From Neorhizobium galegae (lineage in GTDB: Bacteria; Pseudomonadota; Alphaproteobacteria; Rhizobiales; Rhizobiaceae), in NCBI RefSeq assembly GCF_017877055.1, contig NZ_JAGIPG010000002.1, positions 682,001 through 746,000 of the forward strand: DNA of 64,000 nt. Reading direction: 5' to 3'. The notes below the pieces were generated by a model that ran no database searches, had not been told where the DNA came from, and worked only from the letters and a program-made list of their open reading frames with translations. Shown in pieces: positions 1 through 64,000 of this stretch. Position numbers and translations under genes: made by a program. Within the stretch, counting starts at the first letter, position 1. The number at the start of each line of letters is the position of its first letter.

Positions 1-1
1 G

Positions 2-784
2 ACTGGATTGAGCCCCGCAACGATCGGGCGGCGGATGCTCGATCTGGAAGAAGCCGTCGGCCGTCCGTTGTTTTTGCGCAGCCGTACCGGTTATCAGCTG
101 ACCGCCGACGGATCTGCGTTGTTTGCCCAGATTATGGAGATGGAAGGCGCTGCCCGCCGCATCGAGAGCTGGAAGCGGGAGGGTGCCGGCTCGACGCTGG
201 TGCGGGTTGCCTGTGGCACCTGGCTTGCCTGGATGTTCACTCGCAATCTCTCGCTTATCCGCACGGAGCGCGATGACTTCCGCCTCGATTTCTATGTCGC
301 CGAACGGCGCGCGAGCCTGGCGCACCGGGAAAGCGACATCGGCATCCGCGCATTCGAGCCGGAGGAGCCGAACCTAGCTGCGACCAGGCTCGGCGAGGTT
401 GCCTATGCGGCCTATCGTGCCCGCAGCGCCCACCCCTCGGTTGCCGACCGCTGGCTTGCTGTCTCGGAGGAGGACGCGATTTCCGCCTATCTGCGTTGGC
501 CGCATCAGGAACGGGCAGCGCAGGTGGCGGTCACCGTCAACCGCCCGCGCTCCCTGCGCGATTTGGCGCTGGGCGGGGCCGGAACCGCAGTCCTGCCCTG
601 TTTCGTCGGCGACCAGGACATGCGGCTGGAGCGGGTCGGCGGAGAGATCGAGAGCCTCCGGCACAGCCAGTGGATCGTCATGAACAATGACGATCGCCAC
701 CGCCGGGACATCCGCGCGGTGGTCGATCGGATGGTGAAGTTTGTCCGGGTTCACGGCCCGCTCTTTGCGGGCCGCCAGCCCTAG
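2..784 (+). CDS. LysR-family transcriptional regulator, 3' part (5' end outside window)
   Basis: The reading frame is open from base 2, so the true start lies upstream. The first residues (LSPATIGRRMLDLEEAVG) are the recognition-helix end of a LysR winged helix, where motifs of the type S-x-x-T-x-x-R-R-x-x-x-L-E are typical. The TTG at 8 is an internal codon rather than a start. About 190 residues of an effector-binding domain follow. The stop is TAG at 782-784. The gene converges on a small minus-strand gene and its target cannot be told from this fragment. Confidence 0.8.
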   Translation, partial: TGLSPATIGRRMLDLEEAVGRPLFLRSRTGYQLTADGSALFAQIMEMEGAARRIESWKREGAGSTLVRVACGTWLAWMFTRNLSLIRTERDDFRLDFYVAERRASLAHRESDIGIRAFEPEEPNLAATRLGEVAYAAYRARSAHPSVADRWLAVSEEDAISAYLRWPHQERAAQVAVTVNRPRSLRDLALGGAGTAVLPCFVGDQDMRLERVGGEIESLRHSQWIVMNNDDRHRRDIRAVVDRMVKFVRVHGPLFAGRQP

Positions 785-797
785 ACGTGTCTTCCGG

Positions 798-1037
798 TCA
801 CTGCACCCGATTGGTGACGATGACCGGGATCATCAGGTCGCCCCAGTGGCCGTCGCCGCCGTGATGCCGGGCGGAGCGGACGAGCTCCACCGAAACCCCG
901 GCCTCGACCGCCTTCATGATCGCATGGTTGAGGCGATGCAGGTCGTTGGCAAGCGTACGGATCGCCGCCTGCTGGTCTGGGGTCATCGCGGTCGATTGCT
1001 CTTCGGCGCGTTCCTTGACGTGGGTCTGGATATTCAT
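798..1037 (-). CDS. Conserved small hypothetical protein (79 aa) downstream of aceA
   Basis: The frame can be extended upstream to 1145, but I place the start at the ATG at 1035-1037 because an AGGAG lies just before it and the upstream extension is low-complexity proline/arginine sequence from a repeat. The product is soluble, with a helical middle (LANDLHRLNHAIMKAVEAG) and a His/Gly-rich turn (ARHHGGDGHWGD). It is on the same strand as aceA and 79 bases after it, so it may be co-transcribed. I do not recognise a named family and offer no function. Confidence 0.65.
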   Translation of the reverse strand: MNIQTHVKERAEEQSTAMTPDQQAAIRTLANDLHRLNHAIMKAVEAGVSVELVRSARHHGGDGHWGDLMIPVIVTNRVQ

Positions 1038-1065
1038 GTCGGTTCTCCTCTTTGCAATTGGGTGA

Positions 1066-1101
1066 AGCCTCTCCCCACCCACCCCCTTGCGGGGAGGGGC
1101 T
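1066..1101. repeat. Imperfect inverted repeat (rhizobial GC-rich intergenic element) after aceA
   Basis: The 11-base arms AGCCTCTCCCC (1066-1076) and GGGGAGGGGCT (1091-1101) pair with one mismatch around a C-rich loop containing CCCCCTTGCGGGG. Elements of this kind are scattered between genes in rhizobial genomes. It sits in the aceA to 79-aa gene spacer and may act as an mRNA 3' structure. No U-run follows. Confidence 0.5.
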
Positions 1102-1116
1102 GGGGCGGGCCTTTGA

Positions 1117-2406
1117 CTATTCCGCAGCGGGCCGGAACTGGTCATGCTCGGTGGACTCCTTCATCGCGGTGGTCGATGAAAGCCCGCCTGTGATCGCCAC
1201 GGAGACGGCGTCGAAATAGCCGGTGCCGACCTCGCGCTGGTGCTTGGTGGCGGTGTAGCCGTTGATTTCGGCCGCGAATTCCGCCTCCTGCAGCTCCGAA
1301 TAGGCGGCCATCTGCCGGTCCTTGTAGCCGCGGGCAAGTTCGAACATGCCGAAGTTCAGCTGATGGAAGCCGGCGAGCGTGATGAATTGGAACTTGTAGC
1401 CCATCGCCCCCAACTCCCGCTGGAACTTGGCGATCGTCGCGTCGTCGAGGTTCTTTTTCCAGTTGAACGACGGCGAGCAGTTATAGGCGAGCATCTTGCC
1501 CGGATGCGCCTTGTGGACCCCTTCCGCGAACCGCCGCGCCTGTTCGAGATCCGGCTTCGAGGTTTCGCACCAGATGAGATCGCAGTAGGGCGCGTAGGCG
1601 ACGGCGCGGGCGATGCAGGGTTCGAGCCCGTTCTTCACCTGATAGAAGCCCTCGACCGTGCGCCCGGCATCGTAATCGACGAAGGGTCGGTCGCGCTCGT
1701 CGATATCCGAGGTAAGCAGCTTTGCTGCTTCCGCATCGGTGCGGGCGATCACCAGCGTCGGCGTGCCCATGACGTCGGCGGCAAGCCGCGCGGCTGTCAG
1801 GTTGCGGATGTGTGCGGCGGTCGGGATCAGGACCTTGCCACCGAGATGGCCGCACTTCTTTTCAGATGCGAGCTGGTCCTCGTAGTGGACGCCGGCGGCA
1901 CCCGCCTCGATGAACGCCTTCATGATCTCGAATGCGTTGAGCGGCCCGCCGAACCCGGCTTCCGCATCTGCAACGATCGGCGTGAACCAGGTTTCGACCG
2001 AAAGGCCCTTGCCTTCCGCAGTCTCGATCTGGTCGGCGCGCTGCAGCGTCCGGTTGATGCGCCGGGCCAGTTCCGGCGCCGCATTGGCCGGATAGAGCGA
2101 CTGATCCGGATACATGGCGGATGCAGTATTGGCGTCAGCAGCAACCTGCCAGCCGGACAGGTAGATCGCCTTCAGCCCGGCCCGGACTTGCTGCATGGCC
2201 TGGTTACCGGTCATTGCGCCAAGCGCGTTGACGAAGTCTTCGCTACGTAGCAGCGACCACAGCCGGTTGGCGCCCATTTCGGCGAGCGAATAACGGATCT
2301 CCGCCGAGCCTCGCAACCGCTTGACGTCGTCTGCGGAATAGGGACGTTCGATCCCCTCGAAACGGCCTTTCTGCGCACCTGGAACCAGTGTGTAAAAATC
2401 TGTCAT
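1117..2406 (-). CDS. aceA: Isocitrate lyase
   Basis: This cytosolic enzyme of the glyoxylate shunt splits isocitrate to succinate and glyoxylate, allowing growth on acetate, fatty acids or stored polyhydroxybutyrate. The protein is 429 aa, normal for the short bacterial form. The catalytic loop KKCGHLGGK lies at residues 183-191 with Cys185 as the acid/base residue. Most bacterial enzymes have Met where this one has Leu188. The start ATG at 2404-2406 has AGGAGG upstream (reverse complement of the CCTCCT near 2412). It is divergent from a RamB/ScfR-type regulator, and the shared 204-base spacer carries several inverted repeats. Confidence 0.97.
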
Positions 2407-2419
2407 TGCATTCCTCCTA

Positions 2420-2468
2420 TGTAAATTCGTCAGCCGCTCGATGCGTTTTCGATGTGACTATATTTACA
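2420..2468. promoter_or_regulatory. Inverted repeat TGTAAAT...ATTTACA in aceA-regulator spacer
   Basis: TGTAAAT at 2420-2426 is the exact reverse complement of ATTTACA at 2462-2468, with 35 bases between. It lies just upstream of aceA, where an activator or repressor of the divergent pair would act. The TTTAC/GTAAA flavour recurs in the other two repeats of this spacer. Assigning it to the adjacent regulator is inference. Confidence 0.4.
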
Positions 2469-2536
2469 GAACTAAATGCTGCACTGCCAGAAAGGATGCC
2501 GGATTGACGCCTGGAAAGGGGTTAGGATGTCTTGTC

Positions 2537-2558
2537 TTTCACAAGGGCTTCTGTGAAA
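2537..2558. promoter_or_regulatory. Inverted repeat TTTCACA-N8-TGTGAAA
   Basis: This is a perfect 7-base inverted repeat, with arms at 2537-2543 and 2552-2558, near the middle of the aceA-regulator spacer. The half-site spacing of about two helical turns suits a dimeric helix-turn-helix regulator, most simply the XRE-type protein encoded at 2611. Confidence 0.45.
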
Positions 2559-2590
2559 ATGTCAAAATAGTAAAGCCAACGGACTTCCCG

Positions 2591-2612
2591 ATTTGTAAAA
2601 AGGGTGACAAAT
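2591..2612. promoter_or_regulatory. Inverted repeat ATTTGT-N10-ACAAAT overlapping the regulator start codon
   Basis: The arms at 2591-2596 and 2607-2612 are perfect inverse complements, and the second arm overlaps the ATG of the regulator gene at 2611. RamB-type regulators bind TTTGCAAA-like sequences, and this repeat has the same TTTG/CAAA character. A site here would allow autorepression. The Shine-Dalgarno AGGG (2601-2604) lies inside the repeat. Confidence 0.4.
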
Positions 2613-4029
2613 GGCAGAGCGAAAGATTTTTGCCGGCCCCCGGGTCCGGCGGGTACGGTTGGGGCTTGGGCTTACCCAGACGGCCATGGCCGAGGCGCTC
2701 GGCATTTCGCCTTCCTACCTCAATCTCATCGAACGCAACCAGCGGCCGCTCACCGTCCAGCTCCTCTTGAAGCTCGCCTCCGTCTACAAGGTCGATCTCG
2801 ATGCGTTGCAAGGCGAGGGCGGTGGTCTTGCGGGGCGGCTACGCGAAGTGTTCGCCGATCCGCTACTGGCGGGTGAAATCCCCGGGGACCAGGAAATCAT
2901 CGAGGTGGCGGAGGCGGCTCCCAATGCGGCGCTCGGGCTGATGAAGCTCTATCGCGCCTATCGCGAGCAGGCCGCCCGGCTTTCCGATCTCGCCGACCTC
3001 CTTGCCCGCGAAGGGCACGAGACCTCGATTGCCGGCACGCGCCTCCCGATCGACGAGGTGCGTGAGACGCTGGAGCGCCGCCCCAACTTCTTCGCGCGCA
3101 TCGAGGATGCGGCGGAAATCTTCGCGGCCAGGCTCGGAACCGGTGACGAACTGCCCGGCGCCTTGAAGGCCTGGGCGAAGAACGAGCACGGCATCGTGGT
3201 GCGCACGCTGCCTGTGCATGCCATGCCGAATCTGCGCCGGCGTTACGACCGCCATTCCATGCGGCTGTTTCTCTCGGAGAGGCTTTCGCCGTTCGACCGG
3301 ACCCGCGAGCTTGCCATGGAAGTGGCGTTGCTGGCGCTGGGCCAGGAGATCGCCGCCGAACTCGAAGACCTCAACCTTTCCACCAATGAGGCGCGGCGCA
3401 TCGGCCGCTTCGAGCTCGCCCGTTATGCCGCCCATGCGCTGATGATGCCCCATGGGGCTTTTCTCGCGGCAGCCCAGCGCGCTAGGTACGATATCGACGT
3501 GTTGCGCTCGCGCTTCGATGTGTCGTTCGAGCAGGCCGCCAACCGCCTGACGTCCCTCGCGCGGCCCGGTGCGCCGGGCATCCCGTTTTTTCTGATGGAA
3601 CTCGACCACGCCGGCAACGCGATCCGCCGCGCCGGCGCTCAGGGGTTCCCGCAGGCACGTTTCGGCGGGCTCTGTCCGAAGCTTGGGCTGCATTCCGCTT
3701 TCCTCCAGCCGGGTCAGGTTCTCGTCGATAGGGTAGAGATGCCGGATGGCGGGATGTTCCTGACGTTGTCGAGGACGCTCGAAGGCCCCCAGGCGGGTTT
3801 TGGCGAGCGGATACGGCGCACTGCAGTCCTTCTCGGCTGCGATCTGTCGAGCGTAGGCGACACCGTCTATGGCGAGGCACTGCCGGGGAGGGCGGCCACG
3901 GTGCTTGCCGGCACCGCCTGTCGGCTCTGCGAGAGGCAGGGTTGCCTCTCCCGTGCCGAGCCGCCGGTGACTAGACCTCTCGGTCTGGATGAAATGGTGA
4001 CGGGCCTCAGCGCCTTCGATTTCCAGTGA
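2611..4029 (+). CDS. Short-chain acyl-CoA regulator, XRE/RamB family (ScfR-like)
   Basis: The 472-aa protein starts with a Cro/cI-type helix-turn-helix (residues about 10-65; LTQTAMAEALGISPSYLNLIE). A central region resembles ImmA/IrrE metallopeptidases but has no HEXXH. The C-terminal domain is typical of short-chain fatty acyl regulators, with a cysteine cluster near residues 440-450 (CRLCERQGC). Relatives (RamB, ScfR) control glyoxylate-shunt and acetate genes. Divergence from aceA, with three inverted repeats between, supports that role here. Activator versus repressor cannot be read from sequence. In S. meliloti a homologous regulator lies next to aceA, from recollection. Confidence 0.88.
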   Translation: MAERKIFAGPRVRRVRLGLGLTQTAMAEALGISPSYLNLIERNQRPLTVQLLLKLASVYKVDLDALQGEGGGLAGRLREVFADPLLAGEIPGDQEIIEVAEAAPNAALGLMKLYRAYREQAARLSDLADLLAREGHETSIAGTRLPIDEVRETLERRPNFFARIEDAAEIFAARLGTGDELPGALKAWAKNEHGIVVRTLPVHAMPNLRRRYDRHSMRLFLSERLSPFDRTRELAMEVALLALGQEIAAELEDLNLSTNEARRIGRFELARYAAHALMMPHGAFLAAAQRARYDIDVLRSRFDVSFEQAANRLTSLARPGAPGIPFFLMELDHAGNAIRRAGAQGFPQARFGGLCPKLGLHSAFLQPGQVLVDRVEMPDGGMFLTLSRTLEGPQAGFGERIRRTAVLLGCDLSSVGDTVYGEALPGRAATVLAGTACRLCERQGCLSRAEPPVTRPLGLDEMVTGLSAFDFQ

Positions 4030-4151
4030 GTTTCGCGGCGGCGCACATTCCCCCTTGTGGGGTGTAAAATTACTTTTTACTCTCACGGAAAATATAAGGG
4101 AATTAGGCGCGATTTTACGATCGCGCAGAAAAAACTGGAACAGGAGAGATC

Positions 4152-5249
4152 ATGAAAAGTCATTTGCTCAGTCTTGCCGCGGCAGTTGCCGCCACGGCCT
4201 TCGCCGCGACGGCTGCCCTGGCCCAGGAGCGCGAAGTCCGCGTCTACAACTGGTCGGACTATATCGATGAGTCGATCCTGACCGATTTCATCAAGGAGAC
4301 CGGCATCAAGGTCATCTATGACGTGTTCGACAGCAACGAGATGCTGGAGACCAAGCTTCTCGCCGGCGGTTCCGGTTATGACGTCGTCGTGCCGACCGGC
4401 CCGTTCCTCGCCCGCCAGATCCAGGCCAAGGTTTTCCAGAAGCTCGACAAGTCGAAACTGCCGAACCTCTCCAACGTGTGGCCGGTGGTTTCCGAGCGTC
4501 TGGCGAAATACGATCCCGGCAATCAATATGCCGTCAACTACATGTGGGGCACGACCGGCATCGGTTATAACGTCGACAAGGTGAAGGCGGCCCTCGGCAA
4601 TGTTCCGATCGATAGCTGGAATGTTCTCTTCAAGCCGGAAAACGCCGCCAAGCTGAAGTCCTGCGGCATCAACATCCTCGATGCATCCGACGAGACCTTC
4701 GCAATCGCGCTGAACTATCTCGGCAAGAACCCTGACAGCAAGGACACCAAGGATCTCGAAGCCGGCGGCGCCGTCTATAGCAAGATCCGCAAGTCGGTGA
4801 AGACCTTCAATTCGTCCGCCTATATCGATGAACTCGCCAATGGCGACAGCTGCATCACGATCGGCTGGTCGGGTGACGTCCTGCAGGCCAAGACCCGCGC
4901 CGAGGAAGCCAAGAACGGCGTCAACATCGAATTCATCATTCCCAAGGAAGGCACGTATATGTGGTTCGACAACCTCGCGATCCCCGCGGACGCGAAGCAT
5001 GTCGACGAGGCGCATGCCTTCATCAACTACCTGATGAAGCCGGAAGTCATCGCCAAGGCTTCCAACTTCGTTCAATACGCCAACGGCAACCTGGCTTCGC
5101 AGAAGTTCATCGACAAGGAAGTCCTGGAAAATCCCTCCGTCTATCCGCCGGAAGACGTGGTCAAGAAACTCTTCACCATTTCGCCATACGGACCGCGCGA
5201 GCAGCGGGTCCTGAACCGGGTCTGGACGCAGATCAAGACCGGTAGCTGA
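4152..5249 (+). CDS. potF: Putrescine/spermidine ABC transporter, periplasmic binding protein
   Basis: The 365-aa protein has a Sec signal peptide ending about residue 24 (ATAALAQE) and the PotD/PotF fold, with the conserved start REVRVYNWSDYID and a polyamine-pocket segment GTTGIGYNVDKV. A strong Shine-Dalgarno, AGGAG, precedes the ATG at 4152. It is the first gene of potFGHI and is followed by a stable hairpin (5257-5282) before potG. PotF (putrescine) versus PotD (spermidine) specificity is not certain. Its length and PotF-like partners favour PotF. Confidence 0.93.
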   Translation: MKSHLLSLAAAVAATAFAATAALAQEREVRVYNWSDYIDESILTDFIKETGIKVIYDVFDSNEMLETKLLAGGSGYDVVVPTGPFLARQIQAKVFQKLDKSKLPNLSNVWPVVSERLAKYDPGNQYAVNYMWGTTGIGYNVDKVKAALGNVPIDSWNVLFKPENAAKLKSCGINILDASDETFAIALNYLGKNPDSKDTKDLEAGGAVYSKIRKSVKTFNSSAYIDELANGDSCITIGWSGDVLQAKTRAEEAKNGVNIEFIIPKEGTYMWFDNLAIPADAKHVDEAHAFINYLMKPEVIAKASNFVQYANGNLASQKFIDKEVLENPSVYPPEDVVKKLFTISPYGPREQRVLNRVWTQIKTGS

Positions 5250-5256
5250 TCAAGGG

Positions 5257-5282
5257 CGGGGCAGGCGGAAACGTCTGCCCCG
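5257..5282 (+). other. Intercistronic stem-loop between potF and potG
   Basis: CGGGGCAGGCG (5257-5267) pairs with CGTCTGCCCCG (5272-5282) through 11 positions with one G-U pair, capped by a GAAA tetraloop. Only AATACTTTTGG follows, so it is a poor full terminator. Such hairpins after binding-protein genes usually protect the upstream transcript and reduce expression of the membrane and ATPase genes. That role is inferred. Confidence 0.65.
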
Positions 5283-5323
5283 AATACTTTTGGGGCAGCC
5301 ATCGGGCGAAATGGGGTAAGGGC

Positions 5324-6481
5324 ATGGCGAAATCTCTTGGACCGGTTAAGCGCAAATTTTCTCCCTGGACCGATCCTTCGGCGGTTCCGTTCATTCGTTT
5401 CGAAAACATAACCAAACGGTTCGGCACCTTCACCGCCGTCGATAACCTGACGCTCGATATCTACGAGCGGGAGTTCTTCTCGCTGCTCGGGCCGTCCGGT
5501 TGCGGCAAGACGACGCTGATGCGCATGCTGGCCGGCTTCGAGGAGCCGACCGAGGGCCGCATCCTGCTGCAGGGCAAGGATATTTCCGGCGTGCCGCCCT
5601 ATCGCCGGCCGACCAACATGATGTTCCAGTCTTACGCGCTCTTCCCGCATATGACGGTCGAAAAGAATATCGCCTTCGGGCTGGAGCAGGACAGTCTGCC
5701 GAAGGGCGAGATCGCGACCCGGGTCGAGGAAATGTTGAAACTCGTCAAGCTGGAGCAGTTCGCCAAACGCAAGCCGAACCAGCTGTCCGGCGGCCAGCGC
5801 CAGCGCGTGGCGCTCGCCCGTTCTCTCGCCAAGCGCCCCAAGGTTCTGCTGCTCGACGAGCCGCTCGGTGCGCTCGACAAGAAGCTGCGCGAAGAGACGC
5901 AGTTCGAGCTGATGGACCTCCAGACCAAGCTCGGCCTCACCTTCCTGATCGTCACCCACGACCAGGAAGAGGCGATGACTGTGTCCGACCGTATCGCGGT
6001 CATGGACAAGGGCCTGATCATGCAGGTGGCGACGCCGGCCGAGATTTACGAAGCGCCGAACAGCCGCTACGTCGCGGATTTCATCGGCGACATCAATATC
6101 CTCGAAGGCACCGTCGCTTCGACCGACAGCGCACTCGGCGCACCGGGCAGGGTCAGGATCGATTGCGGCGACATCGCGGTATCGGTCGAACAGGAATGCC
6201 CGGCGGTCGCGGGCGACAAGGTCGCCTTCGCGGTGCGGCCGGAAAAGGTCCGCATCTCGCCCGACCAGCCGGCGGGTACCTCGGTCAATGCGGTCTACGG
6301 CGAAGTCTGGGATATCGGTTATCTCGGCGACTTTTCGGTTTTCCTGGTGAAGCTCGCGGATGGCCGGGTGGTGCGCGCGGCGCAGGCCAACGTTTCCCGC
6401 CTCGTCGACCGGCCGATCACCTTCGGCGACATGGTGTGGCTCACCTGGCCGCTCGATGCCGGCCTCGTGTTGACGCGCTGA
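5324..6481 (+). CDS. potG: Polyamine ABC transporter ATP-binding protein
   Basis: The 385-aa cytoplasmic ATPase energises uptake through PotH and PotI. It shows Walker A GPSGCGKTT (about residues 58-66), signature LSGGQRQRV (about 157-165), Walker B VLLLDEPLGALD and the switch His in IVTHDQEEA. It ends in a TOBE domain (about residue 290 on) typical of PotA/PotG. The ATG at 5324 follows GGTAAGG. It lies 74 bases after potF and 15 bases before potH. Confidence 0.95.
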   Translation: MAKSLGPVKRKFSPWTDPSAVPFIRFENITKRFGTFTAVDNLTLDIYEREFFSLLGPSGCGKTTLMRMLAGFEEPTEGRILLQGKDISGVPPYRRPTNMMFQSYALFPHMTVEKNIAFGLEQDSLPKGEIATRVEEMLKLVKLEQFAKRKPNQLSGGQRQRVALARSLAKRPKVLLLDEPLGALDKKLREETQFELMDLQTKLGLTFLIVTHDQEEAMTVSDRIAVMDKGLIMQVATPAEIYEAPNSRYVADFIGDINILEGTVASTDSALGAPGRVRIDCGDIAVSVEQECPAVAGDKVAFAVRPEKVRISPDQPAGTSVNAVYGEVWDIGYLGDFSVFLVKLADGRVVRAAQANVSRLVDRPITFGDMVWLTWPLDAGLVLTR

Positions 6482-6496
6482 GCGGGGGACGAGGAG

Positions 6497-7414
6497 ATGG
6501 CAAGCGTTTCCGAAACCCACCCCGCCAACAAACCCAATCCCGCCCGCTGGCTGGTGGTCGCGGTGCCGTACGTCTGGCTGCTGCTGTTCTTTGCGGCGCC
6601 CTTCCTGATCATCTTCAAGATCTCGCTGTCGGAGACGGCGATCGCCATGCCGCCCTACACGCCGCTTTTTGACGGGTTCGGCGCAATCGGCGATTTCGTC
6701 TCGGAACTCGACTTCGACAACTACCTCTTCCTGACCGACGACCCTCTCTACATCGAAGCCTATCTGTCTTCGCTGCGCATCGCAGTGATCTCGACCTTCC
6801 TTCTGCTGCTGATCGGTTATCCGATGGCGCTCGCCATGGCCCGCGCGCCGACGACGCTGCGGCCGACGCTGGTCATGCTGGTCATCCTGCCGTTCTGGAC
6901 GTCCTTCCTGATCCGCGTCTACGCCTGGATAGGCATCCTGAAGCCCGACGGCCTGCTGACGCTGCTCTTCCAGTCGGTCGGCCTCTTCGGCGCCGACGAT
7001 CAGCTGCAGGTCTTCCGCACCGACTATGCCGTCTTCATCGGCATCGTCTACTCCTACCTGCCCTTCATGGTCCTGCCGCTCTATTCGGCATTGGAAAAGA
7101 TGGACAATACGCTGCTCGAGGCCGCGAGCGATCTCGGCTGCCCGCCCTGGAAGGCGTTCTGGAAGATCACCTTCCCACTGTCTCTGCCCGGTGTGATCGC
7201 CGGTTCGATGATCTGCTTCATCCCGATCACCGGCGAATTCGTCATCCCCGACCTGCTCGGCGGTGCCGATACGCTGATGATCGGCAAGACGCTGTGGACG
7301 GAATTTTTCGGCAACCGCGACTGGCCCTTGGCATCTGCCGTGGCGGTCATCCTGCTGATCATGCTGGTGGTGCCGATCATGATCTTCCAGAACCAGCAGA
7401 AGAAGGTGGCTTGA
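6497..7414 (+). CDS. potH: Polyamine ABC transporter permease
   Basis: This 305-aa inner-membrane subunit has about six transmembrane helices and the permease EAA loop (EAASDLGCPPWKAFWKITFP, near residues 210-230) that docks on PotG. The ATG at 6497 directly abuts GAGGAG. A purine-rich GGGGGACGAGGAG stretch extends upstream, so initiation may use the earlier GGGGGA. It pairs with PotI, and the stop is one base from the potI start. Confidence 0.94.
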   Translation: MASVSETHPANKPNPARWLVVAVPYVWLLLFFAAPFLIIFKISLSETAIAMPPYTPLFDGFGAIGDFVSELDFDNYLFLTDDPLYIEAYLSSLRIAVISTFLLLLIGYPMALAMARAPTTLRPTLVMLVILPFWTSFLIRVYAWIGILKPDGLLTLLFQSVGLFGADDQLQVFRTDYAVFIGIVYSYLPFMVLPLYSALEKMDNTLLEAASDLGCPPWKAFWKITFPLSLPGVIAGSMICFIPITGEFVIPDLLGGADTLMIGKTLWTEFFGNRDWPLASAVAVILLIMLVVPIMIFQNQQKKVA

Positions 7415-7415
7415 G

Positions 7416-8234
7416 ATGAGATCATCCCGCTTTGACGCCACCGTCCTGACCCTCGGTTTCGCCTTCCTTTACATCCCGATCATCATCCTGGTGGTCTATT
7501 CCTTCAACGCTTCCAAGCTCGTCACGGTCTGGGGCGGGTTCTCGCTGCAATGGTACAAGACCATGTGGTCGAACCAGGGCCTCATGGATGCCGCGTGGGT
7601 AACGGCACGCGTCGGCGTCATCAGCGCCACGATCGGTACGGTGCTCGGCACGCTCGCGGCTCTCTCACTCGTGCGCTTCGCGCGCTTTCCCGGCCGGATG
7701 CTGTTTTCCGGGATGATCTATGCGCCGCTCGTCATGCCGGAAGTTATCACCGGCCTGTCGATGCTGCTGTTGTTCGTCGCGGTCGGCATCGATCGCGGTT
7801 TCTGGACGGTCATCATCGCGCATACGACCTTCACGATGTGCTATGTGGCGATCGTCGTGCAGTCGCGGCTGCTGACCTTCGACCAGAGCCTGGAGGAGGC
7901 GGCCCTCGATCTCGGTTGCCCGCCGGTCAAGACCTTCTTCAAGATCACCCTGCCGCTGATCTTGCCAGCGGTCATTGCCGGCTGGATGCTGGCCTTCACG
8001 CTGTCGCTGGACGACCTGGTGATTGCGAGCTTCACCACAGGTCCCGGCGCTACCACGTTGCCGATCAAGATCTACAGCCAGGTTCGCCTGGGCGTCACGC
8101 CGGAAATCAACGCGATCTGCACCATCCTGATCGGGCTTGTCACCATCGGCGTCATCATCACCTCGATCACCACCAAGCAGGCCGAGATGCGGCGTATCCG
8201 CGACGAGCACGTCGCAGCCCGTGGTACGACCTGA
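7416..8234 (+). CDS. potI: Polyamine ABC transporter permease
   Basis: The 272-aa second permease of the potFGHI importer has about six membrane helices and its own EAA loop (EEAALDLGCPPVKTFFKITL, near residues 165-185). Only one base separates it from the potH stop, so translation is coupled. It is the last gene of the operon. The next gene runs on the opposite strand 3 bases away. Confidence 0.94.
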   Translation: MRSSRFDATVLTLGFAFLYIPIIILVVYSFNASKLVTVWGGFSLQWYKTMWSNQGLMDAAWVTARVGVISATIGTVLGTLAALSLVRFARFPGRMLFSGMIYAPLVMPEVITGLSMLLLFVAVGIDRGFWTVIIAHTTFTMCYVAIVVQSRLLTFDQSLEEAALDLGCPPVKTFFKITLPLILPAVIAGWMLAFTLSLDDLVIASFTTGPGATTLPIKIYSQVRLGVTPEINAICTILIGLVTIGVIITSITTKQAEMRRIRDEHVAARGTT

Positions 8235-8237
8235 GGC

Positions 8238-8486
8238 TCACTCGCCTCCACGCGGTGGCGAGAAGATGTAGATGAGCAGCCAGGCCGGCAGCACGATGAC
8301 GGCGCCAAGCACGATGCGCGGCACCGACCAGACATAGGCGTTCTCGATCCCGAGCCGGATATCATCCGGCGTCAGATGCAGGAACGCCAGCAGCGACGGC
8401 ATCGTGATGCCGAAGAAGCTTAAGACGGCGCCCATGATGAGACAGGCGAGCAGCGCCTTGCATAGATCGATCACGAACCGCGCCAC
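8238..8486 (-). CDS. Small integral membrane protein (82 aa), DUF6460-like
   Basis: The short protein has two clear hydrophobic helices (about residues 8-30 and 53-76) separated by a polar loop (HLTPDDIRLGIENAYVWS). The layout fits the DUF6460 family of small alphaproteobacterial membrane proteins. The family assignment is from memory and moderate. It is read convergently with potI and lies downstream of the AsmA gene on the same strand. No function can be given. Confidence 0.6.
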   Translation of the reverse strand: MARFVIDLCKALLACLIMGAVLSFFGITMPSLLAFLHLTPDDIRLGIENAYVWSVPRIVLGAVIVLPAWLLIYIFSPPRGGE

Positions 8487-8514
8487 CAGATTACCCCCAT
8501 CCGGTTGATTCGGC

Positions 8515-10389
8515 TCATTGTAGGGGTTTCGCCGAAGTTTGCGAAACGGGCCAGATGACGGGGTCGGGCCAGGAGCCGCCGATGAAGACCATCAGCGGCG
8601 CGGCATTGGTACCCTGCGGGATCGGTTCGACGATCGCCGAGAGCGCGAGGCTGTTGTTGATATAGGGAATTACGCCCGAAAGCGTCAGCGTCTCTGCGGC
8701 GCCGGTTATCTTTCCCTCGCGGATATCGGCCGACCCGCCCGCAAGATCGGCGGACATGTCGATATGGTCGAATTCCAGGCTGCCGGTGCCGGCGTCGCTC
8801 AGGGGAAAATAGGGCATTTGCGCCGCCAGCTGCCGGATGCCGGCAATATTGACGCCTGAAAGCGAGCCGCGACCCGCGCGGAAGCGCAAGGTACCCTTGG
8901 CGTTGCGCCAGGCTTCCGGCTCCAGCGGCCGGTCGACGTCGAGCGCCAGGTCCAACGATCCGCGTGCCGCCGGAAGCGGCCCGGCGAGGCCGAGTTTCCT
9001 GACGATATTCCCGAAATCGGCGTCCTGGACAGCAAGGCGCAGCGCGACAGCCCCGGCCACGCCGCCTTTCACAGTAGCGAGCCGGCCAGTCAGCCGGCCC
9101 GTCTCGAAATCGCTGTCGGCAATGTCGATACGGGATTGCTCGCCGGTGTTCATCACGCTCACGGCGGCTTCCGAAAGCTGGAAAGGTCCGAGCGTCGCCT
9201 GCTGGGCGGAAAGCCTCAGGTCGAGTTCCAGTTCGGCGAGTTGGCCATCGCTGTGGCCGGCGTCTCCCATGGTGCGGGGCGCAATGGCGGCAAGCGCCGC
9301 GGAAAAATCCATCCGGTCGAAGGCGAGCGTGCCGGTAAGTCTCGGGGGCTTGTCCGCGGGCAGCAGCAGATCGAGTATGCCGGTCGCCTTGGCGTCGTTC
9401 AGGCTGAGGGAGAGGTTGTCGAAGCGCAGTACGTTGTCGCTGGTAACGAGGTGGGTAGCCAGCGAGAAGCTCTTCACGCGTTCCACGCCGGAAAAATTCA
9501 GGCCGGCCCAGCTCATGGCCGCCGCGAGGTCAGGGACCGTCAGTTCGGCATCGCCGGAAAGGAACGCTTGCGCCGCAAGGTCGGCGACGCCTCGAAACTG
9601 GCCATGAAAGAGGGTGGACGCCACCGTGCCCGAGATATCGCCGCTTTTGCCCGAGAGCAGCAGCAGGGGCTGCGTCGAACTAAGGTCCAGCGTCAGCGCC
9701 CGGCCGTTCAGCGCGGCATCCGCCTTCAGCTCCAGGCCGCGAGAAAGCCACGGCCAGTCGAGCGTGCCGTTGATCGACCGGAATCGTGTGACGCGGCCGC
9801 TGGCGACGTCCGAGATTTCGAGTGTTCCGTTGGTGATACGGACATCGCCCATGCGCGCATCGTCATCCGTCGTCAGCGCCTGGCCGCTGCCGTCCGGCCG
9901 CGCGTCGCGCACCGCGCGGCTGAGCAGCCCGTCATTCGCCCAGTCGAGCCTGCCGTCGGCCTCCCTGAGGACGTAGATTTCTGGGTCTGTGAGCCGAAAA
10001 TCCTTGAACTCGGGCTGTCCGACCAGGGCCGGCATGAGATCGAAGGAGGCCGAAAGCCGCGAGACCCGGCCGAGCACGCGCTCGCCGTCTTCCGCCTGCT
10101 TGCGGATGGTGATGTCCCTGAGCGTGACCCGAGGCTCGGGCCAGAAACGGATATCCGGTGTTCCCTCGATCTCCACGTCATGGCCGGTCCATTCGGCGAC
10201 CGCCCGCTCCATGCTTTCGCGCACGACGGCCGATGAAATGAGGAACGGTGCGACAACCTGGAAAAGCGCAAACAGGCAGAGGGCGACGATGGCACCGATC
10301 AGAACGCGGCGCGACCGCCGGCCCAGCGGGCGGCTCAGGTTCTTCCGCAGATTTCCGATCGGATTGGCGAGCATGATCACCACGCGCAT
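8515..10389 (-). CDS. AsmA-family outer-membrane/envelope assembly protein
   Basis: The AsmA-like protein is about 624 aa. An N-terminal membrane anchor (about residues 25-50) is followed by the family entry motif, here RESMERAVAEWTGHDVEIEG, and a long beta-rich periplasmic body. AsmA-like proteins are bridge-type proteins linked to phospholipid transport and outer-membrane homeostasis. The frame is open to 10578. I use the ATG at 10387-10389, with the ATG at 10374 (MLANPIGN) an equal alternative, since neither has a clear Shine-Dalgarno. It is divergent from acetoacetyl-CoA synthetase. Confidence 0.85.
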   Translation of the reverse strand: MRVVIMLANPIGNLRKNLSRPLGRRSRRVLIGAIVALCLFALFQVVAPFLISSAVVRESMERAVAEWTGHDVEIEGTPDIRFWPEPRVTLRDITIRKQAEDGERVLGRVSRLSASFDLMPALVGQPEFKDFRLTDPEIYVLREADGRLDWANDGLLSRAVRDARPDGSGQALTTDDDARMGDVRITNGTLEISDVASGRVTRFRSINGTLDWPWLSRGLELKADAALNGRALTLDLSSTQPLLLLSGKSGDISGTVASTLFHGQFRGVADLAAQAFLSGDAELTVPDLAAAMSWAGLNFSGVERVKSFSLATHLVTSDNVLRFDNLSLSLNDAKATGILDLLLPADKPPRLTGTLAFDRMDFSAALAAIAPRTMGDAGHSDGQLAELELDLRLSAQQATLGPFQLSEAAVSVMNTGEQSRIDIADSDFETGRLTGRLATVKGGVAGAVALRLAVQDADFGNIVRKLGLAGPLPAARGSLDLALDVDRPLEPEAWRNAKGTLRFRAGRGSLSGVNIAGIRQLAAQMPYFPLSDAGTGSLEFDHIDMSADLAGGSADIREGKITGAAETLTLSGVIPYINNSLALSAIVEPIPQGTNAAPLMVFIGGSWPDPVIWPVSQTSAKPLQ

Positions 10390-10570
10390 ATAGGAAATGC
10401 ATGCCCCGTGCAAATCCACGCAACGTCCCCCGGCTGTCCTCTTTATCACGCGGTGCAACATGCTATACAGGCCGACACGTCCGGCCCCGAGGGCCGGGCG
10501 CGGATGGAGAGAGGACAGGACCCTGGTTTCCGATGCCGGGCAGGGTTCTCCCGGGGGTGGAGGAATGGGA

Positions 10571-12523
<1,953 letters not shown>

Positions 12524-12730
12524 ACGGCTGGCGTTCCGAGGAGGCGAGATGCATCGCCACGGCACATCTCCAGCATAAATTCCGGAAATGGGACGCCGTT
12601 AACGGGCTATTAAGTCGCTTTGATCAAAAGTGGAGCAACATGGTTTCGTCTCGTGTATGAAATACGCCTAGCCGCGAGCTTTCATAGACATGACGTCTCC
12701 ACCGACCCTCGTTGGACAGCATTAAACTTC

Positions 12731-12757
12731 AAAGGCAGCTTCGGCTGCCTTTCTTTT
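12731..12757 (+). terminator. Strong rho-independent terminator in the 353-base acsA2-cbrA gap
   Basis: AAAGGCAGC (12731-12739) and GCTGCCTTT (12744-12752) form a perfect 9-bp stem capped by TTCG and followed by CTTTT. It lies 208 bases after the acsA2 stop, farther than expected for that gene alone, so it may end an independent short transcript starting near 12600. Nothing else recognisable lies in 12524-12876 except a weak 67-codon frame (12620-12823) that runs through this terminator and is rejected as a gene. Confidence 0.8.
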
Positions 12758-12876
12758 AACGGTAAATGCAACTTAGAGTTATTTTTTGAACTATCGCAAC
12801 TCGAGGATGGCCGGGAAATTTAAGGCGATCACCGGCCAAGCGGTGAGGATGCCGGAACCGGCCTCAATTTCCCGGA

Positions 12877-15800
12877 TCAGTTCGCAAGCACCCGCGGTGA
12901 AGGGAAGGTGATTTCCACCAGCGTGCCTTCGTTCGGTGCGGACGTGATCGCGAAGGCGGCGCGGTTTGCGTCGACCATCGCCTTGGTCAGCGGCAGGCCG
13001 AGGCCCGTGCCGTCGCCGCGCTTGCGGGAGGCGCTCGCAACCTGGCGGAACGGCTTCATGGCCAGTTCCAGCTCCGAGCGGGTCATGCCGATGCCGGTAT
13101 CGCGGACACGAAGGACCACATTTCCGTTGGTCTCGTAAGCGGTGGACACGACGATCTGGCCTCCGGAGGGCGTGAAGCGGATGGCGTTCGACAGGATGTT
13201 CAGCACGATCTGCTTGATCGAGCGGGGATCGGCAACCACCTGCGGTACGGCATGCGAGAGGGCCGTGCGGATGATGACGCGCTGGCCGTTTGCCTGCGGC
13301 TGCACCAGCGAGACGGCTTCCGACACCGCCTCGTTCAGGCCGACAGCGACGAAATCGAGCTCCATTTCGCCGGCCTCGATCTTGGAAATGTCGAGGAGGT
13401 CGTTGACGATATCGAGCACATGCCGGCCGGAGCGGCTGATGTCATTGGCATATTCCACATAGCGCGCGTGACCGATCTGGCCGAAACGTTCGCTCGCCAT
13501 CATGTCGGCAAAACCGATGATCGCGTTGAGCGGCGTGCGGATTTCGTGGCTCACATGGGCGAGGAACTCGCTCTTGTGGGCGTTCGCCGTTTCGGCCGCA
13601 CGCTTGGCGGTGCGCAGCTCGTCCTCGGTGCGCTTCCACTGGGTGATGTCGCGGATGACGGCGCAATAGCCGTTCGAGGACGTCAATTTGCCGATCGTCA
13701 TGAACAGCGGCAGAAAGCCGCCGGAAGCTTCGCGGCCGATGACTTCGCGGCCGTCGTTGAGGACGCTCGCCACGCCATGGCCGGCAAGCCCGGCGAGATA
13801 ATCGAGGATCGCCCGCTGGCTCTCGTGGGCGAACAGCGTGACGAAAGGTTTGCCGTTGATCTCTTCATTGTCGTAGTTGAAGAGCGCATTCGCCGCCCGG
13901 TTCAGCGAGCGGATGTCGCCATCCGCGCCGATGATCACCACGCCGTCGGTGGCCGTTTCCAGGATGGCACGCAGTTCGGTTACCTCGACCTGCAGCTTGG
14001 CGAGCTGGTCGGCGGCGCGGGGCGCGCGCAGCGGAATGACCTCCGCCGCTTCACCATCCCCGGTGGAGCTCTGAGACTCGGTCACGACCGGCATCAGCGC
14101 CAACATGAGAACAGTCGAATTGTCCCAGCGGACGGACTGCAGGCGCGCCGTCACCGGCACCAGCACATCGTCGGCACGCACCACGACCATGCCGCCGGCT
14201 TCCGTTGTCTTGCCTTCGAGATCCTGGCGCTGCAGCAGCGCATCGAGACCTCCGACTTCCGCCAGTTCGTCGATCGAGGCATAGCCGGTCAGCCGCAGGA
14301 ATTCGGGATTGCCATAGATCAAGAGGTCGCCGCTGTGAACGAGAAGCGCAACCGGCATCTGGTCGACGATCTCCGCGGAAAGGCCGATACGCTCGCGAAC
14401 CGGTATCATCTGGCTCAGCAGTTCGCGGTCGGAAAGTTCCGGATGCGGGTCGGCCGAAGCCTCCACAGCGGCTTCCGTGTCTTCGGTGGCCTCGATCGGT
14501 CCGTCGGCAAAAGCCTGGTTAGCCTCTTCGGCGAATGCGACTGCCTCTTCCTCGGAAATCTCTTCCGAAACGGGAACGACAGGCTCCTCGTGCACCGTCT
14601 CATGTTCGATCCGGGTCGGCTCTATCGCGCTCGGCTCGTTCGGTTCGACGGCAGGTACCTCTACCTCGGCCGGAGTCTCCGGCGTCTTTTCCTCGCTGCG
14701 GCGACCGACGAAATTGTCGAGCTGGCGGGCGATTTCGCGGAAAGCCGCCTGTTCGACGGGGGTCAGTCCGTCGCGGCGGTTGGAGCGGCGCTCCTCGAGC
14801 TGGATGACCTTGTCGGAATGGCGGCGGCCGGCATTGTCGACGATCCGCAGTGCGGGGCGTTCGCCGGCCGGCCAGTCGAGCAGTGAAGGGATCTGCCGCC
14901 CCGACTTGGACGGCTGCGGCGCGTCCTCTGGCGCCGGCTGCAGGTCTTCGGATGGCGTCGCATCGGCAGATATGTCTTCGGCGGCAGCCGGCTGCTCGGC
15001 ATCTTCCGCGACTTCGGTCTCTTCGAACGTCGCCGACTCTTCGGTCACGGAAGCCGGTTCGCCGTACGTGGAACTTTCGGCGATCGCGTCCTCGGCTGAA
15101 CCAATCTCTTCCGCGGGTTCTTCGGTTTCGATGATTTCGGTGGACGTATCGGTGGCTTCGCTCTGCCAAACGGACAGGCCGCCTTCTGCCACCAGATCAG
15201 GTGCATCGACGGGCATCTCGTAGGGTTCGAAAACAGTCTCAGCTTCCGGTTCGGCCACATCCTCCGGTACCGCCCGGGTCAGGGTCAGGCCGACGGCATT
15301 CGGATCCTCGGCTGCATCGCCGATGCGCACGATGCCGAAGCCACGAAAACCGTCGAACTCGCGGGTACGGGTATAGGTCGGCAGCGCGGCGAGATCGACC
15401 GGCACCACCAGCGACGTGCCCTCGATCGGCCACCAGATCGTCTTGCCGGACCAAGTATCGCGCTTGTTGAGCAGCTCGGTGATCTTGCCCTCGGGATCGA
15501 GATGGAAGAGGGCCGCGAGATCGGTAAAGGCCATGCCGTTGATATCGGCGGCATGTGGGCCGACAGCGTCGGCAAATTCGCTTGAAACTTCCCTGAACCG
15601 GCCTTCCGCATCGATCTTCCAGACGAAACGGGTTGCGCGGCCATCGCGGCGGAAGACGAAACCGCCCGGTTCCGGCGCGTCGATTTCGGCCGCTGCAGGC
15701 TCGACCGCAGGCGCCTCCTCGATTGTCTCCGGCTCGGCAGCAGATGGTTCCTCGATCGCGGTTTCGGAAACCAGGTCCTCGGCCGTCTCGATCGCGTCAG

Positions 15801-16758
15801 CAGAGGAAAGAGCCTCGACATCCACAGCCGGCATAGCGTTTTCAAGCGTGACATCCTCGCCGGCTTCAAGCGAAATTTCTTCTTCCGGCTCTTCCGTATC
15901 CTCGATTTCGGACACCGCGGCGATCACCTCGGCAAAACTATCGACCGGGACGGCCTCCACCGTGAAGTCCTCGGTGTCTTCGCTCGCAGCGAATTCCGTG
16001 GCTTCCTCGCCGACCTCGGCGTTTGCCTGGTCGACTTCGGCGGTCATCGGTGCCTCATCGCGCGGTTCGTAGCCGTTGGCGACGGCGGCGCGGCCCTGTT
16101 CCGTCTCGACCGTGAACAGGAGATGCAGGGCAGGTTCGTTGGAGAGCTTGCCGATTGCAGCCGGCAGGTAGCCCTTGGAGGTCGGGATGGGGCGCTTGAT
16201 GAGGCGGCTCGGATCGGCGCCCGCCATGGTCGCCATCATCTTGGCGGTCTGCGTGGAAACGCCGAGCCCCGCGAACTCGGACGAAGCGGCGAGCACCTCA
16301 CCGTTTTCGTCGATCACCGCCATATGTGTATCGGGATCGTCGAAGCCTTCGATCATCCGGGCCGCAGAGGCCGAAGGCGTGAGCCTGCCCCGTTCCACCG
16401 GCGCGCTGAACAGCACGGCCGTTTCGCCCTGAACCTGGACAAGCTCGCAGATGGCCTGCACGGGAATGCGCTGGAAACCGGAGGCGACGCGGATCGTCAG
16501 GTTGCGGATGTCGCCGACTTCGCCGAGCTGGCGCGCAGCCGCCTCGATCTGGCGGAAGGCGATGTCGACGCGGTTGGGACCCTGGTCGAGGAAATCGTAG
16601 ATGGAGTCGAAACCGAAAAGATCGGCGCCGCGCCCGTTCGCCCAAAGCGGGCTTTGCATGTCCGGAGAGAACAGCACGATCGCTTCGCCTGCAGCAAAAC
16701 GGTCGCGGACGCGCTCGTGCACGGAAATGTCGATGAACGGGTATTGAACTGCGGACAT
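12877..16758 (-). CDS. cbrA: PAS-domain sensor histidine kinase CbrA (PdhS family)
   Basis: This very long (1293 aa) cytosolic kinase has no membrane segment. The C-terminus holds two PAS-like modules (about residues 795-880 and 925-1045), HisKA with SHEIRTPLNAIIGFADMM (about 1060) and HATPase ending GTGLGLPLTKAMVDAN. This HisKA sequence marks the PdhS/DivJ/PleC/CbrA group that acts on DivK to set cell-cycle and envelope state. S. meliloti cbrA lies beside phaP1, as here. Long acidic Glu/Ala-rich stretches (about 240-370, 500-640 and 700-800) separate N-terminal sensory segments. The start is the ATG at 16756-16758. The TTG two codons upstream is less likely. Confidence 0.85.
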   Translation of the reverse strand: MSAVQYPFIDISVHERVRDRFAAGEAIVLFSPDMQSPLWANGRGADLFGFDSIYDFLDQGPNRVDIAFRQIEAAARQLGEVGDIRNLTIRVASGFQRIPVQAICELVQVQGETAVLFSAPVERGRLTPSASAARMIEGFDDPDTHMAVIDENGEVLAASSEFAGLGVSTQTAKMMATMAGADPSRLIKRPIPTSKGYLPAAIGKLSNEPALHLLFTVETEQGRAAVANGYEPRDEAPMTAEVDQANAEVGEEATEFAASEDTEDFTVEAVPVDSFAEVIAAVSEIEDTEEPEEEISLEAGEDVTLENAMPAVDVEALSSADAIETAEDLVSETAIEEPSAAEPETIEEAPAVEPAAAEIDAPEPGGFVFRRDGRATRFVWKIDAEGRFREVSSEFADAVGPHAADINGMAFTDLAALFHLDPEGKITELLNKRDTWSGKTIWWPIEGTSLVVPVDLAALPTYTRTREFDGFRGFGIVRIGDAAEDPNAVGLTLTRAVPEDVAEPEAETVFEPYEMPVDAPDLVAEGGLSVWQSEATDTSTEIIETEEPAEEIGSAEDAIAESSTYGEPASVTEESATFEETEVAEDAEQPAAAEDISADATPSEDLQPAPEDAPQPSKSGRQIPSLLDWPAGERPALRIVDNAGRRHSDKVIQLEERRSNRRDGLTPVEQAAFREIARQLDNFVGRRSEEKTPETPAEVEVPAVEPNEPSAIEPTRIEHETVHEEPVVPVSEEISEEEAVAFAEEANQAFADGPIEATEDTEAAVEASADPHPELSDRELLSQMIPVRERIGLSAEIVDQMPVALLVHSGDLLIYGNPEFLRLTGYASIDELAEVGGLDALLQRQDLEGKTTEAGGMVVVRADDVLVPVTARLQSVRWDNSTVLMLALMPVVTESQSSTGDGEAAEVIPLRAPRAADQLAKLQVEVTELRAILETATDGVVIIGADGDIRSLNRAANALFNYDNEEINGKPFVTLFAHESQRAILDYLAGLAGHGVASVLNDGREVIGREASGGFLPLFMTIGKLTSSNGYCAVIRDITQWKRTEDELRTAKRAAETANAHKSEFLAHVSHEIRTPLNAIIGFADMMASERFGQIGHARYVEYANDISRSGRHVLDIVNDLLDISKIEAGEMELDFVAVGLNEAVSEAVSLVQPQANGQRVIIRTALSHAVPQVVADPRSIKQIVLNILSNAIRFTPSGGQIVVSTAYETNGNVVLRVRDTGIGMTRSELELAMKPFRQVASASRKRGDGTGLGLPLTKAMVDANRAAFAITSAPNEGTLVEITFPSPRVLAN

Positions 16759-16890
16759 AGGCAAAACCTACAGGGCGTTTGTGACCGGATTTCTACGTAG
16801 TTTAACGGATTGTTAATAACCGCCACCTGCCTTCGGGTCGAGAGCGGCGCTGCCCAAACCTCCGATAGGGTTAATTCCGGGATAGATTTT

Positions 16891-16938
16891 ATTGTGCAGC
16901 GCACAATGATATTGCAATGCACAACGAGATGGTCTATA
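16891..16938 (+). promoter_or_regulatory. Phasin promoter with PhaR-like palindrome
   Basis: A perfect inverted repeat ATTGTGC-AGC-GCACAAT (16891-16907) is followed by a related half-pair TTGCAATGCACAA (16912-16924). PhaR, the polyhydroxybutyrate-responsive repressor, binds TGC-rich palindromes in phasin promoters. A rhizobial -10 CTATAT lies at 16933-16938, with TTGCAA (16912-16917) 15 bases upstream as a possible -35. The second TGC element overlaps this promoter, which fits repression. The regulator gene itself is not in the window. Confidence 0.6.
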
Positions 16939-16995
16939 TAAGAGGCATCACATCTTCGGTTCTGCCGAAGAAATCGCCAACGAGGACCTGAAACG

Positions 16996-17442
16996 ATGGC
17001 ACGCAAGACCGACGATATCTTTTCCTTCTCCGCTTTCGATCCGTCCAAACTGACCGAAGGCTTCCGTGACTTCGCCGAAAAGGGTGCCACCCAGTCTCGC
17101 GAAGCCTATGCTAAGATGAAAACCGCTGCCGAGGAAGCCACCAAAACGGTGGAATCCACAATGCAGTCGGCCCAGGCTGGCTCTGTCGAACTCGGCCTCA
17201 AGGCGATCGACGCGCTGCGCACCAATGCCGAGATCTCGCTGACCCATATGGAATCGCTGCTCGGCGTGAAGTCCTTTGCCGAACTGATCGAGCTGCAGAC
17301 CGGCTTCATCCGCAAGCAGGCTGAAATCACGGTTGAGCAGGCCAAGTCCATGCAGGACACCGCCCGCAAGATCGTCGAAGACGTGACGAAGCCGGGCAAG
17401 GAAGCCGCTGAAAAGGTCATGACGACCTTCAAGGCTGCCTAA
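16996..17442 (+). CDS. phaP: Phasin (polyhydroxybutyrate granule-coat protein)
   Basis: The 148-aa amphipathic helical protein coats PHB granules, keeping them dispersed and controlling their size. It shows the typical phasin_2 composition, rich in Ala/Glu/Lys, with heptad-like segments (SFAELIELQTGFIRKQAEI, about residues 92-110) and no signal peptide or membrane span. The ATG follows CGAGGACC. It lies downstream of a PhaR-like palindrome and is followed by a terminator at 17467. It corresponds to S. meliloti phaP1, adjacent to cbrA there as well. Confidence 0.92.
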   Translation: MARKTDDIFSFSAFDPSKLTEGFRDFAEKGATQSREAYAKMKTAAEEATKTVESTMQSAQAGSVELGLKAIDALRTNAEISLTHMESLLGVKSFAELIELQTGFIRKQAEITVEQAKSMQDTARKIVEDVTKPGKEAAEKVMTTFKAA

Positions 17443-17466
17443 TTTCCAAGCTTGATTTGAAGGAGA

Positions 17467-17494
17467 AGGCCGGAGCATGCTCCGGCCTCTTCTA
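17467..17494 (+). terminator. Rho-independent terminator after phaP
   Basis: AGGCCGGAGC and GCTCCGGCCT (overall palindrome 17467-17488) form a long GC stem followed by CTTCTA. The U-run is poor but the stem is strong, and it begins 24 bases after the phasin stop codon. Confidence 0.75.
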
Positions 17495-17567
17495 TTTGCG
17501 GGAAAGGACTTGCAAAAAAAGTCCGATCGCCGTATGTGACCCCCCAACAGCGCCCAAGGGCGCTTGT

Positions 17568-17644
17568 GCGGTTGTAGCTCAGTTGGTTAGAGCGCAGGTT
17601 TGTGGCACCTGAGGTCGGAGGTTCGAGACCCCCCAACCGTACCA
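17568..17644 (+). tRNA. tRNA-His (anticodon GTG)
   Basis: The 77-base sequence folds as a cloverleaf. The acceptor GCGGTTG (17568-17574) pairs with CAACCGT (17634-17640), giving a G1:U72 wobble. The D arm contains GCTCAGTTGGTTAGAGC, the anticodon loop contains TTGTGGC, the T loop is TTCGAGA, and the encoded 3' end is ACCA. There is no G-1:C73. A73 with U72 is the known alphaproteobacterial tRNA-His variant read by a divergent HisRS. No recognisable gene lies in 17645-17813. Confidence 0.97.
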
Positions 17645-17813
17645 TTTTCTTCCAGATCAAGAATTTTGTCGGGACGGATGGCACTCCGGGTGCGTAGGCA
17701 CTCGGGCATGGTGGAGCCGACTAAATCTGCCGCTGAATTGCCGCCTCTTGAATTGTCCTGACCTGGTCGATGGCTCGATAAAATCATCGAGCTAAAACCA
17801 TCTTTCCGCCGGC

Positions 17814-18458
17814 TCACCAGCGTAACAGGCGCGGCCCCATAAGCGAGCCGAGAATGCCCGTCATCAGGATGCCGAACGAATACCAGATGAGCACGAAGGG
17901 CATGCCGTTCTCGGTGCAGAACCAGGAATAGACCCAGGCACCGGCGGCGCCGGCTGCGATGCCGGCGATGAAGCCGGTGAGCCTCAGATCGGTCGGCGCG
18001 CCATGGCGGAGCACCCAGACGTTCCCGGCAAACACCGGAAGCGCGAAGAGGAATATCAACAGCGGGCAATGCAGAGCCGACGATCCGATGATCAAGGTGC
18101 GGTAGGCCTCTGCCGGCGACATCGTCAGCTGAATGACCGCAACCACGGCCATGGTCACGACGATCGCTGCCGCGAACTGGAAGAATCGCCCCCTGGAACC
18201 GTCGGGTCGCGCCAGGTGATAGGCGGCGAGGAAAGCGGCGATCGCCAGCAGCGCATTGTAGGCAGACTTGATCCAGAACACCGGCAACATCAGAGCTTCC
18301 GCCATGTCGATGCGCAGGCCGAGGATCGCCAGCATCAGCACCAGCGACACGGCGAGCGCCGGCAGGACGCCGGCCGCGAACCGGCGCGCCAGCGCATGGC
18401 GCGGCACCGGCTTCAGGTCCCCCACCAGGCTGTCGATGATATCGTCCGTTTGTCTCAC
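17814..18458 (-). CDS. nrsF: NrsF-family (DUF1109) membrane anti-sigma factor
   Basis: The 214-aa inner-membrane protein has about six transmembrane helices after a short cytosolic N-terminus (MRQTDDIIDSLVGDL), the standard NrsF/DUF1109 layout. These proteins hold SigF-type ECF factors inactive and sense stress through periplasmic cysteines. The ATG overlaps the sigF stop by 4 bases, so the two are translationally coupled. In Caulobacter and Azospira, NrsF responds to metals or oxidants such as hypochlorite. The partner genes lie divergently at 19190-21164. Confidence 0.9.
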   Translation of the reverse strand: MRQTDDIIDSLVGDLKPVPRHALARRFAAGVLPALAVSLVLMLAILGLRIDMAEALMLPVFWIKSAYNALLAIAAFLAAYHLARPDGSRGRFFQFAAAIVVTMAVVAVIQLTMSPAEAYRTLIIGSSALHCPLLIFLFALPVFAGNVWVLRHGAPTDLRLTGFIAGIAAGAAGAWVYSWFCTENGMPFVLIWYSFGILMTGILGSLMGPRLLRW

Positions 18459-19003
18459 TTTCCGCCTCGCAATTTCTCCGCCAGTGCTTTTAGACCCCTA
18501 TGAATGCCCACTTTGACCGCCGATTCCGATTGGCCGGTCCGGCTTGCCGTGTCCGCCACCGACTGGCCTTCGAGCTTCACCTGGCGGATCAATTCCCGCT
18601 GTTTCGCCGGCAGGCCTTCCAGAAGCCGCTCGACATCCATCCGCGCGGTGACGGCGGCTTCGCTGTATTCGCTCTCGAAATCCTCGCCGAGCTCCGTTTC
18701 CGCCATCATCCGGCTGCCGCGGCCGCGATGGTGGTCGATCAGCTTGTAGCGGGCGATTGAGAAGAACCACGCGGTGAACGGCCGTTGGCGATCATAGGTT
18801 TCCCGGCGGGAATGCAGCGCCAGCAATGTCTCCTGGACGAGATCTTCCATGTCCGCTTTCGTTGCAGCAGCCATGCGGCGGCTGTAATATCCGACAAGCA
18901 GGACGCGCACCGTGTTGAGCAAACGCCTGTAGGCAGCCTCGTCCCCATCAAGAGACAGAAGCATCAGGGCCTTCAAGGCTTCTTCCGAATGGGCGCTCGT
19001 CAT
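18455..19003 (-). CDS. sigF: ECF sigma factor, SigF (ECF16) type
   Basis: The 182-aa protein has region 2 (DMEDLVQETLLALHSRRETY), a linker with RYKLIDHHRGRGSR, and region 4 (LPAKQRELIRQVKLEGQSVA) with a helix-turn-helix ending SESAVKVGIHRGLKAL. Pairing with NrsF places it in the SigF group. A promoter of its own type lies at 19019-19044, whose expected start point is only about 9 bases before this ATG. An alternative ATG at 18962-18964 with GAAGG five bases upstream would give a 169-aa product and a normal leader. Confidence 0.9.
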   Translation of the reverse strand: MTSAHSEEALKALMLLSLDGDEAAYRRLLNTVRVLLVGYYSRRMAAATKADMEDLVQETLLALHSRRETYDRQRPFTAWFFSIARYKLIDHHRGRGSRMMAETELGEDFESEYSEAAVTARMDVERLLEGLPAKQRELIRQVKLEGQSVADTASRTGQSESAVKVGIHRGLKALAEKLRGGK

Positions 19004-19018
19004 GCTGTTTCAATGTTC

Positions 19019-19044
19019 ATTCGGAAAAGCACGTAAACGGTTAC
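19019..19044 (-). promoter_or_regulatory. SigF-type promoter for sigF-nrsF (autoregulation)
   Basis: On the minus strand GTAACC (19039-19044) is followed after exactly 15 bases by CGAAT (19019-19023). The divergent promoter has the same spacing. SigF promoters described in Caulobacter have a GTAACC-like -35 and a CGAA-like -10. The position just upstream of sigF implies positive autoregulation. Confidence 0.7.
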
Positions 19045-19099
19045 AGGCGGAATGGAAAATATTCCGAACGCTGCCGGCCTATCACATAACCGTGAAGCT

Positions 19100-19125
19100 G
19101 TAACGAGTTTCTGCACGGCTCGAAT
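19100..19125 (+). promoter_or_regulatory. SigF-type promoter for mrpX-yedZ1-yedY1
   Basis: GTAACG (19100-19105), a 15-base spacer and CGAAT (19121-19125) mirror the sigF promoter on the opposite strand. The expected transcript would start near 19132, giving a 58-base leader to the MXKDX-peptide gene at 19190, which has GGAGG before its ATG. Confidence 0.7.
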
Positions 19126-19189
19126 GGGTGGTTGTGAGCCCTCGGCAGGCAGCCGGCGGACACATCGATTGATCCCAGGAGGACATCTC

Positions 19190-19453
19190 ATGACCAAGCT
19201 TCTTTCCAGCGTCGCAGCCTGCACCCTCGTCATCGGTCTTTCGTTTGCCGGTGCGGCAAGCGCCCAGAGCGGCACGGGCACCGACACGATGAAGAAGGAC
19301 TCGATGAAGACCGACGCCATGAAGCCGGACTCGATGAAGAAGGACTCGATGGCGACGGGCAGCACCAAGGCCGACTGCATGCACAAGGCCGGCATGGAAA
19401 AGGACTCGATGAAGAAGTCCGACATGATGAAGGCCTGCGACGCAATGAAGTGA
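19190..19453 (+). CDS. mrpX: Methionine-rich periplasmic MXKDX-repeat peptide (MrpX-like)
   Basis: The 87-aa protein has a Sec signal peptide (residues 1-26, ending GAASAQ) and a mature part built from MKKDS/MKTDA/MKPDS pentapeptides. About 11 of 62 mature residues are Met, and two are Cys. It matches the MXKDX pentapeptide family. In Azospira suillum the homologous MrpX is a sacrificial methionine sink for hypochlorite, made under SigF and repaired by YedY1. I choose the ATG at 19190, with GGAGG upstream, over the longer open frame. It is the first gene of a three-gene operon. Confidence 0.88.
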   Translation: MTKLLSSVAACTLVIGLSFAGAASAQSGTGTDTMKKDSMKTDAMKPDSMKKDSMATGSTKADCMHKAGMEKDSMKKSDMMKACDAMK

Positions 19454-19548
19454 CGCGATGAAATGATTTGGCGGCGGCCGCTGAAACTTTTTGCGCGGCG
19501 GCCGCGTCTCTTTGCCGAAGTCCACGTCCTGTACTCGGAGGAAACATC

Positions 19549-20391
19549 ATGGCCACGATCGATGCCGGCGCTGCGACCGGCCGAACGGTCATCTATCGCC
19601 ACAGCCTGCTGGTGCGCCTGTCGCACTGGGTGAACGTGCTCTGCATGACCGTGCTGCTGTTCAGCGGCCTGCAGATATTCAATGCCCATCCGGCGCTTTA
19701 TTGGGGCCAGTATGGCGCCGACAACGATCCCTCCTTCATTTCCATGGAGGCGGTCGAGGATGGCGACAAGGCGAAGGGCGTGACTCATATCGGCTCGCTC
19801 ACCTTCAACACGACCGGATTTCTCGGCGTATCCGGCGTCGATGGCGAGGCGACAGCACGAGGATTCCCCGACTGGTTGACGATCCCGAGCTATCAGGACC
19901 TCGCAAGCGGCCGACGCTGGCATTTCTTCTTTGCGTGGCTGTTCGTCATCAACGGCTTCATCTATCTCGCCTATGGACTGTTGAGCCGGCATTTCCGCCG
20001 CGATCTGCTGCCCGCGGGGAATGAGCTGACGCCCGCCCATATCGGCCATGAGATCGTCAACCACGCCCGGCTGCGGTTCCCGAAAGGGCCGGAGGCGCGG
20101 CATTACAACACGCTGCAGAAACTCACCTATGTCGCGGTGATCTTCCTGCTGCTGCCGCTGATGATCCTGACAGGACTCACCATGTCGCCCGGGTTCAATG
20201 CCGTGGCACCCTGGCTGCTCGACGTCTTCGGAGGCCGCCAGTCGGCCCGTACGATCCATTTCCTCACGGCGTTTTCGCTCGTCGCCTTCGTGGTGGTCCA
20301 TGTCGCGATGGTGATCCTGTCGGGCGTCTTCAACAATCTGCGTTCGATGATCACCGGCTGGTACGCCATCGAACAGGAGGACAAGCAATGA
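19549..20391 (+). CDS. Cytochrome b561-type membrane subunit (YedZ1-like)
   Basis: The 280-aa integral membrane protein has about four to five helices and haem-ligand-type histidines in RHSLLVRLSHWVN (near residue 20), HFFFAWLFVIN and FVVVHVAMVILSG. It would pass electrons from the quinone pool to the periplasmic molybdenum enzyme encoded next, as YedZ1/MsrQ-like proteins do. The start is the ATG at 19549 with GGAGG upstream. The stop overlaps the next start by 4 bases (ATGA). It is not the short ferric-reductase-type MsrQ but the di-haem b561 type found with YedY1. Confidence 0.85.
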   Translation: MATIDAGAATGRTVIYRHSLLVRLSHWVNVLCMTVLLFSGLQIFNAHPALYWGQYGADNDPSFISMEAVEDGDKAKGVTHIGSLTFNTTGFLGVSGVDGEATARGFPDWLTIPSYQDLASGRRWHFFFAWLFVINGFIYLAYGLLSRHFRRDLLPAGNELTPAHIGHEIVNHARLRFPKGPEARHYNTLQKLTYVAVIFLLLPLMILTGLTMSPGFNAVAPWLLDVFGGRQSARTIHFLTAFSLVAFVVVHVAMVILSGVFNNLRSMITGWYAIEQEDKQ

Positions 20392-21164
20392 GCCGCATCA
20401 TCACCCGGCGCCGTTTCCTGATCGGCGCGACCATGACCGCTTCGGCGCTCGGTTTGAGCGGTTGCGACGCGCTCGTCGAAAGCGACCGGACGAAGTCCGT
20501 GCTCAAGATAGCCGAGGGTTTTTCGATGAAGACCCAGCGCTTCCTGCTCGGCGACGACGCGCTGGCGCGCGAGTTCACGGAGGCGGATCTCTCTCCGGTC
20601 TTTCGCGCTAACGGCACCAGCATGCCGGACAATCCGCAATATCTCGACTGGATGAACCGGCAGTTCTCGACATGGAAGCTGGCGGTCGGCGGCCTTGTCG
20701 AAAGGCCGATGCAGCTGTCGCTCGCCGAACTGAAGGCCCTGCCGGCCCGCACCCAGATCACCCGGCACGACTGCGTCGAGGGCTGGAGCGCGATCGGCAA
20801 ATGGACCGGCGTGCCGCTCGGCGCTCTGCTCAAGACTGCCGGCTTGAAGCCGGAGGCCCGCTACATTGTCTTTCATTGCGCCGACGAATACGAAAAGACG
20901 TTGGACGGCACCGGCTGGTATTACGAGAGCGTCGATCTGGTGGATGCCTTCCATCCGCAGACAATCCTCGCCCACACGATGAACGGCCGCGACCTCGAAG
21001 TCGCCCATGGCGCACCACTGCGGCTGCGTGTCGAGCGGCAGCTCGGTTACAAGCAGGCGAAATATCTGACGCGCATCGAGGCGGTGGCCGATCTCGGCCG
21101 TCTCTATGGCGGCAGCGGTGGTTTCTGGGAGGATCGCGGCTACGAATGGTATGCCGGGATATGA
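20388..21164 (+). CDS. Tat-exported molybdopterin oxidoreductase (YedY1/MsrP-like)
   Basis: The 258-aa protein begins with a twin-arginine signal (TRRRFLIG) and a possible lipobox (LSGC, Cys26). The sulfite-oxidase/YedY molybdopterin domain carries the molybdenum-ligand cysteine in TRHDCVEGWSAIGKW (Cys129) and the segment HGAPLRLRVERQLGYKQAK. With the b561 subunit and the methionine-rich peptide, it most likely reduces methionine sulfoxide in oxidised periplasmic proteins, as YedY1 does for MrpX. Substrate specificity is inferred from gene context. Confidence 0.87.
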   Translation: MSRIITRRRFLIGATMTASALGLSGCDALVESDRTKSVLKIAEGFSMKTQRFLLGDDALAREFTEADLSPVFRANGTSMPDNPQYLDWMNRQFSTWKLAVGGLVERPMQLSLAELKALPARTQITRHDCVEGWSAIGKWTGVPLGALLKTAGLKPEARYIVFHCADEYEKTLDGTGWYYESVDLVDAFHPQTILAHTMNGRDLEVAHGAPLRLRVERQLGYKQAKYLTRIEAVADLGRLYGGSGGFWEDRGYEWYAGI

Positions 21165-21267
21165 AGAGACTTTGAGCACGTCCAGCAAAAGTGCGTCAGC
21201 GGTTTTGCGTCCGGACTGCGTGAAAACAAATAGATAGAGCATTTCCGGTTTTCACCGGAAATGCTCT
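21165..21267. repeat. Rhizobial intergenic repeat ending in a 14-bp perfect hairpin
   Basis: The segment has a left part with AAAAGTGCGTCAGCGGTTTT and GCGTGAAAACAAATAGAT. It ends in AGAGCATTTCCGGT (21236-21249) and ACCGGAAATGCTCT (21254-21267) around a TTTC loop. I recognise this pair as a dispersed intergenic element common in Rhizobium and relatives. The hairpin overlaps the TAG stop of the kinase gene (21266-21268), so it can serve as a terminator for both converging operons. Confidence 0.75.
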
Positions 21268-23176
21268 AGGTTCCCGCCTGTGCCGGAGCAATTCTCGGAA
21301 GCCTGATGATGAATCGGGTGCCGCGGGCCTCGCCTGGGGGCGGGCTTTCGACGGAGATCGATCCGCCGAGAACTTCGGTGACGATCTGGTGGACGATATG
21401 CAGCCCGAGCCCGGTCCCGCCGCTATGTCGGGCCGTGGAAAAGAAGGGTTCGAATATCTTCTGAATGTCCGTTTCGTTTATCCCGCGACCGTCGTCGCTG
21501 AATTCGATGAGGACCTGATCTGCCAGTCTCCGGACCTTGATGGTGATCATGCCGGGTTTGCCGGCGTCGAAGGCATGCAGTAGCGAATTGTTGAGGAGGT
21601 TCGACAAGACCTGGGCAAACGGTCCCGGATAGGTCGTGATCGCCAGATCGTCAGGCACGTTCAGCGTCAGGCTGATGCCGGCGCTGGCGTCCCATTTGCG
21701 CAGGCGCGGATCGGCATCGGGAATGAATGCGGCGAGATCGATATCTCGTCGCTCCAGCGTCGCGCGGTCGACTGCAACCTGTTTGAAACGTTGAACCAGC
21801 GCAGTGCACCGGTGGATGGCGTCGCGCACCAGGTCGAGACTGGCATCGCTGTCTTCGATATAACGGTCGAGATCGGAGCGGCGCAGCCCCGCTGCGATCC
21901 GCTCCTTGAACAGCCTGAGATCCTTGGCGGCCTTGCTGAGTACAAGTGCGGCACTTCCAAGCGGCGTGTTCATCTCGTGGGCGACGCCGGCAACCATCAG
22001 GCCCAACGACGACAGCCGTTCGGCCCGCGCGAGTTCCCGTTGCGTTACGCTCAGTTTTTCGTTGGTCTCGCGCAGCGTTCGGTTGGTGTCCTCCATCTGC
22101 CGTGCCCATTCCGACTCGGCCTCCATGCCGTTGGCCAGGCGGCCAGTTACCGCAAGCGCCACCACGGCGAGGGTGGCCGCCACCATGCCGAGAATGAGTT
22201 TCCCCCTTGTTTCCTGGCTATTGGTGGCACCCGCCGCATCGCGGGCAAGCAGATAGAGGCTGGCATCCGGGGCACGCATTTCCACCACCTCGCCGGTTGC
22301 CAGCAAGCCCGCGCCAGGGTCGAAACGACGGTAGCTCCAATCTCCGTCGCCGCTGTGGAAAAACCCTCTGCCTCCCTGACTGACCCCTCGCTGCCTCCCC
22401 GTTCGATCCGCGTCGGGCGTTGGTTCCCCGATCTGCCACGCCCAGTTCGCATCCGCGTCGGGTCCCTGGATCCAGTATCCCGCCTGGTTCATCAGATAGA
22501 GATCGACGCTCGTGTCGAGCCGCTTCAGGCGCTCGAGCAATCGGGTGCTGCGATAGTTGATGACGATGATGCCCTGCTTGATTCCATTGCGGAAAACAGG
22601 GCTCGCAACACGCAATGTCGGCAGATGCGGCCTCTCGACCACGCCGTTTTCGATATTGAGATCAAGAGCGGAGAAATAGAGGCCATGCAGCGGCAGCGTG
22701 GCCGTGTCGCGAAAGTAAGGCCGGTCCGCCTTGTTCTGCAACTGCTCCTCGGCAACGACGACGGGTTCTCCGCCGCCGCGATGGTTTATACGCAGTCGTT
22801 CGTTGCCGTCCGTATCCAGCCACCGTACCTGATCGTAGTCCGGCGAGCTGGCGGCGAAACTCTGGAATATCTCGACGCTCAAGGGAGCGAGCGGATTTGC
22901 CGTCTCGCTGAAGCGCGATTGCAGGTCGGCAAGGAACAGGGCGTCGCGACCGAGCCGGTCCAAGGTCCGGCCGAGAATGTCATAGGCTTGCGACAGGGTC
23001 TCCTCCCTGTTGCGGATCTGAGGTTCCCGGGCATTCACGCCGATCTGATACCAGAGCGATGGAACGCCGAGGCCAAGTCCGATGACCCAGGGTACGACGA
23101 AGATGGCAAGCCGATTACGATGGCGCAAGGCGGCCCGGAGAGACGGAAAGATAAGGGTTGCAGGCGTGCGGGTCAT
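21266..23176 (-). CDS. Membrane sensor histidine kinase with periplasmic Cache domain
   Basis: The 636-aa protein has an N-terminal helix (about residues 20-42), a large periplasmic Cache-type sensor, a second helix (about 325-345), a coiled coil, HisKA with AGVAHEMNTPLGSAALVL (about 393-410) and HATPase with GRGINETDIQKIFEPF and GTGLGLHIV. The start ATG is 7 bases from the stop of the REC-DUF3369-EAL gene, so the two form an operon and probably a cognate pair. DctB-like small-molecule sensing is plausible. The ligand is unknown. Confidence 0.9.
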   Translation of the reverse strand: MTRTPATLIFPSLRAALRHRNRLAIFVVPWVIGLGLGVPSLWYQIGVNAREPQIRNREETLSQAYDILGRTLDRLGRDALFLADLQSRFSETANPLAPLSVEIFQSFAASSPDYDQVRWLDTDGNERLRINHRGGGEPVVVAEEQLQNKADRPYFRDTATLPLHGLYFSALDLNIENGVVERPHLPTLRVASPVFRNGIKQGIIVINYRSTRLLERLKRLDTSVDLYLMNQAGYWIQGPDADANWAWQIGEPTPDADRTGRQRGVSQGGRGFFHSGDGDWSYRRFDPGAGLLATGEVVEMRAPDASLYLLARDAAGATNSQETRGKLILGMVAATLAVVALAVTGRLANGMEAESEWARQMEDTNRTLRETNEKLSVTQRELARAERLSSLGLMVAGVAHEMNTPLGSAALVLSKAAKDLRLFKERIAAGLRRSDLDRYIEDSDASLDLVRDAIHRCTALVQRFKQVAVDRATLERRDIDLAAFIPDADPRLRKWDASAGISLTLNVPDDLAITTYPGPFAQVLSNLLNNSLLHAFDAGKPGMITIKVRRLADQVLIEFSDDGRGINETDIQKIFEPFFSTARHSGGTGLGLHIVHQIVTEVLGGSISVESPPPGEARGTRFIIRLPRIAPAQAGT

Positions 23177-23182
23177 CGGCTT

Positions 23183-25441
23183 CTACGCAGTCTTGGCCTG
23201 CGATTTTCGCAGCCTTGCAAGAAATTGCTCGAAGGATTCCGGTGGGGCGTAGAGATAACCCTGCGCCAGAGTGCATCCTCTCGACCGCAGCCATTCCGCC
23301 TGCTGCTCGGTCTCGACACTTTCGGCGAGGACACGCATGTTCATGCGCTCGCCAAGCCGAATGATCATCTCGACGATCATCTCGTTCTGGCTGGTGCCTC
23401 CAAGACCGGCAATGAAGGACCCATGGATCTTGAGCGTGGCGGCCTCGAATGACCGTAGCTTGGTCAAAGAAGAATAGCCGGTGCCGAAATCATCGATCGC
23501 GATCGCATAACCTTCTCTCTTGAGAATGGAGAGCACATCGTTTGCGTTCTGGTGCGCTTCCATGGCGACCGTCTCGGTGATCTCGAGCTCCAGCCGGTCC
23601 GGCGTCAGGCCGTAGCGGCGCGTAGTCGCGATCAGTTCGTCGATAAATTCCTGTCGGCCGAGCTGCACCGGCGAGACATTGACGGCGAGGGTGACAGCGG
23701 GGAACCCCGCCTCGTCCATGGAGCGGAGAGCGCTGCAGGCCTGTTCGAGGATCTGCTGACCCAGGGGCACGATCAGCCCGTTCGCCTCTGCGAGCGGAAT
23801 GAAATCCGCCGGAAAGACGAGCGAGCCGTCCGGACGCGTCCAGCGTGCCAGGATTTCGGCGCCGACAATCCGATTGTCGGTCAGGTCGATCTGCGGCTGG
23901 AACACGACGCTGATTTCCCGGTTGAGCACCGCCTTGTAAAGCTGTTGCGAAAGAGCGAATCGGCGGCGTGTTTCCTCTTCGACATTGGGATCGTATTCGA
24001 CGAGTTGCCCGCTTGTCCCCTTCAGTCCGGCCCTCTTCAGGAGCAGAAGCCCTGTCGCGATGACGGTTTGAGCCGAGGTGAAATGATTGAGATCGAGGGA
24101 GGCCGCCTCTGCGCCGAAGAACAGGGCTTCGGGCGAGTGGGCGCCTGCTTCGAGACGGTTTACGTATTCGATCCGCACGAGATATTCAGGTCCGAGCACG
24201 GCAAATACGTCTTCGTGCAGACGCGCGATCATGCAGGGCGGTGGAAAGGCCGCTGCCAGACGCTTCACGAAAGCGCGCAGCAGGTGATCGCCCTGTTCGA
24301 CGCCGAGCGAGATGCAGCTTCTCGCATACTGGTTCAGTTCGATGAACAGGACCTTCCGTCTGCGGGGCGGGGGAACCTCAAGCGCCGCTTGAATGCCGCG
24401 CTTTAGCGCGTTGCCATTCGCGATCTCGAGCAGGCCGTCCTCGTAGGCGATGCGGTCGAGCTGGCTGGTCAGCGCCACATTGATCAGGCCTGTACCGATA
24501 TTGGTCGCGAAAACCCGCAGCAATTCCCGCTCCGTGTCGTCGATCCGCCTGTTGGTCGCGATATAGGCAGCCGCCGCAGGTGCGACCGCCTGACCTGGGA
24601 AAAACAGAACCTGCGCAATCGCCGTCTCGATATTCGCCTGCCCGTCCAGCGAGCGCTGGATCAGGTCGCGGATGGATTCGTCGTTGATGGTATCGAGGGT
24701 CTGGTTGAGAGCCGCGGCGAACCGCCCCGCCGACCCGATGATCTTCGGCGGTTGTTCGCGGTCACGCCCGCGAACGCAGACGATGCCGTCTTCGCTGACG
24801 CCCAGAAGCCCCGCCAATTCGTGGATCATGCGGCGGGAGAAATCCTCAAATCCCGAGGATCTCGCCAAGCTGTTGCTCGCCTCGACAATGCTCTGGAGAC
24901 CCCGGCGCGCGCGGTTCAGCACGTCGATCTGCTCGAAGGTCCTCAGGTTTGCGGTGAGAATGCTATGAAGCCGCTCATTGGTCAGGTCGGTCTTCAGCCA
25001 ATAATCGGCGATATCATAGGTCTCGAGCGACGACTGCATCGGCGCGATGCCCGGTTGCCCCGTGAGGAGCACGATACGCAGCTGCGAGTTGCCGAGAACT
25101 TCGCGGATCGTGCGAACCAGCCTGAGCCCTGCATCGTCCGTCTCCATCACGACATCGAGCAGCAGGACGGCGACTGAAGGCGTTTCGAGCAGAAGCTTGG
25201 CCGCCTCGTTGGCAGAAGCGGCGATCAGTATCCGCGGGGCGATGCCGCGATAGGTAAAGCCCGAAAGCGAGAGTCTGAGAGAGTTCTGAAACATCTCGTC
25301 GTCATCGACGCTCAAGATGGTGAAATCGGTCATCCCCGCGTGGATTTGGTTGGGCGAAGCCCCTGTCTGGGCGGCGGGCTCCGGCTGAAACTCGAAGAGA
25401 TCCTGAGATTTCTTGTCTTGTTCGATATCGACCACGGACAC
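23183..25441 (-). CDS. Response regulator: REC-DUF3369-degenerate GGDEF-EAL (c-di-GMP phosphodiesterase)
   Basis: The 752-aa cytosolic protein has a REC domain (about 40-165; phospho-acceptor in VLLLDVVMETDD), DUF3369 (about 170-330), a relic GGDEF with RLHEDVF in place of the signature (about 345-475), and an EAL domain (about 490-745). The EAL signature itself reads EIL (GAEILARW), yet the metal-site motifs VNVSPVQL, EITET, DDFGTGYSSL and ESVET are kept, so cyclic-di-GMP hydrolysis remains likely. It is the first gene of a pair with the Cache kinase. The start is GTG at 25441 after GGGGGA. The ATG at 25333 is an alternative. Confidence 0.87.
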   Translation of the reverse strand: MSVVDIEQDKKSQDLFEFQPEPAAQTGASPNQIHAGMTDFTILSVDDDEMFQNSLRLSLSGFTYRGIAPRILIAASANEAAKLLLETPSVAVLLLDVVMETDDAGLRLVRTIREVLGNSQLRIVLLTGQPGIAPMQSSLETYDIADYWLKTDLTNERLHSILTANLRTFEQIDVLNRARRGLQSIVEASNSLARSSGFEDFSRRMIHELAGLLGVSEDGIVCVRGRDREQPPKIIGSAGRFAAALNQTLDTINDESIRDLIQRSLDGQANIETAIAQVLFFPGQAVAPAAAAYIATNRRIDDTERELLRVFATNIGTGLINVALTSQLDRIAYEDGLLEIANGNALKRGIQAALEVPPPRRRKVLFIELNQYARSCISLGVEQGDHLLRAFVKRLAAAFPPPCMIARLHEDVFAVLGPEYLVRIEYVNRLEAGAHSPEALFFGAEAASLDLNHFTSAQTVIATGLLLLKRAGLKGTSGQLVEYDPNVEEETRRRFALSQQLYKAVLNREISVVFQPQIDLTDNRIVGAEILARWTRPDGSLVFPADFIPLAEANGLIVPLGQQILEQACSALRSMDEAGFPAVTLAVNVSPVQLGRQEFIDELIATTRRYGLTPDRLELEITETVAMEAHQNANDVLSILKREGYAIAIDDFGTGYSSLTKLRSFEAATLKIHGSFIAGLGGTSQNEMIVEMIIRLGERMNMRVLAESVETEQQAEWLRSRGCTLAQGYLYAPPESFEQFLARLRKSQAKTA

Positions 25442-25620
25442 ATCCCCCGATTGTCGCGCATGGGTTTCCCCTGCATTTCCGCGAAACCATTATCCATTCA
25501 AAACCAAGCATGTCTCGCAAAAAGATGCAGCGAAGGCGAGATTTTGGTCGTCACTGCGGATTGCGGCCTATTGCGGGGTGGGAATGGTCGCCGTAAAAGG
25601 CGGAACCTCTCAAGTCTCCC

Positions 25621-25815
25621 GTGACCTGCGGTCGGGCGAAAGGCCGGGCGTCGAAAACTTTTACCCTTTCGGGGCTGCCGCGGCTTGAGGAAGCCTATCG
25701 CTTCGGCGAAAAGGTAGTGCCGCGTCTCGATGGCTCACGCGAGGTGTCGGCAGCGCGTCATTTCACCTGGTCGACGCTCTTCGATCGTGATCTTTCAACG
25801 GTCAAGACCGCCTGA
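25621..25815 (+). pseudogene. C-terminal remnant of an LLM-class flavin monooxygenase (SsuD-like)
   Basis: The only protein-like sequence in the 397-base gap 25442-25838 is this short frame. Its middle, TLSGLPRLEEAYRFGEKV, matches the C-terminal signature of alkanesulfonate monooxygenase-type enzymes (SGYPHLEEAYR in SsuD). About 50 plausible residues precede the TGA at 25813-25815. The catalytic body is absent and no start with a Shine-Dalgarno is seen. It looks like the leftover 3' end of a deleted gene upstream of the TRAP operon. The rest of the gap shows nothing recognisable. Confidence 0.5.
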
Positions 25816-25838
25816 TTCTTCGGCAAAGGTAAGAGCCT

Positions 25839-27671
25839 GTGGAAGCCAGCCCATCCGATTTTCTCGAGCAGACGGCAGTCGGGGGCGATAGCCTTGCGGC
25901 GCGGGTGCTGAAGGGGATCGAGACCGCACTCGGCGTCATCGCGGCGCTCATCCTCGCTGCCCTGCTGACGGTCGTGCTCGTCAGTGTCTGCCTGCGCTAT
26001 TTCTTCAACACGGGTCTTATCGGCGCCGAAGATTTCGGCATCTGGCTGCATGTGGCGCTGATTTCGATCGGCGCACCGCTCAGCCTCAACAGTGCGCTGG
26101 CCATGCGGCTCGACGTCTTCATACGTCTGCTTCCCGCCCGGCTGCTGCCGGCGACCCAGGTTCTGGCCGACGTGTTTACCGTGCTGGCCGCCATGATCCT
26201 GCTCTTCGGCGGTTCCGAAATCATGTCCATGCTCGGCGGCATTTCGCCGACATTGGGAGTTCCGGAATGGATCCGCTTCGGTTTCCTGGGCGTCGGCGGC
26301 ATGCTGATCCTCGTTGTGCTCCTTCTGCAAAGGCTTGCCGAGGGCAGGGCGCTGCCGGTGCTGATGGCGCTCGTCCTCGGAGCCGCGCTCTATTTCGGGG
26401 TTCCCGAGATCTTTATCGACAGCGAGCTGCCGCCGAGCCTGTTCCTGGCGCTGGCGGCCGCGCTCGGTCTCGTCCTGGCCGCCCCGCTGGCGCATGCTTT
26501 CCTGGCGGCCGCCTATGTGGCGATTGCCTTCGGCAGCAGCCTGCCGGAACCGGCGATCGTCGCCTCGACGGTGGCCGGCATGTCGAAATTTCTGCTGCTC
26601 GCCATTCCGTTCTTCCTGCTGGCCGGCGGGCTGCTGACCTCTTCCGGCGTCGCCAACCAGCTCGTCCGGTTCGCAGCCTCAACGGTCGGCCATCGCCGGG
26701 CGGGACTGGCGCAGACGACGTTGCTGACCAGCGTGCTGTTTTCCGGGGCCTCGGGTTCGTCGGTTGCGAATGCCGCCTTCGGTGCCTCGACCTTCCAGCC
26801 GGAACTGGTGAAGCATGGTTATCCTCCGGCACAGGCCGGCGCGATCATTGCCGCCACCTCGGTGCTCGACAACGTCATCCCGCCGTCGATCGCCTTCCTG
26901 ATCCTGGCGACGGCCACCAATCTGTCGGTCGGTTCGCTGCTGGTCGGCGGTTTCTTCGCCGGCGGCCTGATGGCGATCTGCCTGGCCGTTGCCATTCACC
27001 TGTCGGTTCGCGGGCAGGTGGCCCTGCCGCGCGCCTCGGGGCGTGAGCGATGGCAGGCCGCCATCTCCGCCATCCCCGCCTTCGGTCTCGGCATCATCGT
27101 CGTGGTCGGCATCCGCATTGGCATCGTCACCACGACCGAGGCGGCGGCCTTGGCGGCGCTCTACACCGTTATCCTCGCTATCTGGGGCAAGGTCGGGGCG
27201 GGCTCACTGCTCGCCTCGTTCCAACAGGCGGCGACGGAGTCTGCTGCGATCGGTTTGCTGATCGGAACGGCCGGACCGTTCGCCTTCCTGCTTGCGGTCG
27301 ATAACGTCTCCGGCCTCGTCTCGGAGTTCGTGACCATGCTCGGAGGTAGTGCGCTTTCGGTCATCGTTCTCTCCAACGTCATCCTTCTGGTCGTCGGACT
27401 GGTCCTCGACATAGGGGCGGCGATCCTGCTGTTCGGCCCGATCCTGCTTCCGGCCGCCGTCGCCGCCGGCATCGACCCGATCCATTTCGGCGTCATCATC
27501 GTCGTCAACCTGATGATCCACGGCCTGACGCCGCCGCTCGGCATGCTGATCTTCGTGGTCAGCGGCGTCACCCGCATTCCCGCGACCGCGCTGTTCAAAG
27601 CGGTCGTGCCTTATCTACTCGCACTTCTTGTTTCCCTGGTGATCCTTTGCGCCTGGGCGATCATCTTCTGA
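25839..27671 (+). CDS. TRAP transporter fused small-plus-large permease (DctQ-DctM)
   Basis: The 610-aa membrane protein is a fusion. A DctQ-like part (about residues 20-165, four helices, RYFFNTGLIGAEDFGIW) is joined to a DctM-like part of about twelve helices (from about 190), with family segments such as SGSSVANAAFGA and HGLTPPLGML. It imports an organic acid using the ion gradient, together with the binding protein encoded 27 bases downstream. The start is GTG at 25839 after AAGGT, with no better ATG. The substrate is not deducible. Confidence 0.9.
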   Translation: MEASPSDFLEQTAVGGDSLAARVLKGIETALGVIAALILAALLTVVLVSVCLRYFFNTGLIGAEDFGIWLHVALISIGAPLSLNSALAMRLDVFIRLLPARLLPATQVLADVFTVLAAMILLFGGSEIMSMLGGISPTLGVPEWIRFGFLGVGGMLILVVLLLQRLAEGRALPVLMALVLGAALYFGVPEIFIDSELPPSLFLALAAALGLVLAAPLAHAFLAAAYVAIAFGSSLPEPAIVASTVAGMSKFLLLAIPFFLLAGGLLTSSGVANQLVRFAASTVGHRRAGLAQTTLLTSVLFSGASGSSVANAAFGASTFQPELVKHGYPPAQAGAIIAATSVLDNVIPPSIAFLILATATNLSVGSLLVGGFFAGGLMAICLAVAIHLSVRGQVALPRASGRERWQAAISAIPAFGLGIIVVVGIRIGIVTTTEAAALAALYTVILAIWGKVGAGSLLASFQQAATESAAIGLLIGTAGPFAFLLAVDNVSGLVSEFVTMLGGSALSVIVLSNVILLVVGLVLDIGAAILLFGPILLPAAVAAGIDPIHFGVIIVVNLMIHGLTPPLGMLIFVVSGVTRIPATALFKAVVPYLLALLVSLVILCAWAIIF

Positions 27672-27698
27672 TTCTTCCACAATTTTGGGACCTGAGAC

Positions 27699-28697
27699 AT
27701 GGACAACATCAACCGCCGAACCCTTCTGAAGACTGCCGCGGCAACCGGCATAGCGCTCGCCGCGCCGGTTTTCGTACGCAACGCCGCCGCCCGCACCACG
27801 ACGATCACCACCGCCTCGCTGCTTGGCGACGACAAGCCGGAATCGAAGATCTGGGTGAAGATCGGCGAGCTGGTGGAAGCCAGGCTGCCGGGCCAGTTCA
27901 AGTTCAACGTCGTCAAGAACGGCGCACTCGGCGGCGAGAAGGAAGTCGCAGAAGGTGCACGCCTCGGTTCCGTGCAGGCAAGCCTTTCGACAGTCTCGTC
28001 ACTGTCCGGCTGGGTGCCGGAATTGCAGGTTCTCGATCTACCCTTCCTGTTCCGTGACGCCGCACACGTCCGCAAGACGGTCGATGGCGAGGTCGGCGCC
28101 GATCTCAAGCAGAAGCTCGCTGCCCAGAATTTCGTCATCGGCGATTTCATCAATTACGGCGCCCGTCACCTGCTGACCAAGGAGCCGGTCACTCGCCCGG
28201 AGCAGCTGAAGGGCAAGAAGATCCGCGTCATCCAGAGCCCGCTGCATACCAAGCTGTGGAGCGCCTTCGGCACCGCCCCGGTCGGCATTCCGATCACCGA
28301 GACCTACAATGCCCTGGCGACCGGCGTTGCCGACGCCATGGACCTCACCAAATCCGCCTATGCCGGCTTCAAGCTTTATGAAGTCGTGCCCTACATGACC
28401 GAGACAGGCCATATCTGGGCGTCCGGCGTCGTCTATTATTCCGCGAGCTTCTGGAACCAACTGAGCCCCGAGCAGAAGACGGTCTTCCAGGAGGCCTCGA
28501 AGGAGGGGGCTGCCTATTTCAACCAGCTCATCGTCGACGACGAGGCGGCATCCGTCGCCGTATCGCTGAATAATGGCGGTAAGCTCTTGAAGCCGGAAGT
28601 CTTCGGGGAATGGCAGAAAGGCGCGCAAGGAGTGTGGCAGGATTTCGCCACAATCGTCGGTGGCACCGACAGGATCAAGGCAATCCAGTCGGCCTGA
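27699..28697 (+). CDS. TRAP transporter periplasmic substrate-binding protein (DctP family)
   Basis: The 332-aa protein has a twin-Arg-like signal (NRRTLLKTAAATGIALAAP) and the DctP fold. The segment KGKKIRVIQSPLH (about residues 166-180) holds the arginine that usually pairs with the ligand carboxylate. ETYNALATGVADAMD is a family hallmark. It delivers its ligand to the fused permease encoded upstream. A strong terminator follows at 28728. A sugar acid or dicarboxylate is the usual ligand class. Confidence 0.92.
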   Translation: MDNINRRTLLKTAAATGIALAAPVFVRNAAARTTTITTASLLGDDKPESKIWVKIGELVEARLPGQFKFNVVKNGALGGEKEVAEGARLGSVQASLSTVSSLSGWVPELQVLDLPFLFRDAAHVRKTVDGEVGADLKQKLAAQNFVIGDFINYGARHLLTKEPVTRPEQLKGKKIRVIQSPLHTKLWSAFGTAPVGIPITETYNALATGVADAMDLTKSAYAGFKLYEVVPYMTETGHIWASGVVYYSASFWNQLSPEQKTVFQEASKEGAAYFNQLIVDDEAASVAVSLNNGGKLLKPEVFGEWQKGAQGVWQDFATIVGGTDRIKAIQSA

Positions 28698-28727
28698 TAT
28701 CGTTTCTGGAACGTTAAAGAAAGTTAA

Positions 28728-28763
28728 AGCGGCACCGCAAAAGCGTGCCGCTGTTGTTTTTTT
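28728..28763 (+). terminator. Rho-independent terminator of the TRAP operon
   Basis: AGCGGCAC (28728-28735) pairs with GTGCCGCT (28745-28752) across a 9-base loop, followed by GTTG and a run of seven T. It begins 31 bases after the binding-protein stop codon. Confidence 0.88.
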
Positions 28764-29008
28764 AGCTCAATTTTGGTGGAAAACACCTGCTTTTAGCTCT
28801 TTTGAGTAAGTTAAGTAATTTGACGTCGCCTTCTTTCGACCCGAAAGCGAACACATTTTTGTGCACTGCAGTATTCGCCCTTGTCTCGGTCGTTAGCATG
28901 CCTATGTTTGCGGCAGCCGGTGCCTAATTTTTTAGACACCTGCGTCTCGGGCGTTCGTCCCCCTTCACCTGACCGGTTTTCGGCAGGCCATTCTAGAAGG
29001 AGCATACA
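28764..29008. other. Non-coding spacer before the small XRE gene
   Basis: No gene is seen in these 245 bases. An imperfect hairpin GGTGCCTAA-TTTT-TTAGACACC (28919-28940, one mismatch) is the only structure noted. A good Shine-Dalgarno, AAGGAG, lies at the end, before the ATG at 29009. The long AT-rich 5' part probably carries the promoter of the XRE gene, but no clear -35/-10 pair stood out. Confidence 0.4.
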
Positions 29009-29254
29009 ATGACAATTTCGATCAATAATTTCGCATCCGCCGATGGAGCGAAGCTTTCTCCGCAGCATATTGCCTCAGCCGTCGCCGAAACGCGCCGTTC
29101 TGTCGGCTACAGCATCGAAGAGCTTGCCATCACGACCGGCCTCGTCAACGACGAGATCGTTCGCATTGAAAACGGCACCGATGCCGACCCGGCCAAGCTG
29201 AAGCGCATCGCTGCGGCACTCAAGGTTCCGGTTACAACCTTCCTGCCTTCCTGA
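29009..29254 (+). CDS. Small XRE-family helix-turn-helix regulator (81 aa)
   Basis: The protein is almost entirely one Cro/cI-type domain. SYSIEELAITTGLVNDEIVRIE-like helices lie at about residues 33-56, followed by the wing-proximal segment LKRIAAALKVPVTTFLPS. There is no effector or oligomerisation domain. The ATG follows AAGGAG and a GC hairpin lies after the stop. It is a stand-alone gene between the TRAP operon and a convergent LysR gene. Its target is unknown. Confidence 0.8.
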   Translation: MTISINNFASADGAKLSPQHIASAVAETRRSVGYSIEELAITTGLVNDEIVRIENGTDADPAKLKRIAAALKVPVTTFLPS

Positions 29255-29264
29255 TACAAGGTTT

Positions 29265-29286
29265 TCCGGCCGCTCCGGCGGCCGGA
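29265..29286. terminator. GC hairpin after the XRE gene
   Basis: TCCGGCCGC (29265-29273) and GCGGCCGGA (29278-29286) form a perfect 9-bp stem with a TCCG loop. The immediate downstream sequence is CCCTGTTTGGG, with T-rich sequence further on. It lies between convergent genes and may stop transcription in both directions. Confidence 0.6.
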
Positions 29287-29333
29287 CCCTGTTTGGGTCG
29301 TCTTCTTTTTCCTCTTGAAGACCGTCCTATCCG

Positions 29334-30215
29334 TCACACAAAGATGTGGCTTTCCCCGTCGACCAGTTCCTTCAGGAACTCCACCACCGTCCTCAGCCGC
29401 ATCAGGTCGCGCGTCGTTTCATGATAGGTGGTCCAGTAGGATCGCCGAATGACGGTCTGGGGCAGAACGCGCACCAGTTCCGGATATTGCCGCGCCACGT
29501 AGTCGTGCAGGATGCCGATGCCGGCGCCGGAACGTACCGCCTCGGTCTGGCCGATGGCGCTTGAAATCTCGAAGCTCGCATCCCAATCCCGCATCACCTC
29601 GCCGGTGAAATTCAAGGAAGGCGAGAAGATCAGGTCTTCGACATAACCGATGCGCGGGTGGCTTTTCAGGGCCTCGACCGTCCGCGGCGTTCCGGCCTGA
29701 TCGAGATAGGTCTTCGAGGCATAGAGACCCAGCGTATAATCGGTCAGTTTCGAAGAGACGAGCCGGCCCTGTTCCGGGCGTTCGATGGTGATGGCGATAT
29801 CCGCCTCGCGCTGGGAGAGCGAGAAGGATCGCGGCACCGGCACGAGCTGCAGCTTGAGTTCCGGATGCCGGCGCGTCAGCCGCCCGAGCCGCGAGGCAAG
29901 GAAGGAGACGCCGAAACCGTCAGGCGCACCGATCCTGACCGTGCCGGCAATCGCCGCGTCGATCCGTCCGGTGCTTGCCTGCGCCGCCAGCATCTCCGTT
30001 TCCATCCGCTCGGCCGCCCGAAAGAACACCTCGCCCTCCGCGGTCAGCTCGCAGCCGTTGGTGCGGCGGATGATGAGGCGGGTGCGTAAATCCTCTTCCA
30101 GCGCGCTCACCCTTCGCCCGAGCGTCGCATGGTTGACGCCGAGCCGCCGCGATGCCGCGAGGATCTGGCCGGTGCGGGCGACCGCAAGAAACATACGCAC
30201 ATCGTCCCAGTTCAT
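29334..30215 (-). CDS. LysR-family regulator divergent from mmsA
   Basis: The 293-aa regulator has an N-terminal winged helix (about residues 1-60, with ILAASRRLGVNHATLGRRVS) and a LysR substrate-binding domain. The start is the ATG at 30213-30215 with TTGGAG upstream; the frame stays open to 30317 but that would overlap the operator region. Gene pairing and the long inverted repeat in the 122-base spacer suggest control of methylmalonate-semialdehyde dehydrogenase and of itself. The inducer may be a valine or inositol breakdown product, which is inference. Confidence 0.88.
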   Translation of the reverse strand: MNWDDVRMFLAVARTGQILAASRRLGVNHATLGRRVSALEEDLRTRLIIRRTNGCELTAEGEVFFRAAERMETEMLAAQASTGRIDAAIAGTVRIGAPDGFGVSFLASRLGRLTRRHPELKLQLVPVPRSFSLSQREADIAITIERPEQGRLVSSKLTDYTLGLYASKTYLDQAGTPRTVEALKSHPRIGYVEDLIFSPSLNFTGEVMRDWDASFEISSAIGQTEAVRSGAGIGILHDYVARQYPELVRVLPQTVIRRSYWTTYHETTRDLMRLRTVVEFLKELVDGESHIFV

Positions 30216-30234
30216 CAGAGGCTCCAATGTCGAA

Positions 30235-30279
30235 ATTTGCACAACGGATGCGTAAACTACGGCGTTGCCTTGTGCAAAT
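30235..30279. promoter_or_regulatory. 10-bp perfect inverted repeat between lysR and mmsA (candidate operator)
   Basis: ATTTGCACAA (30235-30244) is the exact reverse complement of TTGTGCAAAT (30270-30279), with 25 bases between. It lies in the divergent spacer, where LysR proteins normally bind as tetramers. The arms are longer than the usual T-N11-A core, so it could also serve another palindrome-binding regulator. Confidence 0.55.
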
Positions 30280-30337
30280 CTGAGAGTATCCTCCGCCACT
30301 GAAAAAGAGCGCCACAATAGGCAGGAGGAGCATACCC

Positions 30338-31834
30338 ATGCGTGAGATCGGGCATTTCATCGGCGGCAAGCATGTCGCCGGCACCAGCGGCCGCACGGCT
30401 GACGTCTTCAATCCGGCAACCGGCGAAGTCCAGGCGAAGGTTTCGCTCGCCAGCGTTTCGGAAATCCGCGCCGCCGTCGAAAACGCCAAGCAGGCCCAGC
30501 CGAAATGGGCCGCCACCAATCCGCAGCGCCGCGCCCGCGTGTTTATGAAGTTCGTCGACCTGCTCAACCAGAACATGGACGAGCTCGCCGAAATGCTGTC
30601 GAAGGAACATGGCAAGACTGTCGAGGATTCCAAGGGCGACGTCATTCGCGGCCTGGAAGTCTGCGAATTCGTGATCGGCATCCCGCACCTGTCGAAGGGC
30701 GAGTTCACCGAAGGCGCCGGTCCGCAGATCGACATGTATTCCATGCGCCAGCCGGTCGGCATCGGCGCTGGCATCACTCCGTTCAACTTCCCGGGCATGA
30801 TCCCGATGTGGATGTTCGCCCCGGCGATCGCCTGCGGCAACGCCTTCATCCTGAAGCCGTCCGAGCGCGATCCGTCCCTGCCGATCCGCCTTGCCGAACT
30901 GATGATCGAGGCAGGCCTGCCCGCTGGCATCCTCAACGTCGTCAACGGCGACAAGGCAGCCGTCGATGCGATCCTCACCGATCCGGATATCGGCGCCATC
31001 TCCTTCGTCGGCTCCACCCCGATTGCCCGTTACGTCTATGGCACGGCGGCGATGAACGGCAAGCGGGCCCAGTGCTTCGGCGGCGCCAAGAACCACATGA
31101 TCATCATGCCGGATGCCGATCTCGACCAGGCCGTCAACGCGCTGATGGGTGCCGGTTACGGCTCGGCCGGCGAACGCTGCATGGCGGTTTCGGTCGCGGT
31201 GCCCGTCGGTGAGGAAACCGCCAACCGCCTCGTAGAAAAGCTGATCCCGAAGATCGAGTCCCTGCGTATCGGTCCTTATACGGACGAGAAGGCCGACATG
31301 GGCCCGGTCGTCACCAAGGAAGCGCATGCCCGCATCAACGGCCTGATCGACCGTGGCGTCGAGGAAGGCGCCAAGCTCCTGGTCGATGGACGCGGCTTCA
31401 AGCTGCAGGGTTACGAGAACGGCTATTTCGTCGGCGGCACCCTGTTCGACCACGTCACGCCGGAGATGGACATCTACAAGCAGGAAATCTTCGGCCCCGT
31501 CCTCTCGGTCGTTCGCGCCCATAACTATGAGGAAGCGCTCGATCTGCCGATGAAGCACGAATACGGCAACGGCGTTGCGATCTTCACCCGCGATGGCGAT
31601 GCCGCCCGCGATTTCGCCAGCCGCATCAATATCGGCATGATCGGCATCAACGTGCCGATCCCGGTTCCGCTCGCCTACCACTCGTTCGGGGGCTGGAAGG
31701 CTTCGAGCTTCGGTGATCTCAATCAGCACGGCACGGATTCGATCAAGTTCTGGACCAGGACCAAGACGATCACCGCCCGCTGGCCTTCGGGCATCAAGGA
31801 CGGTGCTGAATTCGTCATGCCGACGATGAAGTAA
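30338..31834 (+). CDS. mmsA: Methylmalonate-semialdehyde dehydrogenase (CoA-acylating)
   Basis: The 498-aa aldehyde dehydrogenase converts methylmalonate or malonate semialdehyde plus CoA and NAD to propionyl- or acetyl-CoA, in valine and myo-inositol breakdown. The catalytic cysteine lies in SAGERCMAVS (about residue 286) and the cofactor motif in GAISFVGSTPIARY. Length and the VGIGAGITPFNFPGM segment match MmsA/IolA. The ATG has AGGAGGAG upstream and a terminator follows at 31861. In S. meliloti the orthologue is annotated iolA or mmsA. Confidence 0.94.
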   Translation: MREIGHFIGGKHVAGTSGRTADVFNPATGEVQAKVSLASVSEIRAAVENAKQAQPKWAATNPQRRARVFMKFVDLLNQNMDELAEMLSKEHGKTVEDSKGDVIRGLEVCEFVIGIPHLSKGEFTEGAGPQIDMYSMRQPVGIGAGITPFNFPGMIPMWMFAPAIACGNAFILKPSERDPSLPIRLAELMIEAGLPAGILNVVNGDKAAVDAILTDPDIGAISFVGSTPIARYVYGTAAMNGKRAQCFGGAKNHMIIMPDADLDQAVNALMGAGYGSAGERCMAVSVAVPVGEETANRLVEKLIPKIESLRIGPYTDEKADMGPVVTKEAHARINGLIDRGVEEGAKLLVDGRGFKLQGYENGYFVGGTLFDHVTPEMDIYKQEIFGPVLSVVRAHNYEEALDLPMKHEYGNGVAIFTRDGDAARDFASRINIGMIGINVPIPVPLAYHSFGGWKASSFGDLNQHGTDSIKFWTRTKTITARWPSGIKDGAEFVMPTMK

Positions 31835-31860
31835 AACGGCGATCAAGGTGAAGCATCAGG

Positions 31861-31884
31861 CGGGCCTCTTCGGAGGCCCGTTTT
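31861..31884 (+). terminator. Rho-independent terminator after mmsA
   Basis: CGGGCCTC (31861-31868), loop TTCG and GAGGCCCG (31873-31880) form a perfect 8-bp stem followed by TTTTATTTT. It lies 27 bases after the stop codon. Confidence 0.92.
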
Positions 31885-32009
31885 ATTTTCGGCGACCGAA
31901 AACCTGATTACGTGTCGCGCGAACAATTGAAATGACATATCCAGGCCTTACAATCATGTGGGGAATCGGGCAGGCAGCCGTCTCGGCGGCGGCAAGGGGA
32001 TATGACATC

Positions 32010-33104
32010 ATGGCAATGGCAGAGACGGCGCCTCGGGCGGCGGAAGCACAGTCTTTTGAACGGGCCTCCTTCACCGGTAGCGCCAGCGAATATTTCGGCA
32101 TCTGGATCGTCAACGTTCTGCTGACGATCGTCACCCTCGGCATCTATTCAGCCTGGGCGAAGGTGCGGCGCATGCGATATTTCTACGGTAACACGGTCAT
32201 TCTCGATCGCGCCTTCGAGTATCACGCGACCGGCAAGCAGATCTTCATCGGCCGGCTGATCGTCACCGCGTTCCTGATCGTGCTCAACATCGGCACGGCG
32301 ATCTTTCCGCCGATCGGTATCATTACCCCGATCGTGATCCTGGTCGCACTGCCGTGGCTGATCAAGCGCAGCCTGCGCTTCAACGCCCGGGTGACGAGCT
32401 ATCGCAACGTGCGTTTCGATTTCGTCGGCACGGCAGGCGGCGCCTTCGTTGCCATCCTGCTCGGCAGCTTCGTCGCCTTCATTTCCTTCGGCATCCTGGC
32501 ACCGCTCGCGAGCCGCTGGACCTGGCGATACGTCTTCAACAACCTGCGTTATGGCGACCGGCCGTTTGCCAGCGATCCGCAGCTTGGCCGGCTTTATGGC
32601 GTCTGGATCCTGCCGGCATTGATCGTATTCCTGGGCAGTATCGTCTTCGGTTTTATTGCCTTCATCGTGATCATCGGTGCTGCGGCCGTCATGCGCGAGA
32701 GCGCCGAGTTGACGAGCGCGCAGATGACTGTGCTGAGCATTGCCGGGCTCTATGCCGGTCTCTTCATCTATTTCATCCTCTACGGTATTGCCGGTCTCTT
32801 CTATCGGGCGGGTGTGCGCAATGTCGCCTGGTCGGCGGCGGAGCTTGACGGTCACCATCAGTTGGTCAGCGACATCTCCCGGCTGCGTTATGCCTGGATC
32901 GCAATCAGCAATGTGATCGTCACCGTGCTGACGCTCGGACTGATGCGCCCCTGGGCGGCGGTCCGGATGGCGCGGTATGTAAACGAACACACCGGCATCC
33001 GCATCAATGGCGATCCGGGTGAAATTCTCTCCTCCATCGAGGCGAGTGGTGCGGCGATCAGCGCCGAATATATGGATATGGAAGGCTTCGACTTTGGCTT
33101 CTGA
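32010..33104 (+). CDS. DUF898 (YjgN-family) inner-membrane protein
   Basis: The 364-aa multi-spanning membrane protein has about seven or eight helices. It repeats the YjgN motif twice: FGIWIVNVLLTIVTLGIYSA then AKVRRMRYFY near the start, and VIVTVLTLGLMRPWAAVRM near the end. Function is unknown in the family. I start at the ATG at 32010, after AAGGGGA, rather than at the open frame's beginning (31932). The gene runs directly into the M48 protease gene, so the pair probably forms an operon. Confidence 0.85.
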   Translation: MAMAETAPRAAEAQSFERASFTGSASEYFGIWIVNVLLTIVTLGIYSAWAKVRRMRYFYGNTVILDRAFEYHATGKQIFIGRLIVTAFLIVLNIGTAIFPPIGIITPIVILVALPWLIKRSLRFNARVTSYRNVRFDFVGTAGGAFVAILLGSFVAFISFGILAPLASRWTWRYVFNNLRYGDRPFASDPQLGRLYGVWILPALIVFLGSIVFGFIAFIVIIGAAAVMRESAELTSAQMTVLSIAGLYAGLFIYFILYGIAGLFYRAGVRNVAWSAAELDGHHQLVSDISRLRYAWIAISNVIVTVLTLGLMRPWAAVRMARYVNEHTGIRINGDPGEILSSIEASGAAISAEYMDMEGFDFGF

Positions 33105-34155
33105 AGACATGGGGATAGCGACGGGCGAATGGCATCCGGCCAATTCCAGCCGCGCGATCCCGGCCGTTCTGCGCGAGGACGGTATCCTCCTCGTGGCAGC
33201 GGAAGAGGAGCGGGTCCTCGCGTCGGCCGTGCCGGAGCGGACCGAGATCAGCCCGCGGGTCGGCTCGATCCCGCGGCGCGTGAGCTTTCCGGACGGATCC
33301 GTGTTCGAGACGCGCGACAACGACGGGATCGACACTTATCTGCGTGGCAAGCGCGGCGCCCGCAGCGGCTTGATCCATCGGCTGGAGCAGTTCCATCCGC
33401 GGCTGATCCTGATGACGCTCGCCGTCATCCTCCTTGCCACCACGATCTACCGCTTCGCCGTCCCCGTTCTGGTTGAAGTCGCGGTCCTGGTGACGCCGCC
33501 CTTCGTGCCGGAACTGATCGGCTCCGGCACGCTTGCATCCCTCGATCGGACGATCCTGAAACCGTCCGAATTGCCGGAAGGCGAGCGGCAGGCGATCTCT
33601 GAGGGCTTCTCGAAACTCGCCACGCATTCGAAAGGCGGGCAGGGCGCCTATGACCTTTACTTCCGGGATGGCGTGATCGGCCCCAACGCCTTCGCGCTGC
33701 CGGACGGCAGCCTGATCCTCACCGATGATCTGGTAAAGCTCGCCAATGGCGACCGGGAGATGATCCTCGGCGTGCTCGGCCACGAAATCGCCCACGTCGA
33801 GGGCGAGCACAGCCTGCGGCAACTCTACCGCGCCGCAGGCGTTGCGGCGCTGGTCATGCTGATTGCGGGCGATGTCGGCTCGGGCGTCGAAGACATCCTC
33901 ACCCAGGGCGGCGCACTGGTAGCGCTGTCCTATTCCCGGGCGGCAGAAGCGGAGGCAGACCGCCGGTCCGTCGAACTGATGCGGGCGGCCGGTTACGATC
34001 CAGCCGCACTTGCCCGCTTCTTCGTGGTCCTCGAAGACAAGCTTGGAGACCACGGAGATGCGAGCATTCTCTCGAGCCATCCCGGCACCCCGCAGCGCCA
34101 GCAGGACATCCGCAACTACGCCGCCGAATTGGAAGGTAGGCTTCAGGCAAGGTAG
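33094..34155 (+). CDS. Membrane-anchored M48 family zinc metalloprotease
   Basis: The protein has an N-terminal soluble segment of about 100 residues, one hydrophobic helix (LILMTLAVILLATTIYRFAV) and a peptidase M48 domain with the zinc motif GHEIAHVEGEH (about 225) and the third ligand in AEAEADRRSVEL. It resembles HtpX/BepA-type quality-control proteases. I choose TTG at 33094, which has GGAAGG eight bases upstream and overlaps the DUF898 stop, giving coupling. The ATG at 33109 is the alternative but lacks a nearby Shine-Dalgarno. Confidence 0.8.
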   Translation: MASEDMGIATGEWHPANSSRAIPAVLREDGILLVAAEEERVLASAVPERTEISPRVGSIPRRVSFPDGSVFETRDNDGIDTYLRGKRGARSGLIHRLEQFHPRLILMTLAVILLATTIYRFAVPVLVEVAVLVTPPFVPELIGSGTLASLDRTILKPSELPEGERQAISEGFSKLATHSKGGQGAYDLYFRDGVIGPNAFALPDGSLILTDDLVKLANGDREMILGVLGHEIAHVEGEHSLRQLYRAAGVAALVMLIAGDVGSGVEDILTQGGALVALSYSRAAEAEADRRSVELMRAAGYDPAALARFFVVLEDKLGDHGDASILSSHPGTPQRQQDIRNYAAELEGRLQAR

Positions 34156-34228
34156 CCGTGATCGATAGCCCCCATTGACGTATCCGCAGGTTATCCTAAT
34201 TTAGCTCGCGGAGTAGGAGTGGGGATGT

Positions 34229-34360
34229 ATGTCCATGGTGTACGAGTGGGATGCGAAGCGCGCCCGCCGCGCGTATCTGGCGAAAATCGGCCTTAGCCTG
34301 CTGGCTGCAATGGTGATGGTCGCTGTCCCGGCCTGGGTGGCGATCTCGATGACCAGTTGA
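34229..34360 (+). CDS. Small membrane protein (43 aa)
   Basis: ATG at 34229 has AGGAG (34215-34219) nine bases upstream. The product has a basic, aromatic N-terminus (MSMVYEWDAKRARRAY) and one hydrophobic helix (about residues 21-40, rich in Ala/Val/Met), ending at TGA 34358-34360. The positive-inside charge pattern and good ribosome site support a real gene. I do not recognise a family. The 462 bases that follow, up to rirA, contain the rirA promoter (34746-34794) and nothing else convincing. Confidence 0.6.
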   Translation: MSMVYEWDAKRARRAYLAKIGLSLLAAMVMVAVPAWVAISMTS

Positions 34361-34745
34361 TGCGAGCCGGAACTTTTCCTGCAAACCGCCGCGGATTCGG
34401 AATCGCGATCTGAGGCTTCGGGAAATCGACCGGTGATCGGCGGTTCCCGTGCGATCGCCGCAGATCCCGTTTCCGTCAGCGAGAACAGCCGTCCCGCGCG
34501 GGTTTGCTCCAGTGCGATCGCCGGCTGATTCCGGAGCCTCGCGATATCGTCGGTTATCTTTGCACAAACCGTTCGGCGGGCCTGCAGAGTAACGGTCTGC
34601 GCGGAAGAGCCCGCCCTCGTGCCTGTCATGCCGGTGCTGCAGCCTGAATCTCGGTCTTCCGGTTCTCGGTTTGTGTGGACGGGCAATTCACCGCTTGAAT
34701 TCCGCGGCGATGGCGGCAAGCTGGTGTAGCGCCGAAAACTTGATG

Positions 34746-34794
34746 ACAATTTTCTTATTTTGGAATTGTTCAAAACTAGCGGAGCCTTTATATA
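34746..34794 (+). promoter_or_regulatory. rirA promoter with overlapping inverted repeats
   Basis: A -35 TTGTTC (34766-34771) and -10 TATATA (34789-34794) are separated by 17 bases. Two inverted repeats overlap the -35: ACAATT-N12-AATTGT (34746-34769) and TTTTG-N8-CAAAA (34758-34775). Their position fits repression, either by RirA itself or by another iron regulator. No clear TGA-N9-TCA iron box was found here. Confidence 0.6.
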
Positions 34795-34822
34795 GGGTGG
34801 GTACCAGTCTCGGGAGACCAGC

Positions 34823-35308
34823 ATGCGCTTGACCAAACAGACGAATTACGCAGTACGGATGCTGATGTATTGTGCCGCCAACGACGGCCACCTTAGCCGC
34901 ATCCCCGAGATCGCAAGAGCATACGGCGTTTCCGAACTCTTCCTCTTCAAGATCCTCCAGCCGCTCAACAAGGCCGGTCTGGTGGAGACCGTCCGCGGTC
35001 GCAACGGTGGCGTAAGGCTGGGCCGCGCTGCTGACCGCATCACCCTTTTCGATGTCATCAAGGTGACTGAAGACAGCTTTGCCATGGCGGAGTGCTTCGA
35101 AGAGGGAGTCGCGGAATGCCCGCTTGTCGACAGCTGCGGCCTGAACGCCGCGCTTCGAAAGGCGCTCAATGCGTTCTTCGACGTGCTCGCCGAATACACG
35201 ATCGATGACCTCGTCAAGGCGCGTCCGCAGATCAATTTCCTGCTGGGCATCGATATGCTGCACCTGCCGAAGGTTGTCACGCCGAAGGCCATCGCGCCGG
35301 CCGCTTGA
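34823..35308 (+). CDS. rirA: Rrf2-family iron-responsive regulator RirA
   Basis: The 161-aa iron-sulfur repressor of iron-uptake genes replaces Fur in rhizobia. The sequence matches RirA closely from MRLTKQTNYAVRMLMYCAAN through the helix-turn-helix (SRIPEIARAYGVSELFLFK). The three cluster cysteines of the family are present at residues 91, 99 and 105 (AECFEEGVAECPLVDSCGL). The C-terminal tail is shorter and more variable. It is transcribed alone from the promoter at 34766-34794 and followed by a terminator. Confidence 0.95.
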   Translation: MRLTKQTNYAVRMLMYCAANDGHLSRIPEIARAYGVSELFLFKILQPLNKAGLVETVRGRNGGVRLGRAADRITLFDVIKVTEDSFAMAECFEEGVAECPLVDSCGLNAALRKALNAFFDVLAEYTIDDLVKARPQINFLLGIDMLHLPKVVTPKAIAPAA

Positions 35309-35329
35309 TCCTGCCGTCCATGCTTCTTG

Positions 35330-35359
35330 AAGGCGCCACCGCTGAGGCTGGCGCCTTTT
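35330..35359 (+). terminator. Rho-independent terminator after rirA
   Basis: AAGGCGCCA (35330-35338) pairs with TGGCGCCTT (35349-35357) across a 10-base loop, ending in TTTT. It begins 22 bases after the rirA stop. Confidence 0.82.
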
Positions 35360-35476
35360 GCTATGCCCCGTATGCCGCAAGAGGTTGACCTCGCGCGCAT
35401 TTGCAATAGAAGGGGACTAGGCGTTTTGCTGGCTTTTGTCAGTTTTCCTTCCTGTGGCGCCTTCAGGACCCAAGCC

Positions 35477-36508
35477 ATGCCCTTTTCGGAATTACGCACA
35501 TTCGCGCTGACTGCGCTGATCGGCACTGCTGGTGCGCTGATCGCAATTTTCATTGCTTTTCCAGCCCCTTATCTGATCGGCCCGGCGATCGCGATCACCA
35601 TTGCGGGGCTTGCCGGACTGAACCTGGCGGTGCCAGCGCAGGTCCGCAGCGTCTGTTTCATCATCGTCGGCGTATCGATGGGGGCGACTGTCACGCCGGA
35701 GGTGATCGTCGCGGCGCGCACCTGGCCGCTGAGTTTCGTCATGGTGCTCGTGGCGGTCGTGATCCTGCTCTATGTAAGCTCGTGGGTACTGCAGCGGTTC
35801 TTTCATTATGACCGGGTCACTGCGCTGCTTGCCTCGTCTCCCGGCCACCTGAGCTATGTGCTCAGCCTCGCCGCCGAAACCCGCTGCGACCTGCGCGCCG
35901 TCAGCGTCGGCCAGAGCGTGCGCGTGCTGGCACTGACAATTACCGTCCCGTTGATCGTCGAGGTCTTCGATCTTGTCGGCACCGATCCCGTTCTGGCGCC
36001 GCTGGCGATGAGCGCGCCTGTTCTCCTGGTCATGCTTGCGGTGTCGGCGCTGTTCGGCCTGCTGTTCATGCGCTGGAATTTTCCGGCGGCGTTGCTGCTT
36101 GGCGGCGTCGTGGTGTCGATCGCCACGCATGTGACCGGCTTCATCAGCGGCGGTGTTCCGAACTGGCTGCTGGTTCCGACCTATATCATCCTCGGTTCGG
36201 TCATCGGCACACGCTTCTGCGGCGTGTCGATCAGCGAATTGCGCACCGCCTTCATCGCCGGCGGCGTGGTGACGGTGGTCGTCATCGTGCTTGCGGCGGC
36301 GATCGCCGGCGGCGTTTCCTATCTGACCGGCGTGCCGCTCGATGCGGCACTGATCGCCTTTGCGCCCGGCGGGCTCGAAACCATGTCGGCTATGGCGGTG
36401 ATGCTGCATGCCGACCCCACCTATGTCGGCGCCCATCACGTGCTGCGGCTGATGTTCCTGTCGGTGCTGATGCCGATCGTGCTCGGCAAAGATGCTCGAC
36501 AGAAGTGA
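35477..36508 (+). CDS. AbrB-family membrane permease
   Basis: The 343-aa integral membrane protein has about ten helices in two internal repeats, the layout of the bacterial AbrB duplication family (formerly called ammonia monooxygenase-like). Segments such as FPAPYLIGPAIAITIAGL and FAPGGLETMSAMAVM recur at equivalent positions in each half. Transport of a small compound is suspected for the family, but none is established. I use the ATG at 35477, with AGGA upstream. The open frame from 35327 begins inside the rirA terminator. Confidence 0.83.
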   Translation: MPFSELRTFALTALIGTAGALIAIFIAFPAPYLIGPAIAITIAGLAGLNLAVPAQVRSVCFIIVGVSMGATVTPEVIVAARTWPLSFVMVLVAVVILLYVSSWVLQRFFHYDRVTALLASSPGHLSYVLSLAAETRCDLRAVSVGQSVRVLALTITVPLIVEVFDLVGTDPVLAPLAMSAPVLLVMLAVSALFGLLFMRWNFPAALLLGGVVVSIATHVTGFISGGVPNWLLVPTYIILGSVIGTRFCGVSISELRTAFIAGGVVTVVVIVLAAAIAGGVSYLTGVPLDAALIAFAPGGLETMSAMAVMLHADPTYVGAHHVLRLMFLSVLMPIVLGKDARQK

Positions 36509-36607
36509 GATTATGGAGAGATTGCCGCCGTCAGGCTTGTAGGGCATCAGCAAAGACGGGTATCCGTCGCGGGTCTAGAAACTTCAGAAAGGGCATAGAG
36601 GCCGATC

Positions 36608-37135
36608 ATGAACGCAAAAGCACCGGTAGCAATCGTCGTCATGGGCGTCAGCGGATCGGGGAAAACATCGGTCGGCGAACATCTTGCCGCGCGTCTCGGC
36701 TGCGCGTTCGTGGAGGGTGACCGTCTGCATCCGGAGGCGAATGTCGCCAAGATGGCCAAGGGCATTCCGCTGACCGATGACGACCGCTGGCCTTGGCTCG
36801 ATCTCGTCGGCGGCGAATTGGCCAAGGCGAGAGAGCGGGGCGAAAGCGTGGTCGTCTCGTGCTCGGCCCTGAAACAAGTCTACCGGGACCGGTTGCGGCG
36901 GGAGAGCGGCGGCACGCTCTATTTCATCTTCCTCACCGGCGACCCCAAGGTGCTTGAGCAACGGATGGGCGCGCGTACCGGCCATTTCATGCCTACGTCA
37001 CTGCTTCAGAGCCAGCTTGCCACCCTGGAAAGCCCTGAGCATGAGGTCGGCGTGGTAACCGTCGACATCGATGCAAGTGTCGATGCCATTGCCGATAAAG
37101 CTTTCGATGGTATTTCCGCGCTGACGGGAGCATAG
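36608..37135 (+). CDS. gntK: Gluconokinase
   Basis: The 175-aa P-loop kinase phosphorylates gluconate to 6-phosphogluconate. It has the Walker A MGVSGSGKTSVGEHLA (residues 12-27) and the gluconokinase signatures EGDRLHP, KMAKGIPLTDDDRWPWL and CSALKQVYRDRLR. Its length is typical. It is a single gene between a permease and a TetR regulator. No gluconate permease or repressor of the GntR type lies nearby. Confidence 0.93.
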   Translation: MNAKAPVAIVVMGVSGSGKTSVGEHLAARLGCAFVEGDRLHPEANVAKMAKGIPLTDDDRWPWLDLVGGELAKARERGESVVVSCSALKQVYRDRLRRESGGTLYFIFLTGDPKVLEQRMGARTGHFMPTSLLQSQLATLESPEHEVGVVTVDIDASVDAIADKAFDGISALTGA

Positions 37136-37344
37136 ATAATAAGATTTAAGCTCTCATTTTCTCCGATGTTCTGTCTTGTGCATCGGCGTGGAAAGTATTC
37201 TAAAAATTACCAGACTTCGTGATCCGATGCTCTTCGGGCGCCGTATAAACAACAGTTTTTGCATTCAAGCAATTCCGCCTGACTTACCGGAGATTTCGCC
37301 GGCACAGGCAACAGTTGACAGGTGTTTGAGGAGACGGTTTGCGG

Positions 37345-38001
37345 ATGCCAGATTCGACGCAAGGACCGGGGCGGGGTTCCCTTCGCCGGGTGCCGAAACA
37401 GGAACGAAGCCGCGAGCGTATCGATGAGATCCTGAAAGTATCCATGGAACTGATCGGCCAGAAGGGCATAGACGCAGTGACCATGAAGGAGATCGCCGCG
37501 CTTTCCGGCGGCCCTATCGCATCGGTCTACCAGTATTTCCCGAACAAGTCCGCCATCATCGCCACGCTCTACGAGCGTTACGTCGAAGAGGTTCGTTCCT
37601 TGGTGGTGGAGCAGATCGAAAAGATCGCCACGGCCGAAGACGCCTTGCACGCACCGGCGGCACTTTTCGATATGTACTACTACAACATGCGGGAAAGGCC
37701 GGCGACTCAGGATCTCCTGAACGCCATCCAGGCGGACAAGGCGCTTGCGGACCTCGATATCGCAGAGACCCGCTTCCAGGCCGACGTATTTTACAAGGCC
37801 ACGGAACCTTTCGTTGAACAGCCTCTGCGAGAAAGTTATGCGCAGACGCTCCTGGTGATGTTTCACATGGCAGGCGCCACCCTGCGGCTGGCTCTCATGA
37901 TTCCGGAAAGCGAAGCAGCCGGAACTGTTGCGCAGTTCAAGTCCATTATTCGGACGCAGGCGACCTATTACCTCACTGGCAGCTTCCCGGCGTCGCTCTG
38001 A
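37345..38001 (+). CDS. TetR-family transcriptional regulator
   Basis: The 218-aa regulator has an N-terminal TetR helix-turn-helix (about residues 20-65, with VTMKEIAALSGGPIASVYQYFPNKSAI) and an all-helical ligand domain. GAGGAG (37327-37332) precedes both a TTG at 37339 and the ATG at 37345, and I prefer ATG. It faces the puuB-like gene convergently, 8 bases away, so a role in polyamine control is possible but not shown. The 200-base spacer upstream (37136-37338) is AT-rich and may hold its operator. Confidence 0.85.
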   Translation: MPDSTQGPGRGSLRRVPKQERSRERIDEILKVSMELIGQKGIDAVTMKEIAALSGGPIASVYQYFPNKSAIIATLYERYVEEVRSLVVEQIEKIATAEDALHAPAALFDMYYYNMRERPATQDLLNAIQADKALADLDIAETRFQADVFYKATEPFVEQPLRESYAQTLLVMFHMAGATLRLALMIPESEAAGTVAQFKSIIRTQATYYLTGSFPASL

Positions 38002-38009
38002 TCATTGGG

Positions 38010-39308
38010 TCACACGCCCAGCCGGTCGCGCACTCCATACCACCAGGCGCCGAGCACCGTGAGCGGTACCCGAAAGGTCCGGCCGCCCGGGAAGGGCAGG
38101 TTGGGGAGCGACGACCAGATGTCGAACCGTTCCGCATGGCCTGCGACCGCCTCGCCGAGGATCTTGCCAAGCAGATGCGTGGTGGTCACGCCATGGCCGC
38201 TGTCGCCGTGCGAGAAATAGACCTTGTCCGACAGTTTCCCCACATGAGGGATACGCGTCAGGGTCAGCGCGAAATTGCCGCTCCAGGCATAGTCGATCGT
38301 CACGTCCTTCAACTGTGGAAACGTCTTCAGCATGTTGGGGCGGATGACGCCCGTGAGGTCGCTCGGGTCGTGCCCGCCGTAACCGATGCCGCCGCCGTAT
38401 AGCAGCCGGTTGTCGGCAGTGCGCCTGTAATAGTCGAGGATGTAATTGGCGTCCTCGACGCAGTAGTTGGCCGGCAGCAGGCTTTCGATCAGCGCGGCGT
38501 CGAGCGGTTCCGTCGCCATCACCTGGCTGGAAACCGGCATCATCCGGCCGCTGATCTCCGGAAACTGAGGGGAGAGATAGGCATTGCCGCAGACGAGCAC
38601 ATACGAGGCATTGACCGCACCCTTTTCGGTCCGCACCACCTGTGTTTCGCCCATGTCGAGGCCGGTTACGCGCGAGGCTTCGAAGATCCGTCCGCCAAGG
38701 CTTTCGAACGCCGCGGCTTCTCCGAGCACGAGATCGAGTGGGTGGATGTGGCCGCCGAGCTTGTCGATCATGCCACCGGCATACCGATCGGTCTTCACGT
38801 ATTTGCCGACATCTGCCTTGGAGACCATCTCCAGCCCGCCATGACCGTATCGCTCCCAATCGGCCTTGTGATGCTCCATCTCGCGGATCTGCTTGGTGGT
38901 GAAGGCCGCGAAGAAGCCACCATGCACAAGGTCGCAGTCGATCCCGTATTTCTCCACCCGGCCACGGATGATCTCGCCGCCTTCGAGCGACATCGCGCCG
39001 AGCCTCACCGCCTTGTCGCGGCCATAACGGCCGGCGATGGTTTCGAGGTCGCGGCTGTAGCCGTTGACGATCTGGCCGCCATTGCGGCCCGATGCGCCGA
39101 AGCCGATGCGCTCCGCTTCCAGCACCACGACGGAATATCCGCGCTCGGCAAGTTCGAGCGCCGCGGAAATGCCCGTGAAGCCGGCGCCGATAACGCAGAC
39201 ATCCGCTTCGGCGCCGCCAATGAGGGCTGGGCGGGCACGCTTGTCCTTGGCAGAAGCCGCATACCAGGAATCCGCATGACGCGGGTTGCCGCTCGCCTTG
39301 AAAGCCAT
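38010..39308 (-). CDS. puuB: FAD-dependent oxidoreductase, gamma-glutamylputrescine oxidase-like
   Basis: The 432-aa DAO-family flavoprotein has the dinucleotide site DVCVIGAGFTGISAALELAERG (about residues 36-57) and FGASGRNGGQIVNGYSRDLE, the hallmark of the PuuB/OrdL group that oxidises gamma-glutamylputrescine. The C-terminal DSGHGVTTTHLLGKIL closes the FAD site. A PuuB role would fit with the putrescine importer at 4-8 kb. Other Puu genes are not present, so related amines remain possible. The Shine-Dalgarno is weak. Confidence 0.8.
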   Translation of the reverse strand: MAFKASGNPRHADSWYAASAKDKRARPALIGGAEADVCVIGAGFTGISAALELAERGYSVVVLEAERIGFGASGRNGGQIVNGYSRDLETIAGRYGRDKAVRLGAMSLEGGEIIRGRVEKYGIDCDLVHGGFFAAFTTKQIREMEHHKADWERYGHGGLEMVSKADVGKYVKTDRYAGGMIDKLGGHIHPLDLVLGEAAAFESLGGRIFEASRVTGLDMGETQVVRTEKGAVNASYVLVCGNAYLSPQFPEISGRMMPVSSQVMATEPLDAALIESLLPANYCVEDANYILDYYRRTADNRLLYGGGIGYGGHDPSDLTGVIRPNMLKTFPQLKDVTIDYAWSGNFALTLTRIPHVGKLSDKVYFSHGDSGHGVTTTHLLGKILGEAVAGHAERFDIWSSLPNLPFPGGRTFRVPLTVLGAWWYGVRDRLGV

Positions 39309-39470
39309 GTCACACCGTCAGGATAAAGGGGTTGCGTTGGAGATCTGCGGCAAGCCGGAAAATCCTTCTAAAAATCATTGCCGGCACCATGCCCGGTTTG
39401 TTCTCCGAGAAGATCCGGCGTGGCTGATATCGTCCCATGAACGCCGGGCGACCCCTTTGCCCGAGGGGAG

Positions 39471-40718
39471 CTAGGCGTTGAAACGCTCCGGTCTGTAGGC
39501 GGAGATGTCGATCAGCGTCTTCTCGCCGGAAATCGCTTCGGCGATCACCTGTCCAGTCACCGGTCCGAGCGTCAGGCCGTGATGCGCATGCCCGAAGGCG
39601 AACCACAGGCCGTCATGCCGCGGCGCCTTGCCGATGACCGGCATCATGTCCGGTGTGCAGGGACGGGCACCCATCCAGGGCTCTTGGTCGAGCCGCTCCG
39701 CGAGCGGGAAGATGCTGCGGGCGACTGCTTCGGCGCGCTCCAGCTGGACCGGCGTCTTGGGCGCATCGCGGCGCGCGAATTCCGCGCCGGTCGTCAGGCG
39801 GATCCCCTGGTTCATAGGCGCCAGGAAATAGCCCCGTTCGGCATCCATGGTCCAACCGTTGAGCTTGGCATTGCCCTTGGCCGCATAATGCATGTGGTAG
39901 CCGCGCTTGACGCCGACCAGGAAATTGTAGCCGAGCGGTTTTGTCACAGTGTCGGACCAGGGCCCGAGCGCCACGACGGCGTCCTTGGCTTCCACGGTGC
40001 CGTCGCCGGCGACGATACGCCAGCCGGTCTTGGTCTGCGACAGGCTTTTGGCATCGCCCTTGAGCACACGGCCGCCGAGCTTTTCGAACAGCGCCACATA
40101 GGCGCGCGTCAGGGCCAGCGGGTCCTTGACCGACCATGGGTCTTCCCAGCGCAGGCCGCCGACGAAATCGGTGGAAAGATTGGGCTCCTGCTCGGCGATA
40201 TCGGCAGGCGAGAGCTCCTTGAACGCGACGCCGTATTCCTTGCGGAGCCGTTCGGCCTCGCCGATCTCGCCGTCATGCTTGCCGCGGGTGCGGAACACCT
40301 CCGTCCAGCCGTTCTTGGCGATCAGATCCTGGGCTCCGGCTTCCTCGATCAGCTCGTTATGGGTCGCGATCGAGTGCTCGATCAACGGCGCGTAGGCGCG
40401 CGCGATCAGCTGGTGGCGGGTCAGGTTCGAATGCCACCAGTATTTCGCCAGGAACGAGGTGACCGAGGGAATGGCTTTCCAGTGATAATGCGCGTCGATG
40501 CGGTTGTTGAGCGCATAGCGCAGGATCAGGCCGAACTGCTGGGGAAAGCCATAGGGGACGACGCCTTCGCGCTGGATCAGGCCGGCATTGCCGTAGGATG
40601 TCTCCATCCCGGGTTCCTTGCGGTCGACGAGCACCACCGATTTGCCGCGCCGGGCGAGCTGCAATGCCGTCGAAACGCCGACAATGCCGGCTCCCAGCAC
40701 GATCGCATCTGCTGTCAT
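39471..40718 (-). CDS. dadA: D-amino-acid dehydrogenase-like FAD oxidoreductase
   Basis: The 415-aa flavoprotein has the N-terminal FAD motif AIVLGAGIVGVSTALQLARRG and the DadA-family segments ETSYGNAGLIQ and GHAHHGLTLGPVTGQVIAE. It would oxidise D-amino acids to keto acids, passing electrons to the respiratory chain. I use the ATG at 40716-40718; the extra seven codons of the frame begin with TTG. It lies on the same strand as the PuuB-like gene, 162 bases upstream. The small hairpin at about 39452-39468 may separate them. Confidence 0.83.
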   Translation of the reverse strand: MTADAIVLGAGIVGVSTALQLARRGKSVVLVDRKEPGMETSYGNAGLIQREGVVPYGFPQQFGLILRYALNNRIDAHYHWKAIPSVTSFLAKYWWHSNLTRHQLIARAYAPLIEHSIATHNELIEEAGAQDLIAKNGWTEVFRTRGKHDGEIGEAERLRKEYGVAFKELSPADIAEQEPNLSTDFVGGLRWEDPWSVKDPLALTRAYVALFEKLGGRVLKGDAKSLSQTKTGWRIVAGDGTVEAKDAVVALGPWSDTVTKPLGYNFLVGVKRGYHMHYAAKGNAKLNGWTMDAERGYFLAPMNQGIRLTTGAEFARRDAPKTPVQLERAEAVARSIFPLAERLDQEPWMGARPCTPDMMPVIGKAPRHDGLWFAFGHAHHGLTLGPVTGQVIAEAISGEKTLIDISAYRPERFNA

Positions 40719-40952
40719 GATCTGAATTCCATTTCCCAAGTCTTTTATAGTTCGAGGATTTCAAACATGCCGCCCGGAATGCTGCGGCGCAAATGAAAAA
40801 TCGCGGCTGCTTATATGGAATCCCTATTTCTTCACATGGCGCCTCCAATCGAAAGCCTATGGGGCCGTCGCTACCTTCTGGATCGTGCATCGGTTTCGAT
40901 GCCGGCTCCGCGCGACAACGCCGCGGGCCAATCCCAACAAGGAGTGACTGAA

Positions 40953-41132
40953 ATGTTTGGTCGTTTGGGGAGCGTTTACGTCCTGCATCTTGCTGAAGCC
41001 AAGGCCCAGCAGCATCGACTGTCGCAGCCAGATCGCCCGGTCGATGCGAATCTCGGGGTCTTCCTGAGGCTTCTGGGGGTCATCGGTCTCGGCCTCTGCG
41101 CCGCAGGTTTTGTTGCCATGATGGTGGCCTGA
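40953..41132 (+). CDS. Small single-span membrane protein (59 aa)
   Basis: The ATG at 40953 has AAGGAG (40939-40944) upstream. The first 35 residues are polar and His/Gln-rich, followed by one transmembrane helix (about residues 36-57, GVFLRLLGVIGLGLCAAGF). The longer frame from 40815 has no ribosome site. The stop is 11 bases before the next small gene and the two probably form one transcript. Function unknown. Confidence 0.7.
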   Translation: MFGRLGSVYVLHLAEAKAQQHRLSQPDRPVDANLGVFLRLLGVIGLGLCAAGFVAMMVA

Positions 41133-41143
41133 GGAGAAACACG

Positions 41144-41434
41144 ATGAACAAGGCAATGTTAAAAAGCGAACCTCCCGCGCGCGGCGCGCGTTTCATGGTC
41201 GGCCGCGATTCCAGCGGCCGCTGGATCGTCTCAGACCGCGAGGGTCGCATCGGCGGACTATTCACCGACCGGGCGTCGGCGGTGCATTTCGCCATGTTCG
41301 AAAGCGATCATGTGCCCGGTGCCGTCTGCTGCGTGCCGGAAGAAGTGACCTTGAGCCTCGGGCCGATTTTCGAAACCCCGGTCAAGGCCCCCAAGGCGAT
41401 CAGCACCCGCATGAAGATCGTCGGGCGGGCATGA
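41144..41434 (+). CDS. Conserved hypothetical protein (96 aa)
   Basis: The small soluble protein has a beta-rich core (ARFMVGRDSSGRWIVSDREG) followed by GGLFTDRASAVHFAMFE, a pattern I have seen in rhizobial hypothetical proteins resembling the DUF2188-type fold (short repeats of strand plus Gly/Arg turns). AGGAG precedes the ATG. It is part of the run of small genes ahead of kdp. No function can be given. Confidence 0.72.
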   Translation: MNKAMLKSEPPARGARFMVGRDSSGRWIVSDREGRIGGLFTDRASAVHFAMFESDHVPGAVCCVPEEVTLSLGPIFETPVKAPKAISTRMKIVGRA

Positions 41435-41445
41435 GGAGAATGCCG

Positions 41446-41562
41446 ATGTCCGGGGCCGTTTATCAGATGCGCGGACATGTCTATCCGCGCTCCCGTACTT
41501 TCGGGAAGCCGGACCATCTGCGTGCATCGAGCATCATTCTCGGCATGCAGTCATGCTGGTAG
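41446..41562 (+). CDS. Possible small protein (38 aa) in the kdp upstream gene run
   Basis: ATG at 41446 lies seven bases after AGGAG (41434-41438), which overlaps the stop of the preceding gene. The product is basic (MSGAVYQMRGHVYPRSR then RTFGKPDHLRASS) with no clear domain. A 17-codon hydrophobic frame starts inside it at 41553 and ends at TGA 41604-41606. It may be real only as a coupled leader. The evidence is the ribosome site and position alone. Confidence 0.35.
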   Translation: MSGAVYQMRGHVYPRSRTFGKPDHLRASSIILGMQSCW

Positions 41563-41634
41563 TGCTCGTGACCGCCTACGCCATAACTCTTGCGGCCGCG
41601 TCCTGAGGATAGCCGCCGCCGGAAAGAACGAAAT

Positions 41635-41660
41635 TCCTATAGGATTTTTATTTCTTTCCT
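41635..41660. promoter_or_regulatory. Palindrome plus T-rich tract upstream of kdp (candidate KdpE site or promoter)
   Basis: The perfect 10-base palindrome TCCTATAGGA (41635-41644) is followed by TTTTTATTTCTTTCC. KdpE of E. coli binds a T-rich stretch just upstream of its kdp promoter, and this tract is the best match in the 213-base spacer between the small genes and kdp. No clean -35/-10 pair was identified. Assignment is inference. Confidence 0.4.
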
Positions 41661-41750
41661 CTGCGCTCCGTCTCGAACCCCTATGCGGTCGCGCCGCATA
41701 TTAGCGTCCGGGAGATCGCGAAAGATCATCTCCAAGCCAGAAAGCATCAA

Positions 41751-41780
41751 GGTGCCGTCTTTCAGGGATGGCACCCTTTG
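41751..41780 (+). terminator. Hairpin in the kdp leader (possible attenuator)
   Basis: GGTGCC (41751-41756) and GGCACC (41770-41775) form a stem with a 13-base loop, extended by AA/TT on the outside with one bulge, then CTTTG. It lies about 45 bases before the first kdp-linked small gene, where partial termination or leader folding could adjust expression. Confidence 0.4.
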
Positions 41781-41819
41781 TCTTGTCCGGCCTCGCCTTA
41801 ACAACAGGAGTCCAGATCA

Positions 41820-41903
41820 ATGATGGACGTCATTCTACTCGGCACCGCAGTCGTCTTCTTCGGTCTCTGCTTTGCCTATACCCGCGCCTGCGACAGGCTT
41901 TGA
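41820..41903 (+). CDS. Small membrane peptide (27 aa) preceding kdpF
   Basis: ATG at 41820 has AGGAG (41806-41810) nine bases upstream. The product MMDVILLGTAVVFFGLCF, with AYTRACDRL after it, is one transmembrane helix with a short basic tail. Similar tiny proteins are often found just ahead of kdpF in proteobacteria, from memory. It ends 14 bases before the kdpF ATG, so it is almost certainly co-transcribed. A structural or regulatory role in the Kdp complex is not shown. Confidence 0.6.
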   Translation: MMDVILLGTAVVFFGLCFAYTRACDRL

Positions 41904-41917
41904 AGGGAGAAGCGCCG

Positions 41918-42007
41918 ATGATCCTCGATTATGTCCTGAGCGGTGCCGTGACCGTGTTCCTCACCGTCTACCTCACATACGCTCTCATTCGTCCCGAACG
42001 CTTCTGA
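41918..42007 (+). CDS. kdpF: K(+)-transporting ATPase subunit KdpF
   Basis: The 29-residue membrane peptide has a single helix and the family ending ALIRPERF. KdpF stabilises the KdpFABC complex. The ATG at 41918 follows AAGGGAGA. It precedes kdpA by 64 bases. Confidence 0.92.
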   Translation: MILDYVLSGAVTVFLTVYLTYALIRPERF

Positions 42008-42071
42008 AAAGAACGCTTTTGAAGAGAACCGGCGCTTTCGTCAGCTGCCGGGTATTGAAAGTTAACCCCAA

Positions 42072-43775
42072 ATGACCCTCAACGGATGGCTTCAGATCCT
42101 GCTTTATTGCGGGATCATCATCGCGCTCGTCAAACCGCTCGGCGGTTACATGACGCGTGTCTTTTCAGGCGAGCGCACTCTTCTGTCACCCGTCCTCGTT
42201 CCGATCGAACGCGGACTTTATGCCATGGCCGGCACCAGCGAGCGCGAAGACCAGCATTGGACCGCCTATGCCTTTTCGCTGCTGATGTTCAACTTGCTTG
42301 GCGTGCTCGTGCTTTACGCTTTGATGCGCCTGCAGGCGGGCCTGCCGTATAATCCGGCCGGCATGGGCGCCGTCCCGCCCGAGCTTTCCTTCAACACCGC
42401 CGTCAGCTTTGTTTCGAACACCAACTGGCAGAACTACGGTGGCGAAAGCACCATGTCCTATCTCACCCAGATGATGGGCCTCAACGTGCAGAACTTCCTG
42501 TCTGCCGCGACCGGCATGGCGATTGCCGTCGGCCTGATCCGCGCCTTTTCGCGCGTATCGGGCAAGGCGATCGGCAATTTCTGGGTCGATATGACCCGCG
42601 CCACGCTCTATATCCTGCTGCCGATCTGCGTCGTCCTGACGCTGGTCTACGTCTGGCTCGGCGTGCCGCAGACGCTCGGACCTTATGTCGAGGCAACGAC
42701 GCTGGAAGGCGCCAAGCAGACCATCGCGCTCGGCCCGGTCGCCTCGCAGCTGGCCATCAAGATGCTCGGCACCAATGGCGGCGGTTTCTTCAATGCCAAC
42801 TCCGCCCATCCGTTCGAAAACCCCGACAACATCTCCAACATGATCCAGATGCTGTCTATCTTCGCGATCGGCGCGGGTTTGACCAACGTCTTCGGCCGCA
42901 TGGTCGGCAACCAGCGCCAGGGCTGGGCGATCCTCGCTTCGATGGGCATCCTGTTCATCGTCGGCGTCGGCATCACCTACTGGGCGGAAGCGGCCGGCAA
43001 TCCTCTCATGCACCAGCTCGGCCTTGCCGGCGGTAACATGGAAGGCAAGGAAGTCCGCTTCGGCACCGCCATGTCCTCGCTGTTTGCGGTCATCACCACG
43101 GCGGCCTCCTGCGGCGCGGTCAACGCCATGCATGGCTCGTTCACCGCGCTCGGCGGCCTGATCCCGCTCATCAACATGCAGCTCGGCGAAGTCATCGTCG
43201 GCGGCGTCGGCGCTGGCTTCTACGGCATTATCCTCTTCATCATCGTCGCAGTCTTCGTGGCCGGGCTTATGGTCGGTCGTACGCCGGAATATCTCGGCAA
43301 GAAGATCGAGGCGAAGGAGATGAAAATGGCCGTGCTTGCCATCCTCTGCCTGCCGCTCGCCATGCTGGTCTTCACGGCGATTGCCACGGTCCTGCCATCC
43401 GCCGTCGCCTCGATCGGCACCGCCGGCCCGCACGGCTTCTCCGAAATCCTCTATGCCTATACGTCGGCTGCGGCCAATAACGGCTCGGCTTTCGGCGGCC
43501 TGACGGGCAATACGCCCTGGTACAACGTGACGCTCGGTATCGGCATGCTGATGGGCCGCTTCCTGGTCATCATCCCCGCCCTTGCAATTGCAGGCTCGCT
43601 GGTCGCCAAGAAGACTGTTCCGGCCTCTGCCGGCACCTTCCCGACCGACGGCCCGCTCTTCGTCGGCCTGCTGGTCGGCACGATCCTGATTGTCGGCGGC
43701 CTCACCTTCATGCCCGCTCTGGCGCTCGGCCCGGTCGTCGAACACCTGGTCATGATCGCCGGCCAGACCTTCTGA
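42072..43775 (+). CDS. kdpA: K(+)-transporting ATPase subunit KdpA
   Basis: The 567-aa potassium-channel-like subunit selects and conducts K+ for the KdpFABC pump at the inner membrane. It has about ten helices and four pore-loop segments, such as [13 protein letters not shown] (about residues 117-129) and [19 protein letters not shown] (about 233-251), typical of the K+ filter of this family. The ATG lacks a strong Shine-Dalgarno. It is followed not by kdpB directly, as usual, but by a 50-codon extra gene. Confidence 0.96.
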
Positions 43776-43795
43776 GGTAGTGAGGGAGCAGTGCC

Positions 43796-43948
43796 ATGAG
43801 CATCCGCAAAGCCCTCCGCAGACAGTCCACCCTTGCCTCGCAGAAACGAGGCAAGGGTGAGCAGAGCCCCTACGGCTCCTATGCAATTTTTATCATGACG
43901 GCGGTCATTCTTGCCGTTGTCCTCGTGATCGAAGTCTTGCGCGGCTGA
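43796..43948 (+). CDS. Extra small membrane protein (50 aa) between kdpA and kdpB
   Basis: ATG at 43796 follows GAGGGAG, 20 bases after the kdpA stop. The product has a basic N-terminus ([10 protein letters not shown]), a short linker ([10 protein letters not shown]) and one strongly hydrophobic helix ([19 protein letters not shown], about residues 30-48). Standard kdp operons have no gene here. The reading frame spans a 13-bp perfect hairpin (43828-43859). No family is recognised. The positive-inside pattern and the ribosome site argue that it is translated. Confidence 0.65.
43828..43859 (+). other. 13-bp perfect stem-loop inside the kdpA-kdpB intergenic gene
   Basis: CACCCTTGCCTCG (43828-43840) and CGAGGCAAGGGTG (43847-43859) pair without mismatch around the loop CAGAAA. 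No U-run follows. In an mRNA it would be a strong barrier to 3' exonucleases. It could set a higher kdpA than kdpB dose or slow ribosomes at this gene. Confidence 0.8.
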
Positions 43949-44004
43949 TCGACCCTTCGTCGCCTCGTTTGACAAGGCAACTCATTTCAAAGCTGGAGTC
44001 TCTT

Positions 44005-46092
44005 ATGAGCCAGGCAAAATCCGCGAGTATCATGGATAGTCGCATCCTCATTCCGGCCGTGGGAGCCGCTTTCAAGAAGCTCAACCCGCGGACCCTCTCC
44101 AAGAACCCGGTCATGTTCGTCGTGGCCACGGTGTCGGTCCTCACAACCGTGCTTCTCCTCCGCGATCTCGCGGCCGGCAACGGCAATCTCGGCTTCTCCT
44201 TCCAGATCAACGTCTGGCTCTGGTTCACCGTGCTGTTTGCCAACTTCGCCGAAGCGGTCGCCGAAGGCCGCGGCAAGGCGCAGGCGGATTCACTGCGCAA
44301 GGCCCGCACCGAAACCCAGGCCAAGCTGCTCTCGGGCAGCGACCGCACCCAGTACAAGATGGTCGCCGGCACCAGCCTCAAGGTCGGCGACGTCGTGCTC
44401 GTCGAACCCGGCGACATCATTCCCTCCGATGGCGAAGTCATCGAGGGGGTAGCCTCGGTCAACGAAGCTGCGATCACCGGTGAATCCGCCCCGGTCATCC
44501 GTGAATCCGGCGGCGACCGCTCGGCCGTGACCGGCGGCACGCAGGTGCTGTCCGACTGGATCCGCGTCCGCATCACCGCGGCTGCCGGCTCGACCTTCCT
44601 CGACCGGATGATCTCGCTCGTCGAAGGCGCCGAGCGCCAGAAGACGCCGAACGAAATCGCGCTCAACATCCTGCTCGCCGGCATGACGCTGATCTTCGTG
44701 CTCGCCACCGCAACGATCCCGAGCTTTGCGATCTATGCCGGCGGCTCGATCCCGATCATCATCCTCGTCGCCCTGTTCGTGACGCTGATCCCGACCACGA
44801 TCGGTGCGCTGCTCTCGGCGATAGGCATCGCCGGCATGGACCGTCTCGTCCGCTTCAACGTGCTCGCCATGTCCGGCCGCGCGGTGGAAGCTGCCGGCGA
44901 CGTCGATACGCTCCTCCTCGACAAAACCGGCACGATCACGCTCGGCAACCGCCAAGCCACCTCGTTCCGCCCGGTCCGCGGCGTCTCCGAACAGGATCTC
45001 GCCGATGCGGCCCAGCTCGCCTCGCTTGCCGACGAAACGCCGGAAGGCCGTTCCATCGTCGTGCTCGCCAAGGAGAAATACGCCATCCGCGGCCGCGACA
45101 TGGCGAGCCTCAAGGCGACCTTCGTCCCCTTCACCGCCCAGACCCGCATGAGCGGCGTCGACCTTGAAGGCTCCCAGATCCGCAAGGGCGCGGTCGATGC
45201 AGTCCTCGCCTATGTCGGCTCGGGCACGATGCCGGTCTCCGGCAATGCGGCAATCGCCGTCAGCCCGCAATCCGAGATCGTGCGCGAGTTGCAGGCGATC
45301 GCCGACGAAATCGCCAAGGCCGGCGGCACGCCACTCGCCGTTGCCCGTGACGGCAAGCTGCTCGGCGTCGTCCAGCTGAAGGACATCGTCAAGGGCGGCA
45401 TCCGCGAACGTTTCTCGGAACTGCGCCGCATGGGCATCCGCACCGTGATGATCACCGGCGACAACCCGATGACCGCGGCGGCGATTGCCGCCGAAGCCGG
45501 CGTCGACGACTTCCTTGCCCAGGCGACCCCGGAGAACAAGCTGACGCTGATCCGCGAGGAACAGGCCAAAGGCAAGCTCGTCGCCATGTGCGGCGACGGC
45601 ACCAACGATGCCCCGGCGCTTGCCCAGGCCGATGTCGGCGTCGCCATGAACACCGGCACGGTCGCTGCCCGTGAGGCCGGCAACATGGTCGATCTCGACT
45701 CGGACCCGACCAAGCTCATCGAGATCGTCGAGATCGGCAAGCAGCTCCTCATGACCCGCGGCGCGCTGACCACCTTCTCGATCGCCAACGACATAGCCAA
45801 ATATTTCGCCATCATTCCGGCGATGTTCCTGACCTTCTATCCGCAGCTCGGCGTGCTCAACATCATGGGGCTGGCCACGCCGCAAAGCGCCATCCTGTCG
45901 GCGATCATCTTCAACGCGCTGATCATCGTCGTGCTGATCCCGCTGTCGCTGAAGGGCGTCAAATACCGCGCCATCGGTGCCGGTGCGCTGCTCTCGCGCA
46001 ACCTGCTCGTCTATGGTCTCGGCGGTATCATCGTCCCCTTCATCGGCATCAAGGCGATCGACATGATCATCACCGCGATCGGTCTCGCTTAA
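44005..46092 (+). CDS. kdpB: K(+)-transporting ATPase subunit KdpB
   Basis: The 695-aa P-type ATPase supplies energy to the Kdp pump. It has the actuator motif TGES, the phosphorylation site [14 protein letters not shown] (about residue 310), the nucleotide-domain and hinge motif [19 protein letters not shown], and seven membrane helices. I start at the ATG at 44005, with TGGAG upstream; the frame is open from 43969. It is followed 12 bases later by kdpC. Confidence 0.97.
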
Positions 46093-46104
46093 GGAGAAAT
46101 GACA

Positions 46105-46671
46105 ATGTTCAAGCAACTTCGTCCTGCGATCGTTTTGATCGTCGCCACCACGGCCATTACCGGCCTGATCTACCCCTTCGCCATGACCGGCATCGCGCAA
46201 GCCGTCTTCCCCACCCAGGCGAACGGCAGTCTGATCGAGAAGGAGGGAACCGTTGTCGGCTCGGCCCTGATCGGCCAGGCCTTTACCGGCGACCAGTATT
46301 TCCACGGCCGCCCGTCTGCCGCCGGCGACGGTTACAATGCCGCCTCGTCCTCCGGCTCCAACCTCGGCCCGACCAGCGCCAAGCTGATAGACCGGGTCAA
46401 GGCGGACTACGAGGCCGCCAAGGCCACCAACCCGAGCGCGGACGTGCCGATCGACCTCGTCACCGCATCCGGCAGCGGCCTCGACCCGCATGTCTCGCCG
46501 GAAGCTGCCCTCTTCCAGGTGCCGCGCGTCGCCAAGGCTCGGAAAATGGACGAGGCCGCGGTCCGCGCGCTCGTCGAGGCCCATGTCGAAGGTCCCGAAC
46601 TCGGTTTCCTCGGCGAACCTGTGGTCAATGTGCTGGCGCTCAACATGGCGCTTGACGGCGCTCGTTCTTAA
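46105..46671 (+). CDS. kdpC: K(+)-transporting ATPase subunit KdpC
   Basis: This 188-aa subunit has one N-terminal membrane helix ([18 protein letters not shown]) and a periplasmic domain with KdpC motifs [14 protein letters not shown] and [14 protein letters not shown]. It increases the affinity of KdpFABC for K+. AAGGAG (46091-46096) leaves 8 bases to the ATG at 46105 and only 2 to the ATG at 46099, so I use 46105. It is followed by kdpD. Confidence 0.96.
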
Positions 46672-46735
46672 ATTGAAATGGCGGCGGCTGTCAGCATCGA
46701 CGGCCGCCGCTTCCCGCATGGGAGACAGATAGCCA

Positions 46736-49441
46736 ATGCCCGACGACAGTCGCGAGAGTGAAAACAGGCCTTCGCCGGATGCGCTTCTGGAGCATGCCGA
46801 GCGGGAATCGCGCGGGCGGCTGAAGATCTTCCTGGGCGCCGCCCCCGGTGTCGGCAAGACTTACGAGATGCTGATGTCCGGCCGCGCCCGGAAAGTCGAC
46901 GGCCTCGACGTGGTGATCGGCGTCGTCGAGACCCATGGCCGCAAGGAAACCGAGGCGCTGGTCGAGGGTTTCGAGATCGTGCCCCGCAAGGCGATCGACT
47001 ATCGCGGCCAGCAGCTCGACGAAATGGACCTCGACGCTATTCTCGCGCGCCGCCCGGCACTGGTCCTGGTCGATGAGCTCGCTCATACCAACGCCGCCGG
47101 CAGTCGCCATCCGAAGCGTTATATGGATGTGCAGGAAATCCTCTCCCACGGTATCGACGTCTATTCGACGCTCAACATCCAGCATGTCGAGAGCCTCAAC
47201 GATGTGGTGGCACAGATCACCCGCGTCCGGGTGCGCGAGACGGTGCCGGACAGCATCATCGACCGGGCCGACGACGTTGAGATCATCGACCTCACCCCGG
47301 ACGATCTCATCAAGCGGCTGAACGACGGCAAAGTCTATGTGCCGACCACGGCGCGGCGGGCGATCGAGAACTACTTTTCGCCCGGCAACCTCACCGCGCT
47401 GCGCGAACTGGCACTCCGCCGTACCGCCCAGCGGGTCGACGAGCAGCTCCTCAACCACATGCAGGCGCATGCGATTTCCGGCCCATGGGCGGCTGGCGAT
47501 CGGGTGCTCGTCTGCCTCGACCACGGAAGGAACGGCGCGAGCCTGGTGCGCTACGCCCGCCGGCAGGCCGATCGCCTGCGCGCGCCTTGGGCAGCACTGC
47601 ATCTCGAAACGCCGCAATCGGTCAATCTGCCCGAACAGGACAAGGACCGGCTGGCAGCCAATATGCGGCTCGCCGATCAGCTCGGTGCCGAGACCGTGAC
47701 GCTGCCGGCGCTGCAGCCGTCGCGAGAGATCATCGCCTATGCGAGCGCCAACAACTTCACCCATATCGTTGTCGGGCGCCCCGGCAAGCCGCGCTGGCGG
47801 CAGATCTTGCAGGGGTCGGTCACCTATGATTTGATCCGCTATGCGGGCGATATCAGCGTTCACGTCATCTCGGGCGACGTGAAGGAGGGCGAACCGCAGC
47901 GCGGCGTGAAGGCTGCGCAATTGCCCAAGGCGTTCCGCGTCAAGCCCTATGTCAAAAGCACGATTTTCGTGGCTCTTGCCATCGTCGCCGGCGCAGCGCT
48001 CGACCAGACGCTCGACGTCCGCAACCTCGCCCTCGTGTTCCTGATGGCGGTGCTGGCGGCAGCGGTGCGCGGCGGGCTGGGGCCGGGCCTGTTCGCCTCG
48101 GTGACTGGTGCGCTCTCCTTCAACTTCTTCTTCCTTGAGCCGCGCTACACGTTTACGGTCCAGGATCCGGAAAGCCTGGTGGCGCTGTTCTTTTATCTCG
48201 GTGTAGCGATCGTCGCCTCCAACCTGACGGCCGCCGTTCAGCGTCAGGCCGCCGCCGCCCGTCAAAGGGCGCGCACCACCGAAGACCTCTACCTCTTCTC
48301 GAAAAAGCTCGCCGGCACCGGCACGCTGGACGACGTGCTCTGGGCGACCGCCTTCCAGATTGCCTCGATGCTGAAGGTCCGGGTGGTCATCCTGCTGCCG
48401 GAAAACGGCTCGATCGCGGTCAAGGCGGGCTATCCGCCGGACGACACGCTGGTGGATGCCGATATCGCTGCCGCCAAATGGGCCTGGGAGCACAACCGGC
48501 CTGCCGGCCGCGCCGCCGATACGCTGCCAGGCGCGAAACGCCTCTACCTGCCGATGCGCACCGGCCGCGAGGCGGTCGGCGTCATCGGTCTCGACAACGA
48601 CAAGCAGGGACCGCTGCTGACCCCCGAACAACAGCGGCTGTTTGACGCGCTGGCCGATCAGGCAGCACTGGCGATCGAGCGTATCCAGCTCGTCTCGGAC
48701 GTCGACAAGGCCAAGCTCGCGGCTGAAACCGACCGCCTCCGCACCGCGCTGCTCACATCCATCTCCCACGACCTGAAGACGCCGCTCGCCGCGATCATGG
48801 GCTCCGCCGGCACGCTCAAGGACTTTGGCGCCGACATTCCGGAAGAGGCGCGCGCCGAGCTGTTGACCAGCGTGGTCGACGAATCCGAACGGCTCAACCG
48901 CTTCATTTCCAACCTGCTCGACATGACCCGCATCGGCTCCGGCGCCATGGAACCGAACTATGCCTTCCATTTCGCCGGCGATATCGTCGGCACCGCCCTG
49001 AGCCGGGCCGCGAAGATCGTCTCCGGGCACAGACTCAGCGTCAACATTCCGGCGGACATGCCGATGCTCAAGGTCGATCCGGTCCTGTTCGAACAGGTCC
49101 TGTTCAACCTCATCGACAATGCCGCCAAATATGCGCCCGTCGAGACCGTCATCGACATCCGCGGCTGGCGGGATGGCGATTCGGTTCTTATCTCGGTGAT
49201 GGATGAAGGACCGGGCATCCCGCGCGACGATCTGGAGCGCATCTTCGACAGTTTCTACCGCGTTCGGAAAGGTGACCATGTGCGGGCCGGCACCGGGCTT
49301 GGCCTTTCCATATGCCGCGGCTTCATCGAGGCCATGGGCGGCACGATCAGGGCCGCCAACCGCTCCGACCGAGCCGGTGCGATCTTTACGATCCGCATGC
49401 CGGTGCCAGCCGAAATGCCCATTCTGGGAGAACAGGAATGA
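46736..49441 (+). CDS. kdpD: Sensor histidine kinase KdpD
   Basis: The 901-aa K+/turgor sensor has a cytosolic KdpD domain with Walker A GAAPGVGKTYEML (about residues 33-45) and LVDELAHTNAAGSRHPKRYM, a universal-stress-type domain (about 250-370), four closely spaced helices (about 400-505), a GAF domain, HisKA with SISHDLKTPLAAIMG and HATPase with GTGLGLSICRG. The stop overlaps the kdpE start by 4 bases. It phosphorylates KdpE to switch on kdpFABC. PtsN-type IIA proteins bind KdpD in E. coli and R. leguminosarum. Confidence 0.97.
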   Translation: MPDDSRESENRPSPDALLEHAERESRGRLKIFLGAAPGVGKTYEMLMSGRARKVDGLDVVIGVVETHGRKETEALVEGFEIVPRKAIDYRGQQLDEMDLDAILARRPALVLVDELAHTNAAGSRHPKRYMDVQEILSHGIDVYSTLNIQHVESLNDVVAQITRVRVRETVPDSIIDRADDVEIIDLTPDDLIKRLNDGKVYVPTTARRAIENYFSPGNLTALRELALRRTAQRVDEQLLNHMQAHAISGPWAAGDRVLVCLDHGRNGASLVRYARRQADRLRAPWAALHLETPQSVNLPEQDKDRLAANMRLADQLGAETVTLPALQPSREIIAYASANNFTHIVVGRPGKPRWRQILQGSVTYDLIRYAGDISVHVISGDVKEGEPQRGVKAAQLPKAFRVKPYVKSTIFVALAIVAGAALDQTLDVRNLALVFLMAVLAAAVRGGLGPGLFASVTGALSFNFFFLEPRYTFTVQDPESLVALFFYLGVAIVASNLTAAVQRQAAAARQRARTTEDLYLFSKKLAGTGTLDDVLWATAFQIASMLKVRVVILLPENGSIAVKAGYPPDDTLVDADIAAAKWAWEHNRPAGRAADTLPGAKRLYLPMRTGREAVGVIGLDNDKQGPLLTPEQQRLFDALADQAALAIERIQLVSDVDKAKLAAETDRLRTALLTSISHDLKTPLAAIMGSAGTLKDFGADIPEEARAELLTSVVDESERLNRFISNLLDMTRIGSGAMEPNYAFHFAGDIVGTALSRAAKIVSGHRLSVNIPADMPMLKVDPVLFEQVLFNLIDNAAKYAPVETVIDIRGWRDGDSVLISVMDEGPGIPRDDLERIFDSFYRVRKGDHVRAGTGLGLSICRGFIEAMGGTIRAANRSDRAGAIFTIRMPVPAEMPILGEQE

Positions 49442-50130
49442 CCAATACTGCCGTGCGCGTCCTGATCGTCGATGACGAGCCACCGATCCGCAAGCTCTTG
49501 CGCGTGGGGCTGTCCACCCAGGACTATGCCGTCAGCGAGGCGATGAACGCCAAGGTCGCGATCGATCTCGTCAAGACCGACAAGCCGGACCTGATCATCC
49601 TCGATCTCGGCCTGCCGGATATGGCCGGCCACGATCTGCTCGCCAGATGGCGCGGCGAGGGGCTGGATCTGCCGATTGTCATCCTGTCGAGCCGCACCGA
49701 CGAGGCGGGCATCGTCAAGGCGCTCGAACTCGGCGCCGACGACTATGTGACGAAACCCTTCGGCATGAACGAACTCGTCGCCCGCATCCGCGTGGCGCTG
49801 CGCCACCGGCTCCAGACCCAGGGCGAAAAGCCGATCTTCCAGACCGGCGAGCTTTCGGTCGACCTCGTCAAGCGCATCGTCAAGGTGGCGGACAAGGAGG
49901 TCAAGCTGTCGCCCAAGGAGTACGATATCCTGCGTATCCTGGTGCAGCATGCGGGCAAGGTCCTCACCCATCGTTTCCTTCTCGAACACGTCTGGGACGG
50001 TCTGACCGACGTGCAGTACCTGCGCGTCTACGTGCGGCAACTTCGCCAGAAGATCGAAAAGGTGCCGGACCAGCCGCAATATATCCTGACCGAGACCGGC
50101 GTCGGTTACCGGCTGCAGGAAGGCCAATAG
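49438..50130 (+). CDS. kdpE: Response regulator KdpE
   Basis: The 230-aa OmpR-family regulator has a receiver domain (phospho-Asp in IILDLGLPDMAG, acidic pair VDDEP) and a winged-helix DNA-binding domain (about residues 130-228, VKLSPKEYDILRILVQHAG). It activates kdpFABC when phosphorylated by KdpD. The ATG (49438) overlaps the kdpD stop in ATGA. It is followed 28 bases later by a PTS IIA gene. Confidence 0.96.
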   Translation: MTNTAVRVLIVDDEPPIRKLLRVGLSTQDYAVSEAMNAKVAIDLVKTDKPDLIILDLGLPDMAGHDLLARWRGEGLDLPIVILSSRTDEAGIVKALELGADDYVTKPFGMNELVARIRVALRHRLQTQGEKPIFQTGELSVDLVKRIVKVADKEVKLSPKEYDILRILVQHAGKVLTHRFLLEHVWDGLTDVQYLRVYVRQLRQKIEKVPDQPQYILTETGVGYRLQEGQ

Positions 50131-50158
50131 GCCAAGACCCGATCAATGGACATGCCCC

Positions 50159-50608
50159 ATGAAACTGCGTGACTACCTCCCGCCGGAGAACATCGTGCTC
50201 GATCTGGCACCGCCGTCCAAGGCGATCTTGATCAAGCAGCTTTCCAGGCTCGCCGCCGAGCGGCTGGCGCTGGATGCGGGCGATATCGCCCGGGTGCTGA
50301 CCAACCGGGAAAATCTGGGGTCGACCGGCATCGGCGCCGGAATTGCGATTCCGCATGCGGGGGTCAGCGGCATCGGCCGGCATTTCTGCCTGTTCGCCCG
50401 GCTTGCAGATCCGATCGATTTCGAGGCGGTGGACGACGAACCGGTCGATCTCGTATTCCTGCTCCTCGCTCCGGAAGCCCGTCCGGACCACCTGAACGTC
50501 CTCGCCTGCATCGCCCGGTGCGTGCGCGAGGAGGAGACTGCTGCAGCCATACGTCGTGCGACGACACCGCAGGATGTCTATTCGCGGCTCTGCCCCGTAA
50601 ATGCATGA
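50159..50608 (+). CDS. PTS fructose/nitrogen-type EIIA protein (PtsN paralogue)
   Basis: The 149-aa PTS_EIIA type-2 domain carries the phosphorylatable histidine in GAGIAIPHAGVSG (about residue 63). There is no permease or EI/HPr nearby, so it is a regulatory IIA like PtsN. PtsN controls KdpD activity in E. coli and in R. leguminosarum, which gives this gene's position right after kdpDE clear meaning: a dedicated IIA that couples potassium uptake to PTS-Ntr status. This specific pairing is inference. It may be part of the kdp operon. Confidence 0.88.
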   Translation: MKLRDYLPPENIVLDLAPPSKAILIKQLSRLAAERLALDAGDIARVLTNRENLGSTGIGAGIAIPHAGVSGIGRHFCLFARLADPIDFEAVDDEPVDLVFLLLAPEARPDHLNVLACIARCVREEETAAAIRRATTPQDVYSRLCPVNA

Positions 50609-50720
50609 TTAAAATGCGGGTATGTTGGTTTAGGCGAACGTAAACAACTTTTCCATAACGTCCCTGACTGGCGGATCGCGACTCCTGAGCCGCCCTGTTG
50701 CGTCGGTTTGGGAGAGAGAG

Positions 50721-52628
50721 ATGACTGGTGCAATCAAATACCTGCCGGCCAGGACGTTCCTTGCCGTCGCATTTGCCGTTTTCGGCTTTGTGGGACTGAT
50801 CGTCTGGGGAGAGTATTCCAGCTGGAGATCCCAGGTCGCCGGCATCGAGGCGGGCCTGGTTCAGACGGCCAAGGCACTGGTGCAACATGCCGACGACACG
50901 GTCGACATGGCGAAGTTTCCGCTGGCGGCACTGATCACCCGGATCGAGCAGGAGCGCGACGTGGTCGACATGCCGGCAAAGATCACCCAGGTGATGAAGC
51001 GTCAGGTCGATACCACCCCTTGGCTCGACGCCCTCTCCGTCCTCGATGCCGATGGCAGAATGGTCGCAACATCATCTTCTATCGACGCCAGCGGCATGGA
51101 TTTCTCGGATAGGGAATATTTTGTATTCCATCAATCCTCCGACATGCGGGAGCCCGTATTGGGCAGGCCGTTGAAGAGCAAGCTGTCCGGCCAGTGGATA
51201 TTGCCGGTCACCCAAAGGATCAGCAATCCGGACGGAAGTTTCGGCGGAGTTGCGCTGGCGGCCTTCATCCTCACCGAACTGACCAGTTTCTTTCAGAGCT
51301 TCAGCCTGGGCGACGAGGGCTCCTTCCTGTTGGTTCGCCGCGACGGCGTCGTGCTGGCGCGTGCGCCATTCTCCCAGACACTGCTGGGATCGAGCATCTC
51401 GTCCTACGATCTCTTCACGGACCATCTCCGCCAACGGCATTCCGGCTCCTATCACTACATCTCTCCGATTGATGGCCTGCAACGTATAGGCGGCTTTTAT
51501 CAGAGCGAGCACAGCGGCGTGGTGGGGCTTGCTGCCGTATCCCAGTCCGAAGCGCTGGCGACCTGGATGAGGGGTGCGCGGATACGCTGGATTTCCTGCC
51601 TTATTCTGGTGGCGATCACGGGTTTCCTGGTTTGGCGCTGGCGGCGGCAGATTATGTTGCGGCGGGCGAGCGAAGCGTTGCTGGTGGCGCGCGAAGCGGA
51701 ATTCCGCTTGCTTGCGGAAGGTTCAGCCGACCTGATCCAGCGCTTCAACGGCCATGGAATCAGGGAATATCTGTCGCCATCCGTCAGGGAGATATTCGGC
51801 GTCGACGCCGAGGCGATGCTCGGCACCCACATTCTCGAGAACCTGCATGAGGACGATCACGACGCCGTCAACCAGGTCATGACCCGGCTGCGGGAAGGGT
51901 CGCCCAGGGAAAACATGATCGTCCGTCGCAAGCGGGCCGACGGCAAGCAGATCTGGCTCGAAACCACGCTGAACAGGCTGCCCGGCGGCACTGGCGGCAC
52001 CGATATCCGCATCGTTGCCGTCACACGCGACGTTACGCGCCAGAAGAACCTCCAGGAAGAACTGGACGCGCTTGCCAATACCGATGAGCTTACCCAACTG
52101 GCCAATCGCCGCTCCTTCAACATTCATTTCGAGGACATGGTGATGCAGGCCGCACAACAGCGCACGCCGCTCTCCGTTCTGATGATCGACGCGGACCGCT
52201 TCAAGTTCTTCAACGACACCTATGGCCACGCCGCCGGCGACGACTGTCTGCGTGCGATTGCGAACGTCGTGCGTGGCTCGATCCGACGGTCGAAGGATCT
52301 TGCCGCCCGCCATGGCGGCGAGGAATTCGCGGTCCTCTTGCCGGATACGAATGGTGCAGGTGCATTGAAGGCGGCGGAAAACATCCGCCAGCGTATCGCC
52401 GGACTTCAATTGCCCCATGAGAAGAACCTTCCCTGGGGGCATGTGACGATCAGCATCGGTACCGCAACCTTCTATCCCACAGCGGGCGCCAAGCTGACGA
52501 CTGCGGAACTGTTCGAGCGCGCAGACCATGCGCTTTACCGGGCGAAGAACAACGGTCGCAATCAGGTCGCGGCTGGCGGGGACGAGGCGATGAGGTCAAC
52601 CGTCCGGTCGGAAATCAAGTCCGTCTGA
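50721..52628 (+). CDS. Membrane diguanylate cyclase with Cache, PAS and GGDEF domains
   Basis: The 635-aa protein has a membrane helix (about 12-32), a periplasmic dCache sensor, a second helix (about 280-300), a PAS domain (about 320-440) and GGDEF (about 455-620) with the active signature ARHGGEEFAVLLP. It makes cyclic-di-GMP in response to a periplasmic ligand. It is the second c-di-GMP enzyme in the window, after the EAL protein at 23183. The I-site RxxD is not obvious just before the signature. The ATG follows GGGAGAGAGAG. Confidence 0.9.
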   Translation: MTGAIKYLPARTFLAVAFAVFGFVGLIVWGEYSSWRSQVAGIEAGLVQTAKALVQHADDTVDMAKFPLAALITRIEQERDVVDMPAKITQVMKRQVDTTPWLDALSVLDADGRMVATSSSIDASGMDFSDREYFVFHQSSDMREPVLGRPLKSKLSGQWILPVTQRISNPDGSFGGVALAAFILTELTSFFQSFSLGDEGSFLLVRRDGVVLARAPFSQTLLGSSISSYDLFTDHLRQRHSGSYHYISPIDGLQRIGGFYQSEHSGVVGLAAVSQSEALATWMRGARIRWISCLILVAITGFLVWRWRRQIMLRRASEALLVAREAEFRLLAEGSADLIQRFNGHGIREYLSPSVREIFGVDAEAMLGTHILENLHEDDHDAVNQVMTRLREGSPRENMIVRRKRADGKQIWLETTLNRLPGGTGGTDIRIVAVTRDVTRQKNLQEELDALANTDELTQLANRRSFNIHFEDMVMQAAQQRTPLSVLMIDADRFKFFNDTYGHAAGDDCLRAIANVVRGSIRRSKDLAARHGGEEFAVLLPDTNGAGALKAAENIRQRIAGLQLPHEKNLPWGHVTISIGTATFYPTAGAKLTTAELFERADHALYRAKNNGRNQVAAGGDEAMRSTVRSEIKSV

Positions 52629-52793
52629 CCGTATACCGCGGTCACGGGATCGTTACATCCTTGATAAATGCCAGATTTCGCGCTTGACGCCGGCCCGGAG
52701 GGGAATACTAAGAAACATCCCCCGCCGACGGCCGTTTGACCGCCGAACATCCATTCCTATCATGTTCGCCGCGTGGCGTTCCCAGGTGAATCC

Positions 52794-54254
52794 ATGACAA
52801 ATCCAAGCTCCAACCGGGCGCTCGTCATTGCGGCCGTCATGGCAAGCATGGCGATGATCGCAATCGAGGCGACCATCGTTTCGACGGCGATGCCGCAGAT
52901 CGCCGCCCAACTCGGACAGCTGAACCTCTATAGCTGGGTGTTCTCCTCCTTCCTGCTGGCGCAGACGGCAATGACCGTGGTGTTCGGCAAGCTCTCCGAT
53001 ATCTACGGCCGCAAGCCGATCATCCTCTTCGGCACGGCAATCTTCCTGATCGCTTCCGTTCTCGCAGGTTTCGCCTGGTCGATGCCGTCGATGATCGCCT
53101 TCCGGCTGTTGCAGGGCATCGGTGCCGGCGCGATCCAGCCGGTCATCATGACGGTCGTGGGCGATCTGTATCCCGGGGCGGAGCGTGGCAAGGTTCAGGG
53201 TTATCTGGCCAGCGTGTGGGCGCTTTCGGCCGTCGTCGGGCCGCTGCTCGGCAGCATCATCGTGCACAGCCTGCCGTGGGCCTGGGTATTCTGGATCAAC
53301 GTGCCGATCGGTATCATGTCGGCGGTCGGCTTCATCGTCTATCTGCACGAGGAAAAGCAGAGCCGCACGGCATCCATCGATTTTCTCGGTGCAGGCCTCT
53401 TTGCGGTGGCCATCTCCGCGCTGATGATCGCGCTCACTGAAACCGACGGCGCCACCGCCTACATGTTCGTTTCGCTGGCGATCTTCCTCGTCAGCTTCGT
53501 GCTGTTCATCTGGCAGGAACGGCGCGCGTCGGCCCCGATGGTTTCCCTGGAACTCTGGCTGAAGCGGCCGATCGCCTTCGCCAATACGGCGGTCTTTCTG
53601 TCCAGCATGGCGATCATGGGGCTGACGACCTTCCTGCCCATGTACGTGCAGACGGTGCTCAATCGATCTCCGCTGGTGGCCGGATTCACGCTGACAATGC
53701 TGCTGGTCGGCTGGCCGAGCGGCGGGACGTTCGCCTCTCGGATGTTCCCGCGCTTCGGACTGCGGCCGCTGATGATCGCCGGCAGCGTCTTCGTTCCGGT
53801 GGGCGCGTTTCTCCTGGTGCTGCTGACGCCGGAAAGCTCGCCCGTCCAGGCGGGCACCGGCTCGCTTCTGATGGGCTTCGGCATGGGCCTGCTCAATATT
53901 TCCGGCCTGGTGATCATCCAGGACAATGTCGGCTGGTCCGAGCGCGGCAGCGCGACGGCTTCCAACGTCTTTTCCCGCAATCTCGGTAGCACGCTCGGTG
54001 CCGCACTCCTCGGCGCCGTCTTGACCTACGGGCTTGCCAATTCCGTCGCGGGACCGATCACGTCCGAGCAGTTGCGCGATCTGCTGCAGGGCGTCGGCGG
54101 CGGACTTGCGGCCGGTTCGCCCATCCGGTCTGCGCTCCAGCATGCACTGCACATGACCTTCATCGCCATGTTCCTGATCACCGCCCTGATCATCGTCGCC
54201 TGCCTATGCGTGCCCGGGGTGACGAAGCGCACCGAGGCCGCGCAGGAAAGCTGA
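52794..54254 (+). CDS. MFS transporter, DHA2 (EmrB/QacA) family drug exporter
   Basis: This 486-aa protein has about 14 membrane helices, the DHA2 layout. Motif A reads GKLSDIYGRKP (about residues 64-74) and motif C reads AVVGPLLGS. It is likely to export toxic compounds by proton antiport. I use the ATG at 52794 with AGGTGA upstream, rather than the GTG at 52773. There is no EmrA-type membrane-fusion gene nearby and the substrate is unknown. The next gene runs on the opposite strand. Confidence 0.88.
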   Translation: MTNPSSNRALVIAAVMASMAMIAIEATIVSTAMPQIAAQLGQLNLYSWVFSSFLLAQTAMTVVFGKLSDIYGRKPIILFGTAIFLIASVLAGFAWSMPSMIAFRLLQGIGAGAIQPVIMTVVGDLYPGAERGKVQGYLASVWALSAVVGPLLGSIIVHSLPWAWVFWINVPIGIMSAVGFIVYLHEEKQSRTASIDFLGAGLFAVAISALMIALTETDGATAYMFVSLAIFLVSFVLFIWQERRASAPMVSLELWLKRPIAFANTAVFLSSMAIMGLTTFLPMYVQTVLNRSPLVAGFTLTMLLVGWPSGGTFASRMFPRFGLRPLMIAGSVFVPVGAFLLVLLTPESSPVQAGTGSLLMGFGMGLLNISGLVIIQDNVGWSERGSATASNVFSRNLGSTLGAALLGAVLTYGLANSVAGPITSEQLRDLLQGVGGGLAAGSPIRSALQHALHMTFIAMFLITALIIVACLCVPGVTKRTEAAQES

Positions 54255-54311
54255 GGCTTTCGAGACGCCGCTATCGCCAGACGGGCGATAGCGGAATGGT
54301 ACCCTTGGGTC

Positions 54312-55040
54312 TCAGTTGCCGATGCCGGCCTGTGCGACCAGGACCGGTTTGTCGCGATAATCGCTCGGGAACAGCTTCTTCAGGTTCTCGATCTTCGGCA
54401 GGTCGTTATAGACGATATAAGGATAGGTCGGATTCTGCGTCAGGAAGTCCTGATGGTAGGCTTCCGCCGGATAAAAGGCCTTGCCCGGCTCGATGGTCGT
54501 GGCAATCGGCCCATGGAAGACCTTGGCCTTGCCGAGCTGGTCGATATAGGCCCTGGCGACGCGGGCCTGTTCCTCGCTTGTCGGGAAGACGGTCGAGCGG
54601 TACTGCGTGCCCGTATCCGGCCCCTGGCGGTTGAGCTGGGTCGGATCGTGGGCGACGGAGAAATAGATCTGCAGCAGATGCCCGTAGGTGATCTTCTTCG
54701 GATCGAAGGTCACACGAACCGATTCCGCGTGGCCGGTCTTGCCGTAACCGACCGTCTCGTAAACGGCGGTCTCCTTGGCGCCGCCGGCATAACCGGAAAC
54801 GGCGTTCTTGACGCCTTCGACATGCTGGAACACGCCCTGGACGCCCCAGAAACAGCCGCCGGCGAAGATGGCGGTTTCGGTCGCAGCCGTGCTCGTGGCC
54901 TGGTCGACGGCGGGGGCGGGGATGGCAATTCCCTCCTCGGCCGTGGCGCTGGTGGTGGCGCCGACCGTCAGGCCGGCCAGAACCAGCGCTGCGCCGGCAA
55001 AGGCGGTGAGAGTGTAGGGTGTCTTCGCTCTGTTTTTCAT
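54312..55040 (-). CDS. msrA: Peptide-methionine (S)-S-oxide reductase, exported form
   Basis: The 242-aa protein carries a signal peptide-like N-terminus ([19 protein letters not shown], residues 10-28) followed by a linker and a full MsrA domain with the catalytic motif [11 protein letters not shown] (about residues 59-69). It reduces methionine-S-sulfoxide, and the signal suggests the periplasm. GAGGAG precedes the ATG. It follows msrB by 43 bases on the same strand. It is longer than cytosolic MsrA because of the leader. Confidence 0.92.
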
Positions 55041-55083
55041 GGCGGTCTCCTCAACCGAAGTGAATGAAGGATAGGGCGGCGGA

Positions 55084-55578
55084 TCAGGCCGATACCGGAC
55101 GAAATTTCATGACGGCGCCGTTCATGCAGTAGCGCAGGCCGGTTGGCTTCGGTCCGTCGTTGAAGACATGGCCGAGATGGCCGCCGCAACGGGCGCAGTT
55201 GACGGCGACGCGGACCATGCCGAGCGTCGTGTCGCGCACCGTGTCGACGGCATTGTCGAGCGGCGCCCAGAAGCTCGGCCAGCCGGTGCCGCTTTCGAAT
55301 TTCGTCTCCGAGGAGAAAAGCGCCTGATCGCAGCCGACGCAGGCGAACGTGCCTTTGCGGTGCTCGTTGAGAAGCGGGCTGCTGCCGGGATATTCGGTGC
55401 CTTCCTCGCGCAGGATATTGTACTGTTCCGGCGTCAGCAGCTTGCGCCACTCGTCTGCGGTATGGGTCACGGGGAAAGTTTTTCCGGCGGCCGCAAGCGT
55501 CGATCGGATACTTGTTGCGAGAGGGATTGCGGCGAGCGCCAGGGTGCTGCCTGCCAGGAATATGCGTCTGTTCATCAT
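55084..55578 (-). CDS. msrB: Peptide-methionine (R)-S-oxide reductase, exported form
   Basis: The 164-aa MsrB has a leader MNRRIFLAGSTLALAA (Tat-like RR) predicted to send it to the periplasm. It has two zinc CXXC pairs (CVGC and CARC), the substrate loop ESGTGWPSFW and the active cysteine in GLRYCMNGAV. With the secreted MsrA downstream, it repairs both methionine sulfoxide forms. GGGAGG precedes the ATG, and a SigF-type promoter candidate lies 40-65 bases upstream. Confidence 0.93.
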   Translation of the reverse strand: MMNRRIFLAGSTLALAAIPLATSIRSTLAAAGKTFPVTHTADEWRKLLTPEQYNILREEGTEYPGSSPLLNEHRKGTFACVGCDQALFSSETKFESGTGWPSFWAPLDNAVDTVRDTTLGMVRVAVNCARCGGHLGHVFNDGPKPTGLRYCMNGAVMKFRPVSA

Positions 55579-55616
55579 GATGGGGCCTCCCGGTCCATAA
55601 TCTGCTTTCCTGCATG

Positions 55617-55644
55617 ATTACGGAAGAGACGGGCGATGGGTTAC
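55617..55644 (-). promoter_or_regulatory. Candidate SigF-type promoter for msrB-msrA
   Basis: On the minus strand GTAACC (55639-55644) is followed after 16 bases by CGTAAT (55617-55622). The -35 equals that of sigF exactly, and the -10 differs from CGAAT by one inserted base. The expected start near 55610 gives a 32-base leader containing the msrB Shine-Dalgarno. SigF/EcfF regulons in other alphaproteobacteria have been linked to methionine sulfoxide reductases, to my recollection. Confidence 0.5.
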
Positions 55645-55697
55645 ACACATCGCCGCGAAACACCGAAACGTGATCCTGGCTCCAAGTCTGAACGCCG

Positions 55698-55729
55698 TGA
55701 AGGCCCTGAACCCGAAGGCAGGGCCTTCA
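55698..55729 (-). terminator. Terminator hairpin after the phosphoketolase gene
   Basis: TGAAGGCCCTG (55698-55708) and CAGGGCCTTCA (55719-55729) form a perfect 11-bp stem with a 10-base loop, 12 bases beyond the xfp stop codon. On the minus strand no U-run follows, so it may act with Rho or as a 3'-end stabiliser. It separates xfp from msrB. Confidence 0.68.
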
Positions 55730-55740
55730 TGATTGCGGCA

Positions 55741-58134
55741 TCAGCGCGCCGGCCATTTCCAGTTCTGGATTTCCGGCATGTCCTCGCCATGTTCGCGGAC
55801 ATAACGGGTGTGTTCGCCAAGTTTTCCCTTCAGCATGTCGATCACGTCAGCCGCCTTCTCCTTCAGGCCCGGTACGCGCTCGATCGCCTCGATGGCGAGG
55901 TGGAAGCGGTCGAGTTCGTTCAGCACCGTCATGTCGAAGGGTGTCGTCGTCGTGCCCTCCTCGATGAAGCCGCGCACATGGATGTTCCGGTGGTTGGAGC
56001 GTTTGTAGGTCAGCCGGTGGATGAGGTAGGGATAACCGTGATAGGCGAAGATCACCGGTCGGTCGGTGGTGAACAGCCGGTCGAATTCCTCGTCGGACAG
56101 GCCGTGCGGGTGCTGGTCCTGAGACTGCAGGGCGAGCAGATCGACGACGTTGACGACGCGGATCCTCAAGTCGGAGATTGCCTCGCGCAACAGCGAAACC
56201 GCAGCGAGCGTCTCCAGGGTCGGCACGTCGCCGGCGCAGGCCATCACCACGTCGGGCTCGACCGGGCCGCTCTCGTTGCTCGCCCAGTCCCAGATGCCGA
56301 TGCCGGCCTCGCAGTGCCGGATCGCCTCGTCCATCGTCAGCCATTGCGGCTCGGGCTGCTTGCCGGCGACGATGACGTTGACGCGGTCCCAGGTCTTCAG
56401 GCAGTGGTCGCCGATCCACAGCAGCGTATTGGCATCCGGCGGCAAGTAGATGCGCACGATATCCGCCTTCTTGTTGGCGACGAGATCGACGAAGCCGGGA
56501 TCCTGGTGGGAAAAGCCGTTATGGTCCTGCCGCCATACATGCGAGGTCAGCAGGTAGTTGAGCGAGGAGACCGGCCTGCGCCACGGCAACTCGCGCGACA
56601 CTTTCAGCCACTTGGCGTGCTGGTTGAACATCGAATCGACGATGTGGATGAAGGCCTCGTAGCACGAGAAGAAACCATGCCGGCCGGTGAGCAGATAACC
56701 TTCCAGCCAGCCCTGGCAGAGATGTTCGGAGAGCACTTCCATCACCCGCCCTTCGCGCGACAGATGCACGTCATAAGGCTCGATCTTCTCCATCCAGACA
56801 CGGTCGGTGACCTCGAAGACATTGCCGAGCCGGTTCGATTCCGTTTCGTCGGGACCGAAGATGCGGAAGTTGGAATTGATGTCGTTGAGCTTCAGCACGT
56901 CGCGCAGATATTTGCCGAGTATCTCCGTCGTCTGGACCATGTCGGCACCCCGCGCCCTGACCGGCACCGCATACTCACGGATGTCGGGCACGATGAGTTC
57001 CTTGCGCAGCAAGCCGCCATTGGCATGCGGGTTGGCACCCATGCGGCGCTCACCGCTGGGTGAGAGCGCCCGCAACTCCTCCTTCAGCCGGCCATTGCCG
57101 TCGAACAGGTCTTCCGGATCGTAGCTCCGCATCCAGTCCTCGAGGATCTTCCGGTGATCGTCGTTCTCGCGGCAGCCGGAGACCGGCACCTGATGGGCCC
57201 GCCAGAAACCCTCTACTCGTCTGCCGTCGACTTCCTTCGGTCCGGTCCAGCCTTTCGGGCTGCGCAGCACGATCATCGGCCAGCGCGGGCAGGTATCTGA
57301 GGTCTTTCCCCCGCGCGCTTGCGCCTGGATCGTGCGGATACGGTCGAAGACCTCGTCCAGGACGGCGGCCATCTGCCGGTGCATCTTCTCCGGGTGGTGA
57401 CCCTCGACGAAGAACGGTTCGTACCCGTAACCGCGGAAAAGATGCTCGATGTCCTCGTCAGCCATGCGGCCAAGCAGCGTCGGGTTGGCGATCTTATAGC
57501 CGTTGAGATGCAGGATCGGCAGCACGGCGCCGTCGCGGGCAGGGTTCAGGAACTTGTTTGAATGCCAGCTCGCGGCAAGCGGCCCTGTCTCGGCTTCTCC
57601 GTCGCCGACGACGCAGGCGACGACCAGATCCGGATTGTCGAAGGCCGCACCATAGGCATGCACCAGCGCGTAACCGAGCTCGCCGCCTTCGTGGATGGAG
57701 CCGGGCGTTTCCGGCGCCGCGTGGCTCGGGATGCCGCCCGGGAAGGAGAACTGCCGGAACAGTTTCCGCATGCCGGCCGTATCCTCGCCGATCTCCGGAT
57801 AGATCTCGTTATAGGTGCCTTCGAGATAGGTGCTGGCGACCATGCCCGGCCCGCCATGGCCGGGACCGCAAACATAGATCATGCTGAGATCGCGGTTACG
57901 GATGATCCTGTTGAGATGCGCGTAGATGAAATTGAGGCCGGGCGTCGTGCCCCAGTGACCTAGCAGCCGCGGCTTGATGTGTTCCGGCTTCAGCGGCTCC
58001 TTTAAGAGCGGATTGTCGAGAAGATAGATCTGCCCGACGGACAGATAGTTCGCCGCCCGCCAATAGCGGTCGATCAGCGCCAGTTCCTCCGTCGTCGTCT
58101 CATGGTTTTCCGGCACGATGGTCTTGAGCTGCAT
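55741..58134 (-). CDS. xfp: Phosphoketolase (xylulose-5-P/fructose-6-P)
   Basis: The 797-aa thiamine-diphosphate enzyme cleaves xylulose-5-P or fructose-6-P with phosphate to acetyl-phosphate plus triose or erythrose phosphate. It has [19 protein letters not shown] (about residues 69-87) and [18 protein letters not shown]. The ATG at 58132-58134 has AAGGAG upstream; the frame is open to 58212. It is the last gene of the pta-ackA-xfp operon, whose partners convert acetyl-phosphate to acetate plus ATP or to acetyl-CoA. Confidence 0.95.
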
Positions 58135-58198
58135 CTCATTCTCCTTCGATGGGTCGGCCACATCTACCGCGGGCTTCCACCCGGGCTCATGACATGGA

Positions 58199-59383
58199 TC
58201 AAGGCTGCGCATTGAGTACGGCGAGGCATTCCTCCGCGATCATCCGCTCCTCGTCGGTCGGAATGACATAAACCGCGACGCGGCTTGCGGGCGTGCTGAT
58301 CTTCAGGGCGTTGCTGTCATTAGCGGCCGCGTCCAGTTCGATGCCGAGCCAGAGCAGGCGGTCGGCGACGCGCGTCCTCACCTCCGGCTGGTTCTCGCCT
58401 ATGCCGGCTGTAAAGACGAGGGCGTCCAGACCTCCGAGCGTCGCCGCAAGCCGGCCGACCTCTCCGGCGATCCTGAGCGCGAAGAGGTCGATCGCCTCCC
58501 GTGCCGCCTTACCGCCGTCCTCGAAGAGTTCGCGGATATCGCCGCTCAGCCCCGAAACGCCGAGCAGGCCGGACTGGTGGTAGAGCATATCCTCCACCTC
58601 CTCGACCGATTTGCCGAGAGGGCCGAGCAGATGCAGAAGCACGCCGGGATCGAGCCAACCGGGCCGGGTCGCCATGGGAATACCGTCGAGCGTGGAAAAA
58701 CCCATGCTGGAATCGCGGCTCCTTCCGTTCTCGATCGCGCAGAGGCTGGCGCCGCTGCCGAGATGGGCGATGACGACCTTACCATCGGCGATATCAGGCG
58801 CCTTCCCGGCAAGTGCGCCGGCCACGTACCGGTAGGAAAGCCCGTGGAAACCGTACCGTTTGATGCCCTGGTCATGGTAGGCGCGGGGAATGGCGAGACG
58901 CCGCGCGAGATCGGACTGTGTGGCATGGAAGGTGGTGTCGAAGGAGCCGGTCTGGAAAAGCGCCGGGCGCAGGTGCTTGACGGCCCTGATCATTCGTAGA
59001 GCCTGTGGTTGATGCAGCGGCGCCAGTTCCGTCAAGGACCGGACCTTGGCGAGCGTCTCGGCCGTCAATTCCACCGGGCCGTCGAAGACGTCGCCGCCAT
59101 GGACGATCCGGTGGCCGGCAGAGTTGAAGGCATCGAGGTCGAAATGTGTGCCCAGTTCCCGGAACACCTCGTCCATCAGCTCGGCGAGATCGTCGCCGGC
59201 CTCGCCCTTGAGCGGCAGTTCGAACTGCTGCGGGCCTTCTTTCAGATGCAGCGTCAGCGGATAGGTTCCGAAGTCGACGACTGCCTTGCCGATCCGTTCC
59301 GGCCTGTCGCCTTCCACTTTGAATATGCCGATCTTCACGGTCGAAGAGCCGGTATTGAACGTCAGGAGAAGGTTGTCCGTCAT
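58199..59383 (-). CDS. ackA: Acetate kinase
   Basis: The 394-aa ASKHA-fold enzyme turns acetyl-phosphate and ADP into acetate and ATP. It has the N-terminal phosphate motif [13 protein letters not shown], the [11 protein letters not shown] segment, and [11 protein letters not shown]. The ATG overlaps the stop of the acetyltransferase gene by 4 bases, so the two are coupled. The phosphoketolase gene is 64 bases downstream. AAGGA lies before the ATG. Confidence 0.95.
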
Positions 59384-60324
59384 AGAGGCATCCTTGCTTC
59401 AAGTCGTTTCGCCGCAGCCAGCCTCGCAAGAGCGGCGGATGCCGTTCGAACCTTGGCCGGGTCTGCGCGGCTTGTCAGTATGATAGGAACCCGGGCGCCG
59501 AGGACCAGTCCTGCGGCGTCTGCACCGGCGAAATAAATGAGCTGCTTGGCGAGCATGTTGCCGGCTTCGAGATCGGGAACCAGCAGGATATCCGCCTGGC
59601 CGGCGACCGGAGAGGCGATGCATTTCGCCTGCGCGGCCTCGATGCTGATCGCATTGTCGAAGGCGAGCGGGCCATCGACGATCGCTCCTTCGATCTGCCC
59701 GCGCGCGGCCATGACGGTGAGGGCGGCGGCGTCCAGTGTGGAGGGCATCCGGCTGTTGACCGTCTCGACGGCGGCAAGCACCGCCACCAGCGGCTTTGCG
59801 ACGCCAAGAAGATGCATGAGATCGACGGCGTTCTGGCAGATGTCGCGCTTCTGATCGAGATCCGGCTGGATGTTGATCGCCGCATCGGTGACGACCAGCA
59901 GTTTGTCGTAGGCCGGAATGTCCATGACATAGACATGGCTCATGCGCCGCCCGGTCTTCAATTTCGATGCCGGCGCGACGATCGCCGAAAGCAGCTCGTC
60001 GCTGTGCAGGCTGCCTTTCATCAGGGCGGCCACCTTGCCCGTGGAGGCGAGTTCGACCCCGCGGTCGGCCGCCGCATGGCTGTGCTCGACAGGTTCGATG
60101 TCGATCCCGGCAAGCGACAGTTCGGCGGCATCCGCTATTGCCCTGATCTTGTGTTCCGGTCCGACCAGGACCGGATCGAGAAGGCCCTGTCCCTTGAGCT
60201 CCACCGCGGAGCGCAGGGTTTCCGTCGAACACGGATGAACCACCGCCGTTCGCATCGGAGGCAGCGAGATCGCCTGGTGGATAATGGCCTCGTATCGGCC
60301 GTGGTGTCTGAGCGTCATCTCCAC
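59380..60324 (-). CDS. pta: Phosphate acetyl/butyryltransferase
   Basis: The 314-aa member of the PTA_PTB family interconverts acyl-phosphate and acyl-CoA. Family segments MKGSLHSDELLSA, ITDAAINIQPDL-like (VVTDAAINIQPDLDQK) and DGPLAFDNAISIEAA are present. The short length fits the Pta domain without the regulatory DRTGG part, like phosphotransbutyrylases. I keep the GTG start at 60324 because GGAAAGG lies six bases before it, while the ATG two codons later has no spaced ribosome site. Substrate preference cannot be fixed. Confidence 0.9.
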   Translation of the reverse strand: MEMTLRHHGRYEAIIHQAISLPPMRTAVVHPCSTETLRSAVELKGQGLLDPVLVGPEHKIRAIADAAELSLAGIDIEPVEHSHAAADRGVELASTGKVAALMKGSLHSDELLSAIVAPASKLKTGRRMSHVYVMDIPAYDKLLVVTDAAINIQPDLDQKRDICQNAVDLMHLLGVAKPLVAVLAAVETVNSRMPSTLDAAALTVMAARGQIEGAIVDGPLAFDNAISIEAAQAKCIASPVAGQADILLVPDLEAGNMLAKQLIYFAGADAAGLVLGARVPIILTSRADPAKVRTASAALARLAAAKRLEARMPL

Positions 60325-60386
60325 GAAATGCCTTTCCTCGTCGTGCCGGGTGGCTCCGCTTTTGAACCGCCGCGGGCGGCACCGCC

Positions 60387-60400
60387 TTGATACAGCGCAA
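60387..60400. promoter_or_regulatory. FixK/FNR-type box between pta and the pyruvate kinase gene
   Basis: TTGATACAGCGCAA fits the rhizobial FixK consensus TTG(A/C)-N6-(T/G)CAA. It lies in the divergent spacer, about 70 bases before each start codon, a distance compatible with a class II site at -41.5 for either operon. It suggests induction of the phosphoketolase/acetate genes, the pyruvate kinase gene, or both at low oxygen. Confidence 0.55.
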
Positions 60401-60472
60401 TGCCCCGCAAGCCGTCATCAAGGATTCGTCTTTGCGATACAGGCTGAAGGAAACGGCACATGGAGACGCGCA

Positions 60473-61987
60473 ATGTCGCAGGCAGCTGAACGGCCGACAC
60501 CGAACGAAAACGAATTGACCGATCTTTTCGGAGAACTGCTGGCCCTGAGGCGGGATATCGCCACGCAGGCGGAGCCAAGCCTTCGCGCCTTGACCGGCGG
60601 CGCCCTGCTGGCAGAAGAGCATCGGGCAGCGCTTGCCAATCTCTGCCACTATCTTTCGTTGAGGCGCTACGACCTGAGGCCGCTGCAGCGCCGGCTGATG
60701 TGGCGTGGGCTGTCCTCGCTCGGGCGGCTCGAAAGCCGCGTCCTGCCGACCATCGACGCGGTCCTCGCTTCGCTTGCGGGCGTCCAGGGAAGTGTTCCGC
60801 CCTTCGAGCCGCCGTCGGAAGAGCAATTCTTCAGGGGCGAGGGTCTGCTCACGAGATCGACCAACGATCTTTTCGGATCGCCGCCAGAGCATCGCCGCGG
60901 CCGCATCATGGTGACCTTGCCGGGCGAGGCGGCGGACCAGCCGGACTTCATTCTCGATCTCGCAAGACGCGGCATGGATATCGCCCGCATCAACTGCGCC
61001 CATGACGACGACAAGGCCTGGGCGGCGATGGCGAGACACGTGCGGGCGGCCGGCGAAACGCTGGGCCGGCGGCTGACGGTGCTGATGGACATCGCCGGCC
61101 CGAAGATCCGCACCGAGAAGACCGCCGGCGACAAGAAGGCGAAATTGCAGGCCGGCGATCGCCTGCGCCTCGTCGCCTCGGGCGAACCCTATCTGACTGA
61201 CGGGGTGCCCTTCTGCTCAGCGGTTTCACTGCCCGAAATCGTTACTCGCGTCGCCGTCGGCGATCGCATTCGTTACGATGACGGCAAGCTGGAAGGCGTG
61301 ATCGAGAGCGTCTCCGAAGGCGAGGCAATCGTTCGCGTCACCCACACGAAGACCGGCGGCGCCAAGCTGAAACCGGAAAAGGGCCTGAACCTTCCCGATA
61401 CCGCGCTCGGCCTTTCGCCGCTGACGGCCAAGGACCATTCCGATCTCGCGACGATCATCGTCAATGCCGACATGCTCGGTTATTCCTTCGTCAGCCGGCC
61501 GGACGACATCGACCTTCTCGAAGAGGCGCTTGCCACCTTTCCGCCGCGCCAGCACCCGCTCGGCCTGATCGCCAAGATCGAACAGCCGCAGGCCGTCGCA
61601 AACCTGCCGGCCCTGATCGCCCGGGCGCGCTGCCGCAACCGGCCGTTCGGCGTGATGATCGCCCGCGGCGATCTGGCCGCCGAGATCGGTTTCGAACGCG
61701 TCGCGGAAATGCAGGAGGAGCTGCTGTGGATCTGCGAAGCGGCGGCCGTGCCGACAGTCTGGGCGACGCAGGTTCTCGAAGACCTGGTCAAGGACGGCCT
61801 GCCGTCGCGCGGCGAGATGACCGATGCGGCCATGGCGGCGCGGGCGGAATGCGTCATGCTGAACAAGGGGCCGGCCGTCGGCGAGGCCGTGACGCTCCTC
61901 GACAGCCTGCTCGCGCGGATGGACGGCCATATCTTCAAGAAGACGCCGACGCTCCGGGCGCTGAAGTCCTGGCCGGGCGCCGCGTAA
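60473..61987 (+). CDS. Pyruvate kinase family protein with N-terminal extension
   Basis: The 504-aa protein has an extension of about 145 residues, then a pyruvate kinase barrel. Visible barrel motifs are GRIMVTLPGEAAD (strand 1), GMDIARINCAHDD, LMDIAGPKIRTEK (ADP/PEP site), LIAKIEQPQAVANL (catalytic Lys) and IARGDLAAEIGFERV (metal ligands). The classical signature is altered: TLPGEA replaces TLGPAS, and the C-terminal allosteric domain is much reduced. It may be an acidotolerant or microoxic paralogue of pyruvate kinase, divergent from pta. The start is the ATG at 60473 with GGAGA upstream. Confidence 0.85.
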   Translation: MSQAAERPTPNENELTDLFGELLALRRDIATQAEPSLRALTGGALLAEEHRAALANLCHYLSLRRYDLRPLQRRLMWRGLSSLGRLESRVLPTIDAVLASLAGVQGSVPPFEPPSEEQFFRGEGLLTRSTNDLFGSPPEHRRGRIMVTLPGEAADQPDFILDLARRGMDIARINCAHDDDKAWAAMARHVRAAGETLGRRLTVLMDIAGPKIRTEKTAGDKKAKLQAGDRLRLVASGEPYLTDGVPFCSAVSLPEIVTRVAVGDRIRYDDGKLEGVIESVSEGEAIVRVTHTKTGGAKLKPEKGLNLPDTALGLSPLTAKDHSDLATIIVNADMLGYSFVSRPDDIDLLEEALATFPPRQHPLGLIAKIEQPQAVANLPALIARARCRNRPFGVMIARGDLAAEIGFERVAEMQEELLWICEAAAVPTVWATQVLEDLVKDGLPSRGEMTDAAMAARAECVMLNKGPAVGEAVTLLDSLLARMDGHIFKKTPTLRALKSWPGAA

Positions 61988-62014
61988 GAACGCAACCGGT
62001 GTCATGCTCGCCCG

Positions 62015-62028
62015 TTGACTGATATCAA
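62015..62028 (+). promoter_or_regulatory. FixK/FNR-type box upstream of the APH/P-loop gene
   Basis: TTGACTGATATCAA matches TTGA-N6-TCAA exactly, with symmetrical half-sites. Its centre lies 67 bases before the ATG at 62089, so a transcript start about 41 bases downstream would leave a short leader. It is 28 bases after the pyruvate kinase stop. Confidence 0.65.
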
Positions 62029-62032
62029 GGTC

Positions 62033-62057
62033 CAGGAGGCCGTTGAATGGCCTCCTG
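62033..62057 (+). terminator. Hairpin after the pyruvate kinase gene
   Basis: CAGGAGGCC (62033-62041) and GGCCTCCTG (62049-62057) form a perfect 9-bp stem with a 7-base loop. It lies directly after the FixK-type box and before the ribosome site of the next gene. No U-run follows. It could be a weak terminator or a 5' leader structure, since a FixK-driven transcript would begin near it. Confidence 0.5.
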
Positions 62058-62088
62058 TCGACAGAGGCGGCAGAGCAGGAGACCGGTT

Positions 62089-63603
62089 ATGACGAGTGAC
62101 GACCAAGGCGGCATCATTGCCTTTCTGGCAGACCCGGCATCCTACGGACTTGCAGGCCCCGTCGAGCGGATGGAGACGCATATCTCCATGATTTTCCTCG
62201 TCGGCGACCGGGTCTACAAGCTGAAGAAGGCGCTGAAGCTGCCCTATGTCGATTTCTCGACGCCCACGATCCGCGAGGATGCCTGCCGCAAGGAGGTTGC
62301 GCTGAACAGCGAGACCGCCCCCGACCTCTATATCGGCGTACGGCGTATTACCCACTCGGACGCCGGCACTTTGGAATTCGACGGCGAAGGACCGCTTGTC
62401 GATGCCGTCGTCGAGATGAGCCGGTTCGAGCAGAACCAGCTCTTCGACCGCATTGCGGTTGCGGGCCGGCTGACGCCGGAGTTGATGACGCAGACCGCCC
62501 GGATGATCGCATACTACCACCGCCGGGCACCGGTCGTCTCAAAGGGAGGCGGGGCGGCCAATATCGAGGCCGTCCTCGACATCAACGATGCCGGATTTGC
62601 CACCAGCCATGTCTTCGATCCGGAGGAGTTGGCCAGGATTAGCGGGAGCTTTCGGTCCCAGCTGATACGGCATGGCGAGCTTCTCGATCGGCGGGCGCTG
62701 GCGGGCAAGGTCCGCCGCTGCCACGGCGATCTTCATCTGCGCAATATCTGCCTGCTGGGCGGCAAGCCATGCCTGTTCGACTGCATCGAATTCAATCTCG
62801 GGATCGCCACCGTCGATGTCCTCTACGACCTCGCGTTCCTGCTGATGGATCTCTGGCACCGCGGTTTTCCCGACCTCGCCAATCTGGTGATGAACCGTTA
62901 TTTGGATGAAACCGATGACGAGGACGGGTTCTGCCTCCTGCCGTTCCTGATGGCGATCAGGGCGGCGGTCCGCGCGCATGTGACGGCGACGCAGGCTGAA
63001 GAGCCGGGGCAGGATGCAGCCAGGCTGGCGGGCGAGGCGAGGTCCTATTTCAATCTCGCCCATGCGCTCCTGGGGGATACGCCGCCGCGCCTCATAGCGA
63101 TCGGAGGCCTCAGCGGTTCCGGCAAGACGACGGTCGCGGATCACCTGGCCGCCAAGGTCGGCGCGCCTCCGGGTGCCAGGATCGTCGAAAGCGACCGAAT
63201 CCGCAAAGCGCTGCATGGTGTTTCGGCTGAGACGAGGCTTCCGGTTTCCGCCTATCAACCCGACATATCGAAAAAGGTCTATCGCGAGATGGCGCGGCAC
63301 GCGGAGCTGATCCTCGCCGAGGGTGGATCCGTCGTTGCCGACGCGGTTTTCGACGATCCGGCCAACCGGCTCCTGATGGAGAATGCTGCCGCGAGGTCTG
63401 GAGCAGGCTTTCAGGGCATCTGGCTCGAGGCTGACCCGGAACTGCTCCGGCAGCGGGTCCGGGAGCGGGCGGGAGGCCCTTCGGACGCGACCACGGACGT
63501 GCTGTCGGGCCAACTGGCCCGCAAGCCCGCGGATATATCATGGCGGCATGTCGATGCATCGGGCACGCCGGACACGATAACTGCCGCCATCCTCTCGAAC
63601 TGA
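62089..63603 (+). CDS. Bifunctional APH-like kinase and P-loop kinase fusion
   Basis: The 504-aa protein joins an aminoglycoside-phosphotransferase-type fold (about residues 1-330; Brenner loop RRCHGDLHLRNICL and metal loop FDCIEFN) to a C-terminal zeta-toxin/AAA-type P-loop kinase (IGGLSGSGKTTVADHLA, about 338-354; SDRIRKALHGV). This domain pair occurs widely in bacteria without a proven substrate and should not be read as antibiotic resistance. The ATG at 62089 has AGGAG upstream. Context with phosphoketolase and FixK-type boxes suggests a microoxic role. Confidence 0.85.
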   Translation: MTSDDQGGIIAFLADPASYGLAGPVERMETHISMIFLVGDRVYKLKKALKLPYVDFSTPTIREDACRKEVALNSETAPDLYIGVRRITHSDAGTLEFDGEGPLVDAVVEMSRFEQNQLFDRIAVAGRLTPELMTQTARMIAYYHRRAPVVSKGGGAANIEAVLDINDAGFATSHVFDPEELARISGSFRSQLIRHGELLDRRALAGKVRRCHGDLHLRNICLLGGKPCLFDCIEFNLGIATVDVLYDLAFLLMDLWHRGFPDLANLVMNRYLDETDDEDGFCLLPFLMAIRAAVRAHVTATQAEEPGQDAARLAGEARSYFNLAHALLGDTPPRLIAIGGLSGSGKTTVADHLAAKVGAPPGARIVESDRIRKALHGVSAETRLPVSAYQPDISKKVYREMARHAELILAEGGSVVADAVFDDPANRLLMENAAARSGAGFQGIWLEADPELLRQRVRERAGGPSDATTDVLSGQLARKPADISWRHVDASGTPDTITAAILSN

Positions 63604-63610
63604 CGCCAAA

Positions 63611-63637
63611 AGCGCCGGGCGAAGGCCGCCCGGCGCT
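63611..63637. terminator. Bidirectional terminator between the APH/P-loop gene and adhP
   Basis: AGCGCCGGGC (63611-63620) and GCCCGGCGCT (63628-63637) form a perfect 10-bp stem with a 7-base loop. It lies in the 52-base space between convergent genes. On the minus strand, TTTTGGCGTCA follows the stem. It can serve both genes. Confidence 0.75.
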
Positions 63638-63655
63638 GTGTAGAAGTCAGATGGC

Positions 63656-64000
63656 TTACGAGAAATCCAGCACCATGCGCCCGTCGATCTTGCCGTCCTT
63701 CAGGCGCGTAAAGATATCGTTGATGTCTTCGAGCGGGGCCTTGTGGATTTCCGCCTTGACCTTGCCTTCCGTGGCGAAGGCGATTGCTTCGTCGAGATCA
63801 CGCCTTGTCCCGACGATCGAACCGCGCACGGTGATGCGTTTCAACACCACGTCGAAAATCGGCGTCGGGAATTCGCCGGGCGGCAGGCCGACCAGGCTGA
63901 CGGTTCCCTTGCGCCGGGCCATCCGGATCGCCTGCGAGAAAGCCGGAGGCGAGACGGCGGTGACCAGCACCCCATGCGCGCCTCCGCCGGTTGCTTTCAG
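63656..64000 (-). CDS. adhP: Zinc-dependent alcohol dehydrogenase, C-terminal part (cut by window end)
   Basis: The frame is open to the last base, so the N-terminal two thirds lie outside. The visible 114 residues (AHGVLVTAVSPPAFSQAI, KGTVSLVGLPPGEFPTPIFD, VRGSIVGTRRDLDEAI, EDINDIFTRL) match the NAD-binding half and C-terminus of AdhP-type propanol-preferring dehydrogenases. The visible GTG at 63970 is an internal codon. In fermentative rhizobial clusters this gene often accompanies phosphoketolase genes, to my recollection. Confidence 0.9.
   Translation of the reverse strand: MKATGGGAHGVLVTAVSPPAFSQAIRMARRKGTVSLVGLPPGEFPTPIFDVVLKRITVRGSIVGTRRDLDEAIAFATEGKVKAEIHKAPLEDINDIFTRLKDGKIDGRMVLDFS

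Follow-up and report, generated by a model that had tools for sequence, protein, structure and literature searches.

A small membrane-protein gene with an internal hairpin between kdpA and kdpB of Neorhizobium and its relatives: a candidate accessory gene and mRNA element of the Kdp pump

Introduction

KdpFABC is a pump composed of four subunits. Small proteins with a single helix are known as regulators of P-type ATPases, and examples of this behavior are phospholamban and sarcolipin, which act on SERCA, as well as MgtR and MgtS. The kdp genes of Sinorhizobium fredii were shown by RT-PCR over the kdpA-kdpB junction to form one kdpFABC operon, and in the same report Kdp-based adaptation to low K+ is described as relevant in nodulation (PMC9239096). 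At the RNA level, the closest described case is the cip-cel operon of Clostridium cellulolyticum, in which intercistronic stem-loops are reported to set the transcript ratios through selective RNA processing and stabilisation (PMC4423207). The analysis presented here concerns a kdp locus of Neorhizobium galegae, in which a small membrane-protein gene and a hairpin share the junction between kdpA and kdpB.

The kdp Operon of the Window

The window, which is the whole analysed stretch of 64,000 nucleotides, carries the kdp genes on the forward strand. They comprise an intact kdpF of 29 aa (41918-42007; PF09604 at 41.2 bits, NF011342 at 54.8 bits), kdpA (42072-43775; TIGR00680, 764 bits), kdpB (44005-46092, with the ATG at 44005; TIGR01497, 1028 bits) and kdpC (46099-46671), the latter named from the gene order and the equal position in annotated relatives. 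Between kdpA and kdpB, on the same strand, lies an open reading frame (43796-43948) for which the name kdpX was coined in this analysis. It begins with an ATG 20 nt beyond the kdpA stop, and its product of 50 aa consists of a basic N-terminus, a linker and one transmembrane helix (residues 27-49). The ribosome binding site, GAGGGAG (43782-43788, forward strand), is placed directly 3′ of the kdpA stop and 7 nt 5′ of the ATG, and in several relatives GAGG or GGAG directly follows or overlaps the kdpA stop. The first-pass annotation had proposed the 50-codon frame with this site and, from it, an additional gene in the kdp operon. The frame is confirmed and the proposal is borne out, since kdpF is intact and separate, and kdpX is thus an extra gene rather than kdpF.

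The leader of the operon contains two other small features. A hydrophobic frame of 27 aa (MMDVILLG...; 41820-41903) directly precedes kdpF and is 74-81% identical in three other genera, and the family search with it gave a sub-threshold BcsF match only. A stem of 11 pairs with CTTTGTCTTG after it (41751-41775) lies between the promoter block described below and the first small frame and is terminator-like in appearance; it is among the 2 candidates of the terminator scan, where 2.2 are expected by chance.

KdpX as a Protein-Coding Gene

The profile search detects kdpX in 26 of the 57 genomes of the window's genus, in 24 of them between kdpA and kdpB and in two as an orphan. The genus-profile matches at 19 loci come from Neorhizobium galegae, N. 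vignae, N. alkalisoli, Rhizobium wenxiniae, R. smilacinae, Xaviernesmea oryzae and others. Conservation within the genus covers the start, the initial codons and the helix; the linker is variable, and the length ranges from 50 to 58 aa (48-78 aa over all loci read). The dN/dS of the 22 distinct genus genes, calculated over all pairs (NG86/JC), is 0.19 for the N-terminus, 0.40 for the helix and 0.62 for the hairpin codons. The helix of seven Rhizobium kdpX genes gives 0.35, and the two orphan genes give 0.13 for the helix and 0.24 for the whole frame. The pN/pS of the helix is 0.48 in frame versus 0.72 and 1.12 in the shifted frames. Judged from these substitution patterns, kdpX is a protein-coding gene under purifying selection on its N-terminus and helix.

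The single chain modelled by AlphaFold has two helices in all, one of which spans residues 27-49, and the mean pLDDT reaches 92 over the last 20 residues (31-50), 60 over residues 21-30 and 74.7 overall; the one strong helix noted at first is therefore supported. KdpX of the window and of ten relatives matched no Pfam or NCBIfam family above the cut-off and neither of the KdpF models PF09604 and TIGR02115 at E<=1, and the search of PDB sequences with KdpX gave no family. Across families, the KdpX proteins have little in common: the helix begins with S-x-x-I-L, and the linker frequently carries PR; all KdpX-like frames are likely, on their sequences, to be of common descent. In the PLSDB annotation tables, which are incomplete, kdpX is an unnamed hypothetical protein in four of the 20 named records (R. 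tumorigenes, R. leguminosarum 9B and two of Phyllobacterium), and nothing is listed at the ORF in four others (WSM1325, Sinorhizobium sp. B11, R. daejeonense and WSM2304). Among the remaining 12, nine have no or almost no annotation and three are without the ORF (CFN42, N324 and hidalgonense).

These data bear on the possibility that kdpX is a translated coupling or leader frame, in which the act of translation matters, by re-initiation into kdpB or by protection from Rho, and the peptide does not. Such a frame would fit the position of the start, which is mostly 1-23 nt past the kdpA stop, the 4-nt overlap of the kdpX stop with the kdpB start in some genera, the fast divergence of the sequence, and the fact that the gene can be absent. 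Purifying selection on the helix (dN/dS 0.13-0.40) and the N-terminus is, however, not what it predicts, nor is the recurrence of the S-x-x-IL motif across families, and the two orphans keep a constrained frame without an adjoining kdpB. This explanation is considered quite unlikely.

Distribution of kdpX and Its Relation to the KdpB Type

When it was applied beyond the genus, the genus profile A1 gave matches in 13 of 297 genomes (G000, G268, G235 and G207, which were followed up, and nine weaker ones). Most of the relatives outside the genus were missed by this profile, and for that reason the kdpA-kdpB spacers were read directly. A tblastn search of four KdpX proteins against plasmids, with zero matches for three of them and one place for the fourth, is too weak for this gene, as many plasmid records carry it all the same. 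The spacers were scored by a rule that accepts an ATG or GTG at most 40 nt from the kdpA stop, a length of 40-90 aa and a KD19 of at least 1.9; G143 and a 112-aa frame in L240 escape it, and one doubtful ORF (G107) is counted.

A KdpX-type frame was found before kdpB at 68 of the 117 kdpA-kdpB loci whose KdpB shares 65% identity or more with that of the window at the N-terminus, and at one of the 56 loci with the other KdpB type, the doubtful ORF of G107; the related genomes behind these counts are not independent. The genus contributes 24 of 28 loci and the family 21 of 53, which become 18 of 50 (and the total 65 of 114) without G268, G235 and G207, genomes added to the family sample owing to their match with profile A1. 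The named plasmid records contribute 16 of 20 and the other families of the order 7 of 16, in f16, f34, f42 and f50. The family spacers are 80 hand-picked from 145 kdpA places, all above 700 bits and a subset of those. The named records are 20 of 160, chosen for variety, and the order survey covers 30 of 94 places, reduced to 25 by the removal of four from the window's family and one without kdpB.

The other 49 loci of the same KdpB type fail the rule, e.g., those of R. etli CFN42, R. hidalgonense, G009 and G019, and the gap between kdpA and kdpB in the two named species is just 65 nt. On a quick KdpB tree, the presence of kdpX changes at least 25 times, a count in which gain and loss are not distinguished. 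The gene is dispensable or replaceable, as indicated by the 49 loci without it and by the two orphans, and this speaks against an obligate subunit.

Three types of kdp operon are held by the genus of the window: kdpA-kdpX-kdpB with a long spacer (A-X-B), kdpA-kdpB with a spacer of 10-15 nt (once 36 nt) and a KdpB about 57-63% identical (A-B), and kdpF-kdpX-kdpB with a divergent KdpA (F-X-B). Their co-occurrence in one genus suggests the replacement or transfer of the whole operon. Two spacers of individual genomes also deserve mention. G077 (L114) is without kdpX, and its spacer is filled by the palindromic sequence CCCTCCCC/GGGGAGGG; the ends of KdpA and KdpB that were compared show 96-100% identity with the window despite the missing gene. 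In the 102-nt spacer of G031 (L102), seemingly just helix-like kdpX codons are left, right after the kdpA stop, together with a different stem of 14 pairs, where a wobble or one mismatch is allowed.

Rearranged Operons and Orphan Copies

Some genomes possess a divergent KdpA (~550-577 bits), with kdpB located 5′ of kdpA and kdpF 5′ of kdpB. The sample of this F-type consists of 18 upstream regions (five from the genus, 13 from the family) and three more, with G252 and G125 left out for their partial KdpA. In all 21 operons kdpB is upstream of kdpA, in all four checked kdpC is 3′ of kdpA, and in 17 of the 21 a KdpX-like ORF is located between kdpF and kdpB, the start codons of several of these ORFs having been picked by eye. 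The quick tree, in which 58 of 133 inner branches are weak, places 18 of the 21 F-type kdpB genes in one group nested among the A-type kdpB. This nesting makes a single main rearrangement that carried kdpX along with kdpB the likeliest history. Linkage of kdpX to the kdp structural genes is found across lineages, at 68 of 117 A-B loci and 17 of 21 F-B loci, and the retention of kdpX before kdpB in the F-type operons provides the best, sequence-based indication that the peptide may belong to Kdp.

The orphan copies, away from kdpB, occur in two genomes (G015 and G034), each of which also has an F-X-B copy. They occupy what looks like an old kdp site, beside a gene which we take, from its sequence, to be of the CorA type.

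The Upstream Paralogue and the Promoter Block

A second small membrane-protein frame with the build of KdpX (YPR motif, helix start S-x-x-IL) is situated 5′ of the kdp promoter. In the window it is frameshifted (41446-41606, forward strand), and it is intact in relatives; further copies are present at L012:1202-1369 and in L043, L076, L096 and L098. Alignment A4 combines three rows of this paralogue with 21 rows of KdpX. The conserved promoter-like block of the kdp operon (41632-41702, forward strand), which includes TTCCTATA..., carries repeated TTCCTAT and TCTCGAACCCCTATGCGG, both in the window and in L012 (1355-1470). In the scan of upstream stretches, its core motif was present in 10 of 15 A-X-B stretches of the genus (window included), in two of three F-X-B stretches and in one of two orphans, and in none of the three named Rhizobium/Sinorhizobium records. 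Part of the block precedes the orphan kdpX of G015, and the block was not found before that of G034.

Such copies would be expected if KdpX were a small membrane protein whose own target lies elsewhere, e.g., another K+ or Mg2+ transporter or KdpD, and were merely co-expressed with Kdp. The orphans beside the presumed CorA-type gene, the kdp-like promoter block in front of the G015 copy, and the location of the paralogue 5′ of the kdp promoter all point in this direction. The constant place of kdpX immediately 5′ of kdpB, in A-X-B and F-X-B operons alike, points the other way, and the explanation is regarded as unlikely, while carrying appreciable weight.

The Hairpin in the Window

The first-pass annotation had also described a mismatch-free 13-bp stem with a 6-base loop inside the frame, and the stem is there, with its arms at 43828-43840 and 43847-43859 of the forward strand. 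The hairpin (43828-43859) covers codons 11-22 of kdpX, about 50 nt 3′ of the kdpA stop. The folding energy of its 60-nt region is -28.7 kcal/mol, as against -15.5 +/- 2.8 in dinucleotide shuffles (z -4.65), none of 200 of which does as well. Of 1000 recodings of codons 8-27 that preserve the protein, 1.1% reach the stability of the window's mRNA. The opposite strand is more stable still (-37.8, z -6.36), because the C-A pair next to the loop is a G-U on that strand, and the window alone therefore cannot tell which strand matters. An Rfam search of 40500-46500 gave nothing at the gathering score and a sub-threshold sR1 match inside kdpA only. In the 6.35-Mb assembly G000, the hairpin arms (inner 11 bp, loop of 3-9 nt) have a single occurrence, in a search for exact matches from which diverged copies can escape; with this single exact copy, a dispersed palindromic repeat of the REP or RIME kind is unlikely.

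A strong, G+C-rich stem between two cistrons could end transcription before kdpB as an intrinsic terminator, or attenuate it. The stem is, however, followed by AGCAGAGCC, with no T run, it is absent from the list of the terminator scan, and it resides inside a conserved frame, which leaves this function very unlikely.

Conservation of the Hairpin Across Relatives

The genus stems were compared in alignment A2, which excludes the two orphans and contains identical 28-nt stems once (19 distinct from 24 genomes). In this set, 91.7% of the cells are paired and two-sided changes affect seven of 12 pairs; the ten stems of Rhizobium show 98.3% and eight of 12, respectively. The covariation equals 0.350 in the genus, versus 0.185 for shuffled (0/500) and at most 0.142 for slid alignments, and 0.407 in Rhizobium, versus 0.163 (0/500) and at most 0.124. 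Compensatory changes exceed both controls in both sets, but each control is biased toward the structure, as the stem was taken from the very sequences counted, which favours it over slid alignments, and relatedness inflates the shuffle control. The G-U cells outnumber the A-C cells 16 to 4 in the genus stems, which favours the mRNA strand, and the 1 to 1 of Rhizobium is uninformative.

Within the first 84 nt, a significant hairpin (p<=0.05) is present in 51 of 66 distinct A-X-B genes, in 43 of them at p<=0.01, and 38 of the 51 have a 4-nt loop. The left arm starts 22-53 nt into the ORF, and the stems have 8-17 pairs. The kdpB controls of the same loci are significant in 4 of 66 kdpB starts and in 3 of 67. 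The helix segments of kdpX, used as another control, reach p<=0.05 in 18 of 64, and part of the hairpin signal is thus a matter of composition. The other 15 of the 66 genes are without a significant hairpin, and the stems of G002, G003 and G012 are clearly weakened within the genus. In the recoding control, 15 of the 24 kdp-linked genus genes give p<0.05 and nine give p>0.05.

The excess in the helix segments over the kdpB controls, the high G+C, the linker codons rich in Arg, Gly and Pro, and the different palindromic repeat in the spacer of G077 could all be cited for a hairpin that arises incidentally from the codon and amino-acid composition or is the relic of a palindromic repeat. The compensatory changes, the low recoding values in most genus genes, the one copy in the genome and the rarity of hairpins in kdpB of the same loci contradict such an origin, to which hardly any probability is assigned.

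The hairpin and the peptide differ in the company they keep. None of the 17 F-X-B genes has a significant hairpin, and the pairing is degraded in both orphans; the Fisher value for the contrast of hairpin counts takes no account of the relatedness of the genomes. Conversely, in R. etli 8C-3 the kdpX frame is broken and a perfect 12-bp stem is kept, and in G274 and G181 a strong stem is found in a kdpA-kdpB spacer without a TM ORF. The hairpin therefore tracks the kdpA-kdpB junction while the peptide tracks kdpB, and in terms of sequence the hairpin is a second conserved layer, separable from the peptide. The relatives could have kept the hairpin alone, which would have told against the gene proposed at first; the frame itself is conserved, with a dN/dS of 0.1-0.4 outside the hairpin codons, and the hairpin is conserved separately from it, tied to the junction.

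The same observations weigh on the idea that the hairpin serves KdpX itself, either by slowing the ribosome for co-translational insertion of the helix or by limiting KdpX synthesis. This idea is consistent with the fixed place just 5′ of the helix codons and with the paralogue, whose best hairpin coincides with the corresponding YPR codons in 11 of the 13 copies looked at, as a raw count. A stem required by the protein would, however, hardly be missing from the F-X-B genes and degraded in the orphans, where the protein is kept, nor would it persist in R. etli 8C-3, G274 and G181, and we assign the idea a low probability.

Proposed Role of KdpX and of the Hairpin

The first-pass annotation had suggested a further Kdp subunit or regulator and a hairpin able to unbalance the levels of kdpA and kdpB, and the comparisons support this in part. 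The explanation which we prefer, and to which a little better than even probability is given on the sequence comparisons, combines two parts: KdpX would be an undescribed single-helix protein that serves Kdp as an accessory subunit or a regulator, and an intra-operon mRNA element, the hairpin, would set the output of kdpFA versus kdpXBC. In this combined explanation, the kdp mRNA would yield a small membrane protein directly before KdpB, with its basic N-terminus predicted to be cytoplasmic by the positive-inside rule. KdpX would then reside beside KdpB in the membrane, most likely to serve the KdpFABC of Hyphomicrobiales as a fifth, KdpF-like subunit that is accessory and not essential, or to regulate its activity. 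In most operons where kdpX follows kdpA, the linker codons would form the hairpin on the mRNA about 40-60 nt past kdpA. As in cip-cel, it would most likely act in processing or stability, by protecting or delimiting the kdpFA portion of the transcript and so setting its dose against kdpXBC. As the stem is located inside the frame, ribosomes arriving from kdpA can probably keep it open, and the translation of kdpX would open the hairpin.

A bolder version of the proposal is put forward tentatively, as something possible and rather doubtful as a whole. It describes a fifth, single-helix Kdp subunit or regulator of Hyphomicrobiales, inherited with kdpB through rearrangements, whose coding sequence doubles as a fast-evolving RNA switch conserved in shape. 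Ribosomes finishing kdpA and translating kdpX would keep the stem open, and the closed stem would fix the channel half (kdpFA) against the motor half (kdpXBC).

One short stretch thus seems to serve both the make-up of the pump and the gene dosage in many root-nodule bacteria and their relatives. With a fifth gene before kdpB over much of an order, the pump would gain a structural or regulatory component that is absent from the E. coli complex, and the gene is unnamed or unlisted in the records examined, even in studied symbionts such as R. leguminosarum. The A-X-B operons, where the hairpin is usual, and the F-X-B operons, where there is none, form a clean natural contrast for the relation between intra-operon RNA structure and subunit dosage. 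As the RNA element overlaps a membrane-protein frame, both can be probed by silent mutations.

Comparison with Known Systems

The first-pass annotation knew of no description of such a gene, and this is borne out within the open-access full-text literature, where searches for a kdpX-like gene found none. The available extracts of PMC10654040 make no mention of an extra kdp gene, and the main text of the S. meliloti small-proteome paper (PMC10117765) contains "kdp" zero times. The S. fredii operon resembles that of the window in the pump and in the control by KdpDE, and its description, in the extracts available, names F, A, B and C only (PMC9239096). Another S. fredii record, CCBAU 25509, which may differ from the strain of that work, carries kdpX and an 11-bp hairpin at the kdpA-kdpB junction.

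Among known proteins, KdpX is similar to KdpF (PF09604, TIGR02115) in having one short transmembrane helix and in being encoded in the kdp operon next to the gene of a large subunit. It differs from KdpF by the basic N-terminus and the linker before the helix, and it coexists with an intact kdpF in the window. In size, topology and the genetic or functional pairing with a P-type ATPase, KdpX is comparable to phospholamban, sarcolipin, MgtR and MgtS, and its regulation of Kdp is putative. The hairpin resembles the cip-cel elements (PMC4423207) in being a stable stem-loop placed between cistrons whose products are subunits of a single complex; it differs in that the stem lies within a protein-coding frame, in a different phylum, with a processing site that is here hypothetical. 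The parts of the locus thus resemble known kinds, i.e., KdpF-like accessory helices and intercistronic stems, and their combination appears to be new.
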